Shown one piece after another: positions 1 to 64,000 of a DNA stretch of 64,000 nucleotides (position 1 is the stretch's first letter; every line of letters begins with the position of its first letter). The notes under the pieces were generated by a model that saw only the letters and a list, made by a program, of their open reading frames with translations, made no database searches and had not been told where the DNA came from. This stretch comes from Thermohalobaculum sediminis. GTDB taxonomy: Bacteria; Pseudomonadota; Alphaproteobacteria; Rhodobacterales; Rhodobacteraceae. The stretch is from assembly GCF_023487995.1 (NCBI RefSeq), contig NZ_JAMFKN010000003.1, forward strand, positions 1-64,000. The letters run 5' to 3'. The translations under genes and the position numbers were made by a program.

Positions 1-239
1 CCGAAACCCCTAGGTGGCCGATATGCGTCGATCCGTCCGTCGCCAAGACAAACCAAACCGCCCGCATATCCCTTCATGCGTTCAATTTTCAAAGAGCGAG
101 GCGAAAAAACCCGATCGCACTGGTCTACCCCAGTCCAATCGCTGCCCTGTTCGCCTTGTTGCCTGCGGTCGTTCCCGCCAGCCCGGTGGATATAGGGGAA
201 TCGCCGGATCGAAGTCAACACCCCCATTTCATCCGATTG
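1..239. other. No gene seen at the left edge
   Basis: This stretch lies beyond the 3' end of the glycosyltransferase gene. I see no reading frame with a recognisable protein, no tRNA and no clear terminator with a T-run. It may hold the 3' side of a gene or a promoter for something left of the window, but nothing in it can be supported. Confidence 0.4.
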
Positions 240-1073
240 TCATTTTTCTGCCCGGCCCTCGCTTCGGGCCAGCATCTTGATCACCCTCAGCGTTCGCCCG
301 AAGGCCGCAACCATCGAGAATGCAAAGCCTTTCCAGCCTCCGGTCACATGCCGGCGCAGCAGGTAGAACTTCACGAAGGCCAGAGGAAACTCCAGCGGCA
401 GGCGCAGAATCAGGCCGGTGCGACCGCGCGGCCGGGCCGCGTTGGCGGCGAAGCTGGAATAGCGGTTCTCCTTGTCGACGAAATGCTCCCAGGAGATCAG
501 CGGAAAGTGGTGGAGGGGCGCGGCCAGCCGGCCGGGCCGCACGCCCGGAGAAAGCTCGACCCGGTCGAAAAGCGGGTGCGCGCGATACCGGCCCGCCGCG
601 CGATGGTAGAGCCGCACCACCTCGTAATCCGCGGCCAGCGGCCGGGGCCGGTCGTCCCCGGGATAGACGTTGAGGATCCGCACCCGCCATGCGCCCGGCG
701 GCGGCGGGCCGTCCGCGAACTGCGCCGCGATCTCGGCGGCAAGCGCCGGTGTCACCACCTCGTCGGCGTCGACATTGAGCATCCAGTCGTTGCGGCAAAG
801 GCTCTCGGCGAACGCCTTCTGCGGCCCATAGCCGTCCCAGTCGCGGTGATGGACCTCGGCACCCATCGCGCGGGCGACCTCGCAGGTCGCGTCGGTGCTG
901 CCCGAATCGACCAGCACCACCTGCCCGGCCCAGCCCAGCGCGGCGAGCGTCGCGGGCAGGCGCACCGCCTCGTCGCGCGCGATCAGGAACACCGAGACCG
1001 GAAGCTTCGCCCCATCCGGCGCGGCCCCTCGCGCCGTTGCGTCGTCATCCGCCACGCCCGCCTCCCGCCGCAT
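240..1073 (-). CDS. Glycosyltransferase family 2, LPS core/WaaE-like
   Basis: Predicted to transfer a sugar from a nucleotide-sugar donor to a lipid or LPS-core acceptor at the cytoplasmic face of the inner membrane. The GT-A fold starts at once with PVSVFLIARDEA, followed by VLVDSGSTDAT and the metal-binding NVDADEVV. The C-terminal part (GGWKGFAFSMVAAFGR) resembles WaaE/KdtX-type beta-glucosyltransferases. The frame is open further upstream to 1211, but I chose the ATG at 1073 because GGAG sits 7 nt before it and the GT2 domain begins soon after (277 aa). It is transcribed away from sat-cysC, so 1074-1252 should hold both promoters. The family is clear; the acceptor is not. Confidence 0.85.
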   Translation of the reverse strand: MRREAGVADDDATARGAAPDGAKLPVSVFLIARDEAVRLPATLAALGWAGQVVLVDSGSTDATCEVARAMGAEVHHRDWDGYGPQKAFAESLCRNDWMLNVDADEVVTPALAAEIAAQFADGPPPPGAWRVRILNVYPGDDRPRPLAADYEVVRLYHRAAGRYRAHPLFDRVELSPGVRPGRLAAPLHHFPLISWEHFVDKENRYSSFAANAARPRGRTGLILRLPLEFPLAFVKFYLLRRHVTGGWKGFAFSMVAAFGRTLRVIKMLARSEGRAEK

Positions 1074-1252
1074 GTGCAGGCTCCGCCCGTTGCCCGGCGG
1101 CATCATGCGGGGCAAAACACCGCGCCTGCAACCCTGCCCCGCCGCGCGCAGGGGGTTGAATTTGCCGCGCCGCACCGCCACAAGGCGGCCAAGCCGGCCA
1201 TGGCCCGCCATAGGCGCCGGTGCTCCCGCCAGCGAATTCCGGACACGCCATC

Positions 1253-2950
1253 ATGCTCAACACCACGCCGATCCCCGAGCTCTACGTCTCGCCCGAGAGC
1301 GCCGCCAAACTGAAGGTCGAGGCCGGGCGCCTCGTCAGCCACGATCTCACCCACCGCCAGGTCTGCGATCTCGAGCTCCTGATGAACGGCGGCTTCGCGC
1401 CGCTCAAGGGATTCCTCGGCGAGGCTGATTACGACAGCGTGGTCGAGCACATGCGCCTCTCGGACGGCGCGCTCTGGCCGATCCCGGTCACGCTCGACGT
1501 GAGCGAGGAGTTCGCCGCCAGGGTCGAGCCCGGTCAGGACATCGCGCTCAGGGACGCCGAGGGCGTGATCCTCGCCATCATGTCGGTCACCGACAAGTGG
1601 GTGCCGAACAAGAAGCGCGAGGCCGAGAAGGTGTTCGGCGCCGACGACCTCGCCCACCCGGCGGTCAACTACCTGCATCACACCGCGGGCAAGGTCTATC
1701 TCGGCGGCCCGGTCACCGGGTTGCAGCAGCCGGTGCACTACGACTTCAAGGGCCGGCGCGACACACCGAACGAGCTGCGCGCCTATTTCCGCAAGATGGG
1801 GTGGCGCAAGGTCGTGGCCTTCCAGACCCGAAACCCGCTCCACCGCGCGCATCAGGAGCTGACCTTCCGCGCCGCCAAGGAGGCCGAGGCGAACCTGCTG
1901 ATCCACCCGGTCGTCGGCATGACCAAGCCCGGCGACGTCGACCACTTCACGCGGGTGCGCTGCTACGAGGCGGTGCTCGACAAGTATCCGCCGGCGACCA
2001 CGCATATGAGCCTGCTCAATCTCGCCATGCGCATGGCGGGCCCGCGCGAGGCGGTCTGGCACGGCATCATCCGCAAGAACCACGGCTGCACCCATTTCAT
2101 CGTCGGCCGCGACCATGCCGGCCCCGGCAAGAACAGCCAGGGAAAGGACTTCTACGGCCCCTACGACGCGCAGGAGATGTTCAAGCAGTACGAGGCAGAG
2201 ACCGGGATCGAGATGGTCCCCTTCAAGCAGATGGTCTATGTGCAGGAGCGCGCGCAGTACTTTCCCGCCGACGAGGTCGAGCAGGGCATGACCGTGCTCG
2301 ACATCTCGGGCACCGAGCTGCGCCGCCGCCTGCGCGAGGGGCTCGAGATCCCCGACTGGTTCTCGTTCCCCGAGGTGGTGACCGAACTGCGCCGCACCTC
2401 GCCGCCGCGCTCGCGCCAGGGCTTCACGGTGTTCTTCACCGGGCTCTCGGGCTCGGGCAAGTCCACCATCGCGAACGCGCTGATGGTCAAGCTGATGGAG
2501 ATGGGCGGGCGCCCGGTGACGCTGTTGGATGGCGACGTGGTGCGCAAGCACCTCTCGTCGGAACTGGGCTTCTCCAAGGAGCACCGCGACATCAACATCA
2601 AGCGCATCGGCTATGTGGCGTCCGAGATCACCAAGAACGGCGGCATCGCCATCTGCGCGCCGATCGCCCCCTACACCGCCACGCGGCGCGCGGTGCGCGA
2701 GATGATCGAGCAGTACGGGGCCTTCGTCGAGGTTCATGTCGCGACCTCGGTCGAGGAATGCGAGCGGCGCGACCGCAAGGGGCTCTACAAGCTCGCGCGC
2801 GAGGGCAAGATCAAGGAGTTCACAGGCATCTCGGACCCCTACGAGGCGCCCGAGAGCCCCGAGGTCCGCGTCGAGACCGTGAGCGTGACGCCCGACGACT
2901 GCGCGCATCAGGTGATGCTCAAGCTGGAAAGCCTCGGCCTGTTCGGCTGA
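1253..2950 (+). CDS. sat: Bifunctional sulfate adenylyltransferase/adenylylsulfate kinase
   Basis: Makes APS from sulfate and ATP, then phosphorylates APS to PAPS (assimilatory sulfate activation, cytoplasm). The N-terminal two thirds is a monomeric-type ATP sulfurylase with QTRNPLHRAHQEL and GRDHAG nucleotide-binding motifs. The C-terminal third is an APS kinase with Walker A GLSGSGKS, DGD and the DPYEAP substrate lid. At 565 aa it has the length expected of the fused Sat-CysC enzymes seen in alphaproteobacteria. The chosen ATG gives MLNTTPIPELYVSPE; an in-frame ATG 33 nt upstream adds only low-complexity sequence. A rho-independent terminator follows. PAPS from this enzyme is the donor the sulfotransferase at 41426 would need. 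Confidence 0.95.
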   Translation: MLNTTPIPELYVSPESAAKLKVEAGRLVSHDLTHRQVCDLELLMNGGFAPLKGFLGEADYDSVVEHMRLSDGALWPIPVTLDVSEEFAARVEPGQDIALRDAEGVILAIMSVTDKWVPNKKREAEKVFGADDLAHPAVNYLHHTAGKVYLGGPVTGLQQPVHYDFKGRRDTPNELRAYFRKMGWRKVVAFQTRNPLHRAHQELTFRAAKEAEANLLIHPVVGMTKPGDVDHFTRVRCYEAVLDKYPPATTHMSLLNLAMRMAGPREAVWHGIIRKNHGCTHFIVGRDHAGPGKNSQGKDFYGPYDAQEMFKQYEAETGIEMVPFKQMVYVQERAQYFPADEVEQGMTVLDISGTELRRRLREGLEIPDWFSFPEVVTELRRTSPPRSRQGFTVFFTGLSGSGKSTIANALMVKLMEMGGRPVTLLDGDVVRKHLSSELGFSKEHRDINIKRIGYVASEITKNGGIAICAPIAPYTATRRAVREMIEQYGAFVEVHVATSVEECERRDRKGLYKLAREGKIKEFTGISDPYEAPESPEVRVETVSVTPDDCAHQVMLKLESLGLFG

Positions 2951-2983
2951 TACCGACGGGGCCAGCCCAGCCGCAACGCTTCG

Positions 2984-3012
2984 GGGCTCCGGCGCCAGCC
3001 GGGGCCCTTTTT
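2984..3012 (+). terminator. Rho-independent terminator after sat-cysC
   Basis: A 10-bp GC stem (arms 2984-2993 and 2998-3007, one T-G wobble, loop GCCA) is followed directly by TTTTT. It lies 34 bp beyond the sat-cysC stop and ahead of the converging exporter gene. Confidence 0.85.
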
Positions 3013-3071
3013 CTTCGAGATCGGGCCGGCCCTCCGGGTCATCGGCGCGGATGGCACCATCCCGCGGGGGG

Positions 3072-4898
3072 CTAGGCCGTCGTCGGGCGCCACCAGCGGG
3101 CAGTCCGGCTCGACGGGTCGGCCAGCAGCGCCGCGGCTTCGCCCTCCTCAGCCACGCGGCCCGCTTCGAGCCAGATCACGTGATCCGCGAGCGCGAGCGC
3201 CGCAGGCCGATGCGAGACGAGAACGACCGTGGCCTCGCACAGTTCGTGCCGCAGCCCGGCCAGCACCTCGGCCTCGGCCGCCGCATCAAGCGCGTTCGTC
3301 GCTTCGTCCAGCATCACCAGCTGCGGGCGGCGCAGGATCGCGCGGGCAAGGCGCAGCCGCTGGCGCTCGCCGCCCGAGAAGCGCGTCGCATCCGGGCCCA
3401 CCTGCGTGTCGAGCCCCTCGGGCAGCCCCGCCAGCAGCCCGCCCGCCCCCACGGCGTTCAGCGCCGCGCGCATCGCCGCCTCGTCGGCCTGCCCGCGCGC
3501 GCCCCAGGCAAGGTTCGCGCGCAGCGTCGGCTCGATCAGGAACGGCTCCTGCCCGACATAGGCGAGCACCTCGGCAAGCCCCGCGCGCAAGGCCGCGTCG
3601 GCAGGCGCCCCGTCGACGGTCAGAACCCCGCGCTCCGGCCGCGCGAGCCCCGATAGCAGGTCGCACAGCGTGGTCTTGCCCGAGCCGGAGTCCCCAGCAA
3701 CGAGCGTGACGCGGCCCGCCGGCACGTGGCAGACGATGCCGCTCAGCAGCACGCTCCCGCCCGCCGTGAAGCTGACGCCTTCGAGCGCCAGCGCCGGCGG
3801 GCGCGTGACCGGGCGCGGATCCACCACCGGCTCGGCCCGTGCACCGGCCAGCGCCGCTTCCAATCTGCCCTCGGCCGCCGCATAGGCCGCCGCCGCGCTC
3901 GCCATGCCCTGCAACGCGTGTTGCAGGGTCTGGAAGGGGCCGACGATCCGCACGAGGATCAGCAACATCGCGATCAGCGCCTCGGGCCCCGCATCGGTCG
4001 CGACAACCCCCGCGAGCACCACCAGCGCCGCGGCGACCGCGACCGCCGTCTGCATTGCGATGCTGCCCAGCGCGAGGTCCATGCGGATCGCGGCTGAGCG
4101 CTCGGCGACCCGCTCGGCCGCGGCGACCGAGCGCGCGCCATAGGCCTCGGACAGCCGGTGCGCGCGGGCGGGCTTGAGCCCGGCGAGGAACCGCCCCGTC
4201 TGGCCGTAGAGCCCCGCATCCGTGGCGCTCAATTCGGCCCCCAACCGCCCGGCGCGCCGGCGCAACGGGCGCAGCGCTAGGAACAGCGCCGCGCCAATCG
4301 CGGCCGCCACCAGCGTCATCACGGGCGCCACAACCATCGCGATGGCGCCGTACACGGCCAGCGAGACGGCGGCGAGCAGCCCGCTCCAGAACCCCCAGAC
4401 GAAGCCCTCGGCCCGGCCCAGGTCGATGCTCAGCGAATGCCCCGCCGCCTCGCGGTCGAGGCCCGCCACCGCGTGCCACGGCGCCGCCGCCAGCGCCGTG
4501 AAGAAGTGCCGCCGCAGGGCCACGACGAAGCCCATCGCCAGGCCCAGCATCGAACGGGCGCGTGCAAGATCGACCGCCGCGCGGAGCGCCACGACCCCGA
4601 GGAATGCCCCGAGCCCCAGCGCAAGCTGCCCGTCCCGTCGGGTCACGCCCAGCGCCTCGAAGGCCTGGGACGCGACCTGCCCGGCCCGGCCCGCGGCGTC
4701 GGGTCCGCCCAGGACCAGCGAGATCAGGGGCACCAGCAACAGCACCCCCGCCCCCTCGAGCAGCGCGGCGCCCAGCACCAGCGCTGCCGTGCGCCACAGC
4801 CCCGCGCCCGCGTGCGCGCGAAACAGCCTGAACAGCGCGAGCTGCGCCTGCCTGCCGGCCGCACCGTCCGCGGCACGGGGCTCGGCGGGCTCGCTCAT
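3072..4898 (-). CDS. ABC exporter (TM-NBD half transporter) of the RiPP cluster
   Basis: Predicted to export the mature peptide across the inner membrane as a homodimer. Residues about 25-330 form a type IV exporter membrane domain with several hydrophobic spans. The NBD has Walker A GDSGSGKTT, the signature SGGERQR, Walker B LVMLDEAT and an H-loop SHR. No C39 peptidase domain is present, which fits removal of the leader by the separate B2 protein. It is the last gene of the operon; its ATG overlaps the stop of the kinase-like gene by 4 bp (ATGA). The 608-residue length is normal for lasso D-type transporters. The frame is open further upstream, but that part lies inside the kinase gene. Confidence 0.9.
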   Translation of the reverse strand: MSEPAEPRAADGAAGRQAQLALFRLFRAHAGAGLWRTAALVLGAALLEGAGVLLLVPLISLVLGGPDAAGRAGQVASQAFEALGVTRRDGQLALGLGAFLGVVALRAAVDLARARSMLGLAMGFVVALRRHFFTALAAAPWHAVAGLDREAAGHSLSIDLGRAEGFVWGFWSGLLAAVSLAVYGAIAMVVAPVMTLVAAAIGAALFLALRPLRRRAGRLGAELSATDAGLYGQTGRFLAGLKPARAHRLSEAYGARSVAAAERVAERSAAIRMDLALGSIAMQTAVAVAAALVVLAGVVATDAGPEALIAMLLILVRIVGPFQTLQHALQGMASAAAAYAAAEGRLEAALAGARAEPVVDPRPVTRPPALALEGVSFTAGGSVLLSGIVCHVPAGRVTLVAGDSGSGKTTLCDLLSGLARPERGVLTVDGAPADAALRAGLAEVLAYVGQEPFLIEPTLRANLAWGARGQADEAAMRAALNAVGAGGLLAGLPEGLDTQVGPDATRFSGGERQRLRLARAILRRPQLVMLDEATNALDAAAEAEVLAGLRHELCEATVVLVSHRPAALALADHVIWLEAGRVAEEGEAAALLADPSSRTARWWRPTTA

Positions 4899-5890
4899 CG
4901 CGCGCGCCCCTGCGCGACGTCGCGCGCCCCCGGGGGGCCATCGCCCGACCAGCGCGCGCGCAACAGCCCGGCCACCGCCTCGGACGCCGCGTGATCCCAT
5001 GGCCGGACGAGGCGCGCCACCGGCACCGCGCCCGCCAGCGAGGCGACCTCGACGAACTCCTCGCCCCGCCGGCCAAAGGCCTCGGCGAACTGCGGCCGGT
5101 AGACGTTCTCGCCGATCGCCCGCACCGCCTCGAGCAGCGCCAGCGGCTCGATCCGCGGCACCTCTCCCGCATCCGACGCCGCGAGGATCAGGATCTCCGC
5201 CAGCTCGTGCGGGCGCTCCTCGGCGGCGCGGGGATTGGCCAGGTAGAACTTGTCCACCCGGCTCGCGACCCGCGGCCCGGCCGCGCCCGCCAGCCCCGCC
5301 GCGTCGAGCGCGTCGCGCCATAACTTGAAGCTCGTCCCCGACGGATGGATCGCGAAGCGCCCCGCCCCGCCCGCCGGCCACAGCGCCACCGTGTCGTCGC
5401 CCAGGATCGGGCAGCCGGCCACCCCAAGCCGCGCGGCCAGGGTCGACTTGCCGGCGCCGCTGCGGCCGAGGATCAGCGTCGCCCGCCCGCCATGCGCCAC
5501 CGAGGCGCCATGCAGCACCAGCGCACCGCGCTGGAACAGCGCAAGGCCCATCGCCGTCCCCAGCGTGTAGAGCGCGACCATCCCCGGATCGGCGCCCGCA
5601 TCGGGCGCCACGCGGATGTCACGCCCGTCGCGCACCCAGAACGCGCCCACGCCCGCGACCTCGAACGCGCCGCCACCCTCGGTCGGGTCGGCCTCGATCA
5701 CCTCGGTATCCCGCGGCTCGCGGCCCGCGCGCGCCGCCGCGCGGCGCACGACCGCGGCTGCAGCGGGATCGTGCCGGATGCGGATGTCGGCCGGCGCGGC
5801 GCATGGCGAGCGGCGGAACTCCGGCACCTCGAAGTCCGACTGGATCTCGAGGCCGTGCGCGCGATAGCGGAAGCCGCCCGCGCCGGTCAT
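4895..5890 (-). CDS. HPr kinase-like protein (RiPP-associated serine kinase)
   Basis: Resembles the HprK-related P-loop kinases of RiPP and exosortase loci. In paeninodin-type clusters such a kinase phosphorylates the C-terminal Ser of the precursor. Walker A GRSGAGKSTLAARL is followed by GDDTVAL and an IHPSG segment; the N-terminal part starts YRAHGLEIQSDFEVPEF as in related proteins. I chose the ATG at 5890 because homology begins there (331 aa). A GTG at 6073 in the same frame overlaps the ATP-grasp stop by 8 bp and would add 61 low-complexity residues; coupling makes that start possible. The precursor at 8190 ends in Asp-Ser, which fits the proposed substrate. Kinase activity is inferred. 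Confidence 0.8.
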   Translation of the reverse strand: MTGAGGFRYRAHGLEIQSDFEVPEFRRSPCAAPADIRIRHDPAAAAVVRRAAARAGREPRDTEVIEADPTEGGGAFEVAGVGAFWVRDGRDIRVAPDAGADPGMVALYTLGTAMGLALFQRGALVLHGASVAHGGRATLILGRSGAGKSTLAARLGVAGCPILGDDTVALWPAGGAGRFAIHPSGTSFKLWRDALDAAGLAGAAGPRVASRVDKFYLANPRAAEERPHELAEILILAASDAGEVPRIEPLALLEAVRAIGENVYRPQFAEAFGRRGEEFVEVASLAGAVPVARLVRPWDHAASEAVAGLLRARWSGDGPPGARDVAQGRAR

Positions 5891-6065
5891 GCCGCGCCGC
5901 CCCGCGCCCGTCCCGTCCGCCGCCACCCCAGGGCAGCCCGGCGCGATCCTGCCATCGTCCTCGACACCGCTTGTCTCTCCCCTCGCGCTCCGGCTGTTTT
6001 CCCCCAGCGCCGCGCCGATGTCGAGCAGCCACTCGCGCCCGTGCTGCGGCGCGCCGTGGCGTCCG

Positions 6066-7346
6066 CTAGCCACCCCGCCTGTGCAGCCATGCCTCGACCA
6101 CCGGCCCCAGCGCGCTCTCCGAGCCCGGGATGCCGGTCACGGTCTGCTGGTAGTAGATCGACGTGCCGATGTTGCCCTCCAGGACGACCGGCCCGGAGGG
6201 GGAGATCACCACGTCCCAGGCGACCACCGGCACGCCGCAGTCCAGCATCCGGTGGGCAGCGCTGACGGCGCCGACCGACGCCTCCCAGAACGGCAGTGGG
6301 GCGTCGGGCAGATCGAGGCCCGCGACCGGCGCCAGCCAGTCGAGATGCGACTCCTGCTGGATCTGCGTCGTGATCGGGCGGCCCGAGCCGGGATCGATCA
6401 CGGTGATGCCCATCACCCGCTCCGCCCCCTCGGGAACGAGCGAATACCAGAGCGTCGCATAGGCGAGGGTGACCGCCCCCTCCGGGGCGCGCCCGGTGAT
6501 CATTCGCAGCACCGGAGGAAGCACGAGGTCGGCACGCGCCAGCGCCGGATGCGCCGGGACCATCGGCTGCAGCAGCATCGCGCCATGCCGTGTAGCGAGG
6601 TCTGCGACCCTCGCGCCCAGCGCCTTTCGCTCCAGCGTCAGGGCGGCGCCGGAGGCGCGCTGCCATCTCCCTTCCTCTCGGGGCACCCATGCCTCGAGCC
6701 CCTGCGCGCGGAAGGCCGTGACGGGCTTGAGCACGACCCCGTCGCAGGCCGCCGCAAGCGCGTCGCCAATATCTCCGGGCGCACCCGGCTGGACGACGGC
6801 CAGTGTCGCCGGCACCGGAACGCCCCGCTCGGCCGCGAGCCGCGCGAAGGCCACCTTGTCGTCGCAGAGCGCCCGCGCCGCCGTCGAGGCCAGCGCGCGG
6901 TTGAGGTGACAGAACTCGGCATGGAGGAACCAGCGGTTCGCCTCGGCCGGCCGGTCGGCGGGGACCCGGTAGGCAAACTGCTCGAGCGGCGTCATCCCGC
7001 TCCGCATCGCGCTGCGCCAGAGCGCGAAGGCGCCGGACCATCCCCGCCCGCCGCGCTGCGCAAGGATGCGCGCGGGCCTCAGCGTCATGACCGGCCAGCC
7101 CGCCGCCTGCCCGACGGCGACGAGGACGCGCAGGAAAGGCCCGAACCGCGCTCGCCGCGCCACCCATGCGGCATGCCGGATCTGCGCAGCCCTGTCTGCC
7201 CGCCGACTGCCCGCGGGCGGCCATGGCGCGCCCTCGCCAAGGACGTCGCGATAGCGCGCGGGGTCGAGGACGCGCCGCAGCCTCGCGCGCAGGCCCGCTG
7301 TCATTCGCGCCGGACCCACGGAAATTTCGCGGGGCATCCTCGCCAC
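6066..7346 (-). CDS. ATP-grasp protein (sugar-transfer-associated type) in the RiPP operon
   Basis: An ATP-grasp fold enzyme that would activate a carboxylate as acyl-phosphate and join it to an amine or other nucleophile. The central lysine segment is DGVVLKPV and the C-terminal metal-binding segment is VVAWDVVISPSGPVVLEGN, so the catalytic part looks intact. The N-terminal region (FALWRSAMRSGMTPLEQFAYR) matches the family annotated as sugar-transfer-associated ATP-grasp. It lies between the B2 peptidase (27 bp downstream of it) and the kinase, where a lasso cyclase gene would be expected. It may therefore modify the peptide, for example by ligating an amino acid or closing a ring, but no substrate can be read from the sequence. 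426 aa. Confidence 0.8.
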   Translation of the reverse strand: MARMPREISVGPARMTAGLRARLRRVLDPARYRDVLGEGAPWPPAGSRRADRAAQIRHAAWVARRARFGPFLRVLVAVGQAAGWPVMTLRPARILAQRGGRGWSGAFALWRSAMRSGMTPLEQFAYRVPADRPAEANRWFLHAEFCHLNRALASTAARALCDDKVAFARLAAERGVPVPATLAVVQPGAPGDIGDALAAACDGVVLKPVTAFRAQGLEAWVPREEGRWQRASGAALTLERKALGARVADLATRHGAMLLQPMVPAHPALARADLVLPPVLRMITGRAPEGAVTLAYATLWYSLVPEGAERVMGITVIDPGSGRPITTQIQQESHLDWLAPVAGLDLPDAPLPFWEASVGAVSAAHRMLDCGVPVVAWDVVISPSGPVVLEGNIGTSIYYQQTVTGIPGSESALGPVVEAWLHRRGG

Positions 7347-7373
7347 CCCGAATGGCGGCGGTGTCCCGGATGT

Positions 7374-7850
7374 TCAGCGATACCGTCCGACAACGACGTA
7401 ATCCGCGAGGTCCGGAAGCGCGCCGGTCACCACGACATCCCCCACGGTGGTCCAGGCATGAGCGCCGAGCCCCGCCCGGACCCTGTCCTGCCCACCCTTG
7501 CGGCGCAGCCCGAAATGCACCGTCGATGCGATCCCGCGCCGGCGCAGCATCCGCCGCGCGGCAAGCGCGCGCTGCAGGCAGACGGCACGAAAACCGACCC
7601 GACGGCCCACCGCCTCGATCGCGCGCCCCACCGCGACCGCGGCCTGGACCGCCTCGGAGGCAGGCGCCGCGGCTTCCGCCGCTCCCGGCTCGCAGCGACG
7701 CAGGTCCAGCAGACGAAAGTACCACCGCTCCGGCAAGGCGGTCAGGGCCGTGCACAGTGCGATCTCGAGGAGGGCCTCGAACAGGATCGGTCGCGCCAGG
7801 CGGGCCGCCGGAAGGCGGTGCCTCGGGGGTCCCAGAGGCGCGATCATCAT
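7374..7850 (-). CDS. Lasso-type B2 leader peptidase (transglutaminase-like)
   Basis: Predicted cysteine protease that removes the leader from the precursor peptide with help from the PqqD-like partner. The lasso B2 core is visible: Cys91 in FRAVCLQRAL, then RRGIASTVHFGLRR, then His131 in GAHAWTTVGDVVV, with Asp138 a candidate third residue. A hydrophobic segment with FEALLEIALCTALTALP lies near the N-terminus, as in other B2 proteins. I start at the ATG at 7850, which overlaps the stop of the B1 gene (ATGATG); 158 aa is the usual length. B2 proteins almost always occur with an asparagine-synthetase-like cyclase, which is missing here. Confidence 0.88.
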   Translation of the reverse strand: MMIAPLGPPRHRLPAARLARPILFEALLEIALCTALTALPERWYFRLLDLRRCEPGAAEAAAPASEAVQAAVAVGRAIEAVGRRVGFRAVCLQRALAARRMLRRRGIASTVHFGLRRKGGQDRVRAGLGAHAWTTVGDVVVTGALPDLADYVVVGRYR

Positions 7851-8134
7851 CGGGGAGGTTCGATCATCTTCTGATCGAGCAGCGACTCGGCGAACGCGAT
7901 GACCTCGGCGCGGCACACCGTCTCCTCGACGTCGTATTTCTGCGTCAGCAGCGCGACGATATCGTCGATGCTCCGCTCGCCGTCGATCATGTCCCAGATG
8001 TCGCGGGCCGTGTCCTCGAGCATGAGATACTGGCCCGCATCGATGTTCATGAAGATCAAAGCCTGATCGAGCGGCGCCTGAATCACCCCGGGCGCACGTC
8101 TCAGGACAGTATCACGTTGCATTACGCTGGACAT
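7847..8134 (-). CDS. PqqD-like RiPP recognition protein (lasso B1)
   Basis: A small winged-helix RRE protein that should bind the precursor leader and deliver it to the B2 peptidase. The sequence VLRRAPGVIQAPLDQALIFMNIDAGQYLMLEDTARDIW followed by a DDIVALLTQKYDV helix is typical of PqqD/B1 proteins; 95 aa. The ATG at 8134 follows a G-rich tract; a GTG at 8164 and an ATG at 8122 are alternatives. It comes 55 bp after the precursor gene and overlaps B2 by 4 bp. It is not evidence for PQQ synthesis: no pqqB, C or E is present. Confidence 0.88.
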   Translation of the reverse strand: MSSVMQRDTVLRRAPGVIQAPLDQALIFMNIDAGQYLMLEDTARDIWDMIDGERSIDDIVALLTQKYDVEETVCRAEVIAFAESLLDQKMIEPPR

Positions 8135-8159
8135 TCCCCCCGGATTCCGGCTCGACCTC

Positions 8160-8176
8160 GGCACCCGAAGGCTGCC
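8160..8176 (-). promoter_or_regulatory. Hairpin between precursor and B1 genes
   Basis: On the minus strand GGCAGCC-TTC-GGGTGCC can fold with one G-G mismatch. It has no T-run. Hairpins in this position often protect precursor mRNA or lower read-through into the maturation genes; here that role is only inferred. Confidence 0.35.
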
Positions 8177-8189
8177 GGCCCAAGACGGA

Positions 8190-8315
8190 TCAGGAGTCGC
8201 ACTTCTGCGGAATGTTCACCCCCGACGGCGTGCACCCCGGCAGAGTGGGATCCTCTGTCGCCTTGATCGGCAAGGACTTGATCACGGGCGGGGTCCACTT
8301 CACTCGATTACTCAT
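8190..8315 (-). CDS. RiPP precursor peptide, 41 aa, paeninodin-like leader, core ending CDS
   Basis: A short gene heading the RiPP operon. The leader reads MSNRVKWTPPVIKSLPIKATE. Trp7, Pro10, Ile12, Leu15, Ile17 and Thr20 have the same spacing as Tyr, Pro, Leu, Leu, Val and the -2 Thr in the paeninodin leader (Y..P.L..L.V..T). Cleavage two residues after the Thr would leave a 20-residue core running from Asp22 to Ser41, DPTLPGCTPS then GVNIPQKCDS. The core has Cys28 and Cys39, five prolines (counting Pro23), and ends Asp-Ser like paeninodin. There is no Asp/Glu at core positions 7-9 (Cys, Thr, Pro) and no Gly/Ala/Ser/Cys at position 1, so a classical isopeptide ring is unlikely. GGAG lies 10 nt before the ATG. 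The tail ends 55 bp before the B1 start. Confidence 0.85.
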   Translation of the reverse strand: MSNRVKWTPPVIKSLPIKATEDPTLPGCTPSGVNIPQKCDS

Positions 8316-8316
8316 C

Positions 8317-8379
8317 CTACACGCGCTCCAATAACACGATAACGTGTAGCAACCTACCGAGACGCGTGAAGAAGATCAA
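8317..8379 (-). promoter_or_regulatory. Candidate promoter and operator of the RiPP operon
   Basis: On the minus strand a TTGATC (8374-8379) and TAGGTT (8351-8356) are 17 bp apart, a possible sigma-70 promoter. Just downstream is an exact inverted repeat, CTACACG (8317-8323) and CGTGTAG (8343-8349). A nested ACACG/CGTGT pair lies at 8334-8338 and 8343-8347. The dyad covers the likely transcription start and the precursor ribosome-binding site, so it could be a repressor site or an mRNA stem. Confidence 0.35.
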
Positions 8380-8594
8380 GATTGCTTGCGGGGGCGCCAC
8401 CAGCCGGCAACATGTGCGACCCGCCGCCGGAAACGCCGGGGCGCAAACCCTCGGTCCCACCCCGCGCGGAACTTCCGCCCCCCGGGCGGCGCTCTCTCGC
8501 ACGCCATCGGCTGGCTTCGCGGCGGGCATCTGCGCCCTCGACAGCGGCCCGGGGCGTCATTATCTGGAACGGACCCTTTCCCGGAGTTCCCCAG

Positions 8595-9326
8595 ATGCCC
8601 CGCCCGCGCCGCATGCCTGTCGCCGGAATCCTGTTCGACAAGGACGGCACGCTCTTCGACTTCCAGGCGACATGGGCAGGAGTGGTCGAGATGCTGCTCG
8701 ACGACCTCGCCCCCGCGCCCGCGGACCGCGCGGCGATGGCGTCGGATGCGGGTTACGATGCGGCCGCGCGCCGCTTCCTGCCGGGCTCGCCCATCGTCGC
8801 GGGCGCGACTGCCGAGACGGCGGCGATCTGGGCGCGCCACCGGCCCGACCTCGGCGCGCGCGTCATCGAGGAAATGGCGAATGCCGCCGCGTTGGCGGTT
8901 GCGCGCCGCCCGGGCGGGCTCGTCACCGCGGCACCCGACCTGCCGGGCCTCCTCGACGGCCTCGCCGCCCGCGGCCTCGCGCTGGGTGTTGCGACCCACG
9001 ACACCGAGGAAGGCGCGCGCGTGCAGCTTGGCGCCGCCGGCGCGCTCGACCGCTTCGCCTTCATCGCGGGCTATGACAGCGGGCACGCGCTGAAGCCGGC
9101 TCCTGCGATGCTGCTCGCCTTCGCCCGGCAGGCGGGGATCGCGCCGGAATGCGTCATCATGGTGGGCGACAGCCGCCACGATCTCGAGATGGTCCCGGCG
9201 GCCGGCGCGGCCTTCGCCGTGGGCGTGCTCACCGGCCCCGCCACGGCCGAGGACCTCGCCCCCCATGCCGACCACATCCTGCCCTCGATCGCGGCGCTTC
9301 CGGCGCTCCTCGACAGCCTCGCCTGA
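8595..9326 (+). CDS. HAD-family hydrolase, phosphoglycolate phosphatase-like
   Basis: A cytoplasmic phosphatase of the haloacid dehalogenase superfamily. The nucleophile motif is ILFDKDGTLFDF, motif II falls in LALGVATHD, the Lys is in HALKPAP, and the acidic pair is in MVGDSRHDLEM. A helical cap sits after motif I, as in Gph/PGP-type enzymes. The ATG at 8595 starts just before motif I; upstream in-frame codons are low-complexity. 243 aa. It is divergent from the RiPP operon and followed 108 bp later by an MttB homologue. Phosphoglycolate is the usual guess; other small phosphate esters are equally possible. Confidence 0.85.
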   Translation: MPRPRRMPVAGILFDKDGTLFDFQATWAGVVEMLLDDLAPAPADRAAMASDAGYDAAARRFLPGSPIVAGATAETAAIWARHRPDLGARVIEEMANAAALAVARRPGGLVTAAPDLPGLLDGLAARGLALGVATHDTEEGARVQLGAAGALDRFAFIAGYDSGHALKPAPAMLLAFARQAGIAPECVIMVGDSRHDLEMVPAAGAAFAVGVLTGPATAEDLAPHADHILPSIAALPALLDSLA

Positions 9327-9353
9327 GGCCCGCCGCCGCCCGCCGCATCGAAA

Positions 9354-9420
9354 ACGCGACAGCGCGTGACGCATCCGCGCGCGCAATTCCCTCGGCCCGC
9401 GCCGCATTGTCGGCGCGACA
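9354..9420 (+). promoter_or_regulatory. CGCGACA motifs upstream of the first mttB homologue
   Basis: Contains ACGCGACA at 9354-9361 and the dyad TGTCG-GCG-CGACA at 9408-9420, 14 bp before the start codon. The first is identical to one arm of the inverted repeat in front of the second mttB homologue (32622-32629), which suggests a shared regulator. Confidence 0.35.
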
Positions 9421-9434
9421 GGGAGGCCCCGGCG

Positions 9435-11018
9435 ATGGATCACGACGAGACGGCAGGCGAAGGCGGGCGCGCGCGGCGCACGGGCGGGCGGGCGGGACAG
9501 CGCCGGCGCGGCGGCGGGGGCGGCTTGCGCCAGCTCGACTGGACGATCCCGCAGCTGACCGACGCGCCGGTCGAGCCGCTGACGCCCGAGGGCGTCGCCG
9601 CCATCGACAACGCGGCAATGCGCATCCTCGAGGAAATCGGCATCGACTTCCTCCACCCCGAGGCCCGGCACCACCTGAAGGCCGCGGGAGCCGAGGTCGC
9701 CGACGGCTCGGATCGCGTCCGCATGGGCCGCGAGATGGTCCGCGAACTGGTGGCGAAAGCGCCCCCGCGCTTCACCATCACGCCCCGCAACCCCGCCCGC
9801 GCGGTCGAGATCGGCGGGCGCGCGCAGGTGTTCATCAACGTCTCGTCGCCGCCCAACTGCTCGGACCTCGACCGGGGGCGACGGGCGGGCAGCATCGAGG
9901 ATTTCCGCAACCTCATCCGACTCAGCCAGCATTTCAACTGCATCCACATGCTGGGCGGCTACCCGGTCGAGCCGGTCGACATCCACCCCTCGGTCCGGCA
10001 CCTCGACTGCATCCGCGACAAGCTGGTGCTGGGCGACAAGGTCGTCCACGCCTACTCGCTGGGAACAGAGCGGGTCGAGGACGCGATGGAGATGGTCCGC
10101 ATCGCCGGCGGCCTCAGCCATGCCGAGTTCGAGGCGACGCCGCGGATGTACACCAACATCAACTCGACCTCGCCCCTCAAGCACGACTGGCCGATGCTCG
10201 ACGGCGCGATGCGGCTGGCGGCCCGCGGCCAGCCGGTGATCGTCACGCCCTTCACGCTGGCGGGCGCCATGGCCCCGGTCACCCTCGCCGGCGCCATCGC
10301 CCAGCAGACGGCCGAGGCGCTGGCCGCGATCGTGCTGCTCCAGCACATCCGCCCTGGCTGCCCGGTGGTGATGGGCTCGTTCACCTCGAACGTCGACATG
10401 CGGTCCGGCGCGCCCGCCTTCGGGACGCCCGAATACATGCGCGCGACCCAGATGTCGGGCCAGATGGCGCGCTTCTACGGCCTGCCGATGCGTGCCTCGA
10501 ACGCCTGTGCCGCCAACTGCCCCGACGCGCAGGCGGCGTGGGAGAGCGCCTTCTCGCTCTGGGCCTGCGTGACGGGTCACGCCAACGTCGTATATCACGC
10601 GGCGGGCTGGCTCGAGGGTGGGCTCTGCGCCTCCTTCGAGAAGTTCGTGATGGACTGCGAGACGCTGCAGCAGGTGATCGCCTACAACCAGCCGATCGGC
10701 GTCACCGAGGACGACCTCGCGGTCGACGCGATCCGCGCGGTCGATGCCATGCCGCCGAGCCAGCGCCACTTCTTTGGCGCCGAGCACACCCAGAGCCGCT
10801 ACGAGACCGCCTTCTACGCGCCCTTCCTGTCGGACTGGCGCAACTACGAGACTTGGGAGGAGAGCGGCGCCGTCCAGACGCCGGAACGCGCGAACCGGAT
10901 CTGGAAGCAGATCCTCGCCGAATTCGAGCCGCCCGCCATGGACGAGGGCACCCGCGAGGAACTCGACGCCTTCGTCGCTCGCCGCAAGGCCGAGGGGGGT
11001 GCGCCCACAGATTTCTGA
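9435..11018 (+). CDS. MttB-family (trimethylamine methyltransferase-like) protein, non-pyrrolysine
   Basis: Member of the MttB superfamily, whose non-pyrrolysine branch demethylates quaternary amines such as glycine betaine, proline betaine or carnitine onto a corrinoid protein. The conserved barrel is complete from AAMRILEEIGIDFLHPEA through GSFTSNVDMRSGAPAFGTPE to YHAAGWLEGGLCASFEKFVMD. The frame contains no internal amber codon, so it cannot be the pyrrolysine form. I start at the ATG at 9435; about 45 Gly/Arg-rich residues precede the domain. No corrinoid protein gene is adjacent. A second homologue (32674) shares most of these blocks. 527 aa. Substrate not assignable. Confidence 0.85.
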   Translation: MDHDETAGEGGRARRTGGRAGQRRRGGGGGLRQLDWTIPQLTDAPVEPLTPEGVAAIDNAAMRILEEIGIDFLHPEARHHLKAAGAEVADGSDRVRMGREMVRELVAKAPPRFTITPRNPARAVEIGGRAQVFINVSSPPNCSDLDRGRRAGSIEDFRNLIRLSQHFNCIHMLGGYPVEPVDIHPSVRHLDCIRDKLVLGDKVVHAYSLGTERVEDAMEMVRIAGGLSHAEFEATPRMYTNINSTSPLKHDWPMLDGAMRLAARGQPVIVTPFTLAGAMAPVTLAGAIAQQTAEALAAIVLLQHIRPGCPVVMGSFTSNVDMRSGAPAFGTPEYMRATQMSGQMARFYGLPMRASNACAANCPDAQAAWESAFSLWACVTGHANVVYHAAGWLEGGLCASFEKFVMDCETLQQVIAYNQPIGVTEDDLAVDAIRAVDAMPPSQRHFFGAEHTQSRYETAFYAPFLSDWRNYETWEESGAVQTPERANRIWKQILAEFEPPAMDEGTREELDAFVARRKAEGGAPTDF

Positions 11019-11043
11019 TCGGAGGGCGCGCGCGCCCAGGCGC

Positions 11044-11388
11044 TCAGGCGCGGCAGCCGCCGCCGTCGTAGCGCCAGGCCGTGACCCGGCCATCCTCCAG
11101 CGTGAAGGTGGTCTCGCAGCGGCGGGTGTAGATGCGACTCGCGCCGACGCCCGTGTAGACACCACCGCCCCAGACCGAGAAATAGCCGGGATCGACCGAG
11201 CCGTAGACTTCAGTGTCGGAATACTGGAGGAACCGGACCCCGTCGGCTTCGTAGATCGAGTCCGGCACGCCCCAGCCCGCCACCAACTCGCGCTCGCTGG
11301 CGCCGAGCCAGCCCTCCAGCATGGCCTCGTAGCCCTTGGCGGTGGCGCATCCGGCCACCAGCAGAATGGCGATCAGCAGCCGTCTCAT
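11044..11388 (-). CDS. Putative small lipoprotein
   Basis: A 114-residue secreted protein beginning MRRLLIAILLVAGC, a lipoprotein signal with lipobox LVAGC, so it should be lipid-anchored after Cys cleavage. The mature part is rich in Tyr, Gly and Trp (SDTEVYGSVDPGYFSVWGGGVYTGVG) and has a Cys pair (RRCETTF and GGGCRA) that could form a disulfide. I do not recognise a family beyond a general resemblance to SmpA/OmlA-like periplasmic proteins. An ATG 9 nt upstream is an alternative start. It converges on the mttB homologue with 25 bp between stops. Confidence 0.7.
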   Translation of the reverse strand: MRRLLIAILLVAGCATAKGYEAMLEGWLGASERELVAGWGVPDSIYEADGVRFLQYSDTEVYGSVDPGYFSVWGGGVYTGVGASRIYTRRCETTFTLEDGRVTAWRYDGGGCRA

Positions 11389-11538
11389 GCGCCACATGAT
11401 AGCGGGCGATCGCGCCTCCCGGTAGCGGTCGTCGCGCCACGGCATTGCCTGTCCGAGACATCCGCCGTCGCTTCCCGCCAAGCCCACTGACACCACGGCG
11501 CGTTAGCGTCGCGGAATCGTCGAACGGGGGAAACCTGA

Positions 11539-12501
11539 ATGAAGACCGGATTCATCGGCCTCGGCAATGTCGGGGGAAAGCTCGCGGCCTCGCTGCTGAG
11601 AGGCGGCATCGACCTCAACGTGCGCGATCTTGACCGAGCGGCGGCCGAGCCGCTCGTCGCGGCCGGTGCGAAATGGGCCGAGAGCCCCGCTGCGATGGCG
11701 GCGGAGTGCGACCTGATCGTCACCTGCCTGCCCTCGCCCGCCGCCTCGGCCGCGGTGATGGAGGGGGCGGATGGCGTGCTCGCGGCCATGCGCCCCGGCG
11801 CCATCTGGGCCGAGATGTCCACGACCGACGCGGCCGAGGTGACGCGCATCGGCGCGAAGGTCGCAGCCGCCGGCGGCCACGCCGCGGACTGCCCGGTGAC
11901 GGGCGGCGTGCATCGCGCGGCCTCGGGCAACATCGCGATCCTCGCAGGTTGCGAGCGGGCGGTGTTCGAGCGCCTGCTGCCGGTGCTCGGTCTGATGGGC
12001 CACGACATCCTGCATTGCGGCGCGCTCGGCACCGCCTCGACGCTCAAGGTCATGACCAACGTGCTGGCGACCGCCAATCTCGTCTCGCTGTGCGAGGCGC
12101 TGGCGGTGATGAAGGCCGCGGGCATGGACCTCGCCACCACCTACGAGGCCATCCGCATCTCGTCGGGGAACTCCTTCACCCACGAGACCGAGAGCAAGCT
12201 GATCCTGTCCGGCTCGCGCAAGATCGACTTCACCATGCAGCTCGTGCTCAAGGACATCGGGCTCTTCCAGGCGATTGCCGACCGCACCGGTGTGCCGCTC
12301 GACCTCAATCCCCTGCTGATCCGCGTCTTCGAGGACGGTGCCCGGCGCTACGGGCCACACGAGCAGTCCGACCAGATCATCCGCCGGATCGAGGAGGCGA
12401 CGGGCCTTTCCGTCACCGCCCCGGGCTTCCCCGACGAGTTGGTGGACGACGAGCCGAAAGCGCCGGGCCGCGAGGTCGTGCCGCCCGCCGAGGTGCGCTG
12501 A
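11539..12501 (+). CDS. NAD(P)-dependent oxidoreductase of the 3-hydroxyisobutyrate dehydrogenase family
   Basis: A beta-hydroxyacid dehydrogenase. The N-terminal Rossmann motif is GFIGLGNVGGKLA, the substrate-binding motif is DCPVTGGVHRAASGNIAIL, and the catalytic lysine lies in TLKVMTNVLATANLV (usual motif G..GxxxKxxxN). It reduces or oxidises a small 3-hydroxy acid, but which one is open. The C-terminal 40 residues (DELVDDEPKAPGREVV) form a polar tail longer than in typical family members. 320 aa; the GGGGGAAACCTGA before the ATG gives a reasonable ribosome-binding site. Confidence 0.85.
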   Translation: MKTGFIGLGNVGGKLAASLLRGGIDLNVRDLDRAAAEPLVAAGAKWAESPAAMAAECDLIVTCLPSPAASAAVMEGADGVLAAMRPGAIWAEMSTTDAAEVTRIGAKVAAAGGHAADCPVTGGVHRAASGNIAILAGCERAVFERLLPVLGLMGHDILHCGALGTASTLKVMTNVLATANLVSLCEALAVMKAAGMDLATTYEAIRISSGNSFTHETESKLILSGSRKIDFTMQLVLKDIGLFQAIADRTGVPLDLNPLLIRVFEDGARRYGPHEQSDQIIRRIEEATGLSVTAPGFPDELVDDEPKAPGREVVPPAEVR

Positions 12502-12525
12502 CCGCAGGGGCGTCGCGGGCGGGCG

Positions 12526-12559
12526 CTCCTTCGGCTACACTCAGTGCAAGCCGAAGGAG
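12526..12559 (+). promoter_or_regulatory. Hairpin that covers the pirin ribosome-binding site
   Basis: An exact 11-bp inverted repeat, CTCCTTCGGCT (12526-12536) and AGCCGAAGGAG (12549-12559), with a 12-nt loop. The right arm contains AAGGAG, 7 nt before the pirin ATG at 12567. In RNA the stem would hide the Shine-Dalgarno sequence. It could also serve as the transcription end of the upstream dehydrogenase. Confidence 0.55.
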
Positions 12560-12566
12560 AGCGCCG

Positions 12567-13505
12567 ATGTCCTGGAATCCCGCCCTCGACCCCCACTGCC
12601 CGACCGGCGACGAGGTCGACCGGATCGAGACCGTCATCATCCCCCGCGCTCGGGACATCGGCGGCTTCGAGGTGCGCCGCGCCCTGCCCGCGGCGCGGCG
12701 CCAGATGGTGGGGCCCTTCATCTTCTTCGACCAGATGGGCCCCGCCGAGTTCCTCACCGGCCAAGGCATCGACGTGCGGCCCCACCCGCATATCGGCCTC
12801 GCGACGGTGACCTACCTGTTCCGGGGCGCACTGCACCACCGCGACAGCCTCGGCACCTCGATGGAGATCACGCCGGGCGCGGTGAACTGGATGATCGCGG
12901 GATCCGGCATCACGCATTCCGAGCGCACCGGCGCCGCCGAGCGCGCGAGGCCCGAGAAGTCGCTGTTCGGCATCCAGACCTGGGTCGCCCTGCCCGAGGC
13001 GGCCGAGGATGCGGCGGCCCGCTTCGAGCACCAGCCGCGCGAGGCCCTGCCGGTGGTCGACGCCGAGGGCAAGTCGGTGCGAATGATCCTCGGCACCGCT
13101 TATGGCGCGCGGGCACCCGTCAAGACCTTCTCCGAGATGTTCTATGCCGATGCCCAGCTGGACGCAGGCGCAGCCCTGCCGATGCCCGACGAGCACGAGG
13201 ACCGCGCGGTCTATGTCCTCTCCGGCACGGTCGAGGTCGCGGGCGAGCGGTTCGAGGCGGGGCGCATGATGGTCTTCCGCCCCGGCGACCGCATCACGCT
13301 TCGCGCCACCGAGCCCGCGCGCCTGATGCTGCTCGGCGGCGAGACGCTGGGCGGTCCGCGCCACATCTGGTGGAATTTCGTGGCCTCCTCGCGCGAGCGG
13401 ATCGAGGCCGCGAAACAGGCGTGGCGCGAGGGCGACTGGCAGCATGGCCGCTTCCGCCTGCCGCCCGGCGACGACGCCGAGTTCGTCCCCCTGCCGGAGC
13501 GCTGA
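12567..13505 (+). CDS. Pirin family protein
   Basis: A bicupin metal protein; family members act as quercetinase-like dioxygenases or redox-sensing regulators. The first cupin carries PHPHIGLATVTYLFRGALHHRDSLG, with the His residues that bind iron, and the conserved NWMIAGSGITHSERT follows. The second cupin lacks the metal ligands, as is usual (RAVYVLSGTVEVAGERFEAG). 312 aa, normal length. The start at 12567 has AAGGAG 7 nt upstream, inside a strong hairpin that may control translation. It converges on the pyroglutamyl peptidase gene. Confidence 0.92.
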   Translation: MSWNPALDPHCPTGDEVDRIETVIIPRARDIGGFEVRRALPAARRQMVGPFIFFDQMGPAEFLTGQGIDVRPHPHIGLATVTYLFRGALHHRDSLGTSMEITPGAVNWMIAGSGITHSERTGAAERARPEKSLFGIQTWVALPEAAEDAAARFEHQPREALPVVDAEGKSVRMILGTAYGARAPVKTFSEMFYADAQLDAGAALPMPDEHEDRAVYVLSGTVEVAGERFEAGRMMVFRPGDRITLRATEPARLMLLGGETLGGPRHIWWNFVASSRERIEAAKQAWREGDWQHGRFRLPPGDDAEFVPLPER

Positions 13506-13532
13506 GCCCCGGGATCGCGGGGCCGCGTCCGC

Positions 13533-14081
13533 TCAGGCGAGCGCGGGCACCACGCTCGCGCGACGCCGCTCGCCAGCCCGCGGCGCGCCGGCCAGCATCC
13601 CCGCCATCGCCCGCGCAACCCGCTCGGGCGTCCAGACCGGACCGGGCGGGGGGACGTGGAGGAAGGCCACCCGCGGCACCGCCTCGCCCAGCGCCGCCCA
13701 GTAGGTCGTGTCGCAGACATAGCCGCCCGCATCGCGCGAGACCCGCACCGCGAGGCCCGCCCCGCGCATCGTTGAAAGCGCCGCGGCCCAGTCCCACCGC
13801 CCCCGCCGGGTCTCCGCCGACCAGGGCGCGAGCGGCCCGGGCCGGGCGAGCATCTCGAGCCGCAGGACGGGGTCGGAGGCGAGGCCCGCCATCAGCAGAA
13901 CCCGCGGCCCCTCGCGCGCCACCGCCGCGGCGAGCGCCGAGGCCGCAGCGGCGTGATCGACCGGCAGGCACTCGGCCACGGTGTCACGCAGGTTCGCAGA
14001 AAGCAGGCGCGCGCCTTCCCAGCTCGAATTGCGGGTCCAGTGGCGGAAGGGCTCGAAGCCCGTGACGAGGATCTCGGCCAT
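13533..14081 (-). CDS. pcp: Pyroglutamyl peptidase I-like protein (peptidase C15)
   Basis: Predicted to remove N-terminal pyroglutamate from peptides in the cytoplasm. The start MAEILVTGFEPFRHWTRNSSW is the family N-terminus. The cysteine motif GGYVCDTTYW corresponds to the usual (F/Y)VCNxxFY, and FLHVPPP holds the catalytic His. A Glu in LRLEMLARPG is the third candidate. At 182 aa it is slightly shorter than the 210-220 usual for the family, mostly through a short N-terminal half. The frame is open upstream, but the ATG at 14081 matches the conserved start. Confidence 0.8.
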   Translation of the reverse strand: MAEILVTGFEPFRHWTRNSSWEGARLLSANLRDTVAECLPVDHAAAASALAAAVAREGPRVLLMAGLASDPVLRLEMLARPGPLAPWSAETRRGRWDWAAALSTMRGAGLAVRVSRDAGGYVCDTTYWAALGEAVPRVAFLHVPPPGPVWTPERVARAMAGMLAGAPRAGERRRASVVPALA

Positions 14082-14310
14082 GCGGCGGAGGATGCCGCGG
14101 CGCGGCCCGCTGCGCCAGCCCCGCCGCGAACCCCGCATCACGCGATGCCGCAGCAAGGGCCGGGCGCCGCGTCCCAGCGCCGGTGCAAGGCCGCGCGTCG
14201 AGGCCGGATCTGCACCCTTCCCTGCGGCAGCAGCGCCGGGATCGGCCTTGCACCGCCCCGCCCGCGCCGCTAACCCGAAGGCCCACGCCGCGCCGCAGAA
14301 GAGGCCCGCC

Positions 14311-15102
14311 ATGCCCGTCGCCCTCGCCCATCTCGACTACGCCGCAGCCGAAGCCGAGGCCGAGCCGCCGCTCCTGATCGCGCATGGCCTGTTCGGGCAG
14401 GGCCGCAACTTCCACACGCTGGCGCGGCGGCTCGCGACGACGCGGCGGGTGGTGGCGGTGGACATGCGCAACCACGGCGCCAGCCCCTGGGACCCGGTGA
14501 TGAGCTACGAGGCGATGGCCGAGGATCTGGCCGACGCCGCCCGGCGGCTCTGCGGCGGGCGTGCGAACGTCCTTGGGCATTCGATGGGCGGCAAGGCCGC
14601 GATGACGCTCGCGCTGTCCGAGCCCGGGGTGGTGGCGGCGCTCGTGGCGGTCGACATCGCGCCCGTACCCTACCGGCACTCGCATCTGGGTTATGTCCGG
14701 GCGATGCGGGGCCTCGACCTCGGCCGCGTCACCCGGCGATCCGACGCCGATCCCTTGCTGGCGGGTGCGATCCCCGACGCGGGGCTGAGGGCCTTCATCC
14801 TGCAGAGCCTCGAGATGAAGGAGGGCCGCGCGAAGTGGCGGCTCAACCTCGCGGCCCTCGAGGCCAACATGGAGGCGATCCTGAGCTTTCCTTCGGACCT
14901 GCCCGGGAGCGCCTACGAGGGCCCGGCCTTCTTCCTGCACGGCGGCGCCTCGGACTACGCGGCGCCACCCACGCATCCCCGCATCCGCGCCCTATTCCCC
15001 GCGGCCGAGATCGAGGCGATCGAGGGCGCCGGCCACTGGCTCCATGCCGAGCGGCCCGACGAGTTCGTGGGCCGAGTGGATGGGTGGCTCAAGGGGCTGT
15101 GA
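14311..15102 (+). CDS. Alpha/beta hydrolase, YbfF-like esterase
   Basis: Serine hydrolase, probably a cytoplasmic esterase acting on short acyl esters or thioesters. The oxyanion segment is LIAHGLFGQGRNFHTLAR, then VDMRNHGASPW, and the nucleophile elbow is GHSMGGKAA. A late Asp (GGASDYA) and His (GAGHWLHAERP) complete the triad. These features are close to the E. coli YbfF group. The ATG at 14311 starts MPVALAHLDY; the upstream open frame overlaps the divergent pcp gene. 263 aa. Confidence 0.85.
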   Translation: MPVALAHLDYAAAEAEAEPPLLIAHGLFGQGRNFHTLARRLATTRRVVAVDMRNHGASPWDPVMSYEAMAEDLADAARRLCGGRANVLGHSMGGKAAMTLALSEPGVVAALVAVDIAPVPYRHSHLGYVRAMRGLDLGRVTRRSDADPLLAGAIPDAGLRAFILQSLEMKEGRAKWRLNLAALEANMEAILSFPSDLPGSAYEGPAFFLHGGASDYAAPPTHPRIRALFPAAEIEAIEGAGHWLHAERPDEFVGRVDGWLKGL

Positions 15103-15378
15103 GCCGCGCGCCGAAGCTGACTCTGACGCGTGAGACCGGAGTTATCGCGCTGATCCCGAGTTTCCTTCACGGAAATCCTCCACGCAGGCCCTGCCGCCGG
15201 AATCGAGCCCGTAGCGCAGGGTTCACCCAGCCATCGGTCGCGCAAAGATTGGCGGGGCTAACCCAGCCCTACGCCGCCGCTGCCATGGGGCCCGGGCTCG
15301 AGCCGTGACCTCGCAAAGCATTGGGACCATCCCGCATCGTGGCCCAGCGCCGGGCCCATCGCGCAGCACGACCCACTC

Positions 15379-15876
15379 TCAGGGAAAGCGAATTGCGGTG
15401 ATCTCGAGCTCGGCGCGGCCGGCGGGGCGCTCCCAGACCGCGACGTCGCCCACCCGAAGCCCGACCAGCGCGCGCCCGAGCGGCGAGAAGGCGGTGATCC
15501 AACCCCGCGCGGGATCGGCATCGTCCTCGCCCACGATGCGGAAGACGCGGGATCCGCCGTCCTCGTCCTCGACCGTGACCTCTGCGCCGAAGGCGACGAT
15601 GCCGGGCGGCTGCGCGGCCGGGTCGACCGGGATGGCGCGGCGCAGCCGTTCCTCGAGATAGCGGATGTCGCGCCCGGCCACCGCCGACGCCATCCGCGCC
15701 GCCGGATCGTCGCCCCCCGCCCGATGCGTCTCGAGCGCCGCGCGTGCCTCCGACAGCCGCGCCTGAAGGGCCGCGAGCCCCTCGGGCGTGACGTAGTTGG
15801 GGTGCGGGCTCTGCGGCAGGTCCGGCAGGGCCTCGGGGGCCGAGCCGTCGTCCTCGCGGGTGAAGGCCCTGCTCAC
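15379..15876 (-). CDS. GreA/GreB-like transcription factor, GTG start
   Basis: Has the two-part layout of Gre factors: an N-terminal coiled-coil (TPEGLAALQARLSEARAAL then RDIRYLEERLRRAI) and a C-terminal FKBP-like domain (FGAEVTVEDEDGGSRVFRIVGEDDAD, then SPLGRALVGLRVGDVAVWE). The acidic DLxENAEY tip that lets GreA stimulate RNA cleavage is not present; the hairpin tip reads AGGDDPAARMASAVAG. It may be a Gfh-like or Rnk-like relative that binds RNA polymerase without cleavage stimulation. The GTG at 15876 overlaps the ecm stop (GTGA), with GAGGCGGC just upstream, so translation is probably coupled to ecm. 165 aa. Confidence 0.78.
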   Translation of the reverse strand: MSRAFTREDDGSAPEALPDLPQSPHPNYVTPEGLAALQARLSEARAALETHRAGGDDPAARMASAVAGRDIRYLEERLRRAIPVDPAAQPPGIVAFGAEVTVEDEDGGSRVFRIVGEDDADPARGWITAFSPLGRALVGLRVGDVAVWERPAGRAELEITAIRFP

Positions 15877-17837
15877 GCCGCCTCCATTGCCCCCTCGCTC
15901 ACCAGCTTCACGATATCCGCCATGATCCGGTTGAGCTCGAAATCCTTGGGCGTGTAGACCCGCGCGACGCCCCTCGCCATCAGGGTCCGGGCGTCCTCCT
16001 CCGGGATGATGCCGCCCGCCACCACCGGCACGTCGTCGAGCCCCGCCGCCCGCATGCGCTCGACCACCTCGGTGACAAGCTCCATGTGGCTGCCCGAGAG
16101 GATCGAGAGGCCGACCACATGCGCGCCTTCCTCCAGCGCTGCGTTGACGATCTGGGCGGGCGTCAGGCGGATACCCTCGTAGACCACCTCCATGCCGCAG
16201 TCGCGGGCGCGCACGGCGATCTGCTCGGCGCCGTTCGAGTGGCCGTCGAGGCCGGGCTTGCCGACGAGGAACTTGATGCGCCGGCCAAGGCGGCGCGAGA
16301 CCGTCTCGACCTCGGCGCGGATGGCCGCGAGCCCCTCGGCGGACGCCGCAACCGCCTTTCCCACGCCCGTGGGCGCGCGGTATTCGCCGAACGCTTCGCG
16401 CATCACGCGGCCCCATTCGCCGGTGGTGACGCCCGCCTTCGCGGCGGCGATGGACGGGCCCATGATGTTCTCGTCCCCTCGCGCGGCACGTGCGAGCGCG
16501 GCGAGGGCGGCCTCGACGGCCGCCTCGTCGCGGCCTCGGCGCCACGCCTGCAGTGCCGCGACCTGCTCGGCCTCGACGGCCGGATCGACCACGAGGATGC
16601 CGCCTTCGCCCGCCGTCAGCGGCGAGGGTTCGGTCTGGGTGTAGCGGTTCACGCCGACGACCACCGTCTCGCCCGCCTCGATGGCTGCGAGCCTGCGGGT
16701 GTTGCTCTCGACCAGCGCGCCCTTCATGTGGTCGATGGCCGCAACCGCGCCGCCCATGGCGTCGATGCGGGCCAGCTCGTCGCGCGCACCGGCCTTCAGC
16801 GCCTCGACCTTGGCCTCGACCGCGGGGTTGCCGTCGAACAGGTCGGCGTATTCCAGCAGGTCGGTCTCGTAGGCGAGGATCTGCTGCATCCTCAGCGACC
16901 ACTGCTGGTCCCAGGGGCGCGGCAGGCCCAGCGCCTCGTTCCAAGCGGGAAGCTGCACGGCGCGGGCGCGGGCCTTCTTCGACAGCGTCACCGCCAGCAT
17001 CTCGATCAGGATTCGATAGACGTTGTTCTCGGGCTGCTGTTCCGTGAGCCCGAGGCTGTTCACCTGCACGCCATAGCGAAAGCGCCTGAGCCCCGGTTCG
17101 GTGACACCATACCGCTCGCGGCAAATCTCGTCCCACAGGTCCACGAAGGCGCGCATCTTGCACATCTCGGTCACGAAACGGATGCCCGCGTTCACGAAGA
17201 ACGAGATGCGGCCGACGATGCCGGGAAAATCCGTGGCGCTCACGCGCGGGCGCACCTCGTCGAGCACGGCGCAGGCCGTAGCGAGCGCGAAGGCAAGCTC
17301 CTGCTCGGGCGTCGCGCCCGCCTCCTGCAAGTGATAGCTGCAGACGTTCATCGGGTTCCATTTCGGCACATGCGCGTAGCAGTAGGCCGCGACATCGCCG
17401 ATCAGGCGCAGGGACGGCGCGGGCGGGAACACATATGTGCCGCGGCTCAGATACTCCTTGATGATGTCGTTCTGCACCGTGCCCTGAAGCGCCGCGATGT
17501 CCTCACCCTGCTCCTCGGCCACGGCGATGTAGAGTGCGAGCAGCCAGGCCGCGGTCGCGTTGATGGTCATCGAGGTGTTCATCTGCCCCAGCGGAATGTC
17601 CGCGAACAGCCGCCGCATGTCGCCGATATGGCTGACGGGCACCCCCACCTTGCCGACCTCGCCGCGCGCGAGCGGGTCGTCGCTGTCATAGCCGGTCTGC
17701 GTCGGCAGGTCGAACGCGACCGAGAGCCCCGTCTGCCCCTTGGCGAGGTTCGCGCGGTAGAGCGCATTCGAGGCCGCCGCCGTCGAATGGCCGGCATAGG
17801 TGCGGAAGAGCCAGGGGCGGTCTTTCTGGGCGGTCAT
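15873..17837 (-). CDS. ecm: Ethylmalonyl-CoA mutase (B12-dependent)
   Basis: Converts (2R)-ethylmalonyl-CoA to methylsuccinyl-CoA in the ethylmalonyl-CoA pathway for growth on acetate and other C2/C1 compounds. The N-terminal barrel (GLSVAFDLPTQTGYDSDDP, then GQMNTSMTINATAAWLLALY) is of the mutase family. The C-terminal cobalamin domain holds GKPGLDGHSNGAEQIA, with the lower-ligand His in DGHSNG. At 654 aa it fits Ecm and is shorter than methylmalonyl-CoA mutase large subunits. The divergent ccr gene supports Ecm over methylmalonyl-CoA mutase. The gene ends MEAA and overlaps the GreA-like gene. Confidence 0.92.
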   Translation of the reverse strand: MTAQKDRPWLFRTYAGHSTAAASNALYRANLAKGQTGLSVAFDLPTQTGYDSDDPLARGEVGKVGVPVSHIGDMRRLFADIPLGQMNTSMTINATAAWLLALYIAVAEEQGEDIAALQGTVQNDIIKEYLSRGTYVFPPAPSLRLIGDVAAYCYAHVPKWNPMNVCSYHLQEAGATPEQELAFALATACAVLDEVRPRVSATDFPGIVGRISFFVNAGIRFVTEMCKMRAFVDLWDEICRERYGVTEPGLRRFRYGVQVNSLGLTEQQPENNVYRILIEMLAVTLSKKARARAVQLPAWNEALGLPRPWDQQWSLRMQQILAYETDLLEYADLFDGNPAVEAKVEALKAGARDELARIDAMGGAVAAIDHMKGALVESNTRRLAAIEAGETVVVGVNRYTQTEPSPLTAGEGGILVVDPAVEAEQVAALQAWRRGRDEAAVEAALAALARAARGDENIMGPSIAAAKAGVTTGEWGRVMREAFGEYRAPTGVGKAVAASAEGLAAIRAEVETVSRRLGRRIKFLVGKPGLDGHSNGAEQIAVRARDCGMEVVYEGIRLTPAQIVNAALEEGAHVVGLSILSGSHMELVTEVVERMRAAGLDDVPVVAGGIIPEEDARTLMARGVARVYTPKDFELNRIMADIVKLVSEGAMEAA

Positions 17838-18156
17838 GTCGGGCCTCTCGAAGGGTCGGCGTCGATTCGATCCGGAATCGTCCTGCCGCTCTAGCTTATT
17901 TCGCAGCGCAGCGCAAAATACATTGTAATTTTCTGTCTCGCTGGACCCACCTGCAGCAAGATATGGTCGATTCAGGCCGAATACCGCCAGATTTCAACCC
18001 GGAGCCGGCCAAGCCCTGTCATCAGGACGGATTTCCCTGATGCGCTGCACAAAACCCCTTGCGCCACAGTTGCGGCAATGTCATTAACGCGGGAAGTCAG
18101 TTTTTGAACGATTGTTGCGCGGCGCGGCCGCGCAGCACGGCCGCAGGAGACGAGAC
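17838..18156. promoter_or_regulatory. Divergent ecm/ccr promoter region
   Basis: 319 bp between the two start codons, less GC-rich than its surroundings. Direct repeats TTGCGCC (18059-18065) and TTGCGGC (18070-18076) are 11 bp apart, one helical turn, and another TTGCGC lies at 18114. On the ecm side TTTCGC and GCGCAAA lie at 17899-17917. These are candidate operators for a short-chain acyl-CoA responsive regulator. No reading frame of interest is present. Confidence 0.4.
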
Positions 18157-19431
18157 ATGGACGGCGCCCCCGCCACCCAAGCCCCGCTGAAGGACCTCTA
18201 CGAGGTGGGCGAGATCCCGCCGCTCGGCCATGTGCCCGCCCGCATGCATGCCTGGTGCATCCGCCGCGAGCGGCATGGCGAGCCCGACATCGCGATGCAG
18301 GTCGAGGTGGTCGAGACGCCCGAAATCGACTCGGGCGAGGTGCTGGTGCTCGTGATGGCCGCGGGCGTCAACTACAACGGCGTGTGGGCCGCGCTCGGCA
18401 AGCCGATCAGCCCGTTCGACGGGCACGGCCAGCCCTATCACATCGCGGGCTCGGACGCCTCGGGGATCGTCTGGAAGGTGGGCGACAAGGTGAAACGGTG
18501 GAAGGTGGGCGACGAGGTCGTCATCCACTGCAACCAGGACGACGGCGACGACGAGCACTGCAACGGCGGCGACCCGATGTACTCGCCCAGCCAGCGGATC
18601 TGGGGCTACGAGACGCCCGACGGCAGCTTCGCCCAGTTCACCCGCGTGCAGGCGCAGCAGCTGATGGCGCGCCCGAAGCACCTGACCTGGGAGGAATCGG
18701 CCTGCTACACGCTGACGCTGGCCACCGCCTACCGCATGCTGTTCGGGCACGAGCCGCATGAGTTGAAGCCCGGCGACAACGTGCTGGTCTGGGGCGCCTC
18801 GGGCGGGCTTGGCTCCTACGCGATCCAGCTCATCAACACGGCGGGGGCGAACGCGATCGGCATCATCTCGGACGAGGACAAGCGCGACTTCGTGCTGGGC
18901 CTCGGCGCCAAGGGGGTGATCAACCGCAAGGACTTCAAGTGCTGGGGCCAGCTTCCGAAGGTCGGCACGCCCGAGTACAAGGCCTGGTTCGACGAGGCGC
19001 GCAAGTTCGGCAAGGCGATCTGGGACATCACCGGCAAGGGCAACAATGTCGACATGGTGTTCGAGCACCCCGGCGAGGCGACCTTCCCGGTCTCGGTCCT
19101 CGTGGTCAAGCGCGGCGGCATGGTGGTGATCTGCGCGGGCACCACGGGCTACAATCTGACCTTCGACGTGCGCTACCTGTGGATGCACCAGAAGCGGGTG
19201 CAGGGCAGCCACTTCGCCAATCTCAAGCAGGCCTCGGCCGCGAACAAGCTGATGCTGGAACGCCGGCTCGACCCCTGCATGTCCGAGGTGTTCGATTGGG
19301 CCGACATCCCGACCGCGCACATGAAGATGATGCGCAACGAGCACAAGCCCGGCAACATGGCGGTGCTGGTCTCGGCCCCCACCACGGGGCTGCGCACGAT
19401 CGAGGACGCGCGCGAGGCGGGCGCCGCCTGA
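18157..19431 (+). CDS. ccr: Crotonyl-CoA carboxylase/reductase
   Basis: Carries out NADPH-dependent reductive carboxylation of crotonyl-CoA to ethylmalonyl-CoA, the key step of the ethylmalonyl-CoA pathway. It is a medium-chain dehydrogenase/reductase protein: GroES-like part with VMAAGVNYNGVWAALGKPI and GSDASGIVWKVG, and a Rossmann part with VLVWGASGGLGSYAIQL. The insert CNQDDGDDEHCNGGDPMYSPSQRIWGYET is typical of Ccr. 424 aa, normal length. GCAGGAGACGAGAC before the ATG at 18157 provides the ribosome-binding site. It is divergent from ecm and followed by a strong hairpin terminator. Confidence 0.95.
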   Translation: MDGAPATQAPLKDLYEVGEIPPLGHVPARMHAWCIRRERHGEPDIAMQVEVVETPEIDSGEVLVLVMAAGVNYNGVWAALGKPISPFDGHGQPYHIAGSDASGIVWKVGDKVKRWKVGDEVVIHCNQDDGDDEHCNGGDPMYSPSQRIWGYETPDGSFAQFTRVQAQQLMARPKHLTWEESACYTLTLATAYRMLFGHEPHELKPGDNVLVWGASGGLGSYAIQLINTAGANAIGIISDEDKRDFVLGLGAKGVINRKDFKCWGQLPKVGTPEYKAWFDEARKFGKAIWDITGKGNNVDMVFEHPGEATFPVSVLVVKRGGMVVICAGTTGYNLTFDVRYLWMHQKRVQGSHFANLKQASAANKLMLERRLDPCMSEVFDWADIPTAHMKMMRNEHKPGNMAVLVSAPTTGLRTIEDAREAGAA

Positions 19432-19467
19432 GAGCCGCAATCGGCCCGGGTCCGGGGGAGGAGATGC

Positions 19468-19497
19468 GCGCCGCGCCGGGGCAACCCGGCGCGGCGC
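19468..19497 (+). terminator. Strong GC hairpin after ccr
   Basis: An exact 13-bp stem, GCGCCGCGCCGGG and its complement, closed by a GCAA tetraloop, 36 bp after the ccr stop. There is no T-run (TCCGTTTC follows), so termination would be imperfect or aided by Rho. Confidence 0.65.
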
Positions 19498-19499
19498 TC

Positions 19500-19515
19500 C
19501 GTTTCGCGCGAAACG
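19500..19515. promoter_or_regulatory. 16-bp perfect palindrome upstream of the helicase gene
   Basis: CGTTTCGCGCGAAACG reads the same on both strands and lies 38 bp before the helicase ATG, just after the ccr terminator. It could be an operator. It does not match the alphaproteobacterial GAAC/GTTC SOS boxes. Confidence 0.35.
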
Positions 19516-19553
19516 CACTGGCCGCGCGGCGGGCGGGGGCTTAGACAGGGGCG

Positions 19554-21065
19554 ATGCTGCTCGACAACCCGCGAACCGAGGCTCCGCTGCCCCTCTCCGA
19601 CGACCAGGCCGCCGCTTGGGCGATGCTGGCCGCGCGGCTGAAGGCGCATGGCGTCGATATCGAGGCGGGCGATACCACGCCGCGCACCGAGGCGGCGGGC
19701 GAGGGCGAGGTGCTGGCCATCACCGGCAAGGCGGGCTCGGGCAAGACGGTGCTGCTCGCGCGGCTCGCCCACGGGCTTGCGGCGGCGGGGCTGCGCAGCG
19801 TGCGGCCCGACTACGAGCCCAAGCGCCGCGACGCTCGCTCGTTCGCCGTGCTCGCGCCCACCAACAAGGCGGCCTCGGTTTTGCAGGCGCGCGGCGTGCC
19901 CGCGACCACGATCCACCGCATCGTCTACACCCCGGTCTACGACCCCGACTTCGAGGAGATCGCCGAGTGGATCGCGGGCGAGCGGCACGCGAGGCCCGCG
20001 ACCGATGCCATGACGCCGGAGGCGCTCGACCGCGCCAAGGCCTCGTTCGAGAGCCACGGCTCGGTTGCGAGCGCGCTGGCGGCGGCGGGCGTGCGAGGGT
20101 CGGACTTCATCACCGGCTGGAAGCGGCGCGACGAGCCCCTCGACATCGCGCTGGTGGACGAGGCCTCCATGATCGAGCCGCGTCAGCTTCAGGACCTTTC
20201 CGAGATTTTCGGCCTCGTCATCCTTTTCGGCGACCCCGCGCAGCTTGCACCAGTGGGCGAGCGCGGCGCGATGGTGTTCGACAGCCTGCCCCCAGCGCGG
20301 CGCCTTGCGCTGAGCCGCATCCACCGGCAGGCCGAGGACAGCCCGATCCTCGACCTCGCGCATCTGCTGGGTCGCGAGGGGCTGAGCTTCGAGGCGTTCG
20401 AGGACGCCGTGCGCGAGGCCGCCACGCGCGACCCCCGCGTGGTCATCGCCCCCCGCGCCGACGCCGACCTGATGTGCGAAAGCCCCATGCTGGTCTGGCG
20501 CAACAAGACGCGGCTGCGGCTGATCGCGGCCTTCCGCGCCGCGCACGGCATCGCCCCCGACGCGCTGGCGCCCGGCGAGCCCCTGATCTGCGACGGGCTG
20601 GAACTGCCTCTCAAACGCCGCAAGGAGCGCATCGCGCTGGAAGCGCACGGGCTCATCAAGGGCGCGCAGGCGGTCTATCTTGGCCCCGGCGCGCGGCCAG
20701 CCTACCAGCGCGTGCGCATCATCGGCACCGGCGAGCCTGGGGTGAGCGTGGCCTCCATCATCCAGATCGAGCAGCCCGACGGGGCCGAGCCGCTGCTGGT
20801 CTCGGCCGCGCGCATGGGGGCGGTGTTCCTGCATGGCGCGGCGGTGACGATCCACAAGGCGCAGGGCTCGCAGTGGCCGCGCGTGCAGGTGTTCGCGCCG
20901 GACCTGTGGGCCGCGGCGCGGGCGGGCCAGACCGAGGCGGGGCTTCCGCTGTGGGCGCGGCTGGCCTATGTCGCGATCACCCGGGCCGAGCGGGAACTGG
21001 TGTGGGTCACGCGCGCGATGATCGGCCGGGCGGCCAAGCCGCTGGGTGGCGCGCAGGACGGATGA
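19554..21065 (+). CDS. RecD/Dda-like SF1B DNA helicase
   Basis: ATP-dependent 5'-3' helicase of the RecD2/Dda group. Motif I is ITGKAGSGKTVLLARL, motif Ia VLAPTNKAASVL, motif II ALVDEASMIE, motif III LFGDPAQLAPVG, motif IV SRIHRQ, and the UvrD-like C-terminal block ends HKAQGSQWPRVQVF then AYVAITRAERELVWV. The compact 503-residue form without RecBC partners suggests a role in replication or repair housekeeping. The stop overlaps a possible start of the next gene, and the two are probably cotranscribed. Confidence 0.88.
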   Translation: MLLDNPRTEAPLPLSDDQAAAWAMLAARLKAHGVDIEAGDTTPRTEAAGEGEVLAITGKAGSGKTVLLARLAHGLAAAGLRSVRPDYEPKRRDARSFAVLAPTNKAASVLQARGVPATTIHRIVYTPVYDPDFEEIAEWIAGERHARPATDAMTPEALDRAKASFESHGSVASALAAAGVRGSDFITGWKRRDEPLDIALVDEASMIEPRQLQDLSEIFGLVILFGDPAQLAPVGERGAMVFDSLPPARRLALSRIHRQAEDSPILDLAHLLGREGLSFEAFEDAVREAATRDPRVVIAPRADADLMCESPMLVWRNKTRLRLIAAFRAAHGIAPDALAPGEPLICDGLELPLKRRKERIALEAHGLIKGAQAVYLGPGARPAYQRVRIIGTGEPGVSVASIIQIEQPDGAEPLLVSAARMGAVFLHGAAVTIHKAQGSQWPRVQVFAPDLWAAARAGQTEAGLPLWARLAYVAITRAERELVWVTRAMIGRAAKPLGGAQDG

Positions 21066-21103
21066 CCGCGCCGGCAAGGGCGCGCGGGAGGCAGGAGAGG
21101 GCG

Positions 21104-22621
21104 ATGCTCAGGGCGGCGAAGATCGGCGGCGCGGCCGTCATCGTGGCGGCGGCGGGATGGGGCGCACTGTGGCTGACCGGGCGGGGCGAGATCCTCGCCC
21201 GGCTCGACCTCGAGCGCAGCCGTCTGGCCGCGCAGGGCATCGAGATCACCCATGGCGAGCCGCGCATCGGCGGCTTTCCGGTCGGCTATGTCGTCGAGCT
21301 GCCGCAGGTCGCCGCGCGCGACCGCGCACTCGGCCTGAGCGCCGAGCTGCCGCAGGTCGTCGCGGAGGCGGGGCTCGGCGCGCCCGACCGGATCGTCTAC
21401 CGCCTGCCTCAGCGCTTCACGGCCGAGATCGGCCTCGCGGATGCGCCGGGCGGGCAGCCGGAGGGCGGCGCGCGCGCCCTGAGCGTCGAGTTCGAAGCCG
21501 AGGAGCTGGTGGTCGAGCAGCAGATGAGCGGCGAGCTTCCCGCGTCGCTGACCCTGCGCGCCGGCTCCCTGCTCGCGGTCCATGCGGCCGAGGCGCCCGA
21601 GCCCAGCGCCGCGGTCGAGCTCGCCGGCCTCGAGGCGACGCTCGATCTGCCCCGCACGGCGCAAGGTGGCGAGACGGCGCTGCGCGTTGCGGTCGCCTCG
21701 CTCGACTACCTCGCGACGGCCACGACCGAGACCGGCGCACCGACCCGGCTCGAGGGCGGCGCCAGCCGGCTGGCGCTGACCGCCTCGACCGACCAGCGCA
21801 CGCCGGCGGCGATGCTGGCGGTGCTGGCCGGCGCGCCGGGCGGCGGCCGGTTCGCCGCGACGCTTCAGACCGGCGCCACGCGCATCGAGGGCGAGGTCGG
21901 CGGCGACGACCCTGCCCGCAGCGGCCGCGTCGCGGTGACGAGCGGGGCGAGCGGCGGGGTGCTGGCGATCGAGAATGGCCGGCTCGCGCTCTCGGGCACC
22001 AGCGAGAACAACCGCTTCGAGCTCGCGCCCGCCGACCCCGCGGTCCGGCTGCGGGGCGCGGCGGTGGTCGACCGGATCGAGACCGTCTACCGCTCGCCCC
22101 TGGTGCCGGCCGAGGCGATGGACGAGCTGGCATTCCGCGTGGCGCTGGGCCGCATCGCGCCCGACGAGGCGCTGTGGCAGGCGATCGACCCCGAGGGGGA
22201 GCTGGTCCGCGCGCCGGGCGAGGTGATCCTCGACCTGATCGGCTCGGCGCGGATGCTGGCCGACGAGGCGACCGGGCTGCCGGGGCAGGCCGAGCTTGGC
22301 AACCTGACCCTGCGCCACGCCGATGTCTCGCTCCTGGGAAGCTCGGCCGAGTTGCGCGGCGACATCGAGTTCTCGCAGCCCGCGAACCGGCCCACGGGGC
22401 AGCTGACGCTGACGCTCAACCGGAGCATGGAGCTGGTGGCAGAACTGGTGCGCGCGGGGCTGATCGACATCGGGGCGGCGCAGGCGGTGACGGCCACCGC
22501 GGCCAACCTGACGCGGCCCGGCGACACGCCGCAGACCCTGTTGACCGAAATCGAGTTCGAGGACGGCGAGGCGCGCATCAATGGCGAGCCGGCGTGGTTC
22601 TTCGGCGGTGGAGCACAGTAA
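21104..22621 (+). CDS. DUF2125 family membrane-anchored periplasmic protein
   Basis: Begins MLRAAKIGGAAVIVAAAGWGALWLTGRG, one N-terminal membrane segment that would anchor a large periplasmic domain. The body is repetitive beta-strand sequence (SVEFEAEELVVEQQMSGELPAS, LSGTSENNRFELAPADP, LTLTLNRSMELVAELV), the pattern of DUF2125 proteins of alphaproteobacteria, distantly like AsmA-type proteins. Function unknown. I prefer the ATG at 21104, with GGAGAGG 4-10 nt upstream, over an ATG at 21062 that overlaps the helicase stop. 505 aa. Confidence 0.75.
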   Translation: MLRAAKIGGAAVIVAAAGWGALWLTGRGEILARLDLERSRLAAQGIEITHGEPRIGGFPVGYVVELPQVAARDRALGLSAELPQVVAEAGLGAPDRIVYRLPQRFTAEIGLADAPGGQPEGGARALSVEFEAEELVVEQQMSGELPASLTLRAGSLLAVHAAEAPEPSAAVELAGLEATLDLPRTAQGGETALRVAVASLDYLATATTETGAPTRLEGGASRLALTASTDQRTPAAMLAVLAGAPGGGRFAATLQTGATRIEGEVGGDDPARSGRVAVTSGASGGVLAIENGRLALSGTSENNRFELAPADPAVRLRGAAVVDRIETVYRSPLVPAEAMDELAFRVALGRIAPDEALWQAIDPEGELVRAPGEVILDLIGSARMLADEATGLPGQAELGNLTLRHADVSLLGSSAELRGDIEFSQPANRPTGQLTLTLNRSMELVAELVRAGLIDIGAAQAVTATAANLTRPGDTPQTLLTEIEFEDGEARINGEPAWFFGGGAQ

Positions 22622-22691
22622 ACGACCCGGCGCCATCGCGTCGGACGACGCGCCCGGCGATCACCGGGAAAGGCGGCAGCCGGTTTCCCCC

Positions 22692-23009
22692 TCAGCCGGG
22701 GGTGAAGCCCTGCCGCGCGGCGTTCGCCTCGGCGTCGGACTTGGCGTTGTAGCCTTCCGATGCCGCGCCGACGATCTTGCCGTTCGAGGCCATGCGTCGC
22801 CAGCGCCACTGGCCGCGCTTGTCCTTGTAGATCTCCCACTTGTCCTTGGGGTTGCTGCCGCGGTTCATGTTGGCCTCGCAATCGGCCTTCGACATGTAAC
22901 CCTCGCAGGACGCGCCAACGATCTTGCCATTGGCAGCCGAGAAGCGACGCCAGCGCCACTGGCCGCGCTTGTCCTGGTAGACCTCGAACTTGTCACCCTC
23001 TCCGGCCAT
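22692..23009 (-). CDS. DUF1508 (YegP-like) protein with two tandem repeats
   Basis: Two copies of a roughly 45-residue unit, each reading K(F/W)E(V/I)Y(Q/K)DKRGQWRWRR followed by NGKIVGA and a Glu-Gly-Tyr motif, at about residues 7-50 and 57-100. The DUF1508/YegP fold is a small beta-alpha structure of unknown role, often linked with stress. The first unit has an extra Cys pair (GASCEGYMSKADCE) that the second replaces with Ser/Ala. GGAGG lies 5 nt before the ATG at 23009. 105 aa. Confidence 0.85.
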   Translation of the reverse strand: MAGEGDKFEVYQDKRGQWRWRRFSAANGKIVGASCEGYMSKADCEANMNRGSNPKDKWEIYKDKRGQWRWRRMASNGKIVGAASEGYNAKSDAEANAARQGFTPG

Positions 23010-23196
23010 GATACCTCCATGTCGCTGACGTGTGGGGACTCCCTCCAGGCGGTCTGACGCCACCATGCGCGAACAGAGTGGACAATGCGGCCGGGGGCGG
23101 CAAGCGAAAATCCCCCCGCACGGCAAGATGCCGGACCGGCGTGGCCGGTCAGTCCGGCTGACCAAAGCCGGGGCGGGTGGGGTGGTCGCGGAACGT

Positions 23197-23868
23197 TCAG
23201 TCAACACCGTCGTAGAGCGCGATCCGCCGTGGATCGGCGCGCCCGGCGGCGATCCAGCGCGCGACCGCCGGATGCCCAAGCAGCCGACCGGCATAGGCCT
23301 CGGTCCCCGGCGTCATCAGCGCGTAGCTGTCGAGCCGCGTCGCCACCGGCGCGAAAAAGGCATCGGCAGCCGAGAAGACCGCGCCGCCAAGCCATGGCCC
23401 GCCGGTCACCGCGAGCGCGTGGCCCCAGACCAGCGCGAGCCGCTCGAGATCGGCGCCGACGCCGTCGGGACGGGCCGCACGCGGGCGCCCTTGGCGGTGG
23501 AGATTCATCGGGCAGGCGCCGCGCAGCGCAGTGAAGCCCGCATGCATCTCGGCTGCGAGGCTGCGGGCCAGCGCGCGATGGGCGGGGTCTGCGGGCCACA
23601 GCCCGGCCTCGGGGTGGCGCTCGGCCAGCGTCTCGGCGATGGCGAGGCTGTCCCAGACCCGCAGCGTCCGCCCCCCCTCGGCGATCTCGAGCATCGGCAC
23701 GCTGCGCCCCGGCGCCTTGGCGCGCTGCATCGCCTCGAACTCGGGGCTGTAGAGGGGGACGAATTCCTCCTCGAACGGCAGGTCGAAGGCGGCGAGCAGC
23801 AGCCAGCCGCGCATCGACCAACTCGAGTAGGCCTTGTCCGAGATGACGATGCGATAGCTTGCGGTCAT
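23197..23868 (-). CDS. Glutathione S-transferase family protein
   Basis: N-terminal thioredoxin-like half with SDKAYSSWSMRGWLLL, the Ser-containing active-site start typical of beta/zeta-like bacterial GSTs, and the cis-Pro glutathione motif GRSVPMLEI then VWDSLAIAETLAE. The C-terminal half is helical with WLGGAVFSAADAFFAPV. Conjugation, peroxide or isomerase activity cannot be told apart. 223 aa; the ATG at 23868 gives the normal N-terminus. A hairpin at 23134-23150 lies downstream. Confidence 0.88.
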   Translation of the reverse strand: MTASYRIVISDKAYSSWSMRGWLLLAAFDLPFEEEFVPLYSPEFEAMQRAKAPGRSVPMLEIAEGGRTLRVWDSLAIAETLAERHPEAGLWPADPAHRALARSLAAEMHAGFTALRGACPMNLHRQGRPRAARPDGVGADLERLALVWGHALAVTGGPWLGGAVFSAADAFFAPVATRLDSYALMTPGTEAYAGRLLGHPAVARWIAAGRADPRRIALYDGVD

Positions 23869-23934
23869 GGGGCTCCCCCGAGGCTCACGGGGCGCGCGCG
23901 CACGCGCATGCGGCCGTGCCCCCTGTCGAGCGAG

Positions 23935-23958
23935 AGTGGCCGGGCGCACCCGGCCACT
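23935..23958 (-). terminator. Hairpin after the TRAP transporter operon
   Basis: A perfect 10-bp stem AGTGGCCGGG/CCCGGCCACT with a 4-nt loop, 23 bp beyond the dctM stop. No T-run follows on the minus strand, so it may act as an mRNA 3' end stabiliser or a Rho-assisted terminator. Confidence 0.55.
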
Positions 23959-23980
23959 GCAATCGACATTTCGTGATGGC

Positions 23981-25375
23981 TCAGGGCGCGATGAGTGATG
24001 GCAGCCAGAGCACGATGCCGGGGAAGGCGATCAGCACGCCCACCGTAACGACATCGGCGATGAAGAAGGGCGAGGCCCCGCGGAACACGTCCTGCACCGA
24101 GATGTCATGCCGCTCGCCCGCCACGCCCGCCACGACGAAGCAGTTGAGCCCGATCGGCGGCGTGATCAGGCACAGCTCCGCCATCTTGACGACGATGATG
24201 CCGAACCACACCGCGCACTGGTCGGCCGACATGCCCAGCGCCGAGGCCTCGGCGGTCACGTTCGGCCCACCGTTCAGCGCGATCACGGCCGGGAAGGTGA
24301 TCGGCAGCGTCAGGATCAGCATCCCGATCGCGTCCATGAACATGCCGAGCACGACATAGGCGAGCAGGATCAGCATCAGCGTCAGCATCGGCGACTGCTC
24401 GAGCCCACCGATCCAGGCGGCGAACTGCCCCGGCAGGTCGGCGAAGCCCAGATAGCGCACGAAAATCAGCACGCCCCAGATCATCGTGAAGATCATCGCC
24501 GAGAGCTTGGCGGATTCGTAGAGCGCACCCTTGAGCTGGGTCCAGCGCATACCGCGCTGCATCGCCATCACCAGCACCACGAAAGCGCCCAGCGCGCCAG
24601 CTTCGGTCGGCGTGCCCCAGCCGCCATAGATGCAGAAGATGATGATGAACACGACGAACATGATCGGCAGAGCGCCGGGCAGGCTCTCGAAGCGCTCGCG
24701 CCATGTGAAGCCGCCGACCGGCGGGCCGAGATCGCCGCGCCAGCGCGCAAGCCCGATGATCAGCCCGGCATAGATCACCGCCGACGTGAGCCCCGGCAGG
24801 AAGCCCGCCATAAGGAGCTGGCCGACCGAGCTTTCCGTGATGATCGCGTAGATCACCAGGATCGCCGAGGGCGGGATCAGCGAGGCGAGCGTGCCGCCCG
24901 CCGCCACGACGCCTGCCGCGAAGCGCTTGTCGTAGCCGAGCTTGAGCATCTCGGGGATGGCCACGCGCGCGAACACCGCCGAGGTGGCGACCGAGGCGCC
25001 CGAAACGGCGGCGAAGCCCGCGGTCGCGAACACGGTCGAGACGCCGAGCCCCCCCGGCATCCAGCCGGCCCAGCGCTTGGCGGCCTCGAACAGCGCGCGT
25101 GTGAAGCCCGCGTAATAGGCGAGATAGCCGATCAGGATGAAGGTGGGGATCAGGCCCAGCACATGGCTCGACATCTTGGAATGCGGCACCTGCCCCGCGA
25201 TCTGCAGCGCCGTCATGAAGCCGCGCTCGAAGCCCTGGTTGCGGTCGATGGCGAAGATCGACCAGAGCCCGAGGAAGCCGATCAGCGCCGTCGCGAAGGC
25301 CACGCGGGCGCCCGAGAACACGAAGAGGATCAGCACCCCCGCCAGCAGGATCGAGATCTCGGTCGCATGGGTCAT
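23981..25375 (-). CDS. dctM: TRAP transporter large permease (DctM)
   Basis: The 12-span-type channel subunit of a TRAP transporter, which couples sodium flow to uptake of an organic acid delivered by the binding protein. Hydrophobic spans run throughout, with family signatures GLGVSTVFATAGFAAVSGASVATSAV and GTLASLIPPSAILVIYAI. 464 aa. Its start overlaps the small permease stop by 4 bp (ATGA). The operon order is dctP-dctQ-dctM on the minus strand. Confidence 0.93.
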   Translation of the reverse strand: MTHATEISILLAGVLILFVFSGARVAFATALIGFLGLWSIFAIDRNQGFERGFMTALQIAGQVPHSKMSSHVLGLIPTFILIGYLAYYAGFTRALFEAAKRWAGWMPGGLGVSTVFATAGFAAVSGASVATSAVFARVAIPEMLKLGYDKRFAAGVVAAGGTLASLIPPSAILVIYAIITESSVGQLLMAGFLPGLTSAVIYAGLIIGLARWRGDLGPPVGGFTWRERFESLPGALPIMFVVFIIIFCIYGGWGTPTEAGALGAFVVLVMAMQRGMRWTQLKGALYESAKLSAMIFTMIWGVLIFVRYLGFADLPGQFAAWIGGLEQSPMLTLMLILLAYVVLGMFMDAIGMLILTLPITFPAVIALNGGPNVTAEASALGMSADQCAVWFGIIVVKMAELCLITPPIGLNCFVVAGVAGERHDISVQDVFRGASPFFIADVVTVGVLIAFPGIVLWLPSLIAP

Positions 25376-26028
25376 CGGCCGGCCTCCGCGCCGTTGGTCT
25401 CGTCATCGAGGCCCGAGACGGTCTCGGCCTCGCGCTCGGCCTGCTCGGCCGCGCTCTCGATCAGGGGCACCGCGACGGGCCGGTCGGCGCCGCTCGCGAA
25501 GGCAAGCCCGTAGGCCCAGAGCTGGATCAGGCAGCGCAGGACGAGAAAGCCCAGCATGATCGGTATGACCAGCTTGATGGGCCAGATCGGCAGGCCGATG
25601 TCGATGGTCGAATCGCGGCTCCAGAACGGCGCGCCCCAGGCGAAGGACCGGTCGAAATGCAGCCAGGCCCCCCACATCAGCACCAGCGAGACGAACAGGA
25701 TCAGCAGCACGCTGATGAACTCGAAGACCCAGACCGCGCGGCCGCCAAGCTTGCTCAGGACCAGGTCCATGCGGATGTGCCCGCCCAGCCGCTGGCAGAA
25801 GGTAATGCCCAGGAAGGCGATCAGAGGCACCGCCTGCTCCATCCAGTCGACGAAGCCGGGCACCGGCATGTTGAACAGCTTGCGGCCGAGGATGTTGCCA
25901 ACCGACACCAGCATGACCGCCATGATGGTGAGCCCGGCAACCAGCGCCATGGCCCGCTCGACGGCGAAGAGCGCACGGTCGGCGCGGCTGACGGGCGAGC
26001 CGTCTTCCAGAACGGATTGGGCCGTCAT
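25372..26028 (-). CDS. dctQ: TRAP transporter small permease (DctQ)
   Basis: Four-span small membrane subunit that pairs with DctM. Spans are visible at AMALVAGLTIMAVMLVSVGN, VPLIAFLGITFCQRLGG, FEFISVLLILFVSLVLMWG and LVIPIMLGFLVLRCLIQL. The C-terminal tail is polar and acidic. 218 aa, slightly long for DctQ. It is separated from dctP by a gap with a strong hairpin. Confidence 0.9.
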   Translation of the reverse strand: MTAQSVLEDGSPVSRADRALFAVERAMALVAGLTIMAVMLVSVGNILGRKLFNMPVPGFVDWMEQAVPLIAFLGITFCQRLGGHIRMDLVLSKLGGRAVWVFEFISVLLILFVSLVLMWGAWLHFDRSFAWGAPFWSRDSTIDIGLPIWPIKLVIPIMLGFLVLRCLIQLWAYGLAFASGADRPVAVPLIESAAEQAEREAETVSGLDDETNGAEAGR

Positions 26029-26070
26029 CGCTGCCCTCCCCCCTTCACGATGTCTGGCAGTTCAAGATGC

Positions 26071-26095
26071 GGGCGGCGCCGCGACGGCGCCGCCC
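26071..26095 (-). promoter_or_regulatory. Intercistronic hairpin between dctP and dctQ
   Basis: A perfect 11-bp stem GGGCGGCGCCG/CGGCGCCGCCC with a 3-nt loop, 18 bp after the dctP stop. It should protect the binding-protein message from 3' decay or limit read-through, giving more DctP than permease. The same layout occurs at tctC and at the polyamine-type binding protein. Confidence 0.6.
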
Positions 26096-26112
26096 GGGGA
26101 GCGCGCGTGGCC

Positions 26113-27135
26113 TCAGCTGCCGCCGCGGGCCTGCTTGAGCGCGTCCTTCACGGTCTGGATCAGTTCCTCGGCCGGGATGCCCTGCCCGCTCATGTCGGCG
26201 ATCCACTTCTCGCGGACGCCGCCCGCGGCCTTGTCCTCGAAGGCGGCGATCTGCTCGGGCGTGTAGACGATCTTCTGCACGTCCTTCTCCTTGAGCGTGG
26301 TCTCCCACTTGTCGAGCAGCTTGCCGTAGTTCTCGATGTAGTAGGCGATCGCCTCGTCGACCGACTCGTCGAGCGCCTTGCGCTCGTCGTCCGAGAGCGC
26401 GTTGTAGGCGTCGATGTTCACGACCACCGGGCAGTTCACCGTGCCGGGGTTGAGGTTCGCGGTCCACCACTTGGCGATGTCGATGGTGCGGAAGCTGAAA
26501 TGCGCGTGCTGCGCGAAGGCTACCGAGTCGACGACGCCCGACTCCATGGCGGTGTAGGCCTCGGCCGAGGTGACCGAGGTCGGCGTCGCGCCGATCGTGC
26601 GGAACGCCTCGCCGATGCCGCCGGTCGCGCGGATACGCATGCCGGAGTAGTCGTCGAGCGTCTCGGGCGCCTTGCCGACGCCGGCGACGTTGTACTGCGG
26701 CATGGGCGAGGTCATCAGGAGCTTGGCGTTCCAGCGCTCGAGGTCCTTGACCGTGGCGGGATGGCCGTAGACCGCGTTCGAGACCGCGACCTCCTCCTCG
26801 AGCGTGTTGACGCCCAGGAAGGGCAGCTCGAGCACCGTCAGCGTGGGGTTCTTGTCGGGATGGTAACCCGCGCAGAACTGCGCCATCTCGAAGGCCCCGA
26901 TCGAGATGCCATCGAGGTTTTCCTTCTCGTTCGACAGGCCGCCATACGAGATGTTGAAGGTGAACTCGCCGTTGGTCTTCTCGGCCACCAGGTCGCCCAG
27001 CTTGTGGATGTGCTCGGTAAAGGCGCGCCGCTTGCCCCAGACCGAGACGTTCCAGGTGGTCGCCATGGCCTCGCCCGCGCCGAAGGCGGCGACGACCGCG
27101 GCGAGGGTGGTCAGCTTCAGCTTGCCGATCGTCAT
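26113..27135 (-). CDS. dctP: TRAP transporter substrate-binding protein (DctP)
   Basis: Periplasmic DctP-type receptor. A Sec signal peptide (MTIGKLKLTTLAAVVAAFGAGEAMA) precedes mature TTWNVSVWGKRRAF. The conserved GMRIRATGGIGEAFRTIGATP carries the Arg that binds substrate carboxylate, and SAEAYTAMESGVVDSVAF follows. The substrate is not predictable, but an organic acid or other carboxylate is expected. The ATG at 27135 starts the signal peptide. The upstream 299 bp hold several dyads. 340 aa. Confidence 0.92.
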   Translation of the reverse strand: MTIGKLKLTTLAAVVAAFGAGEAMATTWNVSVWGKRRAFTEHIHKLGDLVAEKTNGEFTFNISYGGLSNEKENLDGISIGAFEMAQFCAGYHPDKNPTLTVLELPFLGVNTLEEEVAVSNAVYGHPATVKDLERWNAKLLMTSPMPQYNVAGVGKAPETLDDYSGMRIRATGGIGEAFRTIGATPTSVTSAEAYTAMESGVVDSVAFAQHAHFSFRTIDIAKWWTANLNPGTVNCPVVVNIDAYNALSDDERKALDESVDEAIAYYIENYGKLLDKWETTLKEKDVQKIVYTPEQIAAFEDKAAGGVREKWIADMSGQGIPAEELIQTVKDALKQARGGS

Positions 27136-27185
27136 CTTGTGTCCACTCCCTTGTCGTGTCGTTGATGCCCTTCCGGGCATGGTCC

Positions 27186-27238
27186 TGTCGCGAATGCAGG
27201 CGCGACACTAGCAGGGAGTGGACTGGAATCCAGACCAC
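27186..27238. promoter_or_regulatory. Two dyad operators in the dctP/PrpD divergent region
   Basis: Site 1 is TGTCGCG (27186-27192), 8 bp, CGCGACA (27201-27207), an exact inverted repeat. Site 2 is a 21-bp near-perfect palindrome, GTGG-A-CTGGA-A-TCCAG-A-CCAC (27218-27238), with only positions 5/17 unmatched. A further direct repeat TGTCGCG-N4-TGTCGTC lies at 27340-27357, nearer the PrpD-family gene. The 299-bp gap has no gene. Confidence 0.5.
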
Positions 27239-27434
27239 AATCGCCACGCCGGGGAAGATTTGGCGCCGCTAGGCCCGGATTTTCCGCCACGTGCGAGTGC
27301 CAAATTCGCCGGAGCGCCGCGTGACCGGGACTGGTGGCCTGTCGCGAATTTGTCGTCATCCCTGCCAAAGCGCGCAATGCGGGGGCGTGGGTCCGTGGGA
27401 GGCTTGATATGTACACCCTGCCGGGAGATGCGCC

Positions 27435-28772
27435 ATGTTCACCGATTTCATCCACGATCTCCACGCCGCCGACCTGCCAGTCGAGGTCCGCCACGCGGCG
27501 CGGATCGCGTTGCTCGACACGCTGGGCGTGGCGGCGGCGGCGACCGGCACGGACGCCTCGCGGATCGCGCGCGGCCACGCGGCGGCGCTGTTCGGCGCGG
27601 GCGGGGCGGCGGCATCACTGATGTTCGACGGGCGCCGCGTGAGCCCCGCGGGCGCGGCCCTGGCGGGGGCCGCGACCATCGATTCGGTCGATGCGCATGA
27701 CGGCTGGCGGCCGTCCAAGGGCCATGCCGGCTGCCATGTCGTTCCCGCGGCGCTGGCCTGCTGCGAGGCCGAGGGCGTCGAGGGCGGGGACGAGCTGCTG
27801 GCGCAGATCGTGATCGGCTACGAGATTGGCTGCCGGGTCGCCGCCGTGCAGCACGCAACCGTGCCGGAATACCATGCCTCGGGCTCGTGGGGCGCGGTCG
27901 GGACCGCGGCGGTCGGTGCGCGGGCGCTGCGGCTCGGGCACGCGCAGACCCGCGAGGCGCTGGGGATCGGCGAGTATCACGGGCCGCGCAGCCAGATGCT
28001 GCGGGTGACGACGACGCCGACGATGGTCAAGGACAGCTCGGGCTGGGGCGCTATGGTGGGGGTCTCGGCCGCCTATCTCGCGCGCGAAGGCTTCACCGGC
28101 GCGCCTGCCGTCACCATCGAGGCGCCCGAGGCCGCGGGCTGGTGGGCCGATCTCGGCCGCCGCTGGATCATGACCGAGCAGTATATCAAGCCCTACCCGA
28201 CCTGCCGCTGGTCGCATGCGCCGATCCGCGCCGTGCTGGACCTTGCCGCGGCGCACGGCATCACCCATCGCGAGATCGCGCACGTCGAGATCGCGACCTT
28301 CGCCGAGGCGATGACGCTGGCCACCGCCGCCCCCCGCACGACCGACGAGGCGCAGTATTCCCTGCCCTTCCCCGTCGCCGTGGCACTGGTGCGCGGCGGC
28401 GTGGGGCCGGCGGACATCGACGGCCCGGCGCTGAGCGACCCCGAGATCCTGCGGCTCTCGACCGGCCTCGTGATGCGCGAGGACCCGGAGTGCTCGGCCG
28501 CCTTCCCGGGGCGGCGGCTCGCCCGCGCCGTGCTGGTGCTGCGGGACGGGCGGCGTCTGGAGAGCCCGCCGACCGAGCCGCTGGGCGACCCCGAGCGGCC
28601 GCTGACAGAGGCGCAGATCCGCGGGAAGTTCCGCGCCTATGCCGCGCCCGCCGTCGGCGCGGACCGGGCCGGGGCGCTCGAGCGCGCGCTGATGGCGGTC
28701 GAGGGCGAGAGCGTCGCCGACCTCGTGCGGCTCCTCGCCCCGCCGCCCGGGATGGCCGCGGCCGCGGAGTAG
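27435..28772 (+). CDS. MmgE/PrpD family protein
   Basis: Relative of 2-methylcitrate dehydratase, cis-aconitate decarboxylase and iminodisuccinate epimerase. The N-terminal helical domain starts HAARIALLDTLGVAAAATG; VDAHDGWRPSKGHAGCHVVPAAL and KPYPTCRWSHAPIRAVLDL are the conserved active-site blocks. No other methylcitrate genes are nearby, so the PrpD reaction itself is unlikely. Its place opposite the TRAP operon suggests it metabolises the imported acid. 445 aa. Confidence 0.88.
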   Translation: MFTDFIHDLHAADLPVEVRHAARIALLDTLGVAAAATGTDASRIARGHAAALFGAGGAAASLMFDGRRVSPAGAALAGAATIDSVDAHDGWRPSKGHAGCHVVPAALACCEAEGVEGGDELLAQIVIGYEIGCRVAAVQHATVPEYHASGSWGAVGTAAVGARALRLGHAQTREALGIGEYHGPRSQMLRVTTTPTMVKDSSGWGAMVGVSAAYLAREGFTGAPAVTIEAPEAAGWWADLGRRWIMTEQYIKPYPTCRWSHAPIRAVLDLAAAHGITHREIAHVEIATFAEAMTLATAAPRTTDEAQYSLPFPVAVALVRGGVGPADIDGPALSDPEILRLSTGLVMREDPECSAAFPGRRLARAVLVLRDGRRLESPPTEPLGDPERPLTEAQIRGKFRAYAAPAVGADRAGALERALMAVEGESVADLVRLLAPPPGMAAAAE

Positions 28773-28840
28773 TGCCTTGCGCGGCGGGCCCGGGGCGCGC
28801 CACTCTGGCGCACCGCCCACCTGAAACGGAGCGCTGCGCG

Positions 28841-29206
28841 ATGACCGATCTCGTCTTCCTCGCCACCGAGGGCCCCGGCGCGCCCGCACCCGATCACGGC
28901 ACGCCCGACCCCGCGAAGCTGATCGCGGGCGGTCACGCGACCACCACCTGGAACGCCTGGGAAGGCGAGGACGGGCGGCTTCACTGCGGCATCTGGGCCG
29001 CCGAGCCGGGCAAGGTCGCCATCGACTACACCGAGTGGGAGTTCTGCCACATCATCGACGGCCGCGCGGTACTCACGAACGAGGCTGGCCGGAGCTGGAC
29101 AGTGCGCGCGGGCGACGCATTCGTCATCCCGCCCGGCTTCCGCGGAACCTGGGAGACGGTCGACCCGCTGCGCAAGCACTACGTGATCCTTCTGCCGCGC
29201 GGCTGA
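28841..29206 (+). CDS. Small cupin protein (DUF861/EutQ-like)
   Basis: Single-domain cupin with TEWEFCHIIDGRAVLTNEAG and the second motif AGDAFVIPPGFRGTWETVDP, the form annotated as (S)-ureidoglycine aminohydrolase-like or DUF861. Family members bind a metal and act on small nitrogen or acid compounds, or serve as isomerases. It lies 68 bp downstream of the PrpD-family gene on the same strand and probably acts in the same pathway. 121 aa. Confidence 0.82.
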   Translation: MTDLVFLATEGPGAPAPDHGTPDPAKLIAGGHATTTWNAWEGEDGRLHCGIWAAEPGKVAIDYTEWEFCHIIDGRAVLTNEAGRSWTVRAGDAFVIPPGFRGTWETVDPLRKHYVILLPRG

Positions 29207-29220
29207 GGGATGCTGCCCGA

Positions 29221-30456
29221 TCAGGGAGTCGGGACAAAATGCGGCGGCAGCTCGGACCATTTGTCGGCCTCGAACCCGTAGCGGTAGCCCAGATCGAACA
29301 GCGCGCGCATGTAGGCCGGATCGAACAACTCGGACGGCTCGACATCGAACTCGGCCGGGATCCATGTGACCTTGAGGTCAATGCCGTCGCGCTGCGCGAC
29401 AGTGAAGATGCGGAAGATGTCGCCCGAGCCCGAGCCCCGGATCAGGCTGCTCATCGCGGTCGAGGCGATCGCCAGAACGCGCGGGCGGACGACGTCGTAG
29501 CGCCGGGTGAGCTTGTTGTTCATCACGACGTAGACGGTGCGGTCCACGCGGACGCCAACGGCCTCGTCCACCGCGCGCAGCGACAGCTCCGGCGGCAGCA
29601 GCATCACCTGATGCGTCGCGCCGCCATCGACGTGCATCTCGTCGTAGACGCGGCCGTCCGGCGTCTCGACCGGGATCAGCACGGGGGGGAAGACCGCGGG
29701 AATGGCCGAGGACGCCTCGATCACGTCGTGGATCAGGCGCCGCGCCTCCGGATGCCCGCTCGCGGCGATCCCGGTCACATTCCAGACCACGGGGCGGGCG
29801 GCGTCGAGATTGGTGGTGCCGATCAGCAGCGAGCGCCCGCGCGCGGCCTCGGCGGCAAGCTTCGCGACCACGGCGTCGTCGACATACTGCTCGATCAGCC
29901 GCCGATAGCCGCTGGTATCCGCCACCGCAGTGCCACCCAGCAGCGCCGCGAAGATCGCGCGCGTCAGGAGTTGTCGGGTCGAATAGCTGGTGTAGATCGC
30001 CTCGAGCTCGTCGTCGTAGTCGGGCCCGAGGAAAGCGAACAGCCCGATGATCGCGCCCGTGCTGATGCCCGTGACGGTGCGGAAGTCGGGCCGGTCGCCG
30101 CGCGCGGTCCAGCCCTTCAGCAGCCCCGCGCCGAATGCGCCATCGGCGCCGCCGCCCGAGAAGGCGATCGCAGCCTCGGTGATCGGCTCGCCCGAGGCGA
30201 TGCTCTCGGCATAGACCTTCCGCGCGCGCTCGATGGCGGATGCGAGGATCGCCTCGCGCCGGACCTCGCCGATATTGTCGCCCCAGAACCGCACCCGGAC
30301 ATTGGAGATGCCATAGGGCGCGGCTTCCTCGATCCTGCTCTCGGGCACGCCGTTGCGCGCAAGCACGGTCGTGCAGGCAGAAAGCGCCATCGGGATCAGC
30401 AGCCCGAGACACACGAGCCGCAGGAGTGACACGGCGGATACGCGCTTACGGCGCAT
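29221..30456 (-). CDS. Patatin-like phospholipase, predicted lipoprotein
   Basis: Envelope lipid hydrolase with a Ser-Asp dyad. The lipoprotein signal LVCLGLLIPMALSAC precedes Cys. The oxyanion Gly-rich loop is FSGGGADGAFGAGLL, the nucleophile is in GISTG, and the catalytic Asp is in DGGATH. The order and spacing are normal for the patatin family. The ATG at 30456 starts MRRKRVSAVSLL. 411 aa. Substrate lipid unknown. Confidence 0.87.
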   Translation of the reverse strand: MRRKRVSAVSLLRLVCLGLLIPMALSACTTVLARNGVPESRIEEAAPYGISNVRVRFWGDNIGEVRREAILASAIERARKVYAESIASGEPITEAAIAFSGGGADGAFGAGLLKGWTARGDRPDFRTVTGISTGAIIGLFAFLGPDYDDELEAIYTSYSTRQLLTRAIFAALLGGTAVADTSGYRRLIEQYVDDAVVAKLAAEAARGRSLLIGTTNLDAARPVVWNVTGIAASGHPEARRLIHDVIEASSAIPAVFPPVLIPVETPDGRVYDEMHVDGGATHQVMLLPPELSLRAVDEAVGVRVDRTVYVVMNNKLTRRYDVVRPRVLAIASTAMSSLIRGSGSGDIFRIFTVAQRDGIDLKVTWIPAEFDVEPSELFDPAYMRALFDLGYRYGFEADKWSELPPHFVPTP

Positions 30457-30562
30457 GGGGCATCCCGTTCTGCTGCGGGGCCGCACCTTGCCCGGCCAGC
30501 CGCGCCCTTCCGGTTGATCGGTCAAACCTAGCCGGTTTCCCGCGCCCCGCAAACCTGCCGCG

Positions 30563-30586
30563 GCGCGGGGGCCGCGGCCCCCGCGC
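30563..30586 (-). terminator. GC hairpin after the hydroxyacid dehydrogenase gene
   Basis: A perfect palindromic stem of 11 bp (GCGCGGGGGCC and complement) 7 bp after the dehydrogenase stop. No T-run is visible, so this is a hairpin-only signal. Confidence 0.5.
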
Positions 30587-30592
30587 GCCGCC

Positions 30593-31552
30593 TCAGACGA
30601 CGCGAGTCGGCAACTCCCGCCCGGCGAAGAAGGCATCGAGGTTCGCCAGCACCGTCATGCCCATCGCCTCGCGCGTCTCGATGGTGGCGCTGCCCAGATG
30701 CGGCAGCAGGCAGACATTGTGCATCTTCGTCAGCGCCGCGGTGATCTTCGGCTCGCGCTCGAACACGTCGAGCCCCGCGCCGCCCAGATGACCGCTGTTC
30801 AGCGCATCGACCAGCGCCGCCTCGTCGATGATGTCGCCGCGCGCCGAGTTCACGAGGATTGCGCCCTTCTTCATCTTAGCCAGCCGCGCCGCGTTGATCA
30901 GGTGGACGTTCTCGCCCCCGCCCGGGCAGTGCAGCGACACGAAGTCCGAGGCCGCCAGCACCTCCTCGACCGTGGCAAGCTGCTCGGCTGGTACGCCCGC
31001 GTCGGCCACGGGGAAGGCGTCGTAGAACACGACCCGCATGTCCAGCGCGTGGAAGCAGCGCTTGGCCATCGCCTTGCCGATACGGCCCATGCCGATGATG
31101 CCCAGGGTCTTGCCCTGCGGGCTCACGCCCATCAGCTGTGTCGGGCGCCAGCCGGTCCACTCGCCCGCGCGCAGCATCTGCTCGCCCTCGAAGGTGCGCC
31201 GCGCGACGTTCAGCAGCAGCGTGAGCGCGATGTCGGCGGTGGCGTCCGTCAGCACGCCGGGGGTGTTGGTGACGATCAGAGACGCCTTCTTCGCGGCCTC
31301 GATGTCGATGTTGTTGAAGCCCACGCCGAACTGGGCGATCAGCTTGGCGCGCCCGGGCGCCGCCATCACCGCGGCATCGACCTTGTCTGTGACGGTGGTG
31401 CAGACCGCATCATAGTCGTCGAAGGCTGCGCGCAGTTCGTCCTGCGTCAGCGCCACGTCGACCTCGTTCAGCGTCACATCGTATCGGGCCTTCAGCTCCG
31501 CCTCGACCCGTGCGGGCCACTTGCGGGTGCAGATCACGCGCGGCTTTGCCAT
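30593..31552 (-). CDS. D-2-hydroxyacid dehydrogenase, glyoxylate/hydroxypyruvate reductase type
   Basis: Cytoplasmic NAD(P)H enzyme that reduces glyoxylate or hydroxypyruvate, or oxidises D-glycerate. The Rossmann motif is GKTLGIIGMGRIGKAMAKR; the catalytic Arg is in VNSARGDIIDE, the Glu in DVFEREP and the His in LLPHLGSAT. Length 319 aa is typical. It could serve C2 metabolism together with the ethylmalonyl-CoA pathway, which releases glyoxylate, though the exact substrate is open. Confidence 0.88.
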   Translation of the reverse strand: MAKPRVICTRKWPARVEAELKARYDVTLNEVDVALTQDELRAAFDDYDAVCTTVTDKVDAAVMAAPGRAKLIAQFGVGFNNIDIEAAKKASLIVTNTPGVLTDATADIALTLLLNVARRTFEGEQMLRAGEWTGWRPTQLMGVSPQGKTLGIIGMGRIGKAMAKRCFHALDMRVVFYDAFPVADAGVPAEQLATVEEVLAASDFVSLHCPGGGENVHLINAARLAKMKKGAILVNSARGDIIDEAALVDALNSGHLGGAGLDVFEREPKITAALTKMHNVCLLPHLGSATIETREAMGMTVLANLDAFFAGRELPTRVV

Positions 31553-31577
31553 CGTCCTTGTCCTCCCTGTCCCTGTC

Positions 31578-32549
31578 TCAGTCGCGCGCCGCCCGGCGTC
31601 GCTCGTCGCTCGGCCTTATGCCATAATGTTTCTGGTATGCCATGGCGAAATGTGAGCTGGACGAGAAGCCCGTCAACACCCCGATCTCGAGCGTCGAGAG
31701 ATTGGTGTGCACCAGCAACTCGCGCGCCTTTTCCAGCCGGATGCCGCGGTAGAACTGTGCCGGGCTCACGTCGAGATGGGCCTGGAACATCCGCTCCATG
31801 CGCCTGAGGTTGAGGCCCGACAGGTCCGCGATCTCGTCCATCCTCAGCGGCGTCTCGATGTTCCCCAGCATCAGGTTCACCGCCTTCTGCAACGTGCCCG
31901 GCAGGGTCTCGAGCCGGTCGAGCGCACCGGGGCGCTGGTGGATGGCCGAGTTGCGGATGCGGTCAACCTGGAACTGGTTGCCGACCGAGCGCGCAAGGCC
32001 CGGGCCGTGATCCTGCTCGATCATCTGCAGCATCATGTCCATTCCGGTGATTCCGCCCGAACCGGTCCAGCGGCCGCGGTCGATCACGAAAAGGCCGGGG
32101 CCGCAGTCGATGTCGGGAAAGGCTTCCTCGAAGGCGGGCTGGTATTCCCAGTGCACCGTGCAGCGATAGCCGTCCAAGAGCCCCGCCCGCGCCAGCACGA
32201 AGGTCCCCGCCGACAGCGAGCCCAGCACCACCCCCGCCCGTGCCGCCTTGACCAGCGTCGCGTTGATCCGTGCCCGGTTCGGCGGGTCGGTGTCGAGCCC
32301 GGCGCAGACGAAGATCGCGAACAGCCCGTCGAGCGACCCGCCCAGTTCCGCAAGGCTCATGTCGGGCGCGATGGTGAGCCCGTTCGAGGCGCGCACCGGC
32401 TGGCCGTCGTCGGTCACCAGCCGCCAGGCATAGGCGGGCTTGCCCAGCAGGCGGTTCGCGCCCCTGAGCGGCTCGATGGCCGAGACCAGCGAGAGGCTCG
32501 AGAAGTCGCGCACCACCAGGAAGGCGATGGTCTTGGGTCCGGGCTTCAT
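31578..32549 (-). CDS. GlxA-type AraC family regulator (DJ-1 domain plus AraC HTH)
   Basis: Transcription factor of the GbdR/CdhR kind: N-terminal class I glutamine amidotransferase-like sensor (KTIAFLVVRDFSSLSLVSAIEPL, with LGSLSAGTFVLARAGLL where the amidase-type nucleophile would be Ser rather than Cys), C-terminal AraC double HTH (RMDEIADLSGLNLRRMERMFQAHL then EIGVLTGFSSSSHFAMAY). Known relatives respond to glycine betaine or carnitine. It is divergent from an mttB homologue, which supports a quaternary amine signal. The ATG at 32549 follows GGGAGAGAGG. 323 aa. Confidence 0.88.
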   Translation of the reverse strand: MKPGPKTIAFLVVRDFSSLSLVSAIEPLRGANRLLGKPAYAWRLVTDDGQPVRASNGLTIAPDMSLAELGGSLDGLFAIFVCAGLDTDPPNRARINATLVKAARAGVVLGSLSAGTFVLARAGLLDGYRCTVHWEYQPAFEEAFPDIDCGPGLFVIDRGRWTGSGGITGMDMMLQMIEQDHGPGLARSVGNQFQVDRIRNSAIHQRPGALDRLETLPGTLQKAVNLMLGNIETPLRMDEIADLSGLNLRRMERMFQAHLDVSPAQFYRGIRLEKARELLVHTNLSTLEIGVLTGFSSSSHFAMAYQKHYGIRPSDERRRAARD

Positions 32550-32601
32550 CCCTCTCTCCCCCGCGGGGACGCCTGAGTCGCGACCCTCTATTGGCCGCGA
32601 T

Positions 32602-32629
32602 TGTCGCGTTTCTGGCGCAAGACGCGACA
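32602..32629. promoter_or_regulatory. Inverted repeat between GlxA-type regulator and second mttB homologue
   Basis: TGTCGCGT (32602-32609), 12 bp, ACGCGACA (32622-32629), exact in all eight positions per arm, in the middle of the 124-bp divergent gap. A likely binding site for the adjacent regulator; a promoter for the mttB side must lie within about 70 bp of it. Confidence 0.55.
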
Positions 32630-32673
32630 CTTTTTGCGGCATTCTCGGTCGGAATTCGCCGGGGAGGGACCGC

Positions 32674-34221
32674 ATGACCATTACCACCACCATCCGCCGG
32701 GGCGGCCGGCGTCGCGGCCGGGCCGAGGGCGCAGGCGGCGGCATCGCCCAACCCGGCTGGCGGCAGGTGACAAACCCCTACGCGCCGATGGCCCTCTTCT
32801 CGCGCGACGAGATCGAGGCGATCGACGCGACCTCGATGCGCATCCTCGAGGAGCTGGGCATCGAGCTGATGAGCCCGCGCGCCTGCGACGTGCTGGAACG
32901 CGCGGGGGCGCAGGTGGACCGCGCCACGATGACGGTGCGGATGGACCGCGCGCTGGTGGCCGAACTGGTGGCGAAGGCGCCGTCCGAGTTCACGCTGACC
33001 CCCTGCAACCCGGCCCATGCCGTGCGGATCGGCGGCAATTCGGTCGTCACCACGCTGGTCGCCGGGCCGCCCGCCGTGCATGACCGTATCCGCGGGCGGC
33101 GCGCTTCGAACCTCGCGGACTACCGCAACTTCATCCGCCTGACGCAAAGCTTCAACGCCGTCCACATGATCGGGAACCAGGTCGCCGCGCCCATCGAGAT
33201 GCCGGCGAACAACCGCCATCTCGATTGCTACCTCGCCAACCTCACCCTCTCGGACCGCAGCTTCCACTGCACCTCGATCGGGCGGGGGCGCGCGCTCGAC
33301 GGGATCGAGATGATGGCGATCTCGCGCGGGCTCACGGCCGAGCAGATGATCGGCGATCCGGGTGTCACGACCATCATCTCGGTCAACTCGCCGCGCCGCT
33401 TCGACGACGCGATGGCGGACGGGCTGATGACCATGGCCGAATACGGCCAGTCGGTCTGCGTCACCCCCTTTACGCTGATGGGCGCGATGACGCCGGTCAC
33501 CCTGCCCGCGGCGCTGGCCCAGCAGAACGCCGAGGCGCTGTTCGGCATCGCACTGGTGCAGGCAATCCGCTCCGGCTGCCCGGTGATGTATGGCGCCTTC
33601 ACCTCGAACGTGGACATGAAGTCGGGCGCGCCCGCCTTCGGCACCCCCGAGAACGCAAAGGCCAACATCGCCTCGGGCCAGCTTGCCCGGCGCTACGGCC
33701 TGCCCTACCGGGCCACGCCCTCGAACGCCTCGAACGCCGCCGACGGGCAGGCGGTGTGGGAGACGATGATGTCGCTCTGGGGTTGCGTGCTGGGGGGGGC
33801 GAACATGCTCTACCACGCGGCGGGCTGGCTCGAGGGCGGGCTTTGCGCGAGCTACGAGAAGTTCGTGATGGATGTCGAGATGCTCGAGATGATGTTCGCC
33901 TTCCTCGAGCCCACTCGGGTGGATGCCGACACGCTGGGGTTCGACGCCATCGCCCGGGTGGCGCCGGGCGGGCATTTCTTCGGCGACGCGCACACCATGG
34001 CGCGCTACCAGACGGCGTTCCACGCGCCCTTGCTGTCGAACTGGCAGAACCACGAGGCCTGGGTCGCAGCGGGCGCCGAGGACGCGACGCAGCGTGCGAC
34101 GAAGCTATGGCAAACGGCGCTCGATGACTACGAGGAGCCCGCCATGGACCCCGCGATCCGCGAGGCGCTCGACGCCCATGTGGCAAGGCGCAAGGAGGAG
34201 ATCGGCGCCGGCGATCCGTAA
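32674..34221 (+). CDS. MttB-family methyltransferase-like protein, non-pyrrolysine
   Basis: Second MttB homologue in the window. It shares ATSMRILEELGIELMSPRA, AFTSNVDMKSGAPAFGTPE and YHAAGWLEGGLCASYEKFVMD with the one at 9435, and has no internal amber codon. Non-pyrrolysine members demethylate quaternary amines such as glycine betaine. The divergent GlxA-type regulator and its dyad support such a substrate here. The ATG at 32674 follows GGGGAGGGACCGC. It begins with an Arg/Gly-rich stretch like its paralogue. 515 aa. Confidence 0.87.
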   Translation: MTITTTIRRGGRRRGRAEGAGGGIAQPGWRQVTNPYAPMALFSRDEIEAIDATSMRILEELGIELMSPRACDVLERAGAQVDRATMTVRMDRALVAELVAKAPSEFTLTPCNPAHAVRIGGNSVVTTLVAGPPAVHDRIRGRRASNLADYRNFIRLTQSFNAVHMIGNQVAAPIEMPANNRHLDCYLANLTLSDRSFHCTSIGRGRALDGIEMMAISRGLTAEQMIGDPGVTTIISVNSPRRFDDAMADGLMTMAEYGQSVCVTPFTLMGAMTPVTLPAALAQQNAEALFGIALVQAIRSGCPVMYGAFTSNVDMKSGAPAFGTPENAKANIASGQLARRYGLPYRATPSNASNAADGQAVWETMMSLWGCVLGGANMLYHAAGWLEGGLCASYEKFVMDVEMLEMMFAFLEPTRVDADTLGFDAIARVAPGGHFFGDAHTMARYQTAFHAPLLSNWQNHEAWVAAGAEDATQRATKLWQTALDDYEEPAMDPAIREALDAHVARRKEEIGAGDP

Positions 34222-34339
34222 GTGTCCGGGTTCCCGCACCTGACGGGTCGGCAATTTCGTGCCAGAATTGTTATTTGCATATGAATTTCGCGCAAAGGAC
34301 GATCAGTCGCGAATGATTGTCAGACGCGAGGTAATTGAA

Positions 34340-35134
34340 ATGGCCCGTTTCATTCTCGGCCTTTTCCTGCTCTGCGTCCTCGCGCCACCCGGGGCCGGGG
34401 CGCAATCCTGCACCGAGATCCGTTTCGCCCGCGGCGCAAGTTCCGGCGAGGTCACCGGTTCAGCGCCCGCCGACGGCGTGATCTGCTACATGCTGAGTAC
34501 CGGCGCGGGACAGCAGGCCCGGCTTCGGGTGCTCGAGGGCAACAACACCATCTTCACGATCGAGGGTCTGGTCGACGCGCAGAACGATTACAGCTTCCGC
34601 ACCAAGGCGCGGACCTACCGCATCCTGGTCGGCCAGCTGATGCGCACCGCCCGCGACCAGCCCTTCCGGCTGCATGTCAGCGTGGCCGGCGGGCGCGGCG
34701 CAGCGGCGGGCAGCGACGGCCCGGCCTGGCGCAGCATGGGCGGCGGTATCACCGCGACGTCCGAGGGCCGCGCACGGGACGGCAGGACGCGCGCGATCTT
34801 CCAGTGCCGTGCGGGCGGCCCGGCATGGGCGACGCTGCAGCTCTATGGCGAGCCGGGCCCGGGCCTGCCGCTGCGCGACGGCGAGCGCGCGCAGGTGACG
34901 ATCGCGATCGACATGCGCGGCGGCACACACCGGTTCGAGGCGGTGCTGACCCGGCATGACGGGAACGATCAGTGGTGGGATGCGGTCGACGCCTTCGTGG
35001 CCGACTTCCTCGACGCCTTCGCCGCCGGACGGACGATGGCACTGGTGGATGCGGGTGGGGCCGAAGTCGTTCGCTTCGATCTGAGCGGCAGCGCCGATGC
35101 CCGCCGGGCGATGCGGGCGAAATGCGGGTTCTGA
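34340..35134 (+). CDS. Secreted hypothetical protein
   Basis: Starts with a Sec signal peptide (MARFILGLFLLCVLAPPGAGAQS). The mature part has an N-terminal beta-rich region with SCTEIRFARGASSGEVTGSAPADGVICYML, where two Cys could pair, and a C-terminal domain ending in FDLSGSADARRAMRAKCGF. The end resembles the C-terminus of invasion-associated or YcgK-like periplasmic proteins, in which a Cys closes the fold, but I cannot name a family. Its 5' region (34259-34340) is unusually AT-rich for this window. 264 aa. Confidence 0.7.
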   Translation: MARFILGLFLLCVLAPPGAGAQSCTEIRFARGASSGEVTGSAPADGVICYMLSTGAGQQARLRVLEGNNTIFTIEGLVDAQNDYSFRTKARTYRILVGQLMRTARDQPFRLHVSVAGGRGAAAGSDGPAWRSMGGGITATSEGRARDGRTRAIFQCRAGGPAWATLQLYGEPGPGLPLRDGERAQVTIAIDMRGGTHRFEAVLTRHDGNDQWWDAVDAFVADFLDAFAAGRTMALVDAGGAEVVRFDLSGSADARRAMRAKCGF

Positions 35135-35140
35135 AGCTGC

Positions 35141-35623
35141 TCAGCCGTCGTGGCTCGGCGCGCCCGCCTTCGCCTCCCAGGGCCGGGTCAGGTCTGCGAG
35201 CGCCGCGTCGAGGCACTCGACATCGACCGCAAGCTCGGCGCCGCCGCCAAGCCGCGCGACGATGCAGCCCGAGCAGTCCTCGCCCGGCTCGAAGTCGAGC
35301 GCGAGAAGCGCATAGACCGTCTCGGGGTCGTCCGGGCCGATCCCGCGGGCCCGCACATGCATGACGCTCTCGAAAGTCAGCGCAGTCCGCACCCGCTCGA
35401 AGGGCCGGCGGGCGCGGCTTGCGGCGTCGGCGTCCTCCCAGCGGAAGCGGTTCATCAGCACGACGAGGCGGCGCTTCTTCGGCAGCCAGGCGACATCGCC
35501 CACCTTGCCGACCGCGTCCTGCACAAGCGACGAGATGATCGCCAGGTCCTCGGCCGTCTCGGCCCTCAGCCGCAGCGGCCGGTCCGACAGGGGCGCATCC
35601 TCGAAGCGGGCGTCGGAGGTCAT
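35141..35623 (-). CDS. DUF2948 family protein
   Basis: A 160-residue cytoplasmic protein with [47 protein letters not shown], the hallmark of DUF2948, conserved next to murA in Rhodobacterales. Function unknown. Its start overlaps the murA stop by 4 bp, so translation is coupled. Confidence 0.85.
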
Positions 35624-36894
35624 GCGTCGCTCTCCCTCACGCGCTCGATCAAGGCGCCGCAGCGGCCCAGCTTCTCCTCGACCCGCTCGTAGCCGCGGTC
35701 GAGGTGATAGACCCGGCTCACCACCGTCTCGCCCTCGGCCGCGAGGCCCGCGAGGATCAGGCTCACCGAGGCGCGTAGGTCGGTTGCCATCACTGGCGCA
35801 CCCCTCAGCCGCTCGACGCCATGAACCCGCGCTGTGCCGCCATGCACCTCGATGCGGGCGCCCATCCGGCCAAGCTCGGGGACATGCATGAAGCGGTTCT
35901 CGAAGATGTGCTCCTCGACGACGCTCTCGCCCGTGGCGAGCGTAAGCATCGCCATCATCTGCGCCTGCAGGTCGGTGGGGAAACCCGGGAAGGGCTCCGT
36001 CACCACGTGGAGCGGGCGGATCACGCCGTTGCGGCGCGCCACGCGCAGGCCGCCGCCAACCTCCTCGACCGCGATGTCGGCTTCCTCGAGCTTGTCCGCC
36101 AGCGCCGCGACCAGCGCCCGCTCGCCACCCATGAGCGTGACCTCGCCGCCAGCGATGACGGGGGCGATCATGTAGGTACCAAGCTCGACTCGGTCGGGCA
36201 GCACGCGGTGCGTGGCGCCGCCCAGCGTCGGCACGCCCTCGATGCGGATCTCCGGGGTCCCCTCGCCCTCGATCCGCGCGCCCATCGCGCGCAGGCAGCG
36301 GGCGAGATCGACGATCTCGGGCTCGCGCGCGGCGTTCTTCAGCACCGTGGTGCCCTTCGCGAGCGTCGCCGCCATCAGCAGGTTCTCGGTCGCGCCGACC
36401 GAGACGAAGGGAAACTCGACCACCGCGCCCCTCAGGCCGCCGTTGGCCGAGGCGGTGACATAGCCATCCGCCAGCTCGAGGCTCGCGCCCATCCGCTCCA
36501 GCCCCGAGAGGTGCAGGTCCACCGGCCGCGCGCCGATCGCGCAGCCGCCCGGCAGCGAGACCCTCGCCCGCCCGAAGCGCGCGAGCAGCGGCCCCAGCAC
36601 CAGGATCGAGGCGCGCATCTTGCGCACGATGTCGTAATGCGCCGTGTGCGAGCCGATCGAGGCGCCCGAGAGCGCGAGCACCCGCCCCTCCTGCAGCCCC
36701 GCGACCTCGCAGCCCAGCGAGGCGAGCAGCTCCGACATGGTGCGGATATCGGCCAGGCGCGGCGCGTTGGTCAGCGTCAGCGGCTGGTCGGTCAGGATCG
36801 CCGCGGGCATCAGCGCGAGGCAGGCGTTCTTGGCGCCCGAGATCGCGATCTCGCCCGAAAGCGGCCGGCCGCCCTGAACCCGGATCCTGTCCAT
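35620..36894 (-). CDS. murA: UDP-N-acetylglucosamine 1-carboxyvinyltransferase
   Basis: First committed step of peptidoglycan synthesis: transfer of enolpyruvate from PEP to UDP-GlcNAc. The conserved start is [24 protein letters not shown], with Lys22-Asn23. The fosfomycin-target Cys118 is in [15 protein letters not shown]. Later blocks ([39 protein letters not shown]) are complete. 424 aa. The ATG at 36894 begins the conserved N-terminus. Fosfomycin sensitivity is expected, since the Cys is not replaced by Asp. Confidence 0.96.
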
Positions 36895-36943
36895 CCCTGC
36901 CCCTTCTCCGGCCCGGCCGCTTCGGCACGGGCACCCGCTCGCC

Positions 36944-37144
36944 TCAGTCCTCGCCGCCGCGCGCGGTGCCGTCGGCCGCTCGCTCGCCCGCCGCGGCCTC
37001 CGGCTCGGCCGCCGCATCCGAGGCTCGACGCGCCCGGGCCTGGGCCTTGCGCAGATGCAGGTTGCGTCGCAGCGCCTCGGCGAGCCGCTCGGCCCGCGCG
37101 GACCCCGGCGCCCGTTCTCCCGCCTTGTCGCCACCTCGCGTCAT
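36944..37144 (-). CDS. Small basic protein upstream of murA
   Basis: A 66-residue protein rich in Arg and Ala: [35 protein letters not shown]. Short proteins with the same AERLAxALRxNLxxRKxQARAR block commonly precede murA in Rhodobacteraceae from my general knowledge. No function is known. The composition suggests a helix and possible nucleic acid or membrane binding. It lies 49 bp before murA on the same strand. Confidence 0.6.
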
Positions 37145-37272
37145 TGCAGAGCGCGATGTAATCGTCTTTGCGGCGAAGGTCCAGATTGGGCTTGCATTCA
37201 GGGGCGATGCTGGTATCTGTCGCCCCGCGCCGCCCGAGGCGAAAGCCCGACGGGTCGAACCGCATGACAGGC

Positions 37273-37350
<78 letters not shown>

Positions 37351-37538
37351 TTTCAACCACTTAGACCGTTGGGCAGCGTCGTTGTACGGCGCTCGTCACC
37401 CACCTGTCACCCACAAGGGTCGGATTTCGGCTCCGGAGCGCGCATACCGTTTCGTGGGCGATTGGGCGAAAAGTTAACCCCGAAGTAACGATAACGCGGA
37501 ACCCAGCCTTTTTGCATCAGGGGGCGATGTGATGTCTT

Positions 37539-37699
37539 AGCAGGCTGCCGAAAAAAAGGCGCTGCCAGTTCGACTAACGGACGCCTGCCACGTACGAACC
37601 GATCCTGACGCCGGCTGGGCGCCGCTCATCGGGACCCGTACATTCCCGGATCCCTGCCATCAGGCCAGCTGGCAGCGCCTTTTCTTCAACAGCCTGCTA
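37539..37699. mobile_element. MITE-like element with 31-bp terminal inverted repeats
   Basis: 161 bp bounded by inverted repeats 37539-37569 and 37669-37699 that match at 28 of 31 positions (TAGCAGGCTG outermost, GGCGCTGCCAG innermost). It has no coding capacity. It directly abuts the IS5-type element. Confidence 0.6.
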
Positions 37700-37724
37700 G
37701 AGGCCATCTGTTTCATTGAGACCA

Positions 37725-38495
37725 GGATCAGGACCCATAACCAGAAGATGACGGTTGCGGCGATGCAGACTGCACTTATGCAGGTGTGGGCGCATCGGTC
37801 GCATCGCATGGCGATGCGTCGCCAGTCCGTGAGCCTGCCGAACATGCGCTCGATGCGTTTGCGCTGCTTTTACCAGACGGCATCATGGTCGACTGCGCGC
37901 TTGCGGCGCGTCCGTCCGGGAGTGCAGGGCGTGATACCGAGGCGGCGGAGCGCATCACGAAATCGGTCACTTTCGTAGCCTTTGTCAGCAATGACCATGT
38001 CGGCGTCGGGCAGCGCCGGCAGGACGGTTGCCGCCCCGCGGCAGTCGCTGACCCGGCCTTCGCTGGGCAGCAGGGTCAACGGCTTGCCGTCGCCGGCGCA
38101 GACCGCGTGGAGCGTCGAGTTCAGGCCGCCCTTGATGCGCCCGATACGCCGGGGAACAGCCCCTTCTTGGGCAGGCTGGGGGCGGTGCGATGCGCTTTCA
38201 GGTGTGTCGCGTCGATCATCACGGTGTCGGTTGCCGCGATTGCGGCCGCAAGCGTGGCGAAGATCCGAGCGGCGACGCAGATCCGGCCCCAGCGGACGAA
38301 CCGGTTGTAGAGCGTCTTCGGCGGCCCGTAGCAAGCCCGCGCGTCGCGCCACATCTGCCCGCCCCGGATCACGTGGAGGATCCCCGAGATCACGTTGCGA
38401 TTATCCACCCTAGGCCCGCCACGCGGATTGTTCCGGAGCAGCGGACGAAGGCAGGCAAACTGAGCATCGGAAAGCCAGAAGTGGTGGCCGGACAT
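37725..38495 (-). pseudogene. IS5/IS427 transposase, broken
   Basis: Frame A (38121-38495) reads MSGHHFWLSDAQFACLRPLL then RVDNRNVISGILHVIRGGQMW, and carries the first DDE Asp in DTVMIDATHLKAHRT. Frame B (to 37870) continues with RRIGRIKGGLNSTLHAVC and ADMVIADKGYESD, holding the second Asp. Group members often join two frames by programmed slippage. Frame B is then cut by a TAA at 37870-37872, after which the conserved KRIERMFGRLTDWRRIA (with the catalytic Glu) continues in the same frame. Without read-through the transposase lacks its Glu and is inactive. Confidence 0.82.
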
Positions 38496-38569
38496 CGCAA
38501 ACCCCCAGTATTTGGGAGCTCGACTCAGATTTCAGGGAATGCGGGAAGCCCGTTTATATGTCCTGAGCC
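37725..38569 (-). mobile_element. IS5 family (IS427-like) insertion sequence, decayed
   Basis: 845 bp between imperfect ends, GGATCAGGACCCATAA on the left and the reverse complement of TATATGTCCTGAGCC on the right. The size and two-frame transposase organisation are those of the IS427 group. It lies between the mini-element and the acylation operon. Confidence 0.7.
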
Positions 38570-38676
38570 GATGGAGAAAAACTAATCTTGGAGATTCAGA
38601 AATCCGCTTACTTCTGATAACAAACTGGCGAGCGCCCCCGGCAGCGCCGGGATCGGTGAATGGCCTGCAGGGGAGC

Positions 38677-39585
38677 ATGGGGACCGTGAGAGCATCAACG
38701 ATGCAGGCGCATCCGCTCGCGCCTCGGTTCTGGGCCTACGCGGTCCTGCTCGGACTTCTGCTGACGAACCTCTTCTCTGCGGGCCTCCTGCTCCTGCCGC
38801 AGGAGCGGGACGGACCCGCCGTCATGGCCTATACTGAGGCGCGGCTCGCGCGCTTCGTCGACCGGATCCGCGGCGGCGCGCTCGGCGTCGTGCTCATCGG
38901 CGATTCCCGGATGCAGTTCGCGACGCTCGGTGAGGAAGCGCTCGCCGCCTCGCTCACGCGCGCGGCCGGCAGGCCAGTCGCCGTCATCCGCTTCCTGCGG
39001 GTCGCGAGCACGTTCCGCGAGATTGAGCCCTATGCCGAGGCGATACTCGATTCAGGCGCCTCGGCGATCGTGCTCCAGCATTCCTTCATGGCGCGACAGG
39101 ACACGGTCGTCTCGCGGATCGGCGACGCGCGCCGGATGGTCGCCGACACGCTCTTCGGACGCGGCTCTCGGCAGAGCTCGCCGGCTCTTGCTGCCTATTA
39201 TGAGGGCCTGTCGGCCTGCGAGGACATCAAGCCGATGCGGCTTCCCTTCACGATGCTAGGCGCCTCGGTGACACGGGACCGCTATGCCGCAAGGGGCGAG
39301 AGCGCCCGCCTCTCGGCCCGTTTCACGGACGAGGCGCACCAACGTGGGATCGCGATGATCGTGGCCGAGACGCCCGCGCGCGACATCGCGGGCGTCGAGA
39401 CGACGCTTGCGCCCGACCCCACGCTCTTCGTCCATCCGCCACGGCCGGTGGAAGTGGCAGGGCTGACCGACCCGGGGCTCTATTGCGACGAGTACCATCT
39501 GAACGAGACGGGGCGCGCGCTCTACTCCGATTGGCTCGGCCAGCGGATCGTCGAAGCGCTCGCGAGGGAGGGGAGCAGGGAATGA
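38677..39585 (+). CDS. Membrane-anchored SGNH hydrolase-like protein (DltD/AlgJ-like role)
   Basis: First gene of the acylation operon. One N-terminal membrane span (WAYAVLLGLLLTNLFSAGLLLL) precedes a periplasmic SGNH domain with the block I motif VVLIGDSRMQF (Ser77) and the C-terminal Asp-His pair in YCDEYHLNETGRALY. In Dlt and alginate acetylation systems such proteins pass the acyl group to the polymer or act as esterases. The ATG at 38677 follows GCAGGGGAGC. It overlaps the next gene by 4 bp. 302 aa. Confidence 0.82.
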   Translation: MGTVRASTMQAHPLAPRFWAYAVLLGLLLTNLFSAGLLLLPQERDGPAVMAYTEARLARFVDRIRGGALGVVLIGDSRMQFATLGEEALAASLTRAAGRPVAVIRFLRVASTFREIEPYAEAILDSGASAIVLQHSFMARQDTVVSRIGDARRMVADTLFGRGSRQSSPALAAYYEGLSACEDIKPMRLPFTMLGASVTRDRYAARGESARLSARFTDEAHQRGIAMIVAETPARDIAGVETTLAPDPTLFVHPPRPVEVAGLTDPGLYCDEYHLNETGRALYSDWLGQRIVEALAREGSRE

Positions 39586-41429
39586 GCGAGACCGATCCGC
39601 TCGGCGAGCTCGAGGCGACGATCGCGGCCCGGGCGGCGGCGAAGGCGCCCTTCATGGGTGGGCGGGCGAGCCTTGCCTATCCTCAACTGCGCGAGCGGAT
39701 TGCGCGGACGCGCGGCCTCCTCGCTCGGCTCGGCGTCGGGCGCGGCGCGCGGGTGCTGATCGCGAGCGAGGACGACGCCGCGGTCGGCGTCCTCTACCTC
39801 GCCGCGCTGACGCATGGGGCGACAGCCGTCGTGATGGACCCGAACGCCACGCCGGCCGAGGCGGTCGTTCTCGCGGCGCGCAGCCGGCCGGCCGCGCTCT
39901 TTCTCGACGACATGCTGATCCGGCGGACGGAGGCGCTCAGCCGCTCCGTCGAGGCGCCGCTCGTCGCCATCGCGCCAGATCGTCCGGCGCGCGCCGGCCT
40001 CGGCTTCCTCATCCGCCCGAAGGCGACGGTGCCCGCGACCTATCCCGCGCTCCTCGGCGACGAGATGGCGGCCGAGCCCGAGCGCGAGGCCGCAGCGGAC
40101 GACCCGGCCCTGATGCTCTTCACCTCCGGCACCACTTCGAAGCCGAAGGCGGTCGTGATCTCGCGGGGCGCGCTTGCGGCGCAGCTCGAGGTCCTCGTTC
40201 GGCGCTTCGGCCTCGATACGCGAAGCCGGATCGTCAACCACCTGCCCTTCCACCACACGGACGGACTGAACCAGGGGCCCCTTCTCGCCGCCGCGGCAGG
40301 GTGTGAGGTGATCCGGCCGGGCGCCGTGACGATCCAGTCGCTCGGGGCCATCCTCGACCTCGTCTACCAGCGCCGCGCGAGCCATCTCGTGACGGTGCCG
40401 ACGGTCCTCGCGATGATGGCGCGGCTGCCCTCGGACTACGACGATACCTTCTCGCATCCCGAGTTCCGCTTCATCGAGTCGACCGCGGGCCCGCTCGACC
40501 CCGCGCTCTGGCGCGAGACCGAGGCGCGTTTTGCCGCGCGAGTCGTCAATTGCTACGGCCTGACCGAGACCGTCAGCGAGGCGCTTTACGCGGGCCCCGA
40601 TGACGCCTCGCACCGGATCGGCACTGTCGGCCGGCCCGATGGATTCGAGATGCGCATCCGCGACGATGCGGGCGCGACCGTCGGCCGGGGCAAGACCGGC
40701 GAGCTGATGCTGCGTGGCGCCGGGCTGATGAGCGGGTATTTCGAGGACCCGGAGGCGACCGCGGCGGTTCTCGCGGATGGCTGGCTCGCCACCGGCGATC
40801 TCGCGGTCGAGGACGAGGACGGCTGCGTCCGCATCGTCGGGCGCAAGAAGAACATGATCATCCGCGCCTCGGTCAACATCTATCCAGAAGATCTGGACAC
40901 GGCGGCGCGCGCCTGCCCGGGTGTCAGCGCGGCTGCCACGATCGGGATGCCGGACGAGATGCTGGGCGAGCGCGTCATCCTCTGCGTCACGGCGCGGCAG
41001 GGTGCCACGGGGCTGCAGGACACGCTGATGGAGCATCTGCGCGAGACGGTCGGGGCCGAGCGGCTGCCGAACGAGATCATCGTGCTCGACGCTCTACCCT
41101 ACGGCCCATCGGGCAAGGTCCTGCTCTCGGAGCTGAGGACCATGGCGAGCGCGGCCGGTCCCGCCACGGCCGGCGAGACGATGACCGAGGCAGTGATCGC
41201 CGAGGCGGCCGCCGCCTTCGGCCGGCGTGCGGCGGAGCTCGGGCCGGAGAGCACCGCCGAGAGCACCGCGGGCTGGGACTCGCTCACCTTCCTCGAATTC
41301 GTGACCCGGCTCGAGCGGCGCTTCGCGGTCCGGCTCGCGCCGCGCGACGTGATGGCGATCGACCGCCTTGGGGACGCGATCGCGGCGCTCGAGAGGACGG
41401 GGACCACTGCCGCCGGAGCGCTGCAGTGA
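39582..41429 (+). CDS. Adenylation enzyme fused to an acyl carrier domain (DltA-DltC-like)
   Basis: Activates a carboxylic or amino acid as adenylate and loads it on its own carrier domain. Adenylation motifs: LMLFTSGTTSKPKAVVISRG, NCYGLTETVSEAL, GWLATGDLAVEDEDG and GRKKNMIIRASVNIYPEDLD, with the C-terminal Lys in YGPSGKVLLSELR. Residues about 535-605 form a carrier domain with GWDSLTFLEF, Ser being the phosphopantetheine site. Dlt systems normally have separate A and C proteins, so the fusion is notable. The substrate (D-alanine, other amino acid or acyl) cannot be read. Start and stop overlap both neighbours (ATGA, GTGA). 615 aa. Confidence 0.85.
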   Translation: MSETDPLGELEATIAARAAAKAPFMGGRASLAYPQLRERIARTRGLLARLGVGRGARVLIASEDDAAVGVLYLAALTHGATAVVMDPNATPAEAVVLAARSRPAALFLDDMLIRRTEALSRSVEAPLVAIAPDRPARAGLGFLIRPKATVPATYPALLGDEMAAEPEREAAADDPALMLFTSGTTSKPKAVVISRGALAAQLEVLVRRFGLDTRSRIVNHLPFHHTDGLNQGPLLAAAAGCEVIRPGAVTIQSLGAILDLVYQRRASHLVTVPTVLAMMARLPSDYDDTFSHPEFRFIESTAGPLDPALWRETEARFAARVVNCYGLTETVSEALYAGPDDASHRIGTVGRPDGFEMRIRDDAGATVGRGKTGELMLRGAGLMSGYFEDPEATAAVLADGWLATGDLAVEDEDGCVRIVGRKKNMIIRASVNIYPEDLDTAARACPGVSAAATIGMPDEMLGERVILCVTARQGATGLQDTLMEHLRETVGAERLPNEIIVLDALPYGPSGKVLLSELRTMASAAGPATAGETMTEAVIAEAAAAFGRRAAELGPESTAESTAGWDSLTFLEFVTRLERRFAVRLAPRDVMAIDRLGDAIAALERTGTTAAGALQ

Positions 41430-42355
41430 ACGCTGCCGCGCGCGAGGGGGTGCTGATCCTCGGCCATCCTCGGTCGGGGACGACGCTGCTCCGCCGGCTC
41501 GTCGACCGCCATCCGGCCTTCGCCGCGCCACCCGAGACGCATCTCTTCGGCGCCTGCGCGCGCTTTCTCGCAGCCGACCTCACGGCGCATGGCGTCGACA
41601 TGGGCGTCCTCGCCGGGCTCGACTTCGCGGGCTTCGAGGACGAGGTCGTGCTCGAGCGGCTCAGGGCCTTCGCCTTCAGCTTCCTGGAAGACTACGCGGA
41701 GCGGGCAGGCAAGCCCAGATGGGCCGAGAAGAGCGCCTTTGACATCTTCGACCTCGCCCCGATCGAGCGGCTCTGTGCCGACCGCGTGCGCTATGTCGGG
41801 ATCGTCCGGCATCCCTTCGACGTGGCGGCGAGCTGCAAGGAGTTCTGCGACGCGGCCGGCGTCTACCCCGCACCGATGCACGCCTATCTCCGCCGTTTCA
41901 GCCAGCCGGTCGAGGCCTTCCTGCACTCCTGGGCCGACACGACGCGCGCGCTCGTGGATCTCGGCCGCCGCCGGCCGGATCGGTGCATCGTCTGTCGCTA
42001 CGAGGATCTCGTCGCCGCGCCCGAGGAGGTACTGGGCCAGATCTTCGCCTTCCTCGGCGAGGCGCCCCTGCCCGCCCTACCCGCGCTCGACGCGGACGAG
42101 ACGTTGGGCTTCGTCGATCACAAGGGGTTCGGCGCCGAGCAGATCTATGCCGACAGCGTAGCGCGCTGGCGCTCGATCCCGACGCCGCAACTCGCCCGGC
42201 TCCTCCCGGTCGTGGCCGGGCTGATGCAGGATCTCGGCTATGACCTGCCCGACCTGCCGCCGCCGCCCGACACGGCCGAAGCGCGCCGGCGGTTCGTCGC
42301 GGGGCTCGCTGCCGGCCGGGCGAGCCGGGGCAAGGGCGGTACGGGCAGCGCATGA
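41426..42355 (+). CDS. PAPS-dependent sulfotransferase, GTG start
   Basis: Transfers sulfate from PAPS to a hydroxyl or amine of a carbohydrate, lipid or peptide. The 5'-phosphosulfate loop is LILGHPRSGTTLLRRLVDRHP and the 3'-phosphate motif is YVGIVRHPFDVAASCKEF, both complete. The GTG at 41426 overlaps the stop of the adenylation gene (GTGA). It lies inside the acylation operon, so the acceptor may be the same envelope molecule. PAPS can be supplied by the sat-cysC product. 309 aa. Confidence 0.87.
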   Translation: MNAAAREGVLILGHPRSGTTLLRRLVDRHPAFAAPPETHLFGACARFLAADLTAHGVDMGVLAGLDFAGFEDEVVLERLRAFAFSFLEDYAERAGKPRWAEKSAFDIFDLAPIERLCADRVRYVGIVRHPFDVAASCKEFCDAAGVYPAPMHAYLRRFSQPVEAFLHSWADTTRALVDLGRRRPDRCIVCRYEDLVAAPEEVLGQIFAFLGEAPLPALPALDADETLGFVDHKGFGAEQIYADSVARWRSIPTPQLARLLPVVAGLMQDLGYDLPDLPPPPDTAEARRRFVAGLAAGRASRGKGGTGSA

Positions 42356-43500
42356 GCTTCGTCTCAGTCAGCTGGCTCGGCTGGATCGCTGCGGTGACGG
42401 CGGTCTTCTGGGCGCTGCAGGCGCGGTTCCGGACGTTGTTCCTGATCCTCGCGACGCTCGTCTTCATCGGCTGGACCGATCCGCTCTCGCTCGGCGTACT
42501 CGCGGCGCTGACCGGGCTAACGATCGTAGCGACGCGGGAGCGAGCCGTGCCCGGCTGGCGGGCGGTCCTCTGCGTCGGCGCGATCGTCGCCGTCCTCGCC
42601 GGGTTCAAGATCGCGGTGGGGCCGATCGACGATGCGGGCGTCGCGGATCTCGCCATGCCGCTCGGCCTCTCCTACTACGCGCTGCGCTGCATCCACTACG
42701 TGATCGAGCGCTATACCGGCCGGATCGCGGCGGGACCGGGCCTTGACGTCGTCGCCTTCCTCTTTTTCATCCCGACGATCTTCATCGGCCCGATCCACCG
42801 TTTCCCGGAGTTCCGTCGCGACCTCGCCCGGCACCGCTGGGACGAGGCGCTGTTCTCGGAGGGCGTCGAGCGGATCATCCACGGCTATGCGAGGATCGTG
42901 ATCCTCGGGAACTTCCTTATCGTGAACCTGACCGAGACGCTGACCCAGGCGCTCGGCCCCGACCGGACCGCGGCCGTCACCTATATCGCGATGGTCTCGA
43001 CCGGGCTCAACCTCTACGTCCAGTTCGCGGGACATTCGGACATAGCGATCGGCTTCGCTCGGCTGCTCGGCTTCCGGGTAATGGAGAACTTCGACCGACC
43101 CTATCTCAAGCCCAACATCTCGGCCTTCTGGCGCGCATGGCACATCTCGCTCACCAGTTGGGCGCGCGACTATGTCTACGGCAGCGTGGTCGCGCTGACT
43201 CGGAGCCCGGCCCTTGGCGCCGTGACAACGCTCGTCGCCATCGGCCTCTGGCACGAGATATCGCTGCGCTACCTCGTCTGGGGCGCCTATCACGGGCTCG
43301 CTATCGTGGTCTGGCAGCAGGTTCAGGTTTGGAAGCGCGCGCTGCCCGCGCCCCGCTCCACAGCAGTTCGAGGGGCGCTGCACGTGCTCGCGGTGCTTCT
43401 CACGCTGCATTTCGTCTGGCTCGGCTTCCTTCTCGTGCGCCAGCCCGATCCGGGGGCCATGTGGTCTGTCGTCGTCACGCTTGTTTCGGGGGGATGGTAA
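42352..43500 (+). CDS. MBOAT family membrane O-acyltransferase (DltB/AlgI-like)
   Basis: Polytopic inner-membrane enzyme that moves an activated acyl group across the membrane. At least nine hydrophobic spans. MBOAT landmarks: FIPTIFIGPIHRFPEF, NLYVQFAGHSDIAIGFARLLGF, NFDRPYLKPNISAFWRAWHISLTSW with one conserved His, and LWHEISLRYLVWGAYHG with the catalytic His. 382 aa, a little shorter than AlgI, near DltB length. The start overlaps the sulfotransferase stop; the next gene is the 47-residue microprotein 3 bp after its stop. Confidence 0.9.
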   Translation: MSFVSVSWLGWIAAVTAVFWALQARFRTLFLILATLVFIGWTDPLSLGVLAALTGLTIVATRERAVPGWRAVLCVGAIVAVLAGFKIAVGPIDDAGVADLAMPLGLSYYALRCIHYVIERYTGRIAAGPGLDVVAFLFFIPTIFIGPIHRFPEFRRDLARHRWDEALFSEGVERIIHGYARIVILGNFLIVNLTETLTQALGPDRTAAVTYIAMVSTGLNLYVQFAGHSDIAIGFARLLGFRVMENFDRPYLKPNISAFWRAWHISLTSWARDYVYGSVVALTRSPALGAVTTLVAIGLWHEISLRYLVWGAYHGLAIVVWQQVQVWKRALPAPRSTAVRGALHVLAVLLTLHFVWLGFLLVRQPDPGAMWSVVVTLVSGGW

Positions 43501-43503
43501 GAC

Positions 43504-43647
43504 ATGGGCGTCTACCGGTTTCTCGCGCGCTTATTGCCACGTCGCGCCGCGATCGCGCTGACCTGCCTCTGGTTCGCGCTCCTGATCGCCCTCACGATCC
43601 ATCTGGCATTCGAGCCACAGAACGCATTCCGCTACGGTAGGCTCTGA
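43504..43647 (+). CDS. DltX-like membrane microprotein ending FRYGRL
   Basis: A 47-residue protein, MGVYRFLARLLPRRAAIALTCLWF... with one membrane span at about residues 15-36 (AAIALTCLWFALLIALTIHL) and a C-terminal tail EPQNAFRYGRL. Gram-positive DltX is a similar one-span microprotein whose C-terminal FxYxxF tail carries the Tyr that passes acyl groups in the DltB complex. Here Phe42, Tyr44 and a final Leu47 have that spacing. The gene starts 3 bp after the MBOAT stop, with a G-rich GGGGGGATGG upstream. The position, size and tail all support the match; no sequence alignment beyond the tail could be made. Confidence 0.75.
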   Translation: MGVYRFLARLLPRRAAIALTCLWFALLIALTIHLAFEPQNAFRYGRL

Positions 43648-43737
43648 GAGCCTGCCCGAGAAGTTCGCGATGGAGGTTGAATGACCGCCACCCGCCTGAT
43701 TCACCGTCGTTCCTGGCAAGAGACGATGGAGGATCGA

Positions 43738-43890
43738 ATGGCTTGGACGGCGATCACCCGAAGGGACCATGCGCGCCTCGGTAGAGCGTATTGAAGCGAC
43801 ATGACGGAGCGGGACTCGGCGCTGAGCACTCCCCTCCTGCCGACGGCGAAGCATGCCGGGCGGCCTCGGACAACCTATCTGCGCTGCTAG
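43738..43890 (+). pseudogene. IS5 family transposase N-terminal fragment
   Basis: Reads MAWTAITRRDHARLGRAY, a TGA stop at 43792, then SDMTERDSALSTPLLPTAKHAGRPRTTYLRC and a TAG. This is the standard N-terminus of an IS5-group transposase (MAWTxITRxxYxR..LRYASDxTDAEWALIxPLLP..). The rest of the gene is absent. The remainder of 43891-44136 is a non-coding, partly AT-rich stretch near the island edge in which I see no gene. Confidence 0.7.
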
Positions 43891-44136
43891 CTTCGCGCGG
43901 TGCGTCTTTGTCCTGATCTGCTCGTCCTTCACCTGCCGGGCCAACTCCCGCCTTCCTGATCGCTCGGCCCCGCATGCGGAGGTTATGCAGAGATGAAACC
44001 TTTGCCCGCATCCGGAGAACTCCAGCGACAACTGGGCATCAGAATTCCTTCAATTTATTGATCACAATATGCGCGATCGGAAATAATGGGACACTATTGG
44101 AGATGTCTGGAAGTGAGCCTAGGCTGCCACAGCTCA

Positions 44137-44185
44137 CTTGGTAAGGGAGAGGCCGTCAGTTCAATCCTGACCAGCAGCACCATTT
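44137..44185 (+). repeat. Right attachment repeat (copy of tRNA-Thr 3' end)
   Basis: 49 bp identical to 37302-37350, starting at the anticodon stem and ending after CCATTT. It lacks the acceptor 5' strand and D arm, so it is not a second tRNA gene. Confidence 0.88.
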
Positions 44186-44273
44186 CCTCACGCCTGCCTC
44201 CGCATCCGCGCCTGCGAGCGCGTCGGGCCCGGCTGTTCCGCCTAGGCGCGGAGGCCCGTTCGTGCGCCTGCGC

Positions 44274-45701
44274 CTACCAGATCTGGTCGAGCGAGCGCGG
44301 CTTCGCCGTCCTGTTCAGGGCGCCCGCGGCCCGGAGCAGGGCGTGGGCGGCCGACACGAGGGCGGTGCAGTCCGCCAGGGCGCTGGCGAAGCAGCGGTGG
44401 CTGAACTCGTCGAGGAGCCGCGCCGCGAGGCGCTCCTCACCCGCGTCGCACAGGATCTCGGCGCTCAGCAGCACGTCGGGCAACTCGGCATTGATCTGCC
44501 GCTCGAAGGCGCGCCAGTGGTCCCAGACCTCCCGCAGGATGGGATCCGGCTGCTGGAAGGCGAGATGCATCAGGCGCTTGAACTGGTAGACCGCCGACTC
44601 GGCGCTCTCGATCCCCTGCGGGACATGCGAGACGGTGTCGGGGTTCCTCGCCTCCTTGCGCGTGTCGAGAAAGCGCGCCGCCTCGCCGTCGGTGAGGTAG
44701 CGGTGCATGGCGTATTCGTCGGGCACCGCAGTCTGGCCCAGGAAGACCGGCATCAGCGGCGCCGTGACCGGGCCCACCGGCGCGTGCCACATCATCCTGA
44801 GCGCGTCGTGCCGCGGGTCGACCAGAGGGACGACCTGGCCATAGCCCGCGGTATCGCCGGTGAACATCCCCGTCGAGATCGCCCAGAAGACGTCCTCGAT
44901 CCCGATCCGCTCGGGCCGGACGGCGCGCTCGCGGAGCTCCGCCTCGACGCGCTCGACGCCGTCCCAGCGGCCCTTGCCGTCGCCATAGACGGCGTTGACA
45001 TCAAAGGGCCCGGCGGCCGCGCTCCACCAACCAAGATCGGCGGCAACGTCATGAAAATGCGCGGGGAACAGGAAATCGGCATCGGGTTCTGCGGGTATCG
45101 CGCCGATGTAGCCGGGACGCGAGGCGCGGATGCTGTCGGGACCCAGCCGCTCGGCCGCCCAGAGCCGCTTGCCCCCTGCGAACTCGATGACGACCCAGGC
45201 CTCGCCGGGATCGGCGATCAGGTGCGAGTTGCCGCCATAGGTGGAATAGCCGTGCTCGGCGATCAGCGCGCCGATCAGCTCGACACCCTCGCGCGCGGTG
45301 CGGGCGCGCTCGACCACGAGGCGGGCGAGGTCCGAATAGTTCGGCCCGGTCTGGTCCGGCGGCGTCATGGCGACGAGCTCGGGCCGCGAGGGCGACCACA
45401 CGTCGCGCACCGCCACGCCGTGCTCGTTCAGCCCGCCATTGGTGAGCGGCGCGGGAAGCCCCAGGAAGTGGCTGTAGCTCACCCGCATGTTGCGCGCGGT
45501 CCGTGCCGCCTGCGGGATCTGCGTGAGGCGCCCCGGCATCGCGGCCCGCGGGGTGACGCCGACGGTCAGCGTCGCCCCCTCGGGGTGGGACTGGCGGGGA
45601 TGGATCTCGAGCCAGTGGCTCGACGGCTCGTCGCCATAGCCGGCAAGATAGGGGATGCCGTCGGCGGTGAGGTTGCGGCCGACATAGATCGCATAGCTCA
45701 T
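44274..45701 (-). CDS. C69-like N-terminal hydrolase with Ser2
   Basis: Resembles peptidase family C69 (dipeptidase A-like) proteins. The sequence runs MSYAIYVGRNLTADGIPYLAGYGDEPSSHWLEI, then GGLNEHGVAVRDV and YGGNSHLIADPGEAWVVIEFAGG, which match the Ntn-hydrolase core. Normal C69 enzymes begin Met-Cys, the Cys becoming the N-terminal nucleophile. Here residue 2 is Ser and no Cys occurs in the first 400 residues, so Ser2 may serve or the protein may be inactive. 475 aa. It lies just beyond the island's right repeat and ahead of the TTT transporter genes on the same strand. Confidence 0.75.
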   Translation of the reverse strand: MSYAIYVGRNLTADGIPYLAGYGDEPSSHWLEIHPRQSHPEGATLTVGVTPRAAMPGRLTQIPQAARTARNMRVSYSHFLGLPAPLTNGGLNEHGVAVRDVWSPSRPELVAMTPPDQTGPNYSDLARLVVERARTAREGVELIGALIAEHGYSTYGGNSHLIADPGEAWVVIEFAGGKRLWAAERLGPDSIRASRPGYIGAIPAEPDADFLFPAHFHDVAADLGWWSAAAGPFDVNAVYGDGKGRWDGVERVEAELRERAVRPERIGIEDVFWAISTGMFTGDTAGYGQVVPLVDPRHDALRMMWHAPVGPVTAPLMPVFLGQTAVPDEYAMHRYLTDGEAARFLDTRKEARNPDTVSHVPQGIESAESAVYQFKRLMHLAFQQPDPILREVWDHWRAFERQINAELPDVLLSAEILCDAGEERLAARLLDEFSHRCFASALADCTALVSAAHALLRAAGALNRTAKPRSLDQIW

Positions 45702-45918
45702 CGGGGTTTACCGGTCTCTCGTTGCACGGCTCGCGGACATTGAGGGCGTCGCGCGCGGTCTCCCGCACCGGCTTTTCGCATCGGCAGCGGCGCGGCACCA
45801 GAGGGCATCGCGCGCGAGCCGGGCCTCGCGCCGCCCGGCGGGGCGGCCCGCGCGACGTCCCTGGCGCCACGCTACGGGCGGCCCCTTCCGGCGCCCCCCT
45901 CAATCGATGCGCCGCGCC

Positions 45919-47460
45919 TCAGTCGCTGACGGCGCCTTCCTCGTCTTTGCGACGACCCATGCGGGCGCGCAGCACGCGGCCGAACAGGATCGGCAGGACG
46001 AAGCCCACGATCGACACGGTCCAGAGCCCGATGGCCAGCGGCGAGGCGACCAGCGCGCTCCACTCGCCATCCGAGATGGTCATGGCGCGGCGCAGGTTGG
46101 CCTCCATCAGGTTGCCGAGCAGCACGCCCAGAATCACCGGCACCAGCGGCACGTCGAGCTTGCGCAACACCCAGCCCAGCACGCCGAACACCACCATCAC
46201 CAGAAGGTCGAAGGTCGAGCCCGAGATGCCGTAGATGCCGACGAACGAGACCATGGCGACAATCGGCATCAGGATCCGCGGCGGCACCAACAGGACGCGC
46301 ACGAACATGCCGACCATCGGGATGTTCATGGCAAGCAGCATCAGGTTGCCGATGAACAGCGCCGCGATCAGGCCCCAGACCACATCGGGGTTCTGGGTGA
46401 ACAGCAGCGGCCCCGGCGTGATGTTGAGCGCGAGCAGCATCGCCAGCAGCACGGCCGTGGTGCCCGAGCCCGGCACCCCCAGCGCCAGCATCGGCACCAG
46501 CGCGCCGCCGGCGGCGGCGTTGTTGCCGGCCTCGGGCGCCGCGACGCCGCGCGGGTCGCCCTTGCCGAAGGTCCCCTCGCGGTCCACCAGCTTCTTTTCC
46601 ATCGAATAGGCGAGGAACGAGCCCAGCGACGCGCCCGCCCCCGGCAGCACGCCCGCAACGAAGCCGATCAGCGAGGTCCGAAGCATCGTGGGCGTGCAGC
46701 GCGCGAGCAGCCTGCCCGACGGGATCACCCGGCCGATGCCGACCTTCGAGGCATGACCCTCGACCGTGTCCTCGCCGCGGTGCTCGAGGAAGATGAACAC
46801 CTCGGACAGCGCGAACAGCCCGACGATGGCGACCAGGAAGTCGATCCCGTCATAAAGATGCACCTCGCCGAAGGCGAAGCGCGGCACGCCGGTCTGCCCG
46901 TCCACGCCGACCATCGCGATGCCAAGCCCCAACGCCGCCGCGAAGGCCGCCTTGGCCTGGTTGCGCGAGGCGATGCCGCCCAGCGTGGCGAAGGCCAGCA
47001 CGAACAGCGCGAAGTACTCGGCCGGGCCGAACAGCAGCGCCACCTTCACCAACTGCGGCGCGAGGAACACCAGCCCCCATGTCGCAAGGAAGGCGCCGAC
47101 GAACGACGCGACGCCCGAAAGCGCCAGCGCCTCGCCCGCCCGGCCCTGTTGCGCCATCGGATAGCCGTCGAGCGTGGTCATCAGCGCCGGCTCGTCGCCG
47201 GGAATGTTGAGCAGGATCGAGCTGATCCGCCCGCCATACATCGCCCCGTAATAGACCGAGGTCAGCAGGATCATCGCCTCGGTCGGACCGAGGCCGAGAG
47301 TGAAGGCGAGCGGGATCAGGATGGCGACCCCGTTCGAGGGCCCGAGCCCCGGCAGCGCCCCCATCACGGTGCCGAGGAAGCAGCCGACGAGCGCTAGGAG
47401 CAGGTTCTGCCAGGTGAGCGCGACGGCAAAGCCGTCGGCGAGCGATGCGAGCGCGTCCAT
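45919..47460 (-). CDS. tctA: Tripartite tricarboxylate transporter large permease (TctA)
   Basis: Twelve-span-type subunit of a TTT transporter driven by an ion gradient. Family blocks GCFLGTVMGALPGLGPSNGVAILIPL, YYGAMYGGRISSILLNIPGDEPA, and GVLPGAGASLGSFLAYSMEKK are intact. 513 aa. Transcribed after tctC and tctB. Substrate is a carboxylate, type unknown. Confidence 0.93.
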   Translation of the reverse strand: MDALASLADGFAVALTWQNLLLALVGCFLGTVMGALPGLGPSNGVAILIPLAFTLGLGPTEAMILLTSVYYGAMYGGRISSILLNIPGDEPALMTTLDGYPMAQQGRAGEALALSGVASFVGAFLATWGLVFLAPQLVKVALLFGPAEYFALFVLAFATLGGIASRNQAKAAFAAALGLGIAMVGVDGQTGVPRFAFGEVHLYDGIDFLVAIVGLFALSEVFIFLEHRGEDTVEGHASKVGIGRVIPSGRLLARCTPTMLRTSLIGFVAGVLPGAGASLGSFLAYSMEKKLVDREGTFGKGDPRGVAAPEAGNNAAAGGALVPMLALGVPGSGTTAVLLAMLLALNITPGPLLFTQNPDVVWGLIAALFIGNLMLLAMNIPMVGMFVRVLLVPPRILMPIVAMVSFVGIYGISGSTFDLLVMVVFGVLGWVLRKLDVPLVPVILGVLLGNLMEANLRRAMTISDGEWSALVASPLAIGLWTVSIVGFVLPILFGRVLRARMGRRKDEEGAVSD

Positions 47461-47470
47461 GCCGTCTCCC

Positions 47471-47902
47471 TCAGAAGCCCAGCGGACCCTTGGCCAGCGA
47501 CAGGCCGAGGATCAGGTGAAAGACCGTGTAGATGCCGAGCGCGGTCAGCACCCCCGAGACCACCGCCCATAGCGGGCGGGTGCCGAGCCGCCAGGTCAGG
47601 ATAGCCGAGGCCGCGGCGGTTGCGATCACGAAGCCGAGTTCGGGCAGCAGCAGCGCGTAGGCGACCATCACGGCCACGGCGCCGGCGATCTCGGCCACGC
47701 GCCCGAGGCGGGGCCAGTCCGGCTCGGCATCCGGCCGGGCGAGGACGGCAAGGCTGGCGAGCCCCAGGATCGCACCGATGATGATCGGAAAGGTGCGCGG
47801 GCCGACGGGGTCCGAGATGAAGCTCAGCTCGATCCGGGTCGCGCCCCAGATGAAGAAGGCGGCGAGCAGCAGGCCGACGCCGCCGAAGATGCGGTCACTC
47901 AT
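47471..47902 (-). CDS. tctB: Tripartite tricarboxylate transporter small permease (TctB)
   Basis: Four-span small subunit, MSDRIFGGVGLLLAAFFIWGATRIELSFISDPVGPRTFPIIIG, followed by hydrophobic spans AGAVAVMVAYALLLPELGFVIATAAASAIL and a C-terminal YTVFHLILGLSLAKGPLGF. The SDPVGPRTFP signature is typical of TctB. 143 aa; the ATG at 47902 follows GGGAGGAAACGC. Confidence 0.9.
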   Translation of the reverse strand: MSDRIFGGVGLLLAAFFIWGATRIELSFISDPVGPRTFPIIIGAILGLASLAVLARPDAEPDWPRLGRVAEIAGAVAVMVAYALLLPELGFVIATAAASAILTWRLGTRPLWAVVSGVLTALGIYTVFHLILGLSLAKGPLGF

Positions 47903-48015
47903 GCGTTTCCTCCCGCGGCCTTGCGCTCGGGGCGTGGTCGCGTGTGTTGCCGGTGCCGGGGCGCGCGCACGCATGGCATGCAGGCCGCGCGCGCGCCGGC
48001 GGATGCGGGCTGGAC

Positions 48016-48035
48016 GGGGGCCGCGCGCGGCCCCC
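48016..48035 (-). promoter_or_regulatory. Intercistronic hairpin between tctC and tctB
   Basis: A perfect 20-bp palindrome of GGGGGCCGCG and its complement, 6 bp after the tctC stop. It can fold as a stem in RNA and would favour tctC message over the permease genes. Confidence 0.55.
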
Positions 48036-48041
48036 ATGGCC

Positions 48042-49034
48042 TCACTTGATGAGGCCGATCTCGCGCGAGATCTCGGCGATCGAGGCGATCGAGTCCGCCA
48101 CGAAGGCACGGAAGGCGTCGCCCGAGAGGTCGAGCGGCGCGAGCCCGTTCTGTGCCATCACGGCCTTCCACTCGGGCGAGGCATAGACCGTCGCGACCCG
48201 TTCGACCCAGTAGGCATGGGCCTCGTCCGACATGCCGCCGGGGGCGTAGAACCCGCGCCAATTGGCGCCGATCGCGTCGATGCCCTGCTCGCGGGCGGTC
48301 GGGAAGGCGCCGAAGTCGCCCTCGAGCCGCTCGGGGGCAAGCACGGCGATCACCTTGATGTCGCCCGAGTCGACGAAGCCCTTGGCCTCGGACGCGTCGC
48401 CCGTGAAGGCCTGCACCGAGCCCGCGAGAAGCTGCGTCACCGCCTCGCCGCCGCCGTCGAAGGCGACATACTTGATGGTGCGCAGGTCCTCGATGCCCGC
48501 CTTGTCGGCGGCGATCAGCACCTTGAGGTGGTCCCAGCCGCCGACCGCCGAGCCGCCGGCGATCGAGATCGACCGGGGGTCGGCCTTGATGCGGTCCATC
48601 AGCTCGGGCAGCGTGTTGATTTCGCTCGATTTCGCCACCGCGACGATGCCGTAGTCAGCGCCGACCGCGCCGATCCAGCGGACCTGGTCCATGGTGTTGC
48701 CGGGATAGGCGCCCTGCGCGAGGCGGGTCGCCGTCGCGGTCGAGGCGGCGACGATCAGGCCGTTCTCGGCGCCGCGCTTGTTCACCACCTCGGCGAAGGC
48801 CACGCCGCCGCCGCCGCCGGCGATGTTGGTCACCTGCATCGTGCCCGGGATCAGGCCGAGGTCCTGCAGCGTCTTGCCAACCTGCCGGCAGGTGAAGTCC
48901 CAGCCGCCGCCGGGATTGGCGGGGGCGATGCATTCTGTCGCCTCGGGCTCGAAGGCGAGCGCCGGCGCCGCGAGCGTGCCGAGGGCGACGAGGGCCGCCG
49001 AGGCGAGCCGGCGGATCGGGGATGTTGCGAGCAT
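48042..49034 (-). CDS. tctC: Tripartite tricarboxylate transporter binding protein (TctC)
   Basis: Periplasmic receptor of the TTT system. Signal peptide MLATSPIRRLASAALVALGTLAAPALA, mature start FEPEATECIAPANPGGGWDFTCRQVGKTL, where the P-NPGGGWD loop binds substrate carboxylate. NIAGGGGGVAFAEVVNKRG and FDGGGEAVTQLLAGSVQAF are further family blocks. 330 aa. It is divergent from the two-component system at 49260, which probably senses the same substrate. Confidence 0.93.
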   Translation of the reverse strand: MLATSPIRRLASAALVALGTLAAPALAFEPEATECIAPANPGGGWDFTCRQVGKTLQDLGLIPGTMQVTNIAGGGGGVAFAEVVNKRGAENGLIVAASTATATRLAQGAYPGNTMDQVRWIGAVGADYGIVAVAKSSEINTLPELMDRIKADPRSISIAGGSAVGGWDHLKVLIAADKAGIEDLRTIKYVAFDGGGEAVTQLLAGSVQAFTGDASEAKGFVDSGDIKVIAVLAPERLEGDFGAFPTAREQGIDAIGANWRGFYAPGGMSDEAHAYWVERVATVYASPEWKAVMAQNGLAPLDLSGDAFRAFVADSIASIAEISREIGLIK

Positions 49035-49119
49035 GCGTTTTTCCTCCCGAGAGCATGTCGTTGCGGCCGCCGGTCGGGTTTTCCCGCGGCAGTCGGGCGC
49101 CATGTCTAGCATGGCCGGC

Positions 49120-49137
49120 TGTCGCCAACCTGTCGCG
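49120..49137. promoter_or_regulatory. TGTCGC direct repeats in the tctC/response regulator gap
   Basis: TGTCGCC (49120-49126) and TGTCGCG (49131-49137), 11 bp apart, in the 225-bp divergent region. The same spacing and core occur at 27340-27357. Confidence 0.4.
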
Positions 49138-49259
49138 ACGTCGGACCGGTGGCCGCGCGGGCGCGATCTGCGTGCTTCACCCCTGCGGCGGCAGGGGATA
49201 GGATCGGGGAAATGGAGCGGCCCGCCCGAACGAGCGCCGCCCGCGGGGAAACGCACGGC

Positions 49260-49931
49260 ATGCGCGTTCTGCTGGTCGAGGACACGCCCGATGTTGCCGA
49301 CGCCATCGTCGAGCACTTCCGGCGACGCGGCGACGCCGTGGACCTCGCGGACGCCTGCGCCGCGGCCGCGGACGCGCTGGCGGTGCAGGTCTATGACCTC
49401 CTGATCCTCGACATCAATCTCCCCGACGGCTCGGGGATCGACATCCTGCGCGGGCTGAGGCGGGATCGGGACGGCACCCCGGTGCTGGTGCTGACCGCGC
49501 GGCTCGCGGTCGAGGATCGCGTAGAGGCGCTGGACATGGGGGCCGACGACTACCTGATGAAGCCCTTCGACCTGCGCGAGCTCGAGGCGCGGGCGCGGGC
49601 GCTGGCGCGGCGCCGGGCGGGCGAGAGCGGCGGCGTGATCGAGTATGGCGACCTGCGCTTCGACCCCGCGGGGCGCACCGCCGAGGTGGCCGGCCGGCCG
49701 ATCGCGCTGACCAAGCGCGAGTTCTGCCTGCTCGAGACGCTGGTCGCCAATCGCGGCCGGGTGATGCCCAAGGAGGCGATCTTCGACAAGCTCTTCGCCT
49801 TCGACGCCGAGGAAGTGGGGCTGAACGCGGTCGAGGTCTATGTCGGGCGGCTGCGGCGGAAGCTCGAGCCCTCGCGCGTCGCGATCCGCACGCTGCGGGG
49901 CCTCGGCTACCAGCTCGTCGCCGATGCCTGA
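49260..49931 (+). CDS. tctD: OmpR-type response regulator (TctD-like)
   Basis: Receiver domain MRVLLVEDTPDVADAI with phosphoacceptor Asp51 in LLILDINLPDGSG and Lys in YLMKPFD, then an OmpR winged helix (LTKREFCLLETLVANRGRVMPKEAIFDKLF, VEVYVGRLRRKLEP). It likely activates the divergent tct operon. I start at the ATG at 49260, where the receiver begins; 223 aa. Its stop lies 8 bp inside the sensor kinase gene. Confidence 0.9.
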   Translation: MRVLLVEDTPDVADAIVEHFRRRGDAVDLADACAAAADALAVQVYDLLILDINLPDGSGIDILRGLRRDRDGTPVLVLTARLAVEDRVEALDMGADDYLMKPFDLRELEARARALARRRAGESGGVIEYGDLRFDPAGRTAEVAGRPIALTKREFCLLETLVANRGRVMPKEAIFDKLFAFDAEEVGLNAVEVYVGRLRRKLEPSRVAIRTLRGLGYQLVADA

Positions 49932-51303
49932 GCGCGCGCCCTCGATCGCGCTGCGGCTGGGCATCGCGGTGGCGCTGGTGCTGGCGGTGGGCGGCGTCGG
50001 AGTCGCGGCGGCAGCGCTCGCCTATGGCCGCGAGGCGGCGCGCGAGGCCTATGACCGGATGCTGGCGGGCGCGGCCTTCGACATCGCCCGCGCGGTGGGC
50101 GTGTCGGGCGGCGACGTCGTCGTGGATATCCCCGTCTCGGCCTTCGAACTGCTCGCGCTCGCGCCGCAGGACCGCGTGGTCTATCGCGTGATCGACCGCG
50201 AGGGCGCGACGCTGACGGGCTATGACGAGATCCCGCCGCCGCCGCGGGGCGCGGGCGAGGTCAGCTTCTACGCGGCCGAGTTCGGCGGCGAGCCGGTGCG
50301 TCTGGCGGCCGTCCGCCGCCGCTTCGCCGAGCGCGCCTACAGCGGCGAGGTCGCGGTGGTGGTCGGGCACACGCTGCGCGCGCGCTCGGCGCTGGCATGG
50401 GACATCGCGCGCAACGCCATGTCGCTGGCCGCGCTGGGGGGCCTCTGCCTGATCGTGCTGACGGTGGCGGCGGTGCGCTCGGCGCTGGGGCCGCTCAGGC
50501 GGGTCGAGGCGGCGCTGGCCGGGCGCCGGCCCGAGGACCTCTCGCCGCTCACCGTCGAGACCCCGCGCGAGCTGAGGGCGACCGTGGGAGCGATCAACGG
50601 CTTCATGGCGCGGCTCGCGCGCCGGATGGACGCGATGCAGGCCTACATCGCCGATGCCGCCCACCAGCTTCGCACCCCGGTCGCCGCGCTCAGCGCGCAG
50701 GCCGAACTGGCGGCCGAGGAGACCGACCCGGAGCGCCTGCGCAAGCTGGCCGAGCGCATCCGCGGCCGCGCGGCGGGGCTGGGGCGGCTCGCGGACCAGC
50801 TGCTCAACCAGGCGCTGGTGATGCACCGCGCCGACGCGGCACCGCGCGAGCGGCTGGACCTGCGGCTGGTGGCCATCCGGGTGGTCGAGGAGAGCGACCA
50901 CGATCTTGCCTCGACCGCCGAGGACCTGCAGCTCGACCTGCCCGAGGACGCGGTCATGGTCACGGGCGACGCGCTGAGCCTGACGGAGGCCACGAAGAAC
51001 CTGGTGAACAACGCCCTGCGCTATGGCGCGCCGCCCGTCACCATCGCGGTCCGCGCGCCTGGCAGGATCGAGGTGACCGACCGCGGCCCCGGCATTCCCG
51101 AGGCCGCCTGGCCCGAGGCCGGGCGCCGCTTCGCGCGCAGCGAGGCGAACCCGCGCGGCGGCGCGGGCATCGGGCTTGCCATCGTGCGCGCGGTGGCCGA
51201 GGCGCATGGCGGACGGATGCGCTTCTCCCGGCCCGAGGTCGGCGGGTTCCGCGCGACGCTCGACCTCGCCCCCGGCGGGGCGGCCGAGGGGGCGCCGTCA
51301 TGA
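49924..51303 (+). CDS. tctE: Sensor histidine kinase (TctE-like)
   Basis: Two membrane spans (about 11-33 and 165-185) bracket a periplasmic sensor domain. HAMP-like linker, then the H box AYIADAAHQLRTPVAAL with His247, the N box NNALRYG, and G boxes DRGPGIPE and GAGIGLAIV. 459 aa. It overlaps the response regulator by 8 bp and is overlapped by the next gene (ATGA), so sensor, regulator and the extra binding protein form one operon. Confidence 0.9.
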   Translation: MPERAPSIALRLGIAVALVLAVGGVGVAAAALAYGREAAREAYDRMLAGAAFDIARAVGVSGGDVVVDIPVSAFELLALAPQDRVVYRVIDREGATLTGYDEIPPPPRGAGEVSFYAAEFGGEPVRLAAVRRRFAERAYSGEVAVVVGHTLRARSALAWDIARNAMSLAALGGLCLIVLTVAAVRSALGPLRRVEAALAGRRPEDLSPLTVETPRELRATVGAINGFMARLARRMDAMQAYIADAAHQLRTPVAALSAQAELAAEETDPERLRKLAERIRGRAAGLGRLADQLLNQALVMHRADAAPRERLDLRLVAIRVVEESDHDLASTAEDLQLDLPEDAVMVTGDALSLTEATKNLVNNALRYGAPPVTIAVRAPGRIEVTDRGPGIPEAAWPEAGRRFARSEANPRGGAGIGLAIVRAVAEAHGGRMRFSRPEVGGFRATLDLAPGGAAEGAPS

Positions 51304-52361
51304 GGCGGGCCGCTGCCGCGCTCGTCGCGCTCGCGCTTGCAGCCCCCGCCGCCGCGCAGCAGGCGGCGGTGACCGTCGGCACGGGTAGTGGCGAGCTGGT
51401 GGTCGAGGGCTCGACCGACATCGCGGTGTTCCTGCCTGTGCTCGAGGCCTTCGCGGCCACGCGCCCCGACCTCGCGATCCACTATGTCGAACTTGGCACG
51501 AACGAGCTTTTCGCCCGCACGGCCGAGGCCTGTGCCGCGGGTGTGGCGCAGGCCGACCTGGTGATCAGCTCGGCCATGGACCTGCAGGTCAAGCTGGTCA
51601 ACGACGGCTGCGCGCAGCCGCACGAGACCGAGGCCGGCCGCCTGCTGCCCGACTGGGCGCACTGGCGCGACGAGCTGTTCGGGCTGACCTACGAGCCCGC
51701 GGTGATCGTCTACAACCGCGAGCTGGTGCCCCGCGACGAGGTGCCGGCCACGCGCTTCGACCTGATCGACCTGCTGCGCGCGCGGCCCGCGCGCTATCAC
51801 GGACGGGTCGCGACCTACGACATCGAGGCATCGGGCCTCGGCTATCTCTTCGCTTTCGCCGACGCGCAGCAGGCGACCACCTTCGGGCGGCTGTTGGAAG
51901 CCTTCGAGCGGGCCGACGCGGTGGCGACCTGCTGCTCGGCCGAGCTGATCGACGCGGTGGCCGAGGGGCGCTACCTGATCGCATACAACCTGCTCGGCTC
52001 GTATGCGCTGGCGCGCGCGGCGGGCGACCCGCGGATCGGGGTGGTGGCGCCTGCGGACTACACTCTGGTGCTATCGCGCGCGGCGCTGGTGCCGCGGCAG
52101 GCGCGCAACCCCGCAGCGGCGAAGGCGCTGATCGACTTCCTGCTCGCGCCCGAGGGGCGCTTCCGGCTGGCACAGGCGGCACTGATCGTGAGCTTTGGCG
52201 AGACCGACGACCCGGCGACGGCGACGCTGGCGGGCGCACCCTCTGCGCTGAGGCCGATCGCGCTCACGCCCGCGCTGCTGGTCGGGCTCGACCGGCAGAA
52301 GCGGGCGCTGTTCACGGCGCTATGGCGCTCGATCATGGCCTCGCGCGATGACCTGCCCTGA
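51300..52361 (+). CDS. Periplasmic binding protein coupled to the two-component system
   Basis: Extracellular solute-binding protein of the Fe/phosphoglycerate-like type 1 (PgtC-like) group. Signal peptide MRRAAAALVALALAAPAAAQ, then LVVEGSTDIAVFLPVLEAFAATRPDLAIHYVE, LVISSAMDLQVKLVNDG and FGLTYEPAVIVYNREL. No ABC permease or ATPase is adjacent. It probably presents a ligand to the kinase, as PgtC does with PgtB/PgtA, not to a transporter. 353 aa. Start overlaps the kinase stop. Confidence 0.82.
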   Translation: MRRAAAALVALALAAPAAAQQAAVTVGTGSGELVVEGSTDIAVFLPVLEAFAATRPDLAIHYVELGTNELFARTAEACAAGVAQADLVISSAMDLQVKLVNDGCAQPHETEAGRLLPDWAHWRDELFGLTYEPAVIVYNRELVPRDEVPATRFDLIDLLRARPARYHGRVATYDIEASGLGYLFAFADAQQATTFGRLLEAFERADAVATCCSAELIDAVAEGRYLIAYNLLGSYALARAAGDPRIGVVAPADYTLVLSRAALVPRQARNPAAAKALIDFLLAPEGRFRLAQAALIVSFGETDDPATATLAGAPSALRPIALTPALLVGLDRQKRALFTALWRSIMASRDDLP

Positions 52362-52426
52362 GGGGGATGGACGCCGACGCATGGTCGGCTAGGCTTGGCG
52401 CCCGTGAAGCACGGGGGAGGGACGGG

Positions 52427-53389
52427 ATGAAGACGGCACTGCTTGGGCGCACGGGGATGCGGGTCTCGCGACTCTGCATGGGCACGATGTCCTTCGGGCG
52501 CGAGGCGGACGAGGCGGAATCGGCCCGCATCTATGCCGCCTGCCGCGAGGCAGGGATCGACTTCTTCGACTGCGCCAACATCTACGCCGACGGCCGGTCC
52601 GAGGAGATCCTGGGCCGGCTGATCGCAACCGAGCGCGACCGGATCGTGCTGACCTCGAAGGTCGGGATGGAGCGGGCCGGGCTGGCAGCCGGCGGCCTCG
52701 GGCGGCGGCATATCCGCGAGTCGGTCGAGACGAGCCTCAGGCGCCTCGGGACCGACCGGCTCGACGTGCTGTTCGTCCACCGCTTCGACCCCGAGACGCC
52801 GGTCGATGAGACGCTGCGCACGCTCGACGACCTCGTGAGCGCGGGCAAGGTGCATCACCTGGGCGCCTCGAACTGGGCAGCCTGGCAGATCGCGCGGGCG
52901 CTGGGCCAGTCGGAACGGCGGGGCTGGGCGCGGATCGACGTGCTCCAGCCGATGTACAGCCTCGTCAAGCGGCAGGCCGAGGTCGAGATCCTGCCCCTGG
53001 CCGAAGCCGAGGGACTGGGCGTGATCCCCTACAGCCCCGTGGGCGGGGGGCTGCTCAGCGGCAAGTATCGCGACCCTGCCGCCGCGGGACGGATCCGCGC
53101 GAACGAGTCTTACGTCCGCCGTTATGGCGAGGAGTGGATGTTCGACACCGCCGCTCGCTTTGCCGATTTCGCCGAAGGCCATGGCTGGCACCCGGTGAGC
53201 CTCGCGCTCGCCTGGGTGGCGGGGCACCCGGCGGTGACCGCCCCGATCATCGGCGCGCGCGACGTGGCGCAGTTGCGCCCCGCGCTCGCGGCGCTTGACA
53301 TCCCGATGAGCGCCGAGTTGCGCGAGGAGATCGGCCGCCTCTCGCGCCGCCCGCCGCCCGCCACCGACCGGCTGGAGGAACAGGCCTGA
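52427..53389 (+). CDS. Aldo/keto reductase
   Basis: NADPH-dependent carbonyl reductase of the AKR superfamily (YajO/YghZ-like). Conserved start LGRTGMRVSRLCMGTMSFG, catalytic Asp in FFDCANIYADGRSEE (with Tyr), Lys in VLTSKVGM, His in LFVHRFDP and C-terminal PIIGARDVAQL. 320 aa. The ATG at 52427 follows GGGGGAGGGACGGG. It faces the M20 peptidase gene tail to tail, 4 bp apart. Confidence 0.9.
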   Translation: MKTALLGRTGMRVSRLCMGTMSFGREADEAESARIYAACREAGIDFFDCANIYADGRSEEILGRLIATERDRIVLTSKVGMERAGLAAGGLGRRHIRESVETSLRRLGTDRLDVLFVHRFDPETPVDETLRTLDDLVSAGKVHHLGASNWAAWQIARALGQSERRGWARIDVLQPMYSLVKRQAEVEILPLAEAEGLGVIPYSPVGGGLLSGKYRDPAAAGRIRANESYVRRYGEEWMFDTAARFADFAEGHGWHPVSLALAWVAGHPAVTAPIIGARDVAQLRPALAALDIPMSAELREEIGRLSRRPPPATDRLEEQA

Positions 53390-53393
53390 GGGT

Positions 53394-54788
53394 TCAGGGC
53401 CCGCCGCTCTCGCCGATGTCCCAGAACAGCCCCGCCATGAGGCCCAGCGCATCGCGGCAGAGGGCCTTGAGCGCATGCTCGTCCGGCGCGTGCTGCGAGC
53501 AGCCGCGGTAGGAGTGCGGCACCCACACCGTCGGCAGGCCGAGAATTTCCGAGAAGCAGTCGTTCGGCAGCGACCCCGCGAGGTTCGGCAGCACATGCGG
53601 CGCGCGCCCGGCGGTGTGCCCCAGCGACGCCGCGACGAACCGCGCCCATGGGTGCGAGGGGTCGAGCCGCGTGGCCTTGAAGGCACCGCCTTCCAGCGGG
53701 CGGATCTCGACCTGCGCGAAGCCCTCGCGGTCCAGATGCCGGCGCAGCGCGGGCAGGATGTCGTCTGGGTCGGTCCCGACGACGAAACGAAGCTGGCAGG
53801 TCGCGCGCGCCGAGGCCGAGATCGCGTTCACCGGCGCCTCGGGCACGCCGCTCGACATGGCGAGGATGGCGAAGGAGTTCCAGCCGAACACGCGCTCGGC
53901 CGGCGTCAGGCTCTCCTCGCCCCAGTCGGGGTCGATGGCGGGGCCATCCCCTTCGGCCACTGGCAGACCCGTCAGCGCCGCGCGGATCTCGGGCGTGAGG
54001 CTGGTCGGGCGCCATTCGGGGATGCGGATCTGCCCGCGTCGGTCGGTGATCGAGGCGAGCGCGTGGGCGAGGATCATCGCGGGGTCGGAGAGCAGCCCGC
54101 CCCAGTTGCCGGAATGATGCGCCCCATCGCGCAGATCGACCGCAAGGTCGAAGGTGACGCCCCCGCGCGAGCCCATGAATATGGTGGGCGTGTCGGGGGC
54201 GAGGCGCGGCCCGTCCGAGGCGATCAGCACGTCCGCCTTCAGCCGCTCGCGCTCGGCCGCGCAGAAGGCATGGAGGCCGGGCGAGCCCGTCTCCTCCGCC
54301 ATCTCGATCAGGATGCGAACGTTGAAACCCAGCCGCCCGCGCTCGGCCAGCACGGCGCCGAGCGCGGTGAGGTTGATCAGGTGCTGGCCCTTGTTGTCGG
54401 CGGTGCCGCGGCCATAGAGGCGCTCGCCTTCCTCGACCAGGCGGAAGGGGTGTAGGCCCGCGCGCCAGCAATCCGTCTGCGCGCGGATCACATCGCCATG
54501 GCCATAGGTTAGGATGGTGGGAAGGCCGGGGTCCTCGATTCGCTCGGCCACCATCAGCGGGCCGCCCTGCGGGTCGGGGTTCTCGAAGATCCGGGCGCTG
54601 AAGCCCAGCGCGGCAAGGCGCGGGGCCATGGCGTCCGCAAGGTAGCGGCGCAGTTCGGGGGCTTGCGCGGGGTTCTGGCTCTCGGTCTGGAAGGTCACGA
54701 GGTCCCGGAGATCGGCGGTGAAGCGGCCGCTGTCGAAGGCGGCTTCGGCGCGGGCGACGGCGCCCTCGCGGCTCGGCTGCGCGGTCAT
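53394..54788 (-). CDS. M20 family metallopeptidase
   Basis: Zinc-dependent exopeptidase/amidohydrolase (ArgE/DapE/CPG2 group). Metal ligands lie in [18 protein letters not shown] and [14 protein letters not shown], and a late His in [12 protein letters not shown]. The dimerisation domain is in the middle ([19 protein letters not shown]). 464 aa. Start overlaps the gamma-glutamyltransferase stop by 4 bp, so the two probably act on related peptides: glutamyl transfer or cleavage followed by hydrolysis. Confidence 0.88.
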
Positions 54789-56365
54789 GTGCGATCCCCC
54801 TCGGGCTCGGTCACGGCATCGCCCCAGGGGGACATGATCTCGGTCGCACCGGTGTTGAGGCCGTCCCGTCGCATCACGCCCGCCGGGCAGGCAAAGGCGT
54901 ATGGATAGACTGTGCGGCGCGCGCGCATCACGGGGTGGCGGGCCTCGATGGCCGCGATGGTCTCGGCCGGCAGCGTGTCGTCCACCGCCACCACCTCGCC
55001 GCCAGAGACGTCGATCCGCGGATGGTGGAACGCCTGCTCGAGGTCCATCCCCCAGTCCGCGATAAAGGCCGACAACTGCGTGACCGCCGAGACGATCTTG
55101 CGCCCGCCCGAGGCGCCGAGCGCAAAGCGCGCGCCCCCCGCCTCGCCGATCACCGGGCAGACATTCATCAGGCACGCCTTGCCGGGCCCCAGCGAGTTCG
55201 GCCCGCCCTGCACCGGGTCGAACCACATGATGCCGTTGTTGAGGAGCAACCCGGTCGAAGGCGAGACGCAGCGCGCGCCGAAGATCGAGAGCAGCGTCTG
55301 CGTCAGCGCCACCATGTTGCCCTCGCGGTCCACCACCGAGAAATGCGTGGTGCAGGCGGGGGCGCCCGCGGCCTCGTCCTCGGCGCCCATCGTCGTGAGG
55401 CGCCGGGCGTAGGCCGCTTTCAGCGCGTCCCCGATGGCCGCGAAGCCCACGCCGTCGGGCCGCGCTGCGGGCGTTTCGGCCAGCGCCGCCAGCGCGTCCC
55501 GCAACGTCGGCCCGGCGGTCAGGCCGGGCGTCGCGAAGAACTGCGCACCCCGGTGCTCGAAGGCCAGCGGCTCCTCGATCCGGGCGCGGTAGGCGTTGAG
55601 ATCGGCAAAGCGCAAGGCGCCGCCCTTGGCCTCGACATCGGCGGCCAGCGCGCGGCCGACATCGCCGTCGAAGAACTCGCGCGGCCCCTTCTCGGCCAGC
55701 CGGTCCAGCGTGTCGGCCATGCGGTCCATGGCGACGCGCTTTTGCGCGAGGCTGGTCCAGCCGGCGATCGGCGGCCACTGCCCGTCCTCGAGGAACATGG
55801 CCGCCGCGTCGCTGTCGCGCGCCAGCGCCCGGGTGGCCGAGGCGATGATGAGCGCCGCGTACCAGTCCACCAGGAGCCCCTCGCGCGCGAGCCCGATGGC
55901 CGGCTGCACGAGGTCGCGCCACGGCATCCGCCCGAAGCGGCCATGCGCGAGCCCCACACCGTCCACCAGCCCCGGCACGGCGACGGCGGTGGCGCCCAGC
56001 ACGTTGCGCTCGCCCACCACCGCCTCCCAGGGGAACAGGTCGCCCGCGGGTCCCGTGCCCGCGAGCGGGTAGTCGGCGGGGTCGAGCCCGGCGGGCGAGC
56101 GCATGCCGTAGTTGACGGCATGGGCCCGCCCCTCGGCCGCGCGCCAGACCATCATCGCGCCGCCGCCCGCGGGGCCGCTCATCCAGGGCTCGACCACGCC
56201 GATGGCGAACGAGACGGCGACCGCGGCATCGACCGCATCACCGCCTGCCGCCAGCACCTCGGCGCCGATCTCGGCCGCGCGGCGGTGCTGGGCCGCGACG
56301 ACGCCGCGGGGGGTTTCGATCACGGCCTTGCGGACCTGCTGGGTGCGGGAAAAATTCGAGCTCAT
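54785..56365 (-). CDS. ggt: Gamma-glutamyltransferase family protein
   Basis: Ntn hydrolase that self-cleaves into large and small subunits and hydrolyses or transfers gamma-glutamyl groups. The autocleavage site is in [16 protein letters not shown], with the Thr339/Thr340 pair. Large-subunit blocks [31 protein letters not shown] and small-subunit blocks [13 protein letters not shown] and [11 protein letters not shown] are present. No signal peptide is visible, so it is probably cytoplasmic, unlike classical periplasmic Ggt. 526 aa. Amidohydrolases such as acylases share this fold. Confidence 0.86.
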
Positions 56366-56494
56366 GCGGCGGCTCCGGCGGGAAGGATCGGCGAGACGGG
56401 CGGGCGCCCCCGACAGGTATGGGCCGGCGCGCGACGGGGCGCAACCGCGATGCCGGGTCTTGGCCGACCCCCGCGCCCGCGCAACCGGGCGGCC

Positions 56495-56508
56495 TTGACC
56501 GCGATCAA
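56495..56508 (+). promoter_or_regulatory. FNR/FnrL-like box upstream of the 2-oxoacid dehydrogenase operon
   Basis: TTGAC-CGCG-ATCAA, nine of ten positions of the FNR consensus TTGAT-N4-ATCAA, within the larger dyad CCTTGA-N6-TCAAGG (56493-56510). It ends 51 bp before the E1 alpha start, a position compatible with activation or repression by FnrL. Confidence 0.5.
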
Positions 56509-56559
56509 GGACAGCCACGCGGGGCGCGCGCGAGACTTTCCCGCCATGGGAGGGTTGGC

Positions 56560-57660
56560 ATGGCAAAGACGCCGCCTGGCACCGAGCGGACGGTCGCGCG
56601 CTTCGAAATCCGCGCCCGCGGCTACCTGACGGCGGAAGGCGAGCCGCGCGGCGCCCTGCCGTCCTTCGCCGAGGACCGCGACCAACTCGTGCGCCTCCAC
56701 GCCGCGATGACGCGGACGCGGGCCTTCGACCAGAAGGCGGTCGCGCTGCAACGCACCGGGCGGCTTGGGACATTCGCCTCGTCGCTGGGGCAGGAGGCGG
56801 TCAGCGTGGGCCTCGCGGCAGCGATGCGGCCCGAGGACGTGCTGGTCCCCTCGTTCCGCGAGCAGGGCGCACAGCTGTGGCGCGGCGTGCGGATGGAGGA
56901 GTTGCTGCTCTACTGGGGCGGGGACGAGCGCGGCTCGGACTTCGCCGACCCCGCCGTGCGGCAGGATTTCCCGGTCTGCGTCCCCGTCGGCACCCAGTAT
57001 CCGCATGCCGTGGGGGTCGCTCTCGCCTTCACGCTGAGGGGCGAGGCGCGGGTCGCGGTGGTCGCGGGGGGCGACGGTTCGACCTCTCGCGGCGATTTCC
57101 ATGAGGCGCTGAACATGGCCGGGGTCTGGCGCCTGCCGGTGGTGTTCGTGATCAACAACAACCAATGGGCGATCTCGGTGCCGCTGGACCGCCAGACCGC
57201 CGCGCAGACGCTGGCGCAGAAGGCGATTGGCGCGGGTCTGCCGGGCGAGCAGGTCGATGGCTGCGACGTGATCGCGGTGCGCGACGCGGTTGGCCGGGCG
57301 GTCGAGCGCGCCCGCGCAGGCGAGGGCCCGAGCCTGATCGAGTGCGTCACCTACCGGCTGTCGGACCACACCACCGCCGATGACGCGACCCGCTACCGAG
57401 AGGACCGCGAGGTCAGCCGCCACTGGGCGGGCGAGCCGTTGAAGCGCCTGCGCGCGCATCTGGGCCGCGCGCATGGCTGGACCAAGGAGGAGGAGGAAGA
57501 GCTGCGCGCCCGCATCCACGCGGAGGTCGAGGCAGCGGCCGAGAGGTATTTGGCGATCCCGCCGCAGCTTGCCGCCTCGATCGTCGCACACATCCATGCG
57601 CATCTGCCCCCCGACCTCGAGGCCGTGCGCGCGCGCCTCGCGGAGGGCGGCGATGGCTGA
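56560..57660 (+). CDS. bkdA1: Branched-chain 2-oxoacid dehydrogenase E1 alpha subunit
   Basis: ThDP-dependent decarboxylase subunit. The ThDP motif is GGDGSTSRGDFHEALNMAGVWRLPVVFVINNNQWAIS; QEAVSVGLAAAM and SFREQGAQLWRGV match BCKDH E1 alpha over pyruvate dehydrogenase. The phosphorylation-loop region (YRLSDHTTADDATRYR) is as in the family. 366 aa. The ATG at 56560 follows GGGAGGGTTGGC. The first gene of an operon with E1 beta, E2 and an amino acid dehydrogenase. Confidence 0.9.
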   Translation: MAKTPPGTERTVARFEIRARGYLTAEGEPRGALPSFAEDRDQLVRLHAAMTRTRAFDQKAVALQRTGRLGTFASSLGQEAVSVGLAAAMRPEDVLVPSFREQGAQLWRGVRMEELLLYWGGDERGSDFADPAVRQDFPVCVPVGTQYPHAVGVALAFTLRGEARVAVVAGGDGSTSRGDFHEALNMAGVWRLPVVFVINNNQWAISVPLDRQTAAQTLAQKAIGAGLPGEQVDGCDVIAVRDAVGRAVERARAGEGPSLIECVTYRLSDHTTADDATRYREDREVSRHWAGEPLKRLRAHLGRAHGWTKEEEEELRARIHAEVEAAAERYLAIPPQLAASIVAHIHAHLPPDLEAVRARLAEGGDG

Positions 57661-58633
57661 GCTGACGCTGATCGAGGCGGTGCGCGCAGCGCTGGCACGC
57701 GCGCTCGAGGACGACCCCTCGGTCGTTGTCCTCGGCGAGGATGTGGGCCTCGACGGGGGCGTATTCCGCGCGACCGACGGGCTCTGGCAGCGCTTCGGCG
57801 AAAGGCGGGTGCGCGACACGCCCCTGTCCGAGGCCGCCATCGCGGGCGTGGCGGTCGGGCTTGCCGCGCAGGGCTTCCGGCCGGTTGCCGAGATCCAATT
57901 CCAGGGCTTCATCCACCCCGCGCTCGACCAGATCGCCAACCATGCGGCGCGGCTGAGAAACCGCACGCGCGGGCGCCTCACCTGCCCGATGGTGTTGCGC
58001 GCGCCCTATGGCGCGGGGGTCCACGCGCCCGAGCACCACTCGGAGAGCATCGAGGCGGTGTTCGCGCACATCCCCGGCCTGCGGGTCGTCATCCCGTCCT
58101 CGCCCGCGCGGGCCTACGGGCTCCTGCTCGCGGCGATCCGCGATCCCGACCCGGTGGTGTTCTTCGAACCCAAGCGCCTCTACCGCGCGGGAAAGGAGAC
58201 GGTGACGGACGACGGCACGGCGCTGCCGCTCGACACCGCCTTCGTGGCGCGCGAGGGGCGGGACCTCACGCTGGTCGGCTGGGGGGCCGCGCTGAAGGAA
58301 TGCCGCGAGGCCGCCGAGACGCTGGCGGGCGAGGGCGTCGAGGCCGAGATCGTCGATGTGGCGACGCTGAAGCCTTACGACGCGGAAACGGTGCTCGGCT
58401 CGGTGCGCCGCACCGGGCGCTGCGTGATCGCCCACGAGGCGCCGCGCACCGGAGGATTCGGTGCAGAGATCGCGGCGCGTGTGGCCGAGGACGCGCTCGA
58501 CGTGCTGCGCGCGCCCATCCGGCGGGTGACGGCGCCCGACACGATCCCGCCGCTGCCGAGGCTCGAGCATCTCTACCTGCCTTCGGCGGGCCAGATCGCG
58601 CAGGCGGCGCGGGAGGTGGTGGCATGGCGGTGA
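57653..58633 (+). CDS. bkdA2: Branched-chain 2-oxoacid dehydrogenase E1 beta subunit
   Basis: Partner of E1 alpha. VVVLGEDVGLDGGVFRATDGL, DTPLSEAAIAGVAVGLAAQGFRPVAEIQFQGFIHPALDQI and HHSESIEAVFAHIPGLRVVIPSSP are transketolase beta-type blocks. 326 aa. It overlaps E1 alpha by 8 bp and the E2 gene by 10 bp. Confidence 0.92.
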   Translation: MAELTLIEAVRAALARALEDDPSVVVLGEDVGLDGGVFRATDGLWQRFGERRVRDTPLSEAAIAGVAVGLAAQGFRPVAEIQFQGFIHPALDQIANHAARLRNRTRGRLTCPMVLRAPYGAGVHAPEHHSESIEAVFAHIPGLRVVIPSSPARAYGLLLAAIRDPDPVVFFEPKRLYRAGKETVTDDGTALPLDTAFVAREGRDLTLVGWGAALKECREAAETLAGEGVEAEIVDVATLKPYDAETVLGSVRRTGRCVIAHEAPRTGGFGAEIAARVAEDALDVLRAPIRRVTAPDTIPPLPRLEHLYLPSAGQIAQAAREVVAWR

Positions 58634-59751
58634 GGCGCTTCGACCTGCCCGACCTCGGCGAGGGGCTGGAGGAAGCCGAGATCGTCGAGTGGCATGTCGC
58701 CCCGGGCGAGCGGGTGGTGGCCAACCAGCCGCTCGTCTCGGTCGAGACCGACAAGGCGGTCGTCGAGATCCCCGCGCCCTGGTCCGGCGTCGTCAAGGCG
58801 CTGCTGGCCGGACCGGGCGAGATCTTGCGGGTGGGCGCGCCGCTGGTCAGCTTCGAGGCCGCCGGTCGGCCCGATCCGGGCGCGGTCGTCGGACGGATCG
58901 ACCCCGAAGCACCCACCCCGCCGTCCACGGCAGCGCCCGAAGGCGCGCCGAAGGCCCCTCAGGCAACGGCGGCCACGGCACCGGGTGGCCCGGTGCGGGC
59001 GATCCCCGCGGCGCGGGCGCTGGCCGCGCGGCATGGCATTTCGCTCGATGCCATCGCCGGCACCGGGCCGGGCGGCGCGATCACACTGAGCGATGTCGAG
59101 GCGCTGCTCGCCGCGGCGCCGGAAACTGAAGGCTGGGAAGAACTGCGGGGCGCGCGCCGCGCGATGGCGCGCAGGATGGCGGCGGCGGCCGAGGTGGTGC
59201 GCGCCACGCTCCACGATGTGGCCGAGGTGACGGCCTGGATGACGCCGGGATCCGACATCCTCGCGCGCCTCGTGCGCGCGACGGTCCGTGGGGTCGCGGC
59301 CGCACCCGTTCTGAACGCGTGGTTCGACGCGGGCGGGCCGTCGATCCGTCAGAACGTGCAGATCGACATCGGACTCGCCGTGGACACGCCCGAAGGGCTT
59401 TACGTGCCGGTTCTGCGCGATGCCGCGGCGCTTGGCGGCGCGGAGATGCGTGCCGAGGCCGAGCGGATGATCGCGAACGCGCGCGCCCATGCGTTGGGGC
59501 TCGCCGACCTTGCCGAGCCCACGATCACGCTTTCCAACTTCGGGCCGATCGGCGGGCGCCATGCCGAGCTGGTGATCAGCCCGCCGCAGGTCGCGATCCT
59601 GGGCGCGGGACGGGTCTATCCGGTCTATCGCGAGACCGGCGTCTGTCTGCTGCTGCCGATGTCGCTCAGCTTCGACCACCGCGCCGCGACCGGGGGCGAT
59701 GCCGCGCGCTTCATGGCCGCCGTCGTCGCCGACCTGGAACGTCCCGACTGA
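58624..59751 (+). CDS. bkdB: 2-oxoacid dehydrogenase E2 (dihydrolipoamide acyltransferase)
   Basis: Lipoyl domain with the lipoylated Lys in VETDKAVVEIP, then an Ala/Pro linker, a peripheral subunit-binding domain (RAIPAARALAARHGISLDAIAGTGPGGAI) and a catalytic domain ending with SLSFDHRAATGGDAARF, which holds the His-Asp catalytic site. At 375 aa it is shorter than usual, mostly through a short linker and a lean catalytic domain. No E3 gene follows; E3 must be shared. Confidence 0.9.
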   Translation: MAVRRFDLPDLGEGLEEAEIVEWHVAPGERVVANQPLVSVETDKAVVEIPAPWSGVVKALLAGPGEILRVGAPLVSFEAAGRPDPGAVVGRIDPEAPTPPSTAAPEGAPKAPQATAATAPGGPVRAIPAARALAARHGISLDAIAGTGPGGAITLSDVEALLAAAPETEGWEELRGARRAMARRMAAAAEVVRATLHDVAEVTAWMTPGSDILARLVRATVRGVAAAPVLNAWFDAGGPSIRQNVQIDIGLAVDTPEGLYVPVLRDAAALGGAEMRAEAERMIANARAHALGLADLAEPTITLSNFGPIGGRHAELVISPPQVAILGAGRVYPVYRETGVCLLLPMSLSFDHRAATGGDAARFMAAVVADLERPD

Positions 59752-59767
59752 CAGCCGGAGGAAAGAG

Positions 59768-60868
59768 ATGCCCGAGACATTCGCTCACGCCGACGATCTC
59801 GGCCCCGAGAAGGTGATCGAGATCACCGACCCCCGCGCCGGGCTGCGCGCCGTGCTGGTGGTGGACAACACCGCCGCCGGCCCTGCCATCGGCGGCTGCC
59901 GCATGGCACCGGACGTGTCGGTCGCGGAATGCGCGCGGCTCGCCCGCGCGATGACGCTGAAGAACGCCGCGGCGAGCCTGCCGCATGGCGGGGGCAAGTC
60001 GGTCATCTTTGCCGACCCGAAGATACCCGCGGAGGGAAAGGAGCGCCTGATCCGCAGCTTTGCCCGCGCCATCGGCGAGGTGCGAAGCTACATCGTCGGC
60101 CCCGACATGGGCACGGACGAGACCGCGATGGCCTGGGTGCGCGACGAGATCGGCCGTGCCGTGGGCCTGCCGCGCGAGGTTGGCGGCATTCCGCTCGACG
60201 AGATCGGGGCGACGGCGCATGGGCTGGTCGCCGCGGCGAAGGCGGCCGAGCCCTTCTCGGGCATCGCGCTGAAGGGCGCGCGCGTCGCCGTGCAGGGCTA
60301 TGGCGCGGTCGGGCGCTGGGTTGCGCATTTCCTCGGGCGAGAGGGCGCCGTGATCGTCGCGGTCTCCGACTCGCGCGGCGGCATCGCAGCGGCGGACGGG
60401 CTCGACCTCGACCGGCTCGACGCGCTGAAGGCCGACGGGCGCAGCGTGGCAGAACTCGGCGGCGCCACCCGGCTCGACCCCGGCGAGATCATCGGCGCCG
60501 GGTGCGACATCCTGATCCCCGCCGCACGGCCCGACGTGATCCGCGCGGAGAACGCCGGACGCGTGCGCGCGAGGATGGTGCTGGAAGGCGCGAACATCCC
60601 CGCGACGGCCGAGGCCGAGGCCGCGCTGGCCGGGCGCGGGATCCTCGTCGTGCCCGACTTCATCGCCAATGCGGGCGGCGTGATCTGCGCCGCGGTCGAG
60701 CATCGCGGCGGCGGCGAGAGCGAGGCGCTTGCCGTCATCGCCGAGCGCGTCGGGCGCAACACCGCCGAGGTGCTGGACCGCGCGAGGCGCGACCACACTC
60801 TGCCCCGCGAGGCGGCCTTCGCGATGGCGGCCGAGCGGGTGCGCCGCGCGGCCTCGTTCCGGCGCTGA
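59768..60868 (+). CDS. Leu/Val/Phe-type amino acid dehydrogenase
   Basis: NAD-dependent oxidative deaminase of the Glu/Leu/Phe/Val dehydrogenase family. The catalytic Lys is in LPHGGGKSVIFADP, the Asp in GPDMGTDETAMAW, and the Rossmann loop in RVAVQGYGAVGRWVAHFL. It is shorter than glutamate dehydrogenase and lacks its first helices, as in leucine/valine dehydrogenases. In this operon it would convert branched-chain amino acids to the 2-oxo acids used by Bkd. GGAGGAAAGAG precedes the ATG. 366 aa. Confidence 0.88.
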   Translation: MPETFAHADDLGPEKVIEITDPRAGLRAVLVVDNTAAGPAIGGCRMAPDVSVAECARLARAMTLKNAAASLPHGGGKSVIFADPKIPAEGKERLIRSFARAIGEVRSYIVGPDMGTDETAMAWVRDEIGRAVGLPREVGGIPLDEIGATAHGLVAAAKAAEPFSGIALKGARVAVQGYGAVGRWVAHFLGREGAVIVAVSDSRGGIAAADGLDLDRLDALKADGRSVAELGGATRLDPGEIIGAGCDILIPAARPDVIRAENAGRVRARMVLEGANIPATAEAEAALAGRGILVVPDFIANAGGVICAAVEHRGGGESEALAVIAERVGRNTAEVLDRARRDHTLPREAAFAMAAERVRRAASFRR

Positions 60869-60873
60869 CCGCC

Positions 60874-61740
60874 TCAGCCCAGCCGCACGCGCTTCTGCAT
60901 CCAGAAGGCGGCAAGCGCCGTGAGCGAGAGCGTCGTCGTCATCAGGATGAAGGCCACCGCCGCGCCGAACGGCCAGTTGTTGAGCTGGAACTGCCCGAAC
61001 ACCAGCGGCGCCATCATCTTGAACTCGGGCCCACCCAGCAGCACGGGCGTGGCATAGGCGTTCATGCCCAGGATGAAGGTCAGGATCGTACCCGCGATGA
61101 TGCCGGGCAACGCCATCGGCCACAGCACCCGGCGGAACATCGTCATCGGGGCCGCGCCCAGCGAGAAGGCAGCCTCCTCCATCGCCCGGTCGATGCCCTC
61201 GATCACGCTCTGCAGGGTCAGGACCATGAAGGGCAGGTTCACGGCGATGATGCCGATGATGACGGCCTGCGTGGTGAACATGAGCTCGGTCGGCCCCGAG
61301 GCGAGGCCGAGATCCATCAGCGAGATGCTAAGGAACCCCTGGCTGCCGAACAGCGTCATCCACCCCGCCGCGCGCACCGCGTTGCCGACGAAAAGCGGCA
61401 TGACGACGAGGATGATCAGCACGTTCTTGAAGCGAGACTGCGTGCGCGCCAGCACATAGGCCAGCGGAAAGCCCATGATCAGGCAGACCAGCGTGCAGAA
61501 CATCGCCACCCAGACCGTGGTGAAGAATACGTCGAGATAATAGATGTCGGTGAAGAACTTGACGTAGTTCGCGGGCGAGACCGTCTCGATCATCAGCTCG
61601 CGCGGGTCGTAGAGGTTGAGGCTGTAGCGCAGCAGCAAGAGCACCGGCAGCACGAGGCCGATCACGGTCATGACGGCCGCCGGGCCCACCAGCGAGCTTG
61701 CGGTGATCGGCGATCCGGTGCGGGCGCTGTCGCTCTGCAT
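60874..61740 (-). CDS. ABC transporter permease (PotB/PotH-like)
   Basis: Six-span inner-membrane permease with the EAA loop EEAAFSLGAAPMTMFRRVLWPMALPGI. Type is spermidine/putrescine or related small cation uptake. 288 aa. It is the last gene of an operon whose first permease is cut at the window edge; a strong hairpin separates it from the binding-protein gene. Confidence 0.9.
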   Translation of the reverse strand: MQSDSARTGSPITASSLVGPAAVMTVIGLVLPVLLLLRYSLNLYDPRELMIETVSPANYVKFFTDIYYLDVFFTTVWVAMFCTLVCLIMGFPLAYVLARTQSRFKNVLIILVVMPLFVGNAVRAAGWMTLFGSQGFLSISLMDLGLASGPTELMFTTQAVIIGIIAVNLPFMVLTLQSVIEGIDRAMEEAAFSLGAAPMTMFRRVLWPMALPGIIAGTILTFILGMNAYATPVLLGGPEFKMMAPLVFGQFQLNNWPFGAAVAFILMTTTLSLTALAAFWMQKRVRLG

Positions 61741-61769
61741 CCTCGGCTTCCGGGGCTGGCGGCGTGAGG

Positions 61770-61794
61770 GGCGCGGCCGGGTGGCGGCCGCGCC
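61770..61794 (-). promoter_or_regulatory. Intercistronic hairpin after the ABC binding-protein gene
   Basis: Perfect 10-bp stem GGCGCGGCCG/CGGCCGCGCC with a 5-nt loop between the binding-protein stop and the permease start. Same layout as at dctP and tctC. Confidence 0.55.
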
Positions 61795-61815
61795 GGGGTT
61801 CGCGTCAGGCGGGGC

Positions 61816-62865
61816 TCAGCCCTTGAAGTCCTTGTCCCACCACTCCTTGAGGGCCACGTCGTTCTCCATCATGAAGCCGTAGTCCATGTTGACGAGGTTC
61901 GCGCGCTCCTCGGGCGTGAAGCCGATGCGCTCGTTGAGATCGGGCGCGACATTGGCGTTCGTCACCGTCGGGTTGTAGCCCATGTCGATGGCGAAATTCT
62001 CCTGCGCCCCCGCCTCGAGCATCGCGTCGAGATAGGCATAGGCGCCGTCGAGGTTGGGCGCGTTCTTGGGGATCGCGAAGCCCGAGACATAGGCGATCGC
62101 CCCCTCGCTTGGCGCCACCGACTTCACGTTGATGCCGGCGTTCTGCCACTGCACCGTGCGGGCCTTCCACATGATGCCGATGTCGATCTCGCTGGTGGCG
62201 AGACCCTGCGCGAAGGCCTCGTTGGTCGGGTAGATGCGCGCCCCCGCCTTGCGCACGTCGATCAGCCGCTGCTGGCCGGGCGCGAGGTTCGTGGTGCTGC
62301 CGCCCGCGGCCAGCGCGGCGGCAACCAGCGTGTACTGGTACTGGATGTCGATCAGGCCCAGCCGGTCGCTCCACTTGCCGTCGAACACGTCCGCATAGCT
62401 CTTGGGCGCGTCCACCTTGTCGGGGTTGTAGACCGCGACCATGCCCGAATAGATGTGGCCGACGCCGTGGGGGTATTTCATCGACTCGAGCAGGTTGGGC
62501 CCGTTCTTCAGGCGGCTGTAATCGACCTCCTGCGTCAGGCCCTGCTCGAACACCTGGTACATGTTGACGGCGCTGAGGCCCTGCAGGTCGGTGGTGCCGC
62601 GCGGCAGGCGCCGCTCGGCCGCCATCTTGGCGCGCCGCTCAGGGTCGCCGGCCTGGTCCTGGATCACCTCCCAGCCCGCGGGGATCAGGAAGGGCTGCTC
62701 GATGTTCTTGTTGAGCAGCCGCGCATAGTCGCCGCCCCAGGTGCCGACGACGACCCGGCCCTTGGCCTGGGCGCGGGCGACAAAGGGGCTCGAGATCGCG
62801 CTGACGGCCGCTAGGCCGCCCATGCCCTGCATGAGACGGCGCCGTGAGATCGGTCTGCTGGTCAT
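61816..62865 (-). CDS. ABC transporter substrate-binding protein (PotD-like)
   Basis: Periplasmic PotD/PotF-like binding protein. The N-terminus MTSRPISRRRLMQGMGGLAAVSAISSPFVARAQA carries a twin-arginine-like SRRRLM motif, so Tat export is likely. Mature part VVVGTWGGDYARLLNKNIEQPFL, GTTDLQGLSAVNMYQVF and YSGMVAVYNPDKV are family features. 349 aa. Substrate could be a polyamine or other small cationic amine. Confidence 0.88.
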   Translation of the reverse strand: MTSRPISRRRLMQGMGGLAAVSAISSPFVARAQAKGRVVVGTWGGDYARLLNKNIEQPFLIPAGWEVIQDQAGDPERRAKMAAERRLPRGTTDLQGLSAVNMYQVFEQGLTQEVDYSRLKNGPNLLESMKYPHGVGHIYSGMVAVYNPDKVDAPKSYADVFDGKWSDRLGLIDIQYQYTLVAAALAAGGSTTNLAPGQQRLIDVRKAGARIYPTNEAFAQGLATSEIDIGIMWKARTVQWQNAGINVKSVAPSEGAIAYVSGFAIPKNAPNLDGAYAYLDAMLEAGAQENFAIDMGYNPTVTNANVAPDLNERIGFTPEERANLVNMDYGFMMENDVALKEWWDKDFKG

Positions 62866-62891
62866 GGTCCTCTCCCTTTCTGTGATCGGTG

Positions 62892-63946
<1,055 letters not shown>

Positions 63947-63947
<1 letters not shown>

Positions 63948-64000
63948 CAGACTGCCCGGCTAAGCTTCACGAAACGGTCGGTCACAAGCATCGCCACCGC
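63947..64000 (-). CDS. ABC transporter permease, partial (C-terminus only)
   Basis: The last 17 residues of a gene that enters from the right edge: AVAMLVTDRFVKLSRAV then TGA, which overlaps the ATG of the ATPase gene (ATGA). The place in the operon and the end of the sequence fit a PotC/PotI-like second permease. Confidence 0.6.

Follow-up and report, generated by a model that had tools for sequence, protein, structure and literature searches.

A lasso-type RiPP operon lacking a lasso cyclase in Thermohalobaculum sediminis and its possible linear phosphorylated product

The Linear Polyphosphorylated Peptides (LPP) were described from the lpp cluster of Paenibacillus alginolyticus (Popov et al. 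2026, PMC13381572). LPP clusters encode a RiPP recognition element (RRE), an HprK-like kinase, an NTP-transferase, an MsbA-like exporter and a signal-peptidase-like leader peptidase, and have no cyclase (PMC13381572). Their product intermediates were shown experimentally to be linear and polyphosphorylated, and the clusters are described as restricted to Bacillota (PMC13381572). Kinases of lasso clusters use the linear precursor as substrate, and their sole requirement is a C-terminal Ser (PMC8498205). For BsfK and LppK, the phosphorylated residue is a different one, core Ser3 (PMC10368454, PMC13381572).

The window, a stretch of 64,000 nucleotides from Thermohalobaculum sediminis, contains a six-gene operon that combines lasso-type leader processing with an HprK-like kinase and an ATP-grasp ligase (Table 1). 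All six genes lie on the minus strand, as the earlier note had placed them. The B2 start overlaps the B1 end, and the overlap of the exporter and kinase genes at the stop is 4 bases. A GGAG was seen by eye 10 nt 5′ of the precursor ATG, and a promoter and terminator scan 5′ of the precursor found none. B1 scored 61 bits against the NCBIfam model lasso_PqqD_Bac, under its 80-bit cut-off, and exceeded the Pfam cut-off. B2 scored 65.9 bits against lasso_biosyn_B2 (cut-off 33), and the alignment shows its conserved Cys and the His of an AHAW motif. The kinase matches Hpr_kinase_C and HprK_rel_A, both under cut-off.

Table 1. Features of the operon and their positions in the window.
Feature	Coordinates	Strand	Remarks
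Precursor gene	8190..8315	-	41 aa MSNRVKWTPPVIKSLPIKATEDPTLPGCTPSGVNIPQKCDS; homologue in G001
B1, PqqD-like RiPP recognition element	7847..8134	-	PF05402 2.9e-18; start picked among in-frame ATGs
B2, transglutaminase-fold leader peptidase	7374..7850	-	PF13471 2.3e-21; NF033537 above cut-off
ATP-grasp ligase	6066..7346	-	PF14397 2.6e-18; invariant K164, K207, D378, E390, N392
HprK-like peptide kinase	4895..5890	-	P-loop GRSGAGKST, DD motif
MsbA-like ABC exporter, without C39 peptidase	3072..4898	-	PF00005
Gap, ATP-grasp to kinase	5891..6065	-	position of the cyclase start in G003

The precursor leader, WTPPVIKSLPIKATE, contains a WxxP motif, KWTPPV, and a Thr at position −2 of the predicted cut site (KATE↓DP), so that both features of the leader test, [Y/W]xxPx[hydrophobic] and T(−2), are present. 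Cleavage at this site would yield a 20-residue core, DPTLPGCTPSGVNIPQKCDS, with two Cys residues (Cys7 and Cys18) and a C-terminal Ser, neither of which the earlier note mentions. The calculated monoisotopic mass of this core in linear form is 2027.929 Da, which becomes 2107.896 Da with one phosphate and 2105.880 Da with phosphate and disulfide. Its positions 7-9 hold neither Asp nor Glu, in agreement with the earlier note, which had described the core as lacking the acceptor. Since the acceptor is missing, a standard lasso ring would be impossible from the T(−2) site even given a cyclase. The C-terminal Ser is the target of most lasso kinases. It is found in every precursor used here, although this is partly a matter of selection, since ending in Ser was a filter of the precursor search. 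Of the features of a lasso cluster, the operon thus has the B1 RRE and the B2 leader peptidase, and lacks the macrolactam cyclase and an Asp or Glu at core position 7, 8 or 9.

Searches with PF00733, two single lasso cyclases and a 4-sequence cyclase alignment detected no lasso cyclase, either within the window or anywhere in the assembled genome (G000). The absence that had been noted within the window therefore extends to the whole assembly, and the genome-wide check for an unlinked cyclase that had been proposed found none. The assembly (4.31 Mb, 43 contigs, 100% complete) is a draft, so a gene could be missed. PF00733 gave a single full-length match, at C32:72694, about 64 kb past the operon on the same contig. 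This gene was rejected as a lasso cyclase; it scores 976 bits against TIGR03104 (cut-off 570), is an N-acetylglutaminylglutamine amidotransferase and adjoins its synthetase. A match on C11 (L002) is a frame of 402 aa that is unrelated, shows no lasso features and looks MnmA-like by eye, and no cyclase query aligned at two further weak PF00733 matches (L003 and L004). A second strong PqqD match, at C32:491 kb, belongs to a PQQ cluster. The gap between the ATP-grasp and kinase genes held no cyclase remnant above noise.

A cyclase acting in trans has a precedent in the same genus. In the genome G001, leuC and leuD flank a second precursor (...KAWTPPTLHVIPLSSTAAKSSNHSEQTQQNGRFS, also given as ...SSTAAKSSNHSEQTQQNGRFS), which has Glu8 and ends in Ser, together with a complete 637-aa cyclase (L028 6752-8860; C31:152.7-154.9 kb). 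Since this pair was not seen to be accompanied by a B1 or B2 of its own, the main operon of G001 presumably supplies both. Given such a split system, a lasso might also be made in T. sediminis by a trans cyclase missed in the draft assembly, from the window precursor or from another unlinked one. We consider this very improbable, since leuC and leuD are adjacent in G000 with nothing between them, all three kinds of cyclase search were negative and the local core is without an acceptor.

Among 195 relatives, the full operon type is confined to genomes of the same genus. At the homologous place, G001 carries the precursor, B1, B2, ATP-grasp, kinase and exporter genes in unchanged order, without a local cyclase and with shared HAD and methyltransferase genes on one flank. 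In G004, the neighbouring methyltransferase gene is present and the operon is absent. Between G000 and G001, the kinases are 63-64% and the exporters 71% identical, the ATP-grasp, B2 and precursor sequences share about 30-47% identity, and the two precursors match by tblastn at 5e-5. As judged from this homologous operon, the gene set is more than a chance assembly. The locus in G003 encodes a precursor, B1, B2, an NTP-transferase, the ATP-grasp and the start of a cyclase (MTQLICGILRLDG...), after which the contig ends. The G003 precursor (L014 6359-6517), upstream of this cyclase start at the contig end, has a Cys pair in the pattern PGC...C...S and no Asp or Glu at positions 7-9. From the ATP-grasp-then-cyclase order in G003, a cyclase probably once stood between the ATP-grasp and kinase genes, and its loss from the G000/G001 line left no remnant that could be detected.

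If this loss was recent, the operon could be a decaying lasso operon, in which the product of the remaining genes is not under selection. The cyclase start at the same locus of G003, the precursor and cyclase placed elsewhere in G001 and the rapid divergence of the ATP-grasp, B2 and precursor genes from those of G001 are all consistent with decay. However, all six reading frames are intact, catalytic residues are kept across the operon enzymes, and the gap is free of a cyclase remnant. The approximate dN/dS values between G000 and G001 are 0.24 for the exporter, 0.35 for the kinase, 0.37 for B1, 0.54 for B2 and 0.63 for the ATP-grasp, with dS near saturation. These values are not attributable to the G000 branch alone, since G001 may run its operon with the trans cyclase; between the two genomes they indicate purifying selection on the kinase and exporter, and the low values for the exporter, kinase and B1 argue against decay. 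In a tree of the ATP-grasp, which does not resolve the placement of the window sequence, its end branch (1.12) is not clearly longer than those of G001 (1.35) and G003 (1.09). The overall pattern, a conserved chassis with fast-changing precursor and tailoring genes, speaks against decay, which we regard as unlikely.

The earlier note had the ATP-grasp gene standing in the place of the cyclase. This does not hold, since in 11 clusters, one of them the same-genus locus in G003, a gene of the same family is the neighbour of a lasso cyclase (L014, L015, L016, L053, L056, L058, L063, L170, L171, L178 and L180; kinase census of named genomes and of the order of the window genome). In the clusters of G533 (L170) and G273 (L171), of the same family, the genes are exporter, NTP-transferase, kinase, precursor, B1, B2, ATP-grasp and cyclase. 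An ATP-grasp without a local cyclase occurs in this census only in the window and G001 operons. Because its relatives adjoin a cyclase in these clusters and at the same locus in G003, the ATP-grasp seems to be the older accessory and the cyclase the gene that was lost. By gene neighbourhood, the enzyme belongs to kinase-type lasso clusters as an accessory. We found no report in the open-access literature that links PF14397 to lasso clusters, and as far as that literature shows, this recurrent partnership is undescribed. Two further observations concern these genes. In G155 (L017 8869-12689), three adjacent genes are related to the window ATP-grasp, and their surroundings are free of lasso genes. 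A sulfotransferase-fold gene, a possible tailoring step, adjoins the kinase in many of the clusters L015, L016, L053, L056, L058, L169 and L174.

The window ATP-grasp retains the catalytic Lys, Asp, Glu and Asn. Its AF2 model (pLDDT 81.8) has a fold like those of D-Ala-D-Ala ligase (Ddl), RimK, LysX and ArgX (Z 14-16); PsnB is among the Foldseek matches, together with many other ATP-grasp ligases, and the sole Pfam match is PF14397. In 7 of the 9 cores read from cyclase-bearing ATP-grasp clusters, there is no acidic residue besides the predicted lasso acceptor, and the peptide of Sphingomonas sp. QA11 (L058), GKYRTVTEFTSTTGPAS, has one acidic residue. Since the only acid of these seven cores is the acceptor, the ATP-grasp there would need to act on the carboxylate of the C-terminus or on an acid from outside the peptide, and RimK-like addition at the C-terminus is our preferred guess. 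The intact ligase fold and the match to PsnB would also fit an enzyme that replaces the cyclase and introduces a graspetide-like crosslink into the core, between Asp1 or Asp19 and a Thr, Ser or Lys, and the core offers D1, D19, T3, T8, S10 and K17 for this purpose. The coexistence of its relatives with a lasso cyclase in the 11 clusters argues against such a replacement, as do the seven cores in which no side-chain carboxylate is left for a second crosslink. PF14397 is also not a family to which graspetide synthetases are known to be assigned. We therefore give the crosslink little credence.

Cyclase-less clusters with B1, B2 and an HprK-like kinase occur in two further genomes, both without an ATP-grasp among the listed genes. 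L070, from an actinobacterial MAG (Marmoricola), comprises an exporter, an NTP-transferase, a precursor (...SLRATSDIDIGIGIHIPFPALGS), B2, a kinase and B1, and the MAG has no PF00733 match. L181, from G496 of the same family as the window genome, comprises a precursor (...ESVTKFYWSWTKIAPWCDPSYS), B1, B2 and a kinase, and no cyclase was found in that genome. Both precursors lack the acceptor and end in Ser. An Asp or Glu at core positions 7-9 occurs in 0/3 precursors from cyclase-free genomes versus 18/21 from cyclase-bearing ones (Fisher p = 0.01), in a small set of hand-picked precursors read by the T(−2) rule, where three cyclase-bearing precursors are also without it. L169 was dropped because its contig carries cyclase-like matches at a distance of about 13 kb. 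L082, L089, L123 and L174 have no cyclase in the fetched flanks, yet no fitting precursor was present or the genome holds other asparagine-synthetase-like genes, and they were not counted. Elsewhere in G000, an apparent polysaccharide locus (L201 5104-7565; C32:118.1-120.6 kb) encodes an HprK-like kinase, a weak PqqD-like frame and NTP_transf_5; it resembles the uncharacterised HPr-rel-A system, and PqqD-like and NTP_transf_5 matches co-occur again in G001. A strong NTP_transf_5 gene also lies beside sugar-nucleotide genes (L200 8263-9729; C2:54.5 kb), with B1, B2 and the kinase absent nearby.

On balance, we lean towards a lasso-derived operon that lost its cyclase and still works, with a linear phosphorylated RiPP as its product. 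This reading starts from the gene content, the absence of a cyclase from the assembly, the acceptor-less core and the conserved catalytic residues, from which we infer each chemical step and the order of the steps. B1 would bind the KWTPPV motif of the leader and present the precursor, and the HprK-like kinase would phosphorylate Ser41 (core Ser20) of the linear precursor, a site assigned by analogy. B2 would cut the leader after the penultimate Thr (ATE↓DPTL...) and free the 20-residue core. The ATP-grasp may turn a carboxylate into an amide or ester, most likely at the C-terminus or by adding an amino acid in the manner of RimK; of all the steps, this target is the least certain. Secretion would be the task of the ABC exporter, and Cys7 and Cys18 would probably be joined in a disulfide outside the cytoplasm. 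The best reading of the candidate product is thus a linear, C-terminally Ser-phosphorylated and probably disulfide-closed peptide.

The earlier proposal that lasso leader processing is reused for another product stands in part: reuse without a lasso cyclase is upheld, and the product is probably not a lasso. The RiPP type is not wholly new, because a cyclase-less combination of RRE, HprK-like kinase and exporter with a linear phosphorylated product is published for Bacillota (PMC13381572). More speculatively, cyclase-less linear phosphopeptide RiPPs processed by B2 may form a family that spans at least Alphaproteobacteria and Actinobacteria and descends from lasso operons on more than one occasion. 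In some members, a PF14397 ATP-grasp would ligate a group to the C-terminus, and in one congener of T. sediminis a local precursor and a distant precursor-cyclase pair would share the machinery; we hold this broader picture to be possible but somewhat doubtful. The operon suggests that lasso folding can be dispensed with: the enzymes for leader recognition and cleavage, the kinase and the exporter seem to function in the absence of a cyclase, and to do so in lineages remote from the Bacillota for which such a system has been described. A further pointer is to a so far unstudied tailoring enzyme of the ATP-grasp type, present in at least 11 lasso clusters.

Among known systems, graspetides share with the operon an ATP-grasp ligase within a RiPP operon and the general fold of that enzyme (PsnB and the microviridin ligases). 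Their ligases are not known to belong to PF14397, and the relatives of the window enzyme coexist with lasso cyclases. The lasso clusters with an ATP-grasp (G533/L170, G273/L171 and Sphingomonas sp. QA11/L058) have the same ATP-grasp family (about 20-31% identity), B1 and the kinase, and L170 and L171 also share B2 and the exporter. Unlike the operon, they contain a cyclase, the cores read have Asp or Glu at position 8 or 9, and L170 and L171 encode an NTP-transferase in addition. The paeninodin-type clusters and the proteobacterial kinase lasso clusters (PadeK, ThcoK and SyanK) resemble the operon in B1, B2, the HprK-like kinase, the ABC exporter, the C-terminal Ser and T(−2), and differ by the cyclase and the ring acceptor, both absent in the window.

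LPP clusters are alike in the discrete RRE, the HprK-like kinase, the MsbA-like exporter, the [Y/W]xxP leader and the lack of a macrolactam cyclase, and a linear phosphorylated product is presumed for the window. However, an archaeal-type signal peptidase (SpI-like) cuts the LPP leader, whereas the operon has B2, and TIGR02228, the model for archaeal-type signal peptidases, has no match in G000. The NTP-transferase is clustered in LPP and absent from the operon; all PF14907 matches of the genome lie outside the operon, at C2:54 kb and C32:119 kb. The LPP leader motif YxxPxVLxHQxIxFETxxS is absent from the window leader, whose motif has a Trp. The operon further differs in its extra PF14397 ATP-grasp, its Ser-ending precursor and its alphaproteobacterial host. 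By these sequence comparisons, it is analogous to LPP and not a member of that family.

Follow-up and report, generated by a model that had tools for sequence, protein, structure and literature searches.

The window analysed here is a stretch of 64,000 nucleotides from Thermohalobaculum sediminis. It belongs to contig C32 of a genome of 4.3 Mb, assembled into 43 contigs and 100% complete. The locus holds a row of genes in the order precursor, PqqD-like B1 protein, B2 peptidase, ATP-grasp enzyme, HprK-like kinase and ABC exporter, all on the minus strand (Table 1). A leader-bearing precursor together with B1 and B2, as in a lasso cluster, is thus present, and the ATP-grasp gene lies between B2 and the kinase gene, as the preliminary description had placed it. 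B2 occurs once in the genome; it also scores 65.9 bits against NF033537 (cut-off 33), has its start codon at 7850, and its long ORF shares Cys113 and His153 with the other two of three copies. The kinase homology begins near an ATG at 5890 while the ORF itself extends to 6073. The protein has the P-loop, His and Asp pair of the lasso HprK-type kinases and stands beside a precursor that ends in Ser, and is therefore a putative kinase of that type, with only 29.8 bits against the NCBIfam model HprK_rel_A (cut-off 200). The start of the ABC exporter was placed by comparison with the same-genus locus L010, and the leader of the window precursor is similar to that of the precursor at L010:8450-8599.

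Table 1. Genes of the cluster, with positions in the window
Feature	Position	Strand	Evidence
Precursor peptide, 41 aa	8190..8315	-	W-x-x-P leader, Thr20, two core Cys, C-terminal Ser
B1, PqqD-like leader-binding protein	7847..8164	-	PF05402, 66.4 bits (cut-off 23.4)
B2 leader peptidase, transglutaminase-like	7374..7850	-	PF13471, 76.3 bits (cut-off 26)
ATP-grasp enzyme, PF14397 family	6066..7346	-	66.7 bits (cut-off 31.4); conserved residues
HprK-like kinase	4895..about 5890	-	P-loop, His188 and Asp226-Asp227 (long-ORF numbering) kept in 5 copies
ABC exporter	3072..about 4898	-	PF00005, 83.9 bits; probable ATG 4898 within a longer ORF

The ATP-grasp ORF encodes 426 residues and starts at GTG 7346 or ATG 7337. 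Residues 153-402 match the Pfam family PF14397, 'Sugar-transfer associated ATP-grasp', above the gathering cut-off. Residues D163, K164, K207, R281, T284, W377, D378, E390 and N392 are common to all 12 aligned copies that are linked to RiPP genes. The central Lys and the C-terminal E-G-N site, which had been described as intact, are therefore confirmed as such; we take these residues to be catalytic, as in ATP-grasp enzymes. An AlphaFold2 model built from three sequences has a mean pLDDT of 52.2, and the Foldseek matches shown for it are all ATP-grasp-type enzymes with TM-scores of about 0.2 and an rmsd of about 14 A, so the model supports the assignment to this fold class but no finer detail. 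The best hit in a profile search of solved structures has E = 0.046. Searches of Pfam and NCBIfam gave no match of the cluster to graspetide ATP-grasp models up to E = 1, and the model of RimK-like C-terminal ligases, TIGR02291, gave 21.7 bits, far below its cut-off of 314.2.

The core of the window precursor, as read, is DPTLPGCTPSGVNIPQKCDS. The residues listed for the precursor in the preliminary description, K38, D22 and D40, are found at these positions, and the C-terminal residue is S41. Its leader aligns by eye with those of two peptides from a same-genus genome (G110), one of the cluster and one linked to a cyclase-like gene, on W-T-x-P and a Thr. Known lasso peptides have a leader Thr at position -2, followed by an acidic residue at core position 7-9. 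With the Thr set at -2, acids fall at positions 7 and 8 in the two G110 cores, and the window core, on the same alignment, has no acid at positions 7-9. The rule is soft, as it also fails in some loci with a cyclase: the acid is at position 6 in G082, and in G727 a core beginning at a later Gly is needed to bring it to position 9. The lack of an acidic ring acceptor suggests that the cluster makes a non-lasso, tail-modified peptide. The cores of the window and of the G110 cluster share a Gly-Cys ... Cys pair near the C-terminal Ser, and the two Cys of the window product may form a disulfide. Precursor-like ORFs are repeated at other loci: three similar ones in series, ending in RVGS, KVGS and NVGS, are found at L236:14282-14959, and a tandem of two near-identical lasso-like precursors is found at L080:11437-11777.

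No lasso cyclase, an ATP-dependent Asn-synthetase-like enzyme, was found at the locus or elsewhere in the assembly. Of four matches to PF00733 in the genome three are short, and the sole full-length one (C32:72694), 65 kb from the cluster, is an N-acetylglutaminylglutamine amidotransferase (TIGR03104, 976 bits, cut-off 570). A cyclase hidden elsewhere in the genome was sought with the cyclase-like protein of the relative, and only this amidotransferase was recovered. The product is therefore probably not a lasso peptide. G110 has the same gene row, likewise without a cyclase. That genome also has a second precursor and a cyclase-like gene between genes that we read from their sequences as leuC-like and leuD-like (L087:6770-8860). 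The pair stands alone, with neither B1 nor B2 beside it, and may borrow both from the cluster on another contig. Its cyclase-like gene could also serve that cluster in trans.

It had been proposed that the ATP-grasp gene occupies the position of a lasso cyclase. This is right in that the row has no cyclase and is otherwise not supported by the distribution of the genes. In a sample of the order (292 genomes), PF14397 is found above the cut-off in 53 genomes and B2 in 19. A cyclase-like gene lies in the fetched stretch at 14 of the 21 B2 places and is absent at 7; the ATP-grasp gene accompanies 3/14 of the former and 2/7 of the latter (Fisher p = 1.0). The kinase is present in all five loci of the order with the ATP-grasp gene and also in 11 of the 16 B2 loci that lack it, so that within the order the tie to the kinase is weak by itself. 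The other 51 strong PF14397 places of the order, in 49 stretches, have no B1, B2, HprK or Asn-synthase gene; two of these stretches gave no match to the ATP-grasp profile and several end at contig ends. Four weaker places above the cut-off (G110:C30:354575 and one each in G063, G210 and G196) were left out of this survey.

In a sample of the class (385 genomes, 19 with a match), RiPP partners are beside the ATP-grasp gene in 7 of the 18 other genomes and absent in 11. In a sample of the phylum (398 genomes, 35 with a match), stretches were fetched from 20 genomes and not from nine, and RiPP partners were found in four. The three samples together give 16 genomes with a RiPP-linked ATP-grasp gene, five of them from the order. 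A cyclase-like gene is found in 13 of these, the kinase in 14, PqqD/B1 in 15 and B2 in 11, as counted with profiles built iteratively from these loci, which favour RiPP-linked copies, and with an Asn-synthase profile that does not separate lasso cyclases from their relatives. No cyclase-like gene was seen in the remaining three, the window genome, G110 and G853, the last on a contig of only 7.5 kb. The ATP-grasp enzyme thus recurs as an accessory enzyme in kinase-bearing lasso clusters. Its assignment to the peptide cluster stands, whereas replacement of the cyclase is rejected, as the two genes occur independently in the order and coexist in 13/16 genomes. This coexistence makes it likely that the ancestral role of the enzyme differs from ring closure. 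A linkage of the family to polysaccharide genes only, which had been put forward as one part of the finding that would refute the initial reading, does not hold, given the 16 genomes with RiPP-type partners.

Variations in the make-up of these loci have been observed. The ATP-grasp gene comes directly after the kinase gene in G008 and G142, the two sharing 4 bases. PqqD, an HprK-like kinase, a cyclase-like gene and the ATP-grasp gene occur together with no B2 nearby in G295, G330, G385, G323 and G451 (such clusters are L119, L120, L137, L141 and L142), and G295 (L119) lacks any B2 match in its genome; the genome search around G323 spanned three genomes only. At the B1/B2 locus L229:7343-11436, in G684, a sulfotransferase gene lies between two ATP-grasp genes, and the G330 cluster also holds a sulfotransferase gene. 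Three PF14397-family ATP-grasp ORFs are arranged in series at L121:7827-11848 (G327), whose genus carries three or four copies in each genome and lacks B2. At L151:4548-9158 a PF14397 gene that is not RiPP-linked lies between a decarboxylase gene of the Orn/DAP/Arg type and an argininosuccinate-lyase-like gene, so the members outside RiPP loci are not all in polysaccharide loci. A search of genome contigs for relatives gave two only, Thermohalobaculum xanthum M0105 and Marivita geojedonensis DPG-138. Plasmid searches gave distant matches only, and the one inspected, on pDVUL01, is in a polysaccharide locus.

On a quick tree of 83 ATP-grasp sequences, from which four RiPP-linked genomes of the phylum sample are left out, RiPP linkage requires 3 changes against a mean of 11.4 in shuffled data, and none of 500 shuffles was as low. 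Judged from these sequences, the RiPP-linked copies cluster on the tree, and they may have a single origin. The copies of the window and G110 group together (SH-aLRT 94) on long branches that the program flagged as unsafe. Identity between these two genomes falls from 95% in the sat-cysC flank to 67% for the ABC exporter, 64% for the kinase, 48% for B1, 39% for B2 and 29% for the ATP-grasp enzyme. This gradient would be consistent with an enzyme in contact with the variable region of the peptide, or with gene exchange.

The C-terminus of the precursors may indicate where the ATP-grasp enzyme acts. In related clusters the kinase phosphorylates the C-terminal Ser, as reported in PMC8498205. All 11 precursors from searches that did not require a C-terminal Ser end in Ser; those of G385, G672, G684 and G727 came from searches that did require it and are excluded from this count. 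All precursors were chosen visually from lists of pattern matches, that of G684 is doubtful, and none was found for G853. Gly or Ala precedes the Ser in 11/15 genomes with the ATP-grasp gene and in one of eight kinase-only loci (p = 0.009, post hoc). Counted by genus and with G684 dropped, the numbers are 9/11 and 1/8 (p = 0.005), the pattern having been seen before the test. The eight comparison loci leave out L071, whose precursor ends in Pro, L084 and L087, where the kinase was not found, and L075 and L085, where no precursor was found. The window precursor ends in D-S and that of its same-genus relative in C-S; both are outside the pattern and count against such a site of action. G684, which has two ATP-grasp genes and showed no kinase over 19 kb, also counts against action at the C-terminus.

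Recurrence with the Ser kinase, the Gly/Ala-Ser pattern and the divergence gradient nevertheless favour action at the C-terminus. The following sequence of steps can be proposed. B1 would bind the leader and B2 would cut it off, and the HprK-like kinase would phosphorylate the C-terminal Ser. The ATP-grasp enzyme would activate a carboxylate as an acyl phosphate, most likely that of the peptide C-terminus next to this Ser, and join it to an amine, for example an amino acid. The ABC protein would then export the product, which in the window is probably a tail-modified non-lasso peptide with its two Cys perhaps as a disulfide. Gene content, conservation, the lack of a cyclase in the assembly and its independence from the ATP-grasp gene are observed, and the substrate, site and bond of the ATP-grasp enzyme are inferred. 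We see about an even chance that it is an accessory, non-ring-forming ligase of a lasso-type RiPP cluster acting at the C-terminus. Chemistry at the C-terminal carboxylate, offered as the alternative to macrocycle formation in the preliminary description, survives as the preferred, leading hypothesis, which could equally well prove right or wrong.

Other roles have to be weighed against this one. The ATP-grasp enzyme may have taken over ring closure in the genus after loss of the cyclase, forming a lactam or lactone as in graspetides, which we consider improbable. The window genome has no cyclase, the ATP-grasp gene has diverged to 29% identity with its same-genus copy and is intact, and graspetide ATP-grasp enzymes form such rings, as described in PMC13003496. 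The bond would link the N-terminus, Lys38 or a Ser or Thr to Asp22, to Asp40 or to the C-terminus. However, 13/16 RiPP-linked copies have a cyclase-like gene in the same stretch, acids are few in the window core, a cyclase-like gene of the same-genus relative is paired with a separate precursor at another locus (L087), and a ring from Gly32 to Asp40 would leave a tail of one residue.

It is unlikely, if slightly less so, that the enzyme acts on a phosphorylated or glycosylated Ser instead of the backbone carboxylate, for example by adding an amino acid or amine onto a sugar on the Ser phosphate. The kinase is present in 14/16 genomes and the PF14397 family is also found among sugar genes. G082, G559, G672 and G727 carry nucleotidyltransferase-like genes in the same stretch, G008 and G142 weaker and remote ones, and this class of enzyme glycosylates the phosphate in pseudomycoidin (PMC8498205). 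No such gene is found in the first 20 kb of the window, however, nor in the fetched stretch at 10/16 loci. It is very improbable that the enzyme's product is a small building block or part of a cell-surface sugar with no relation to the peptide, and that its gene is in the cluster by chance or as a relic. The PF14397 genes of the order are mostly outside RiPP loci (49/49 other stretches) and the ATP-grasp gene diverges fast, but the linkage recurs in 16 genomes, its place and order are equal in both members of the genus, and the conserved residues are intact.

The cluster may, at somewhat under an even chance, represent a lasso-derived RiPP class without ring closure, a linear or disulfide-looped peptide set free by B1 and B2, with its C-terminal Ser phosphorylated by the HprK-like kinase and with an extension or cap added to its C-terminus by a PF14397 ligase. 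The two modifications would be an undescribed pair that also occurs on true lasso peptides of Pseudomonadota. If so, a group of enzymes that tailor peptides would be hidden in PF14397, labelled by standard annotation as sugar-transfer proteins. Lasso peptide engineering would gain a new way to modify the tail, and the module of lasso leader and peptidase would be shown to be able to serve ringless peptides. No description of this ATP-grasp gene in lasso clusters was found in the literature searched, mostly papers open without subscription and including PMC8498205, PMC8939145, PMC13003496, PMC12427821 and PMC5067487. What is new here is the recurrent ATP-grasp gene in otherwise known kinase-bearing lasso clusters.

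RimK attaches Glu at the C-terminal end of ribosomal protein S6. It is among the ATP-grasp fold matches of the window model and would be a model for C-terminal addition, but the sequence match is only at the edge of noise. Graspetide synthetases are likewise ATP-grasp enzymes in RiPP clusters; in contrast, the window enzyme matches no graspetide model, the core is poor in acids, and B1, B2 and the kinase are present. The PF14397 enzymes of polysaccharide loci, such as that on plasmid pDVUL01, have the same Pfam domain, whereas the neighbours in the window are RiPP genes and the RiPP-linked copies group on the tree. The kinase-bearing lasso clusters of Proteobacteria and Firmicutes (paeninodin and the Sphingobium yanoikuyae type) differ from the window, whose genome lacks a cyclase, whose cluster has the ATP-grasp gene added, and whose core has no acid at positions 7-9 by the Thr alignment. 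They share with it the precursor with leader and core, B1, B2, the HprK-like kinase, the ABC exporter and the C-terminal Ser.
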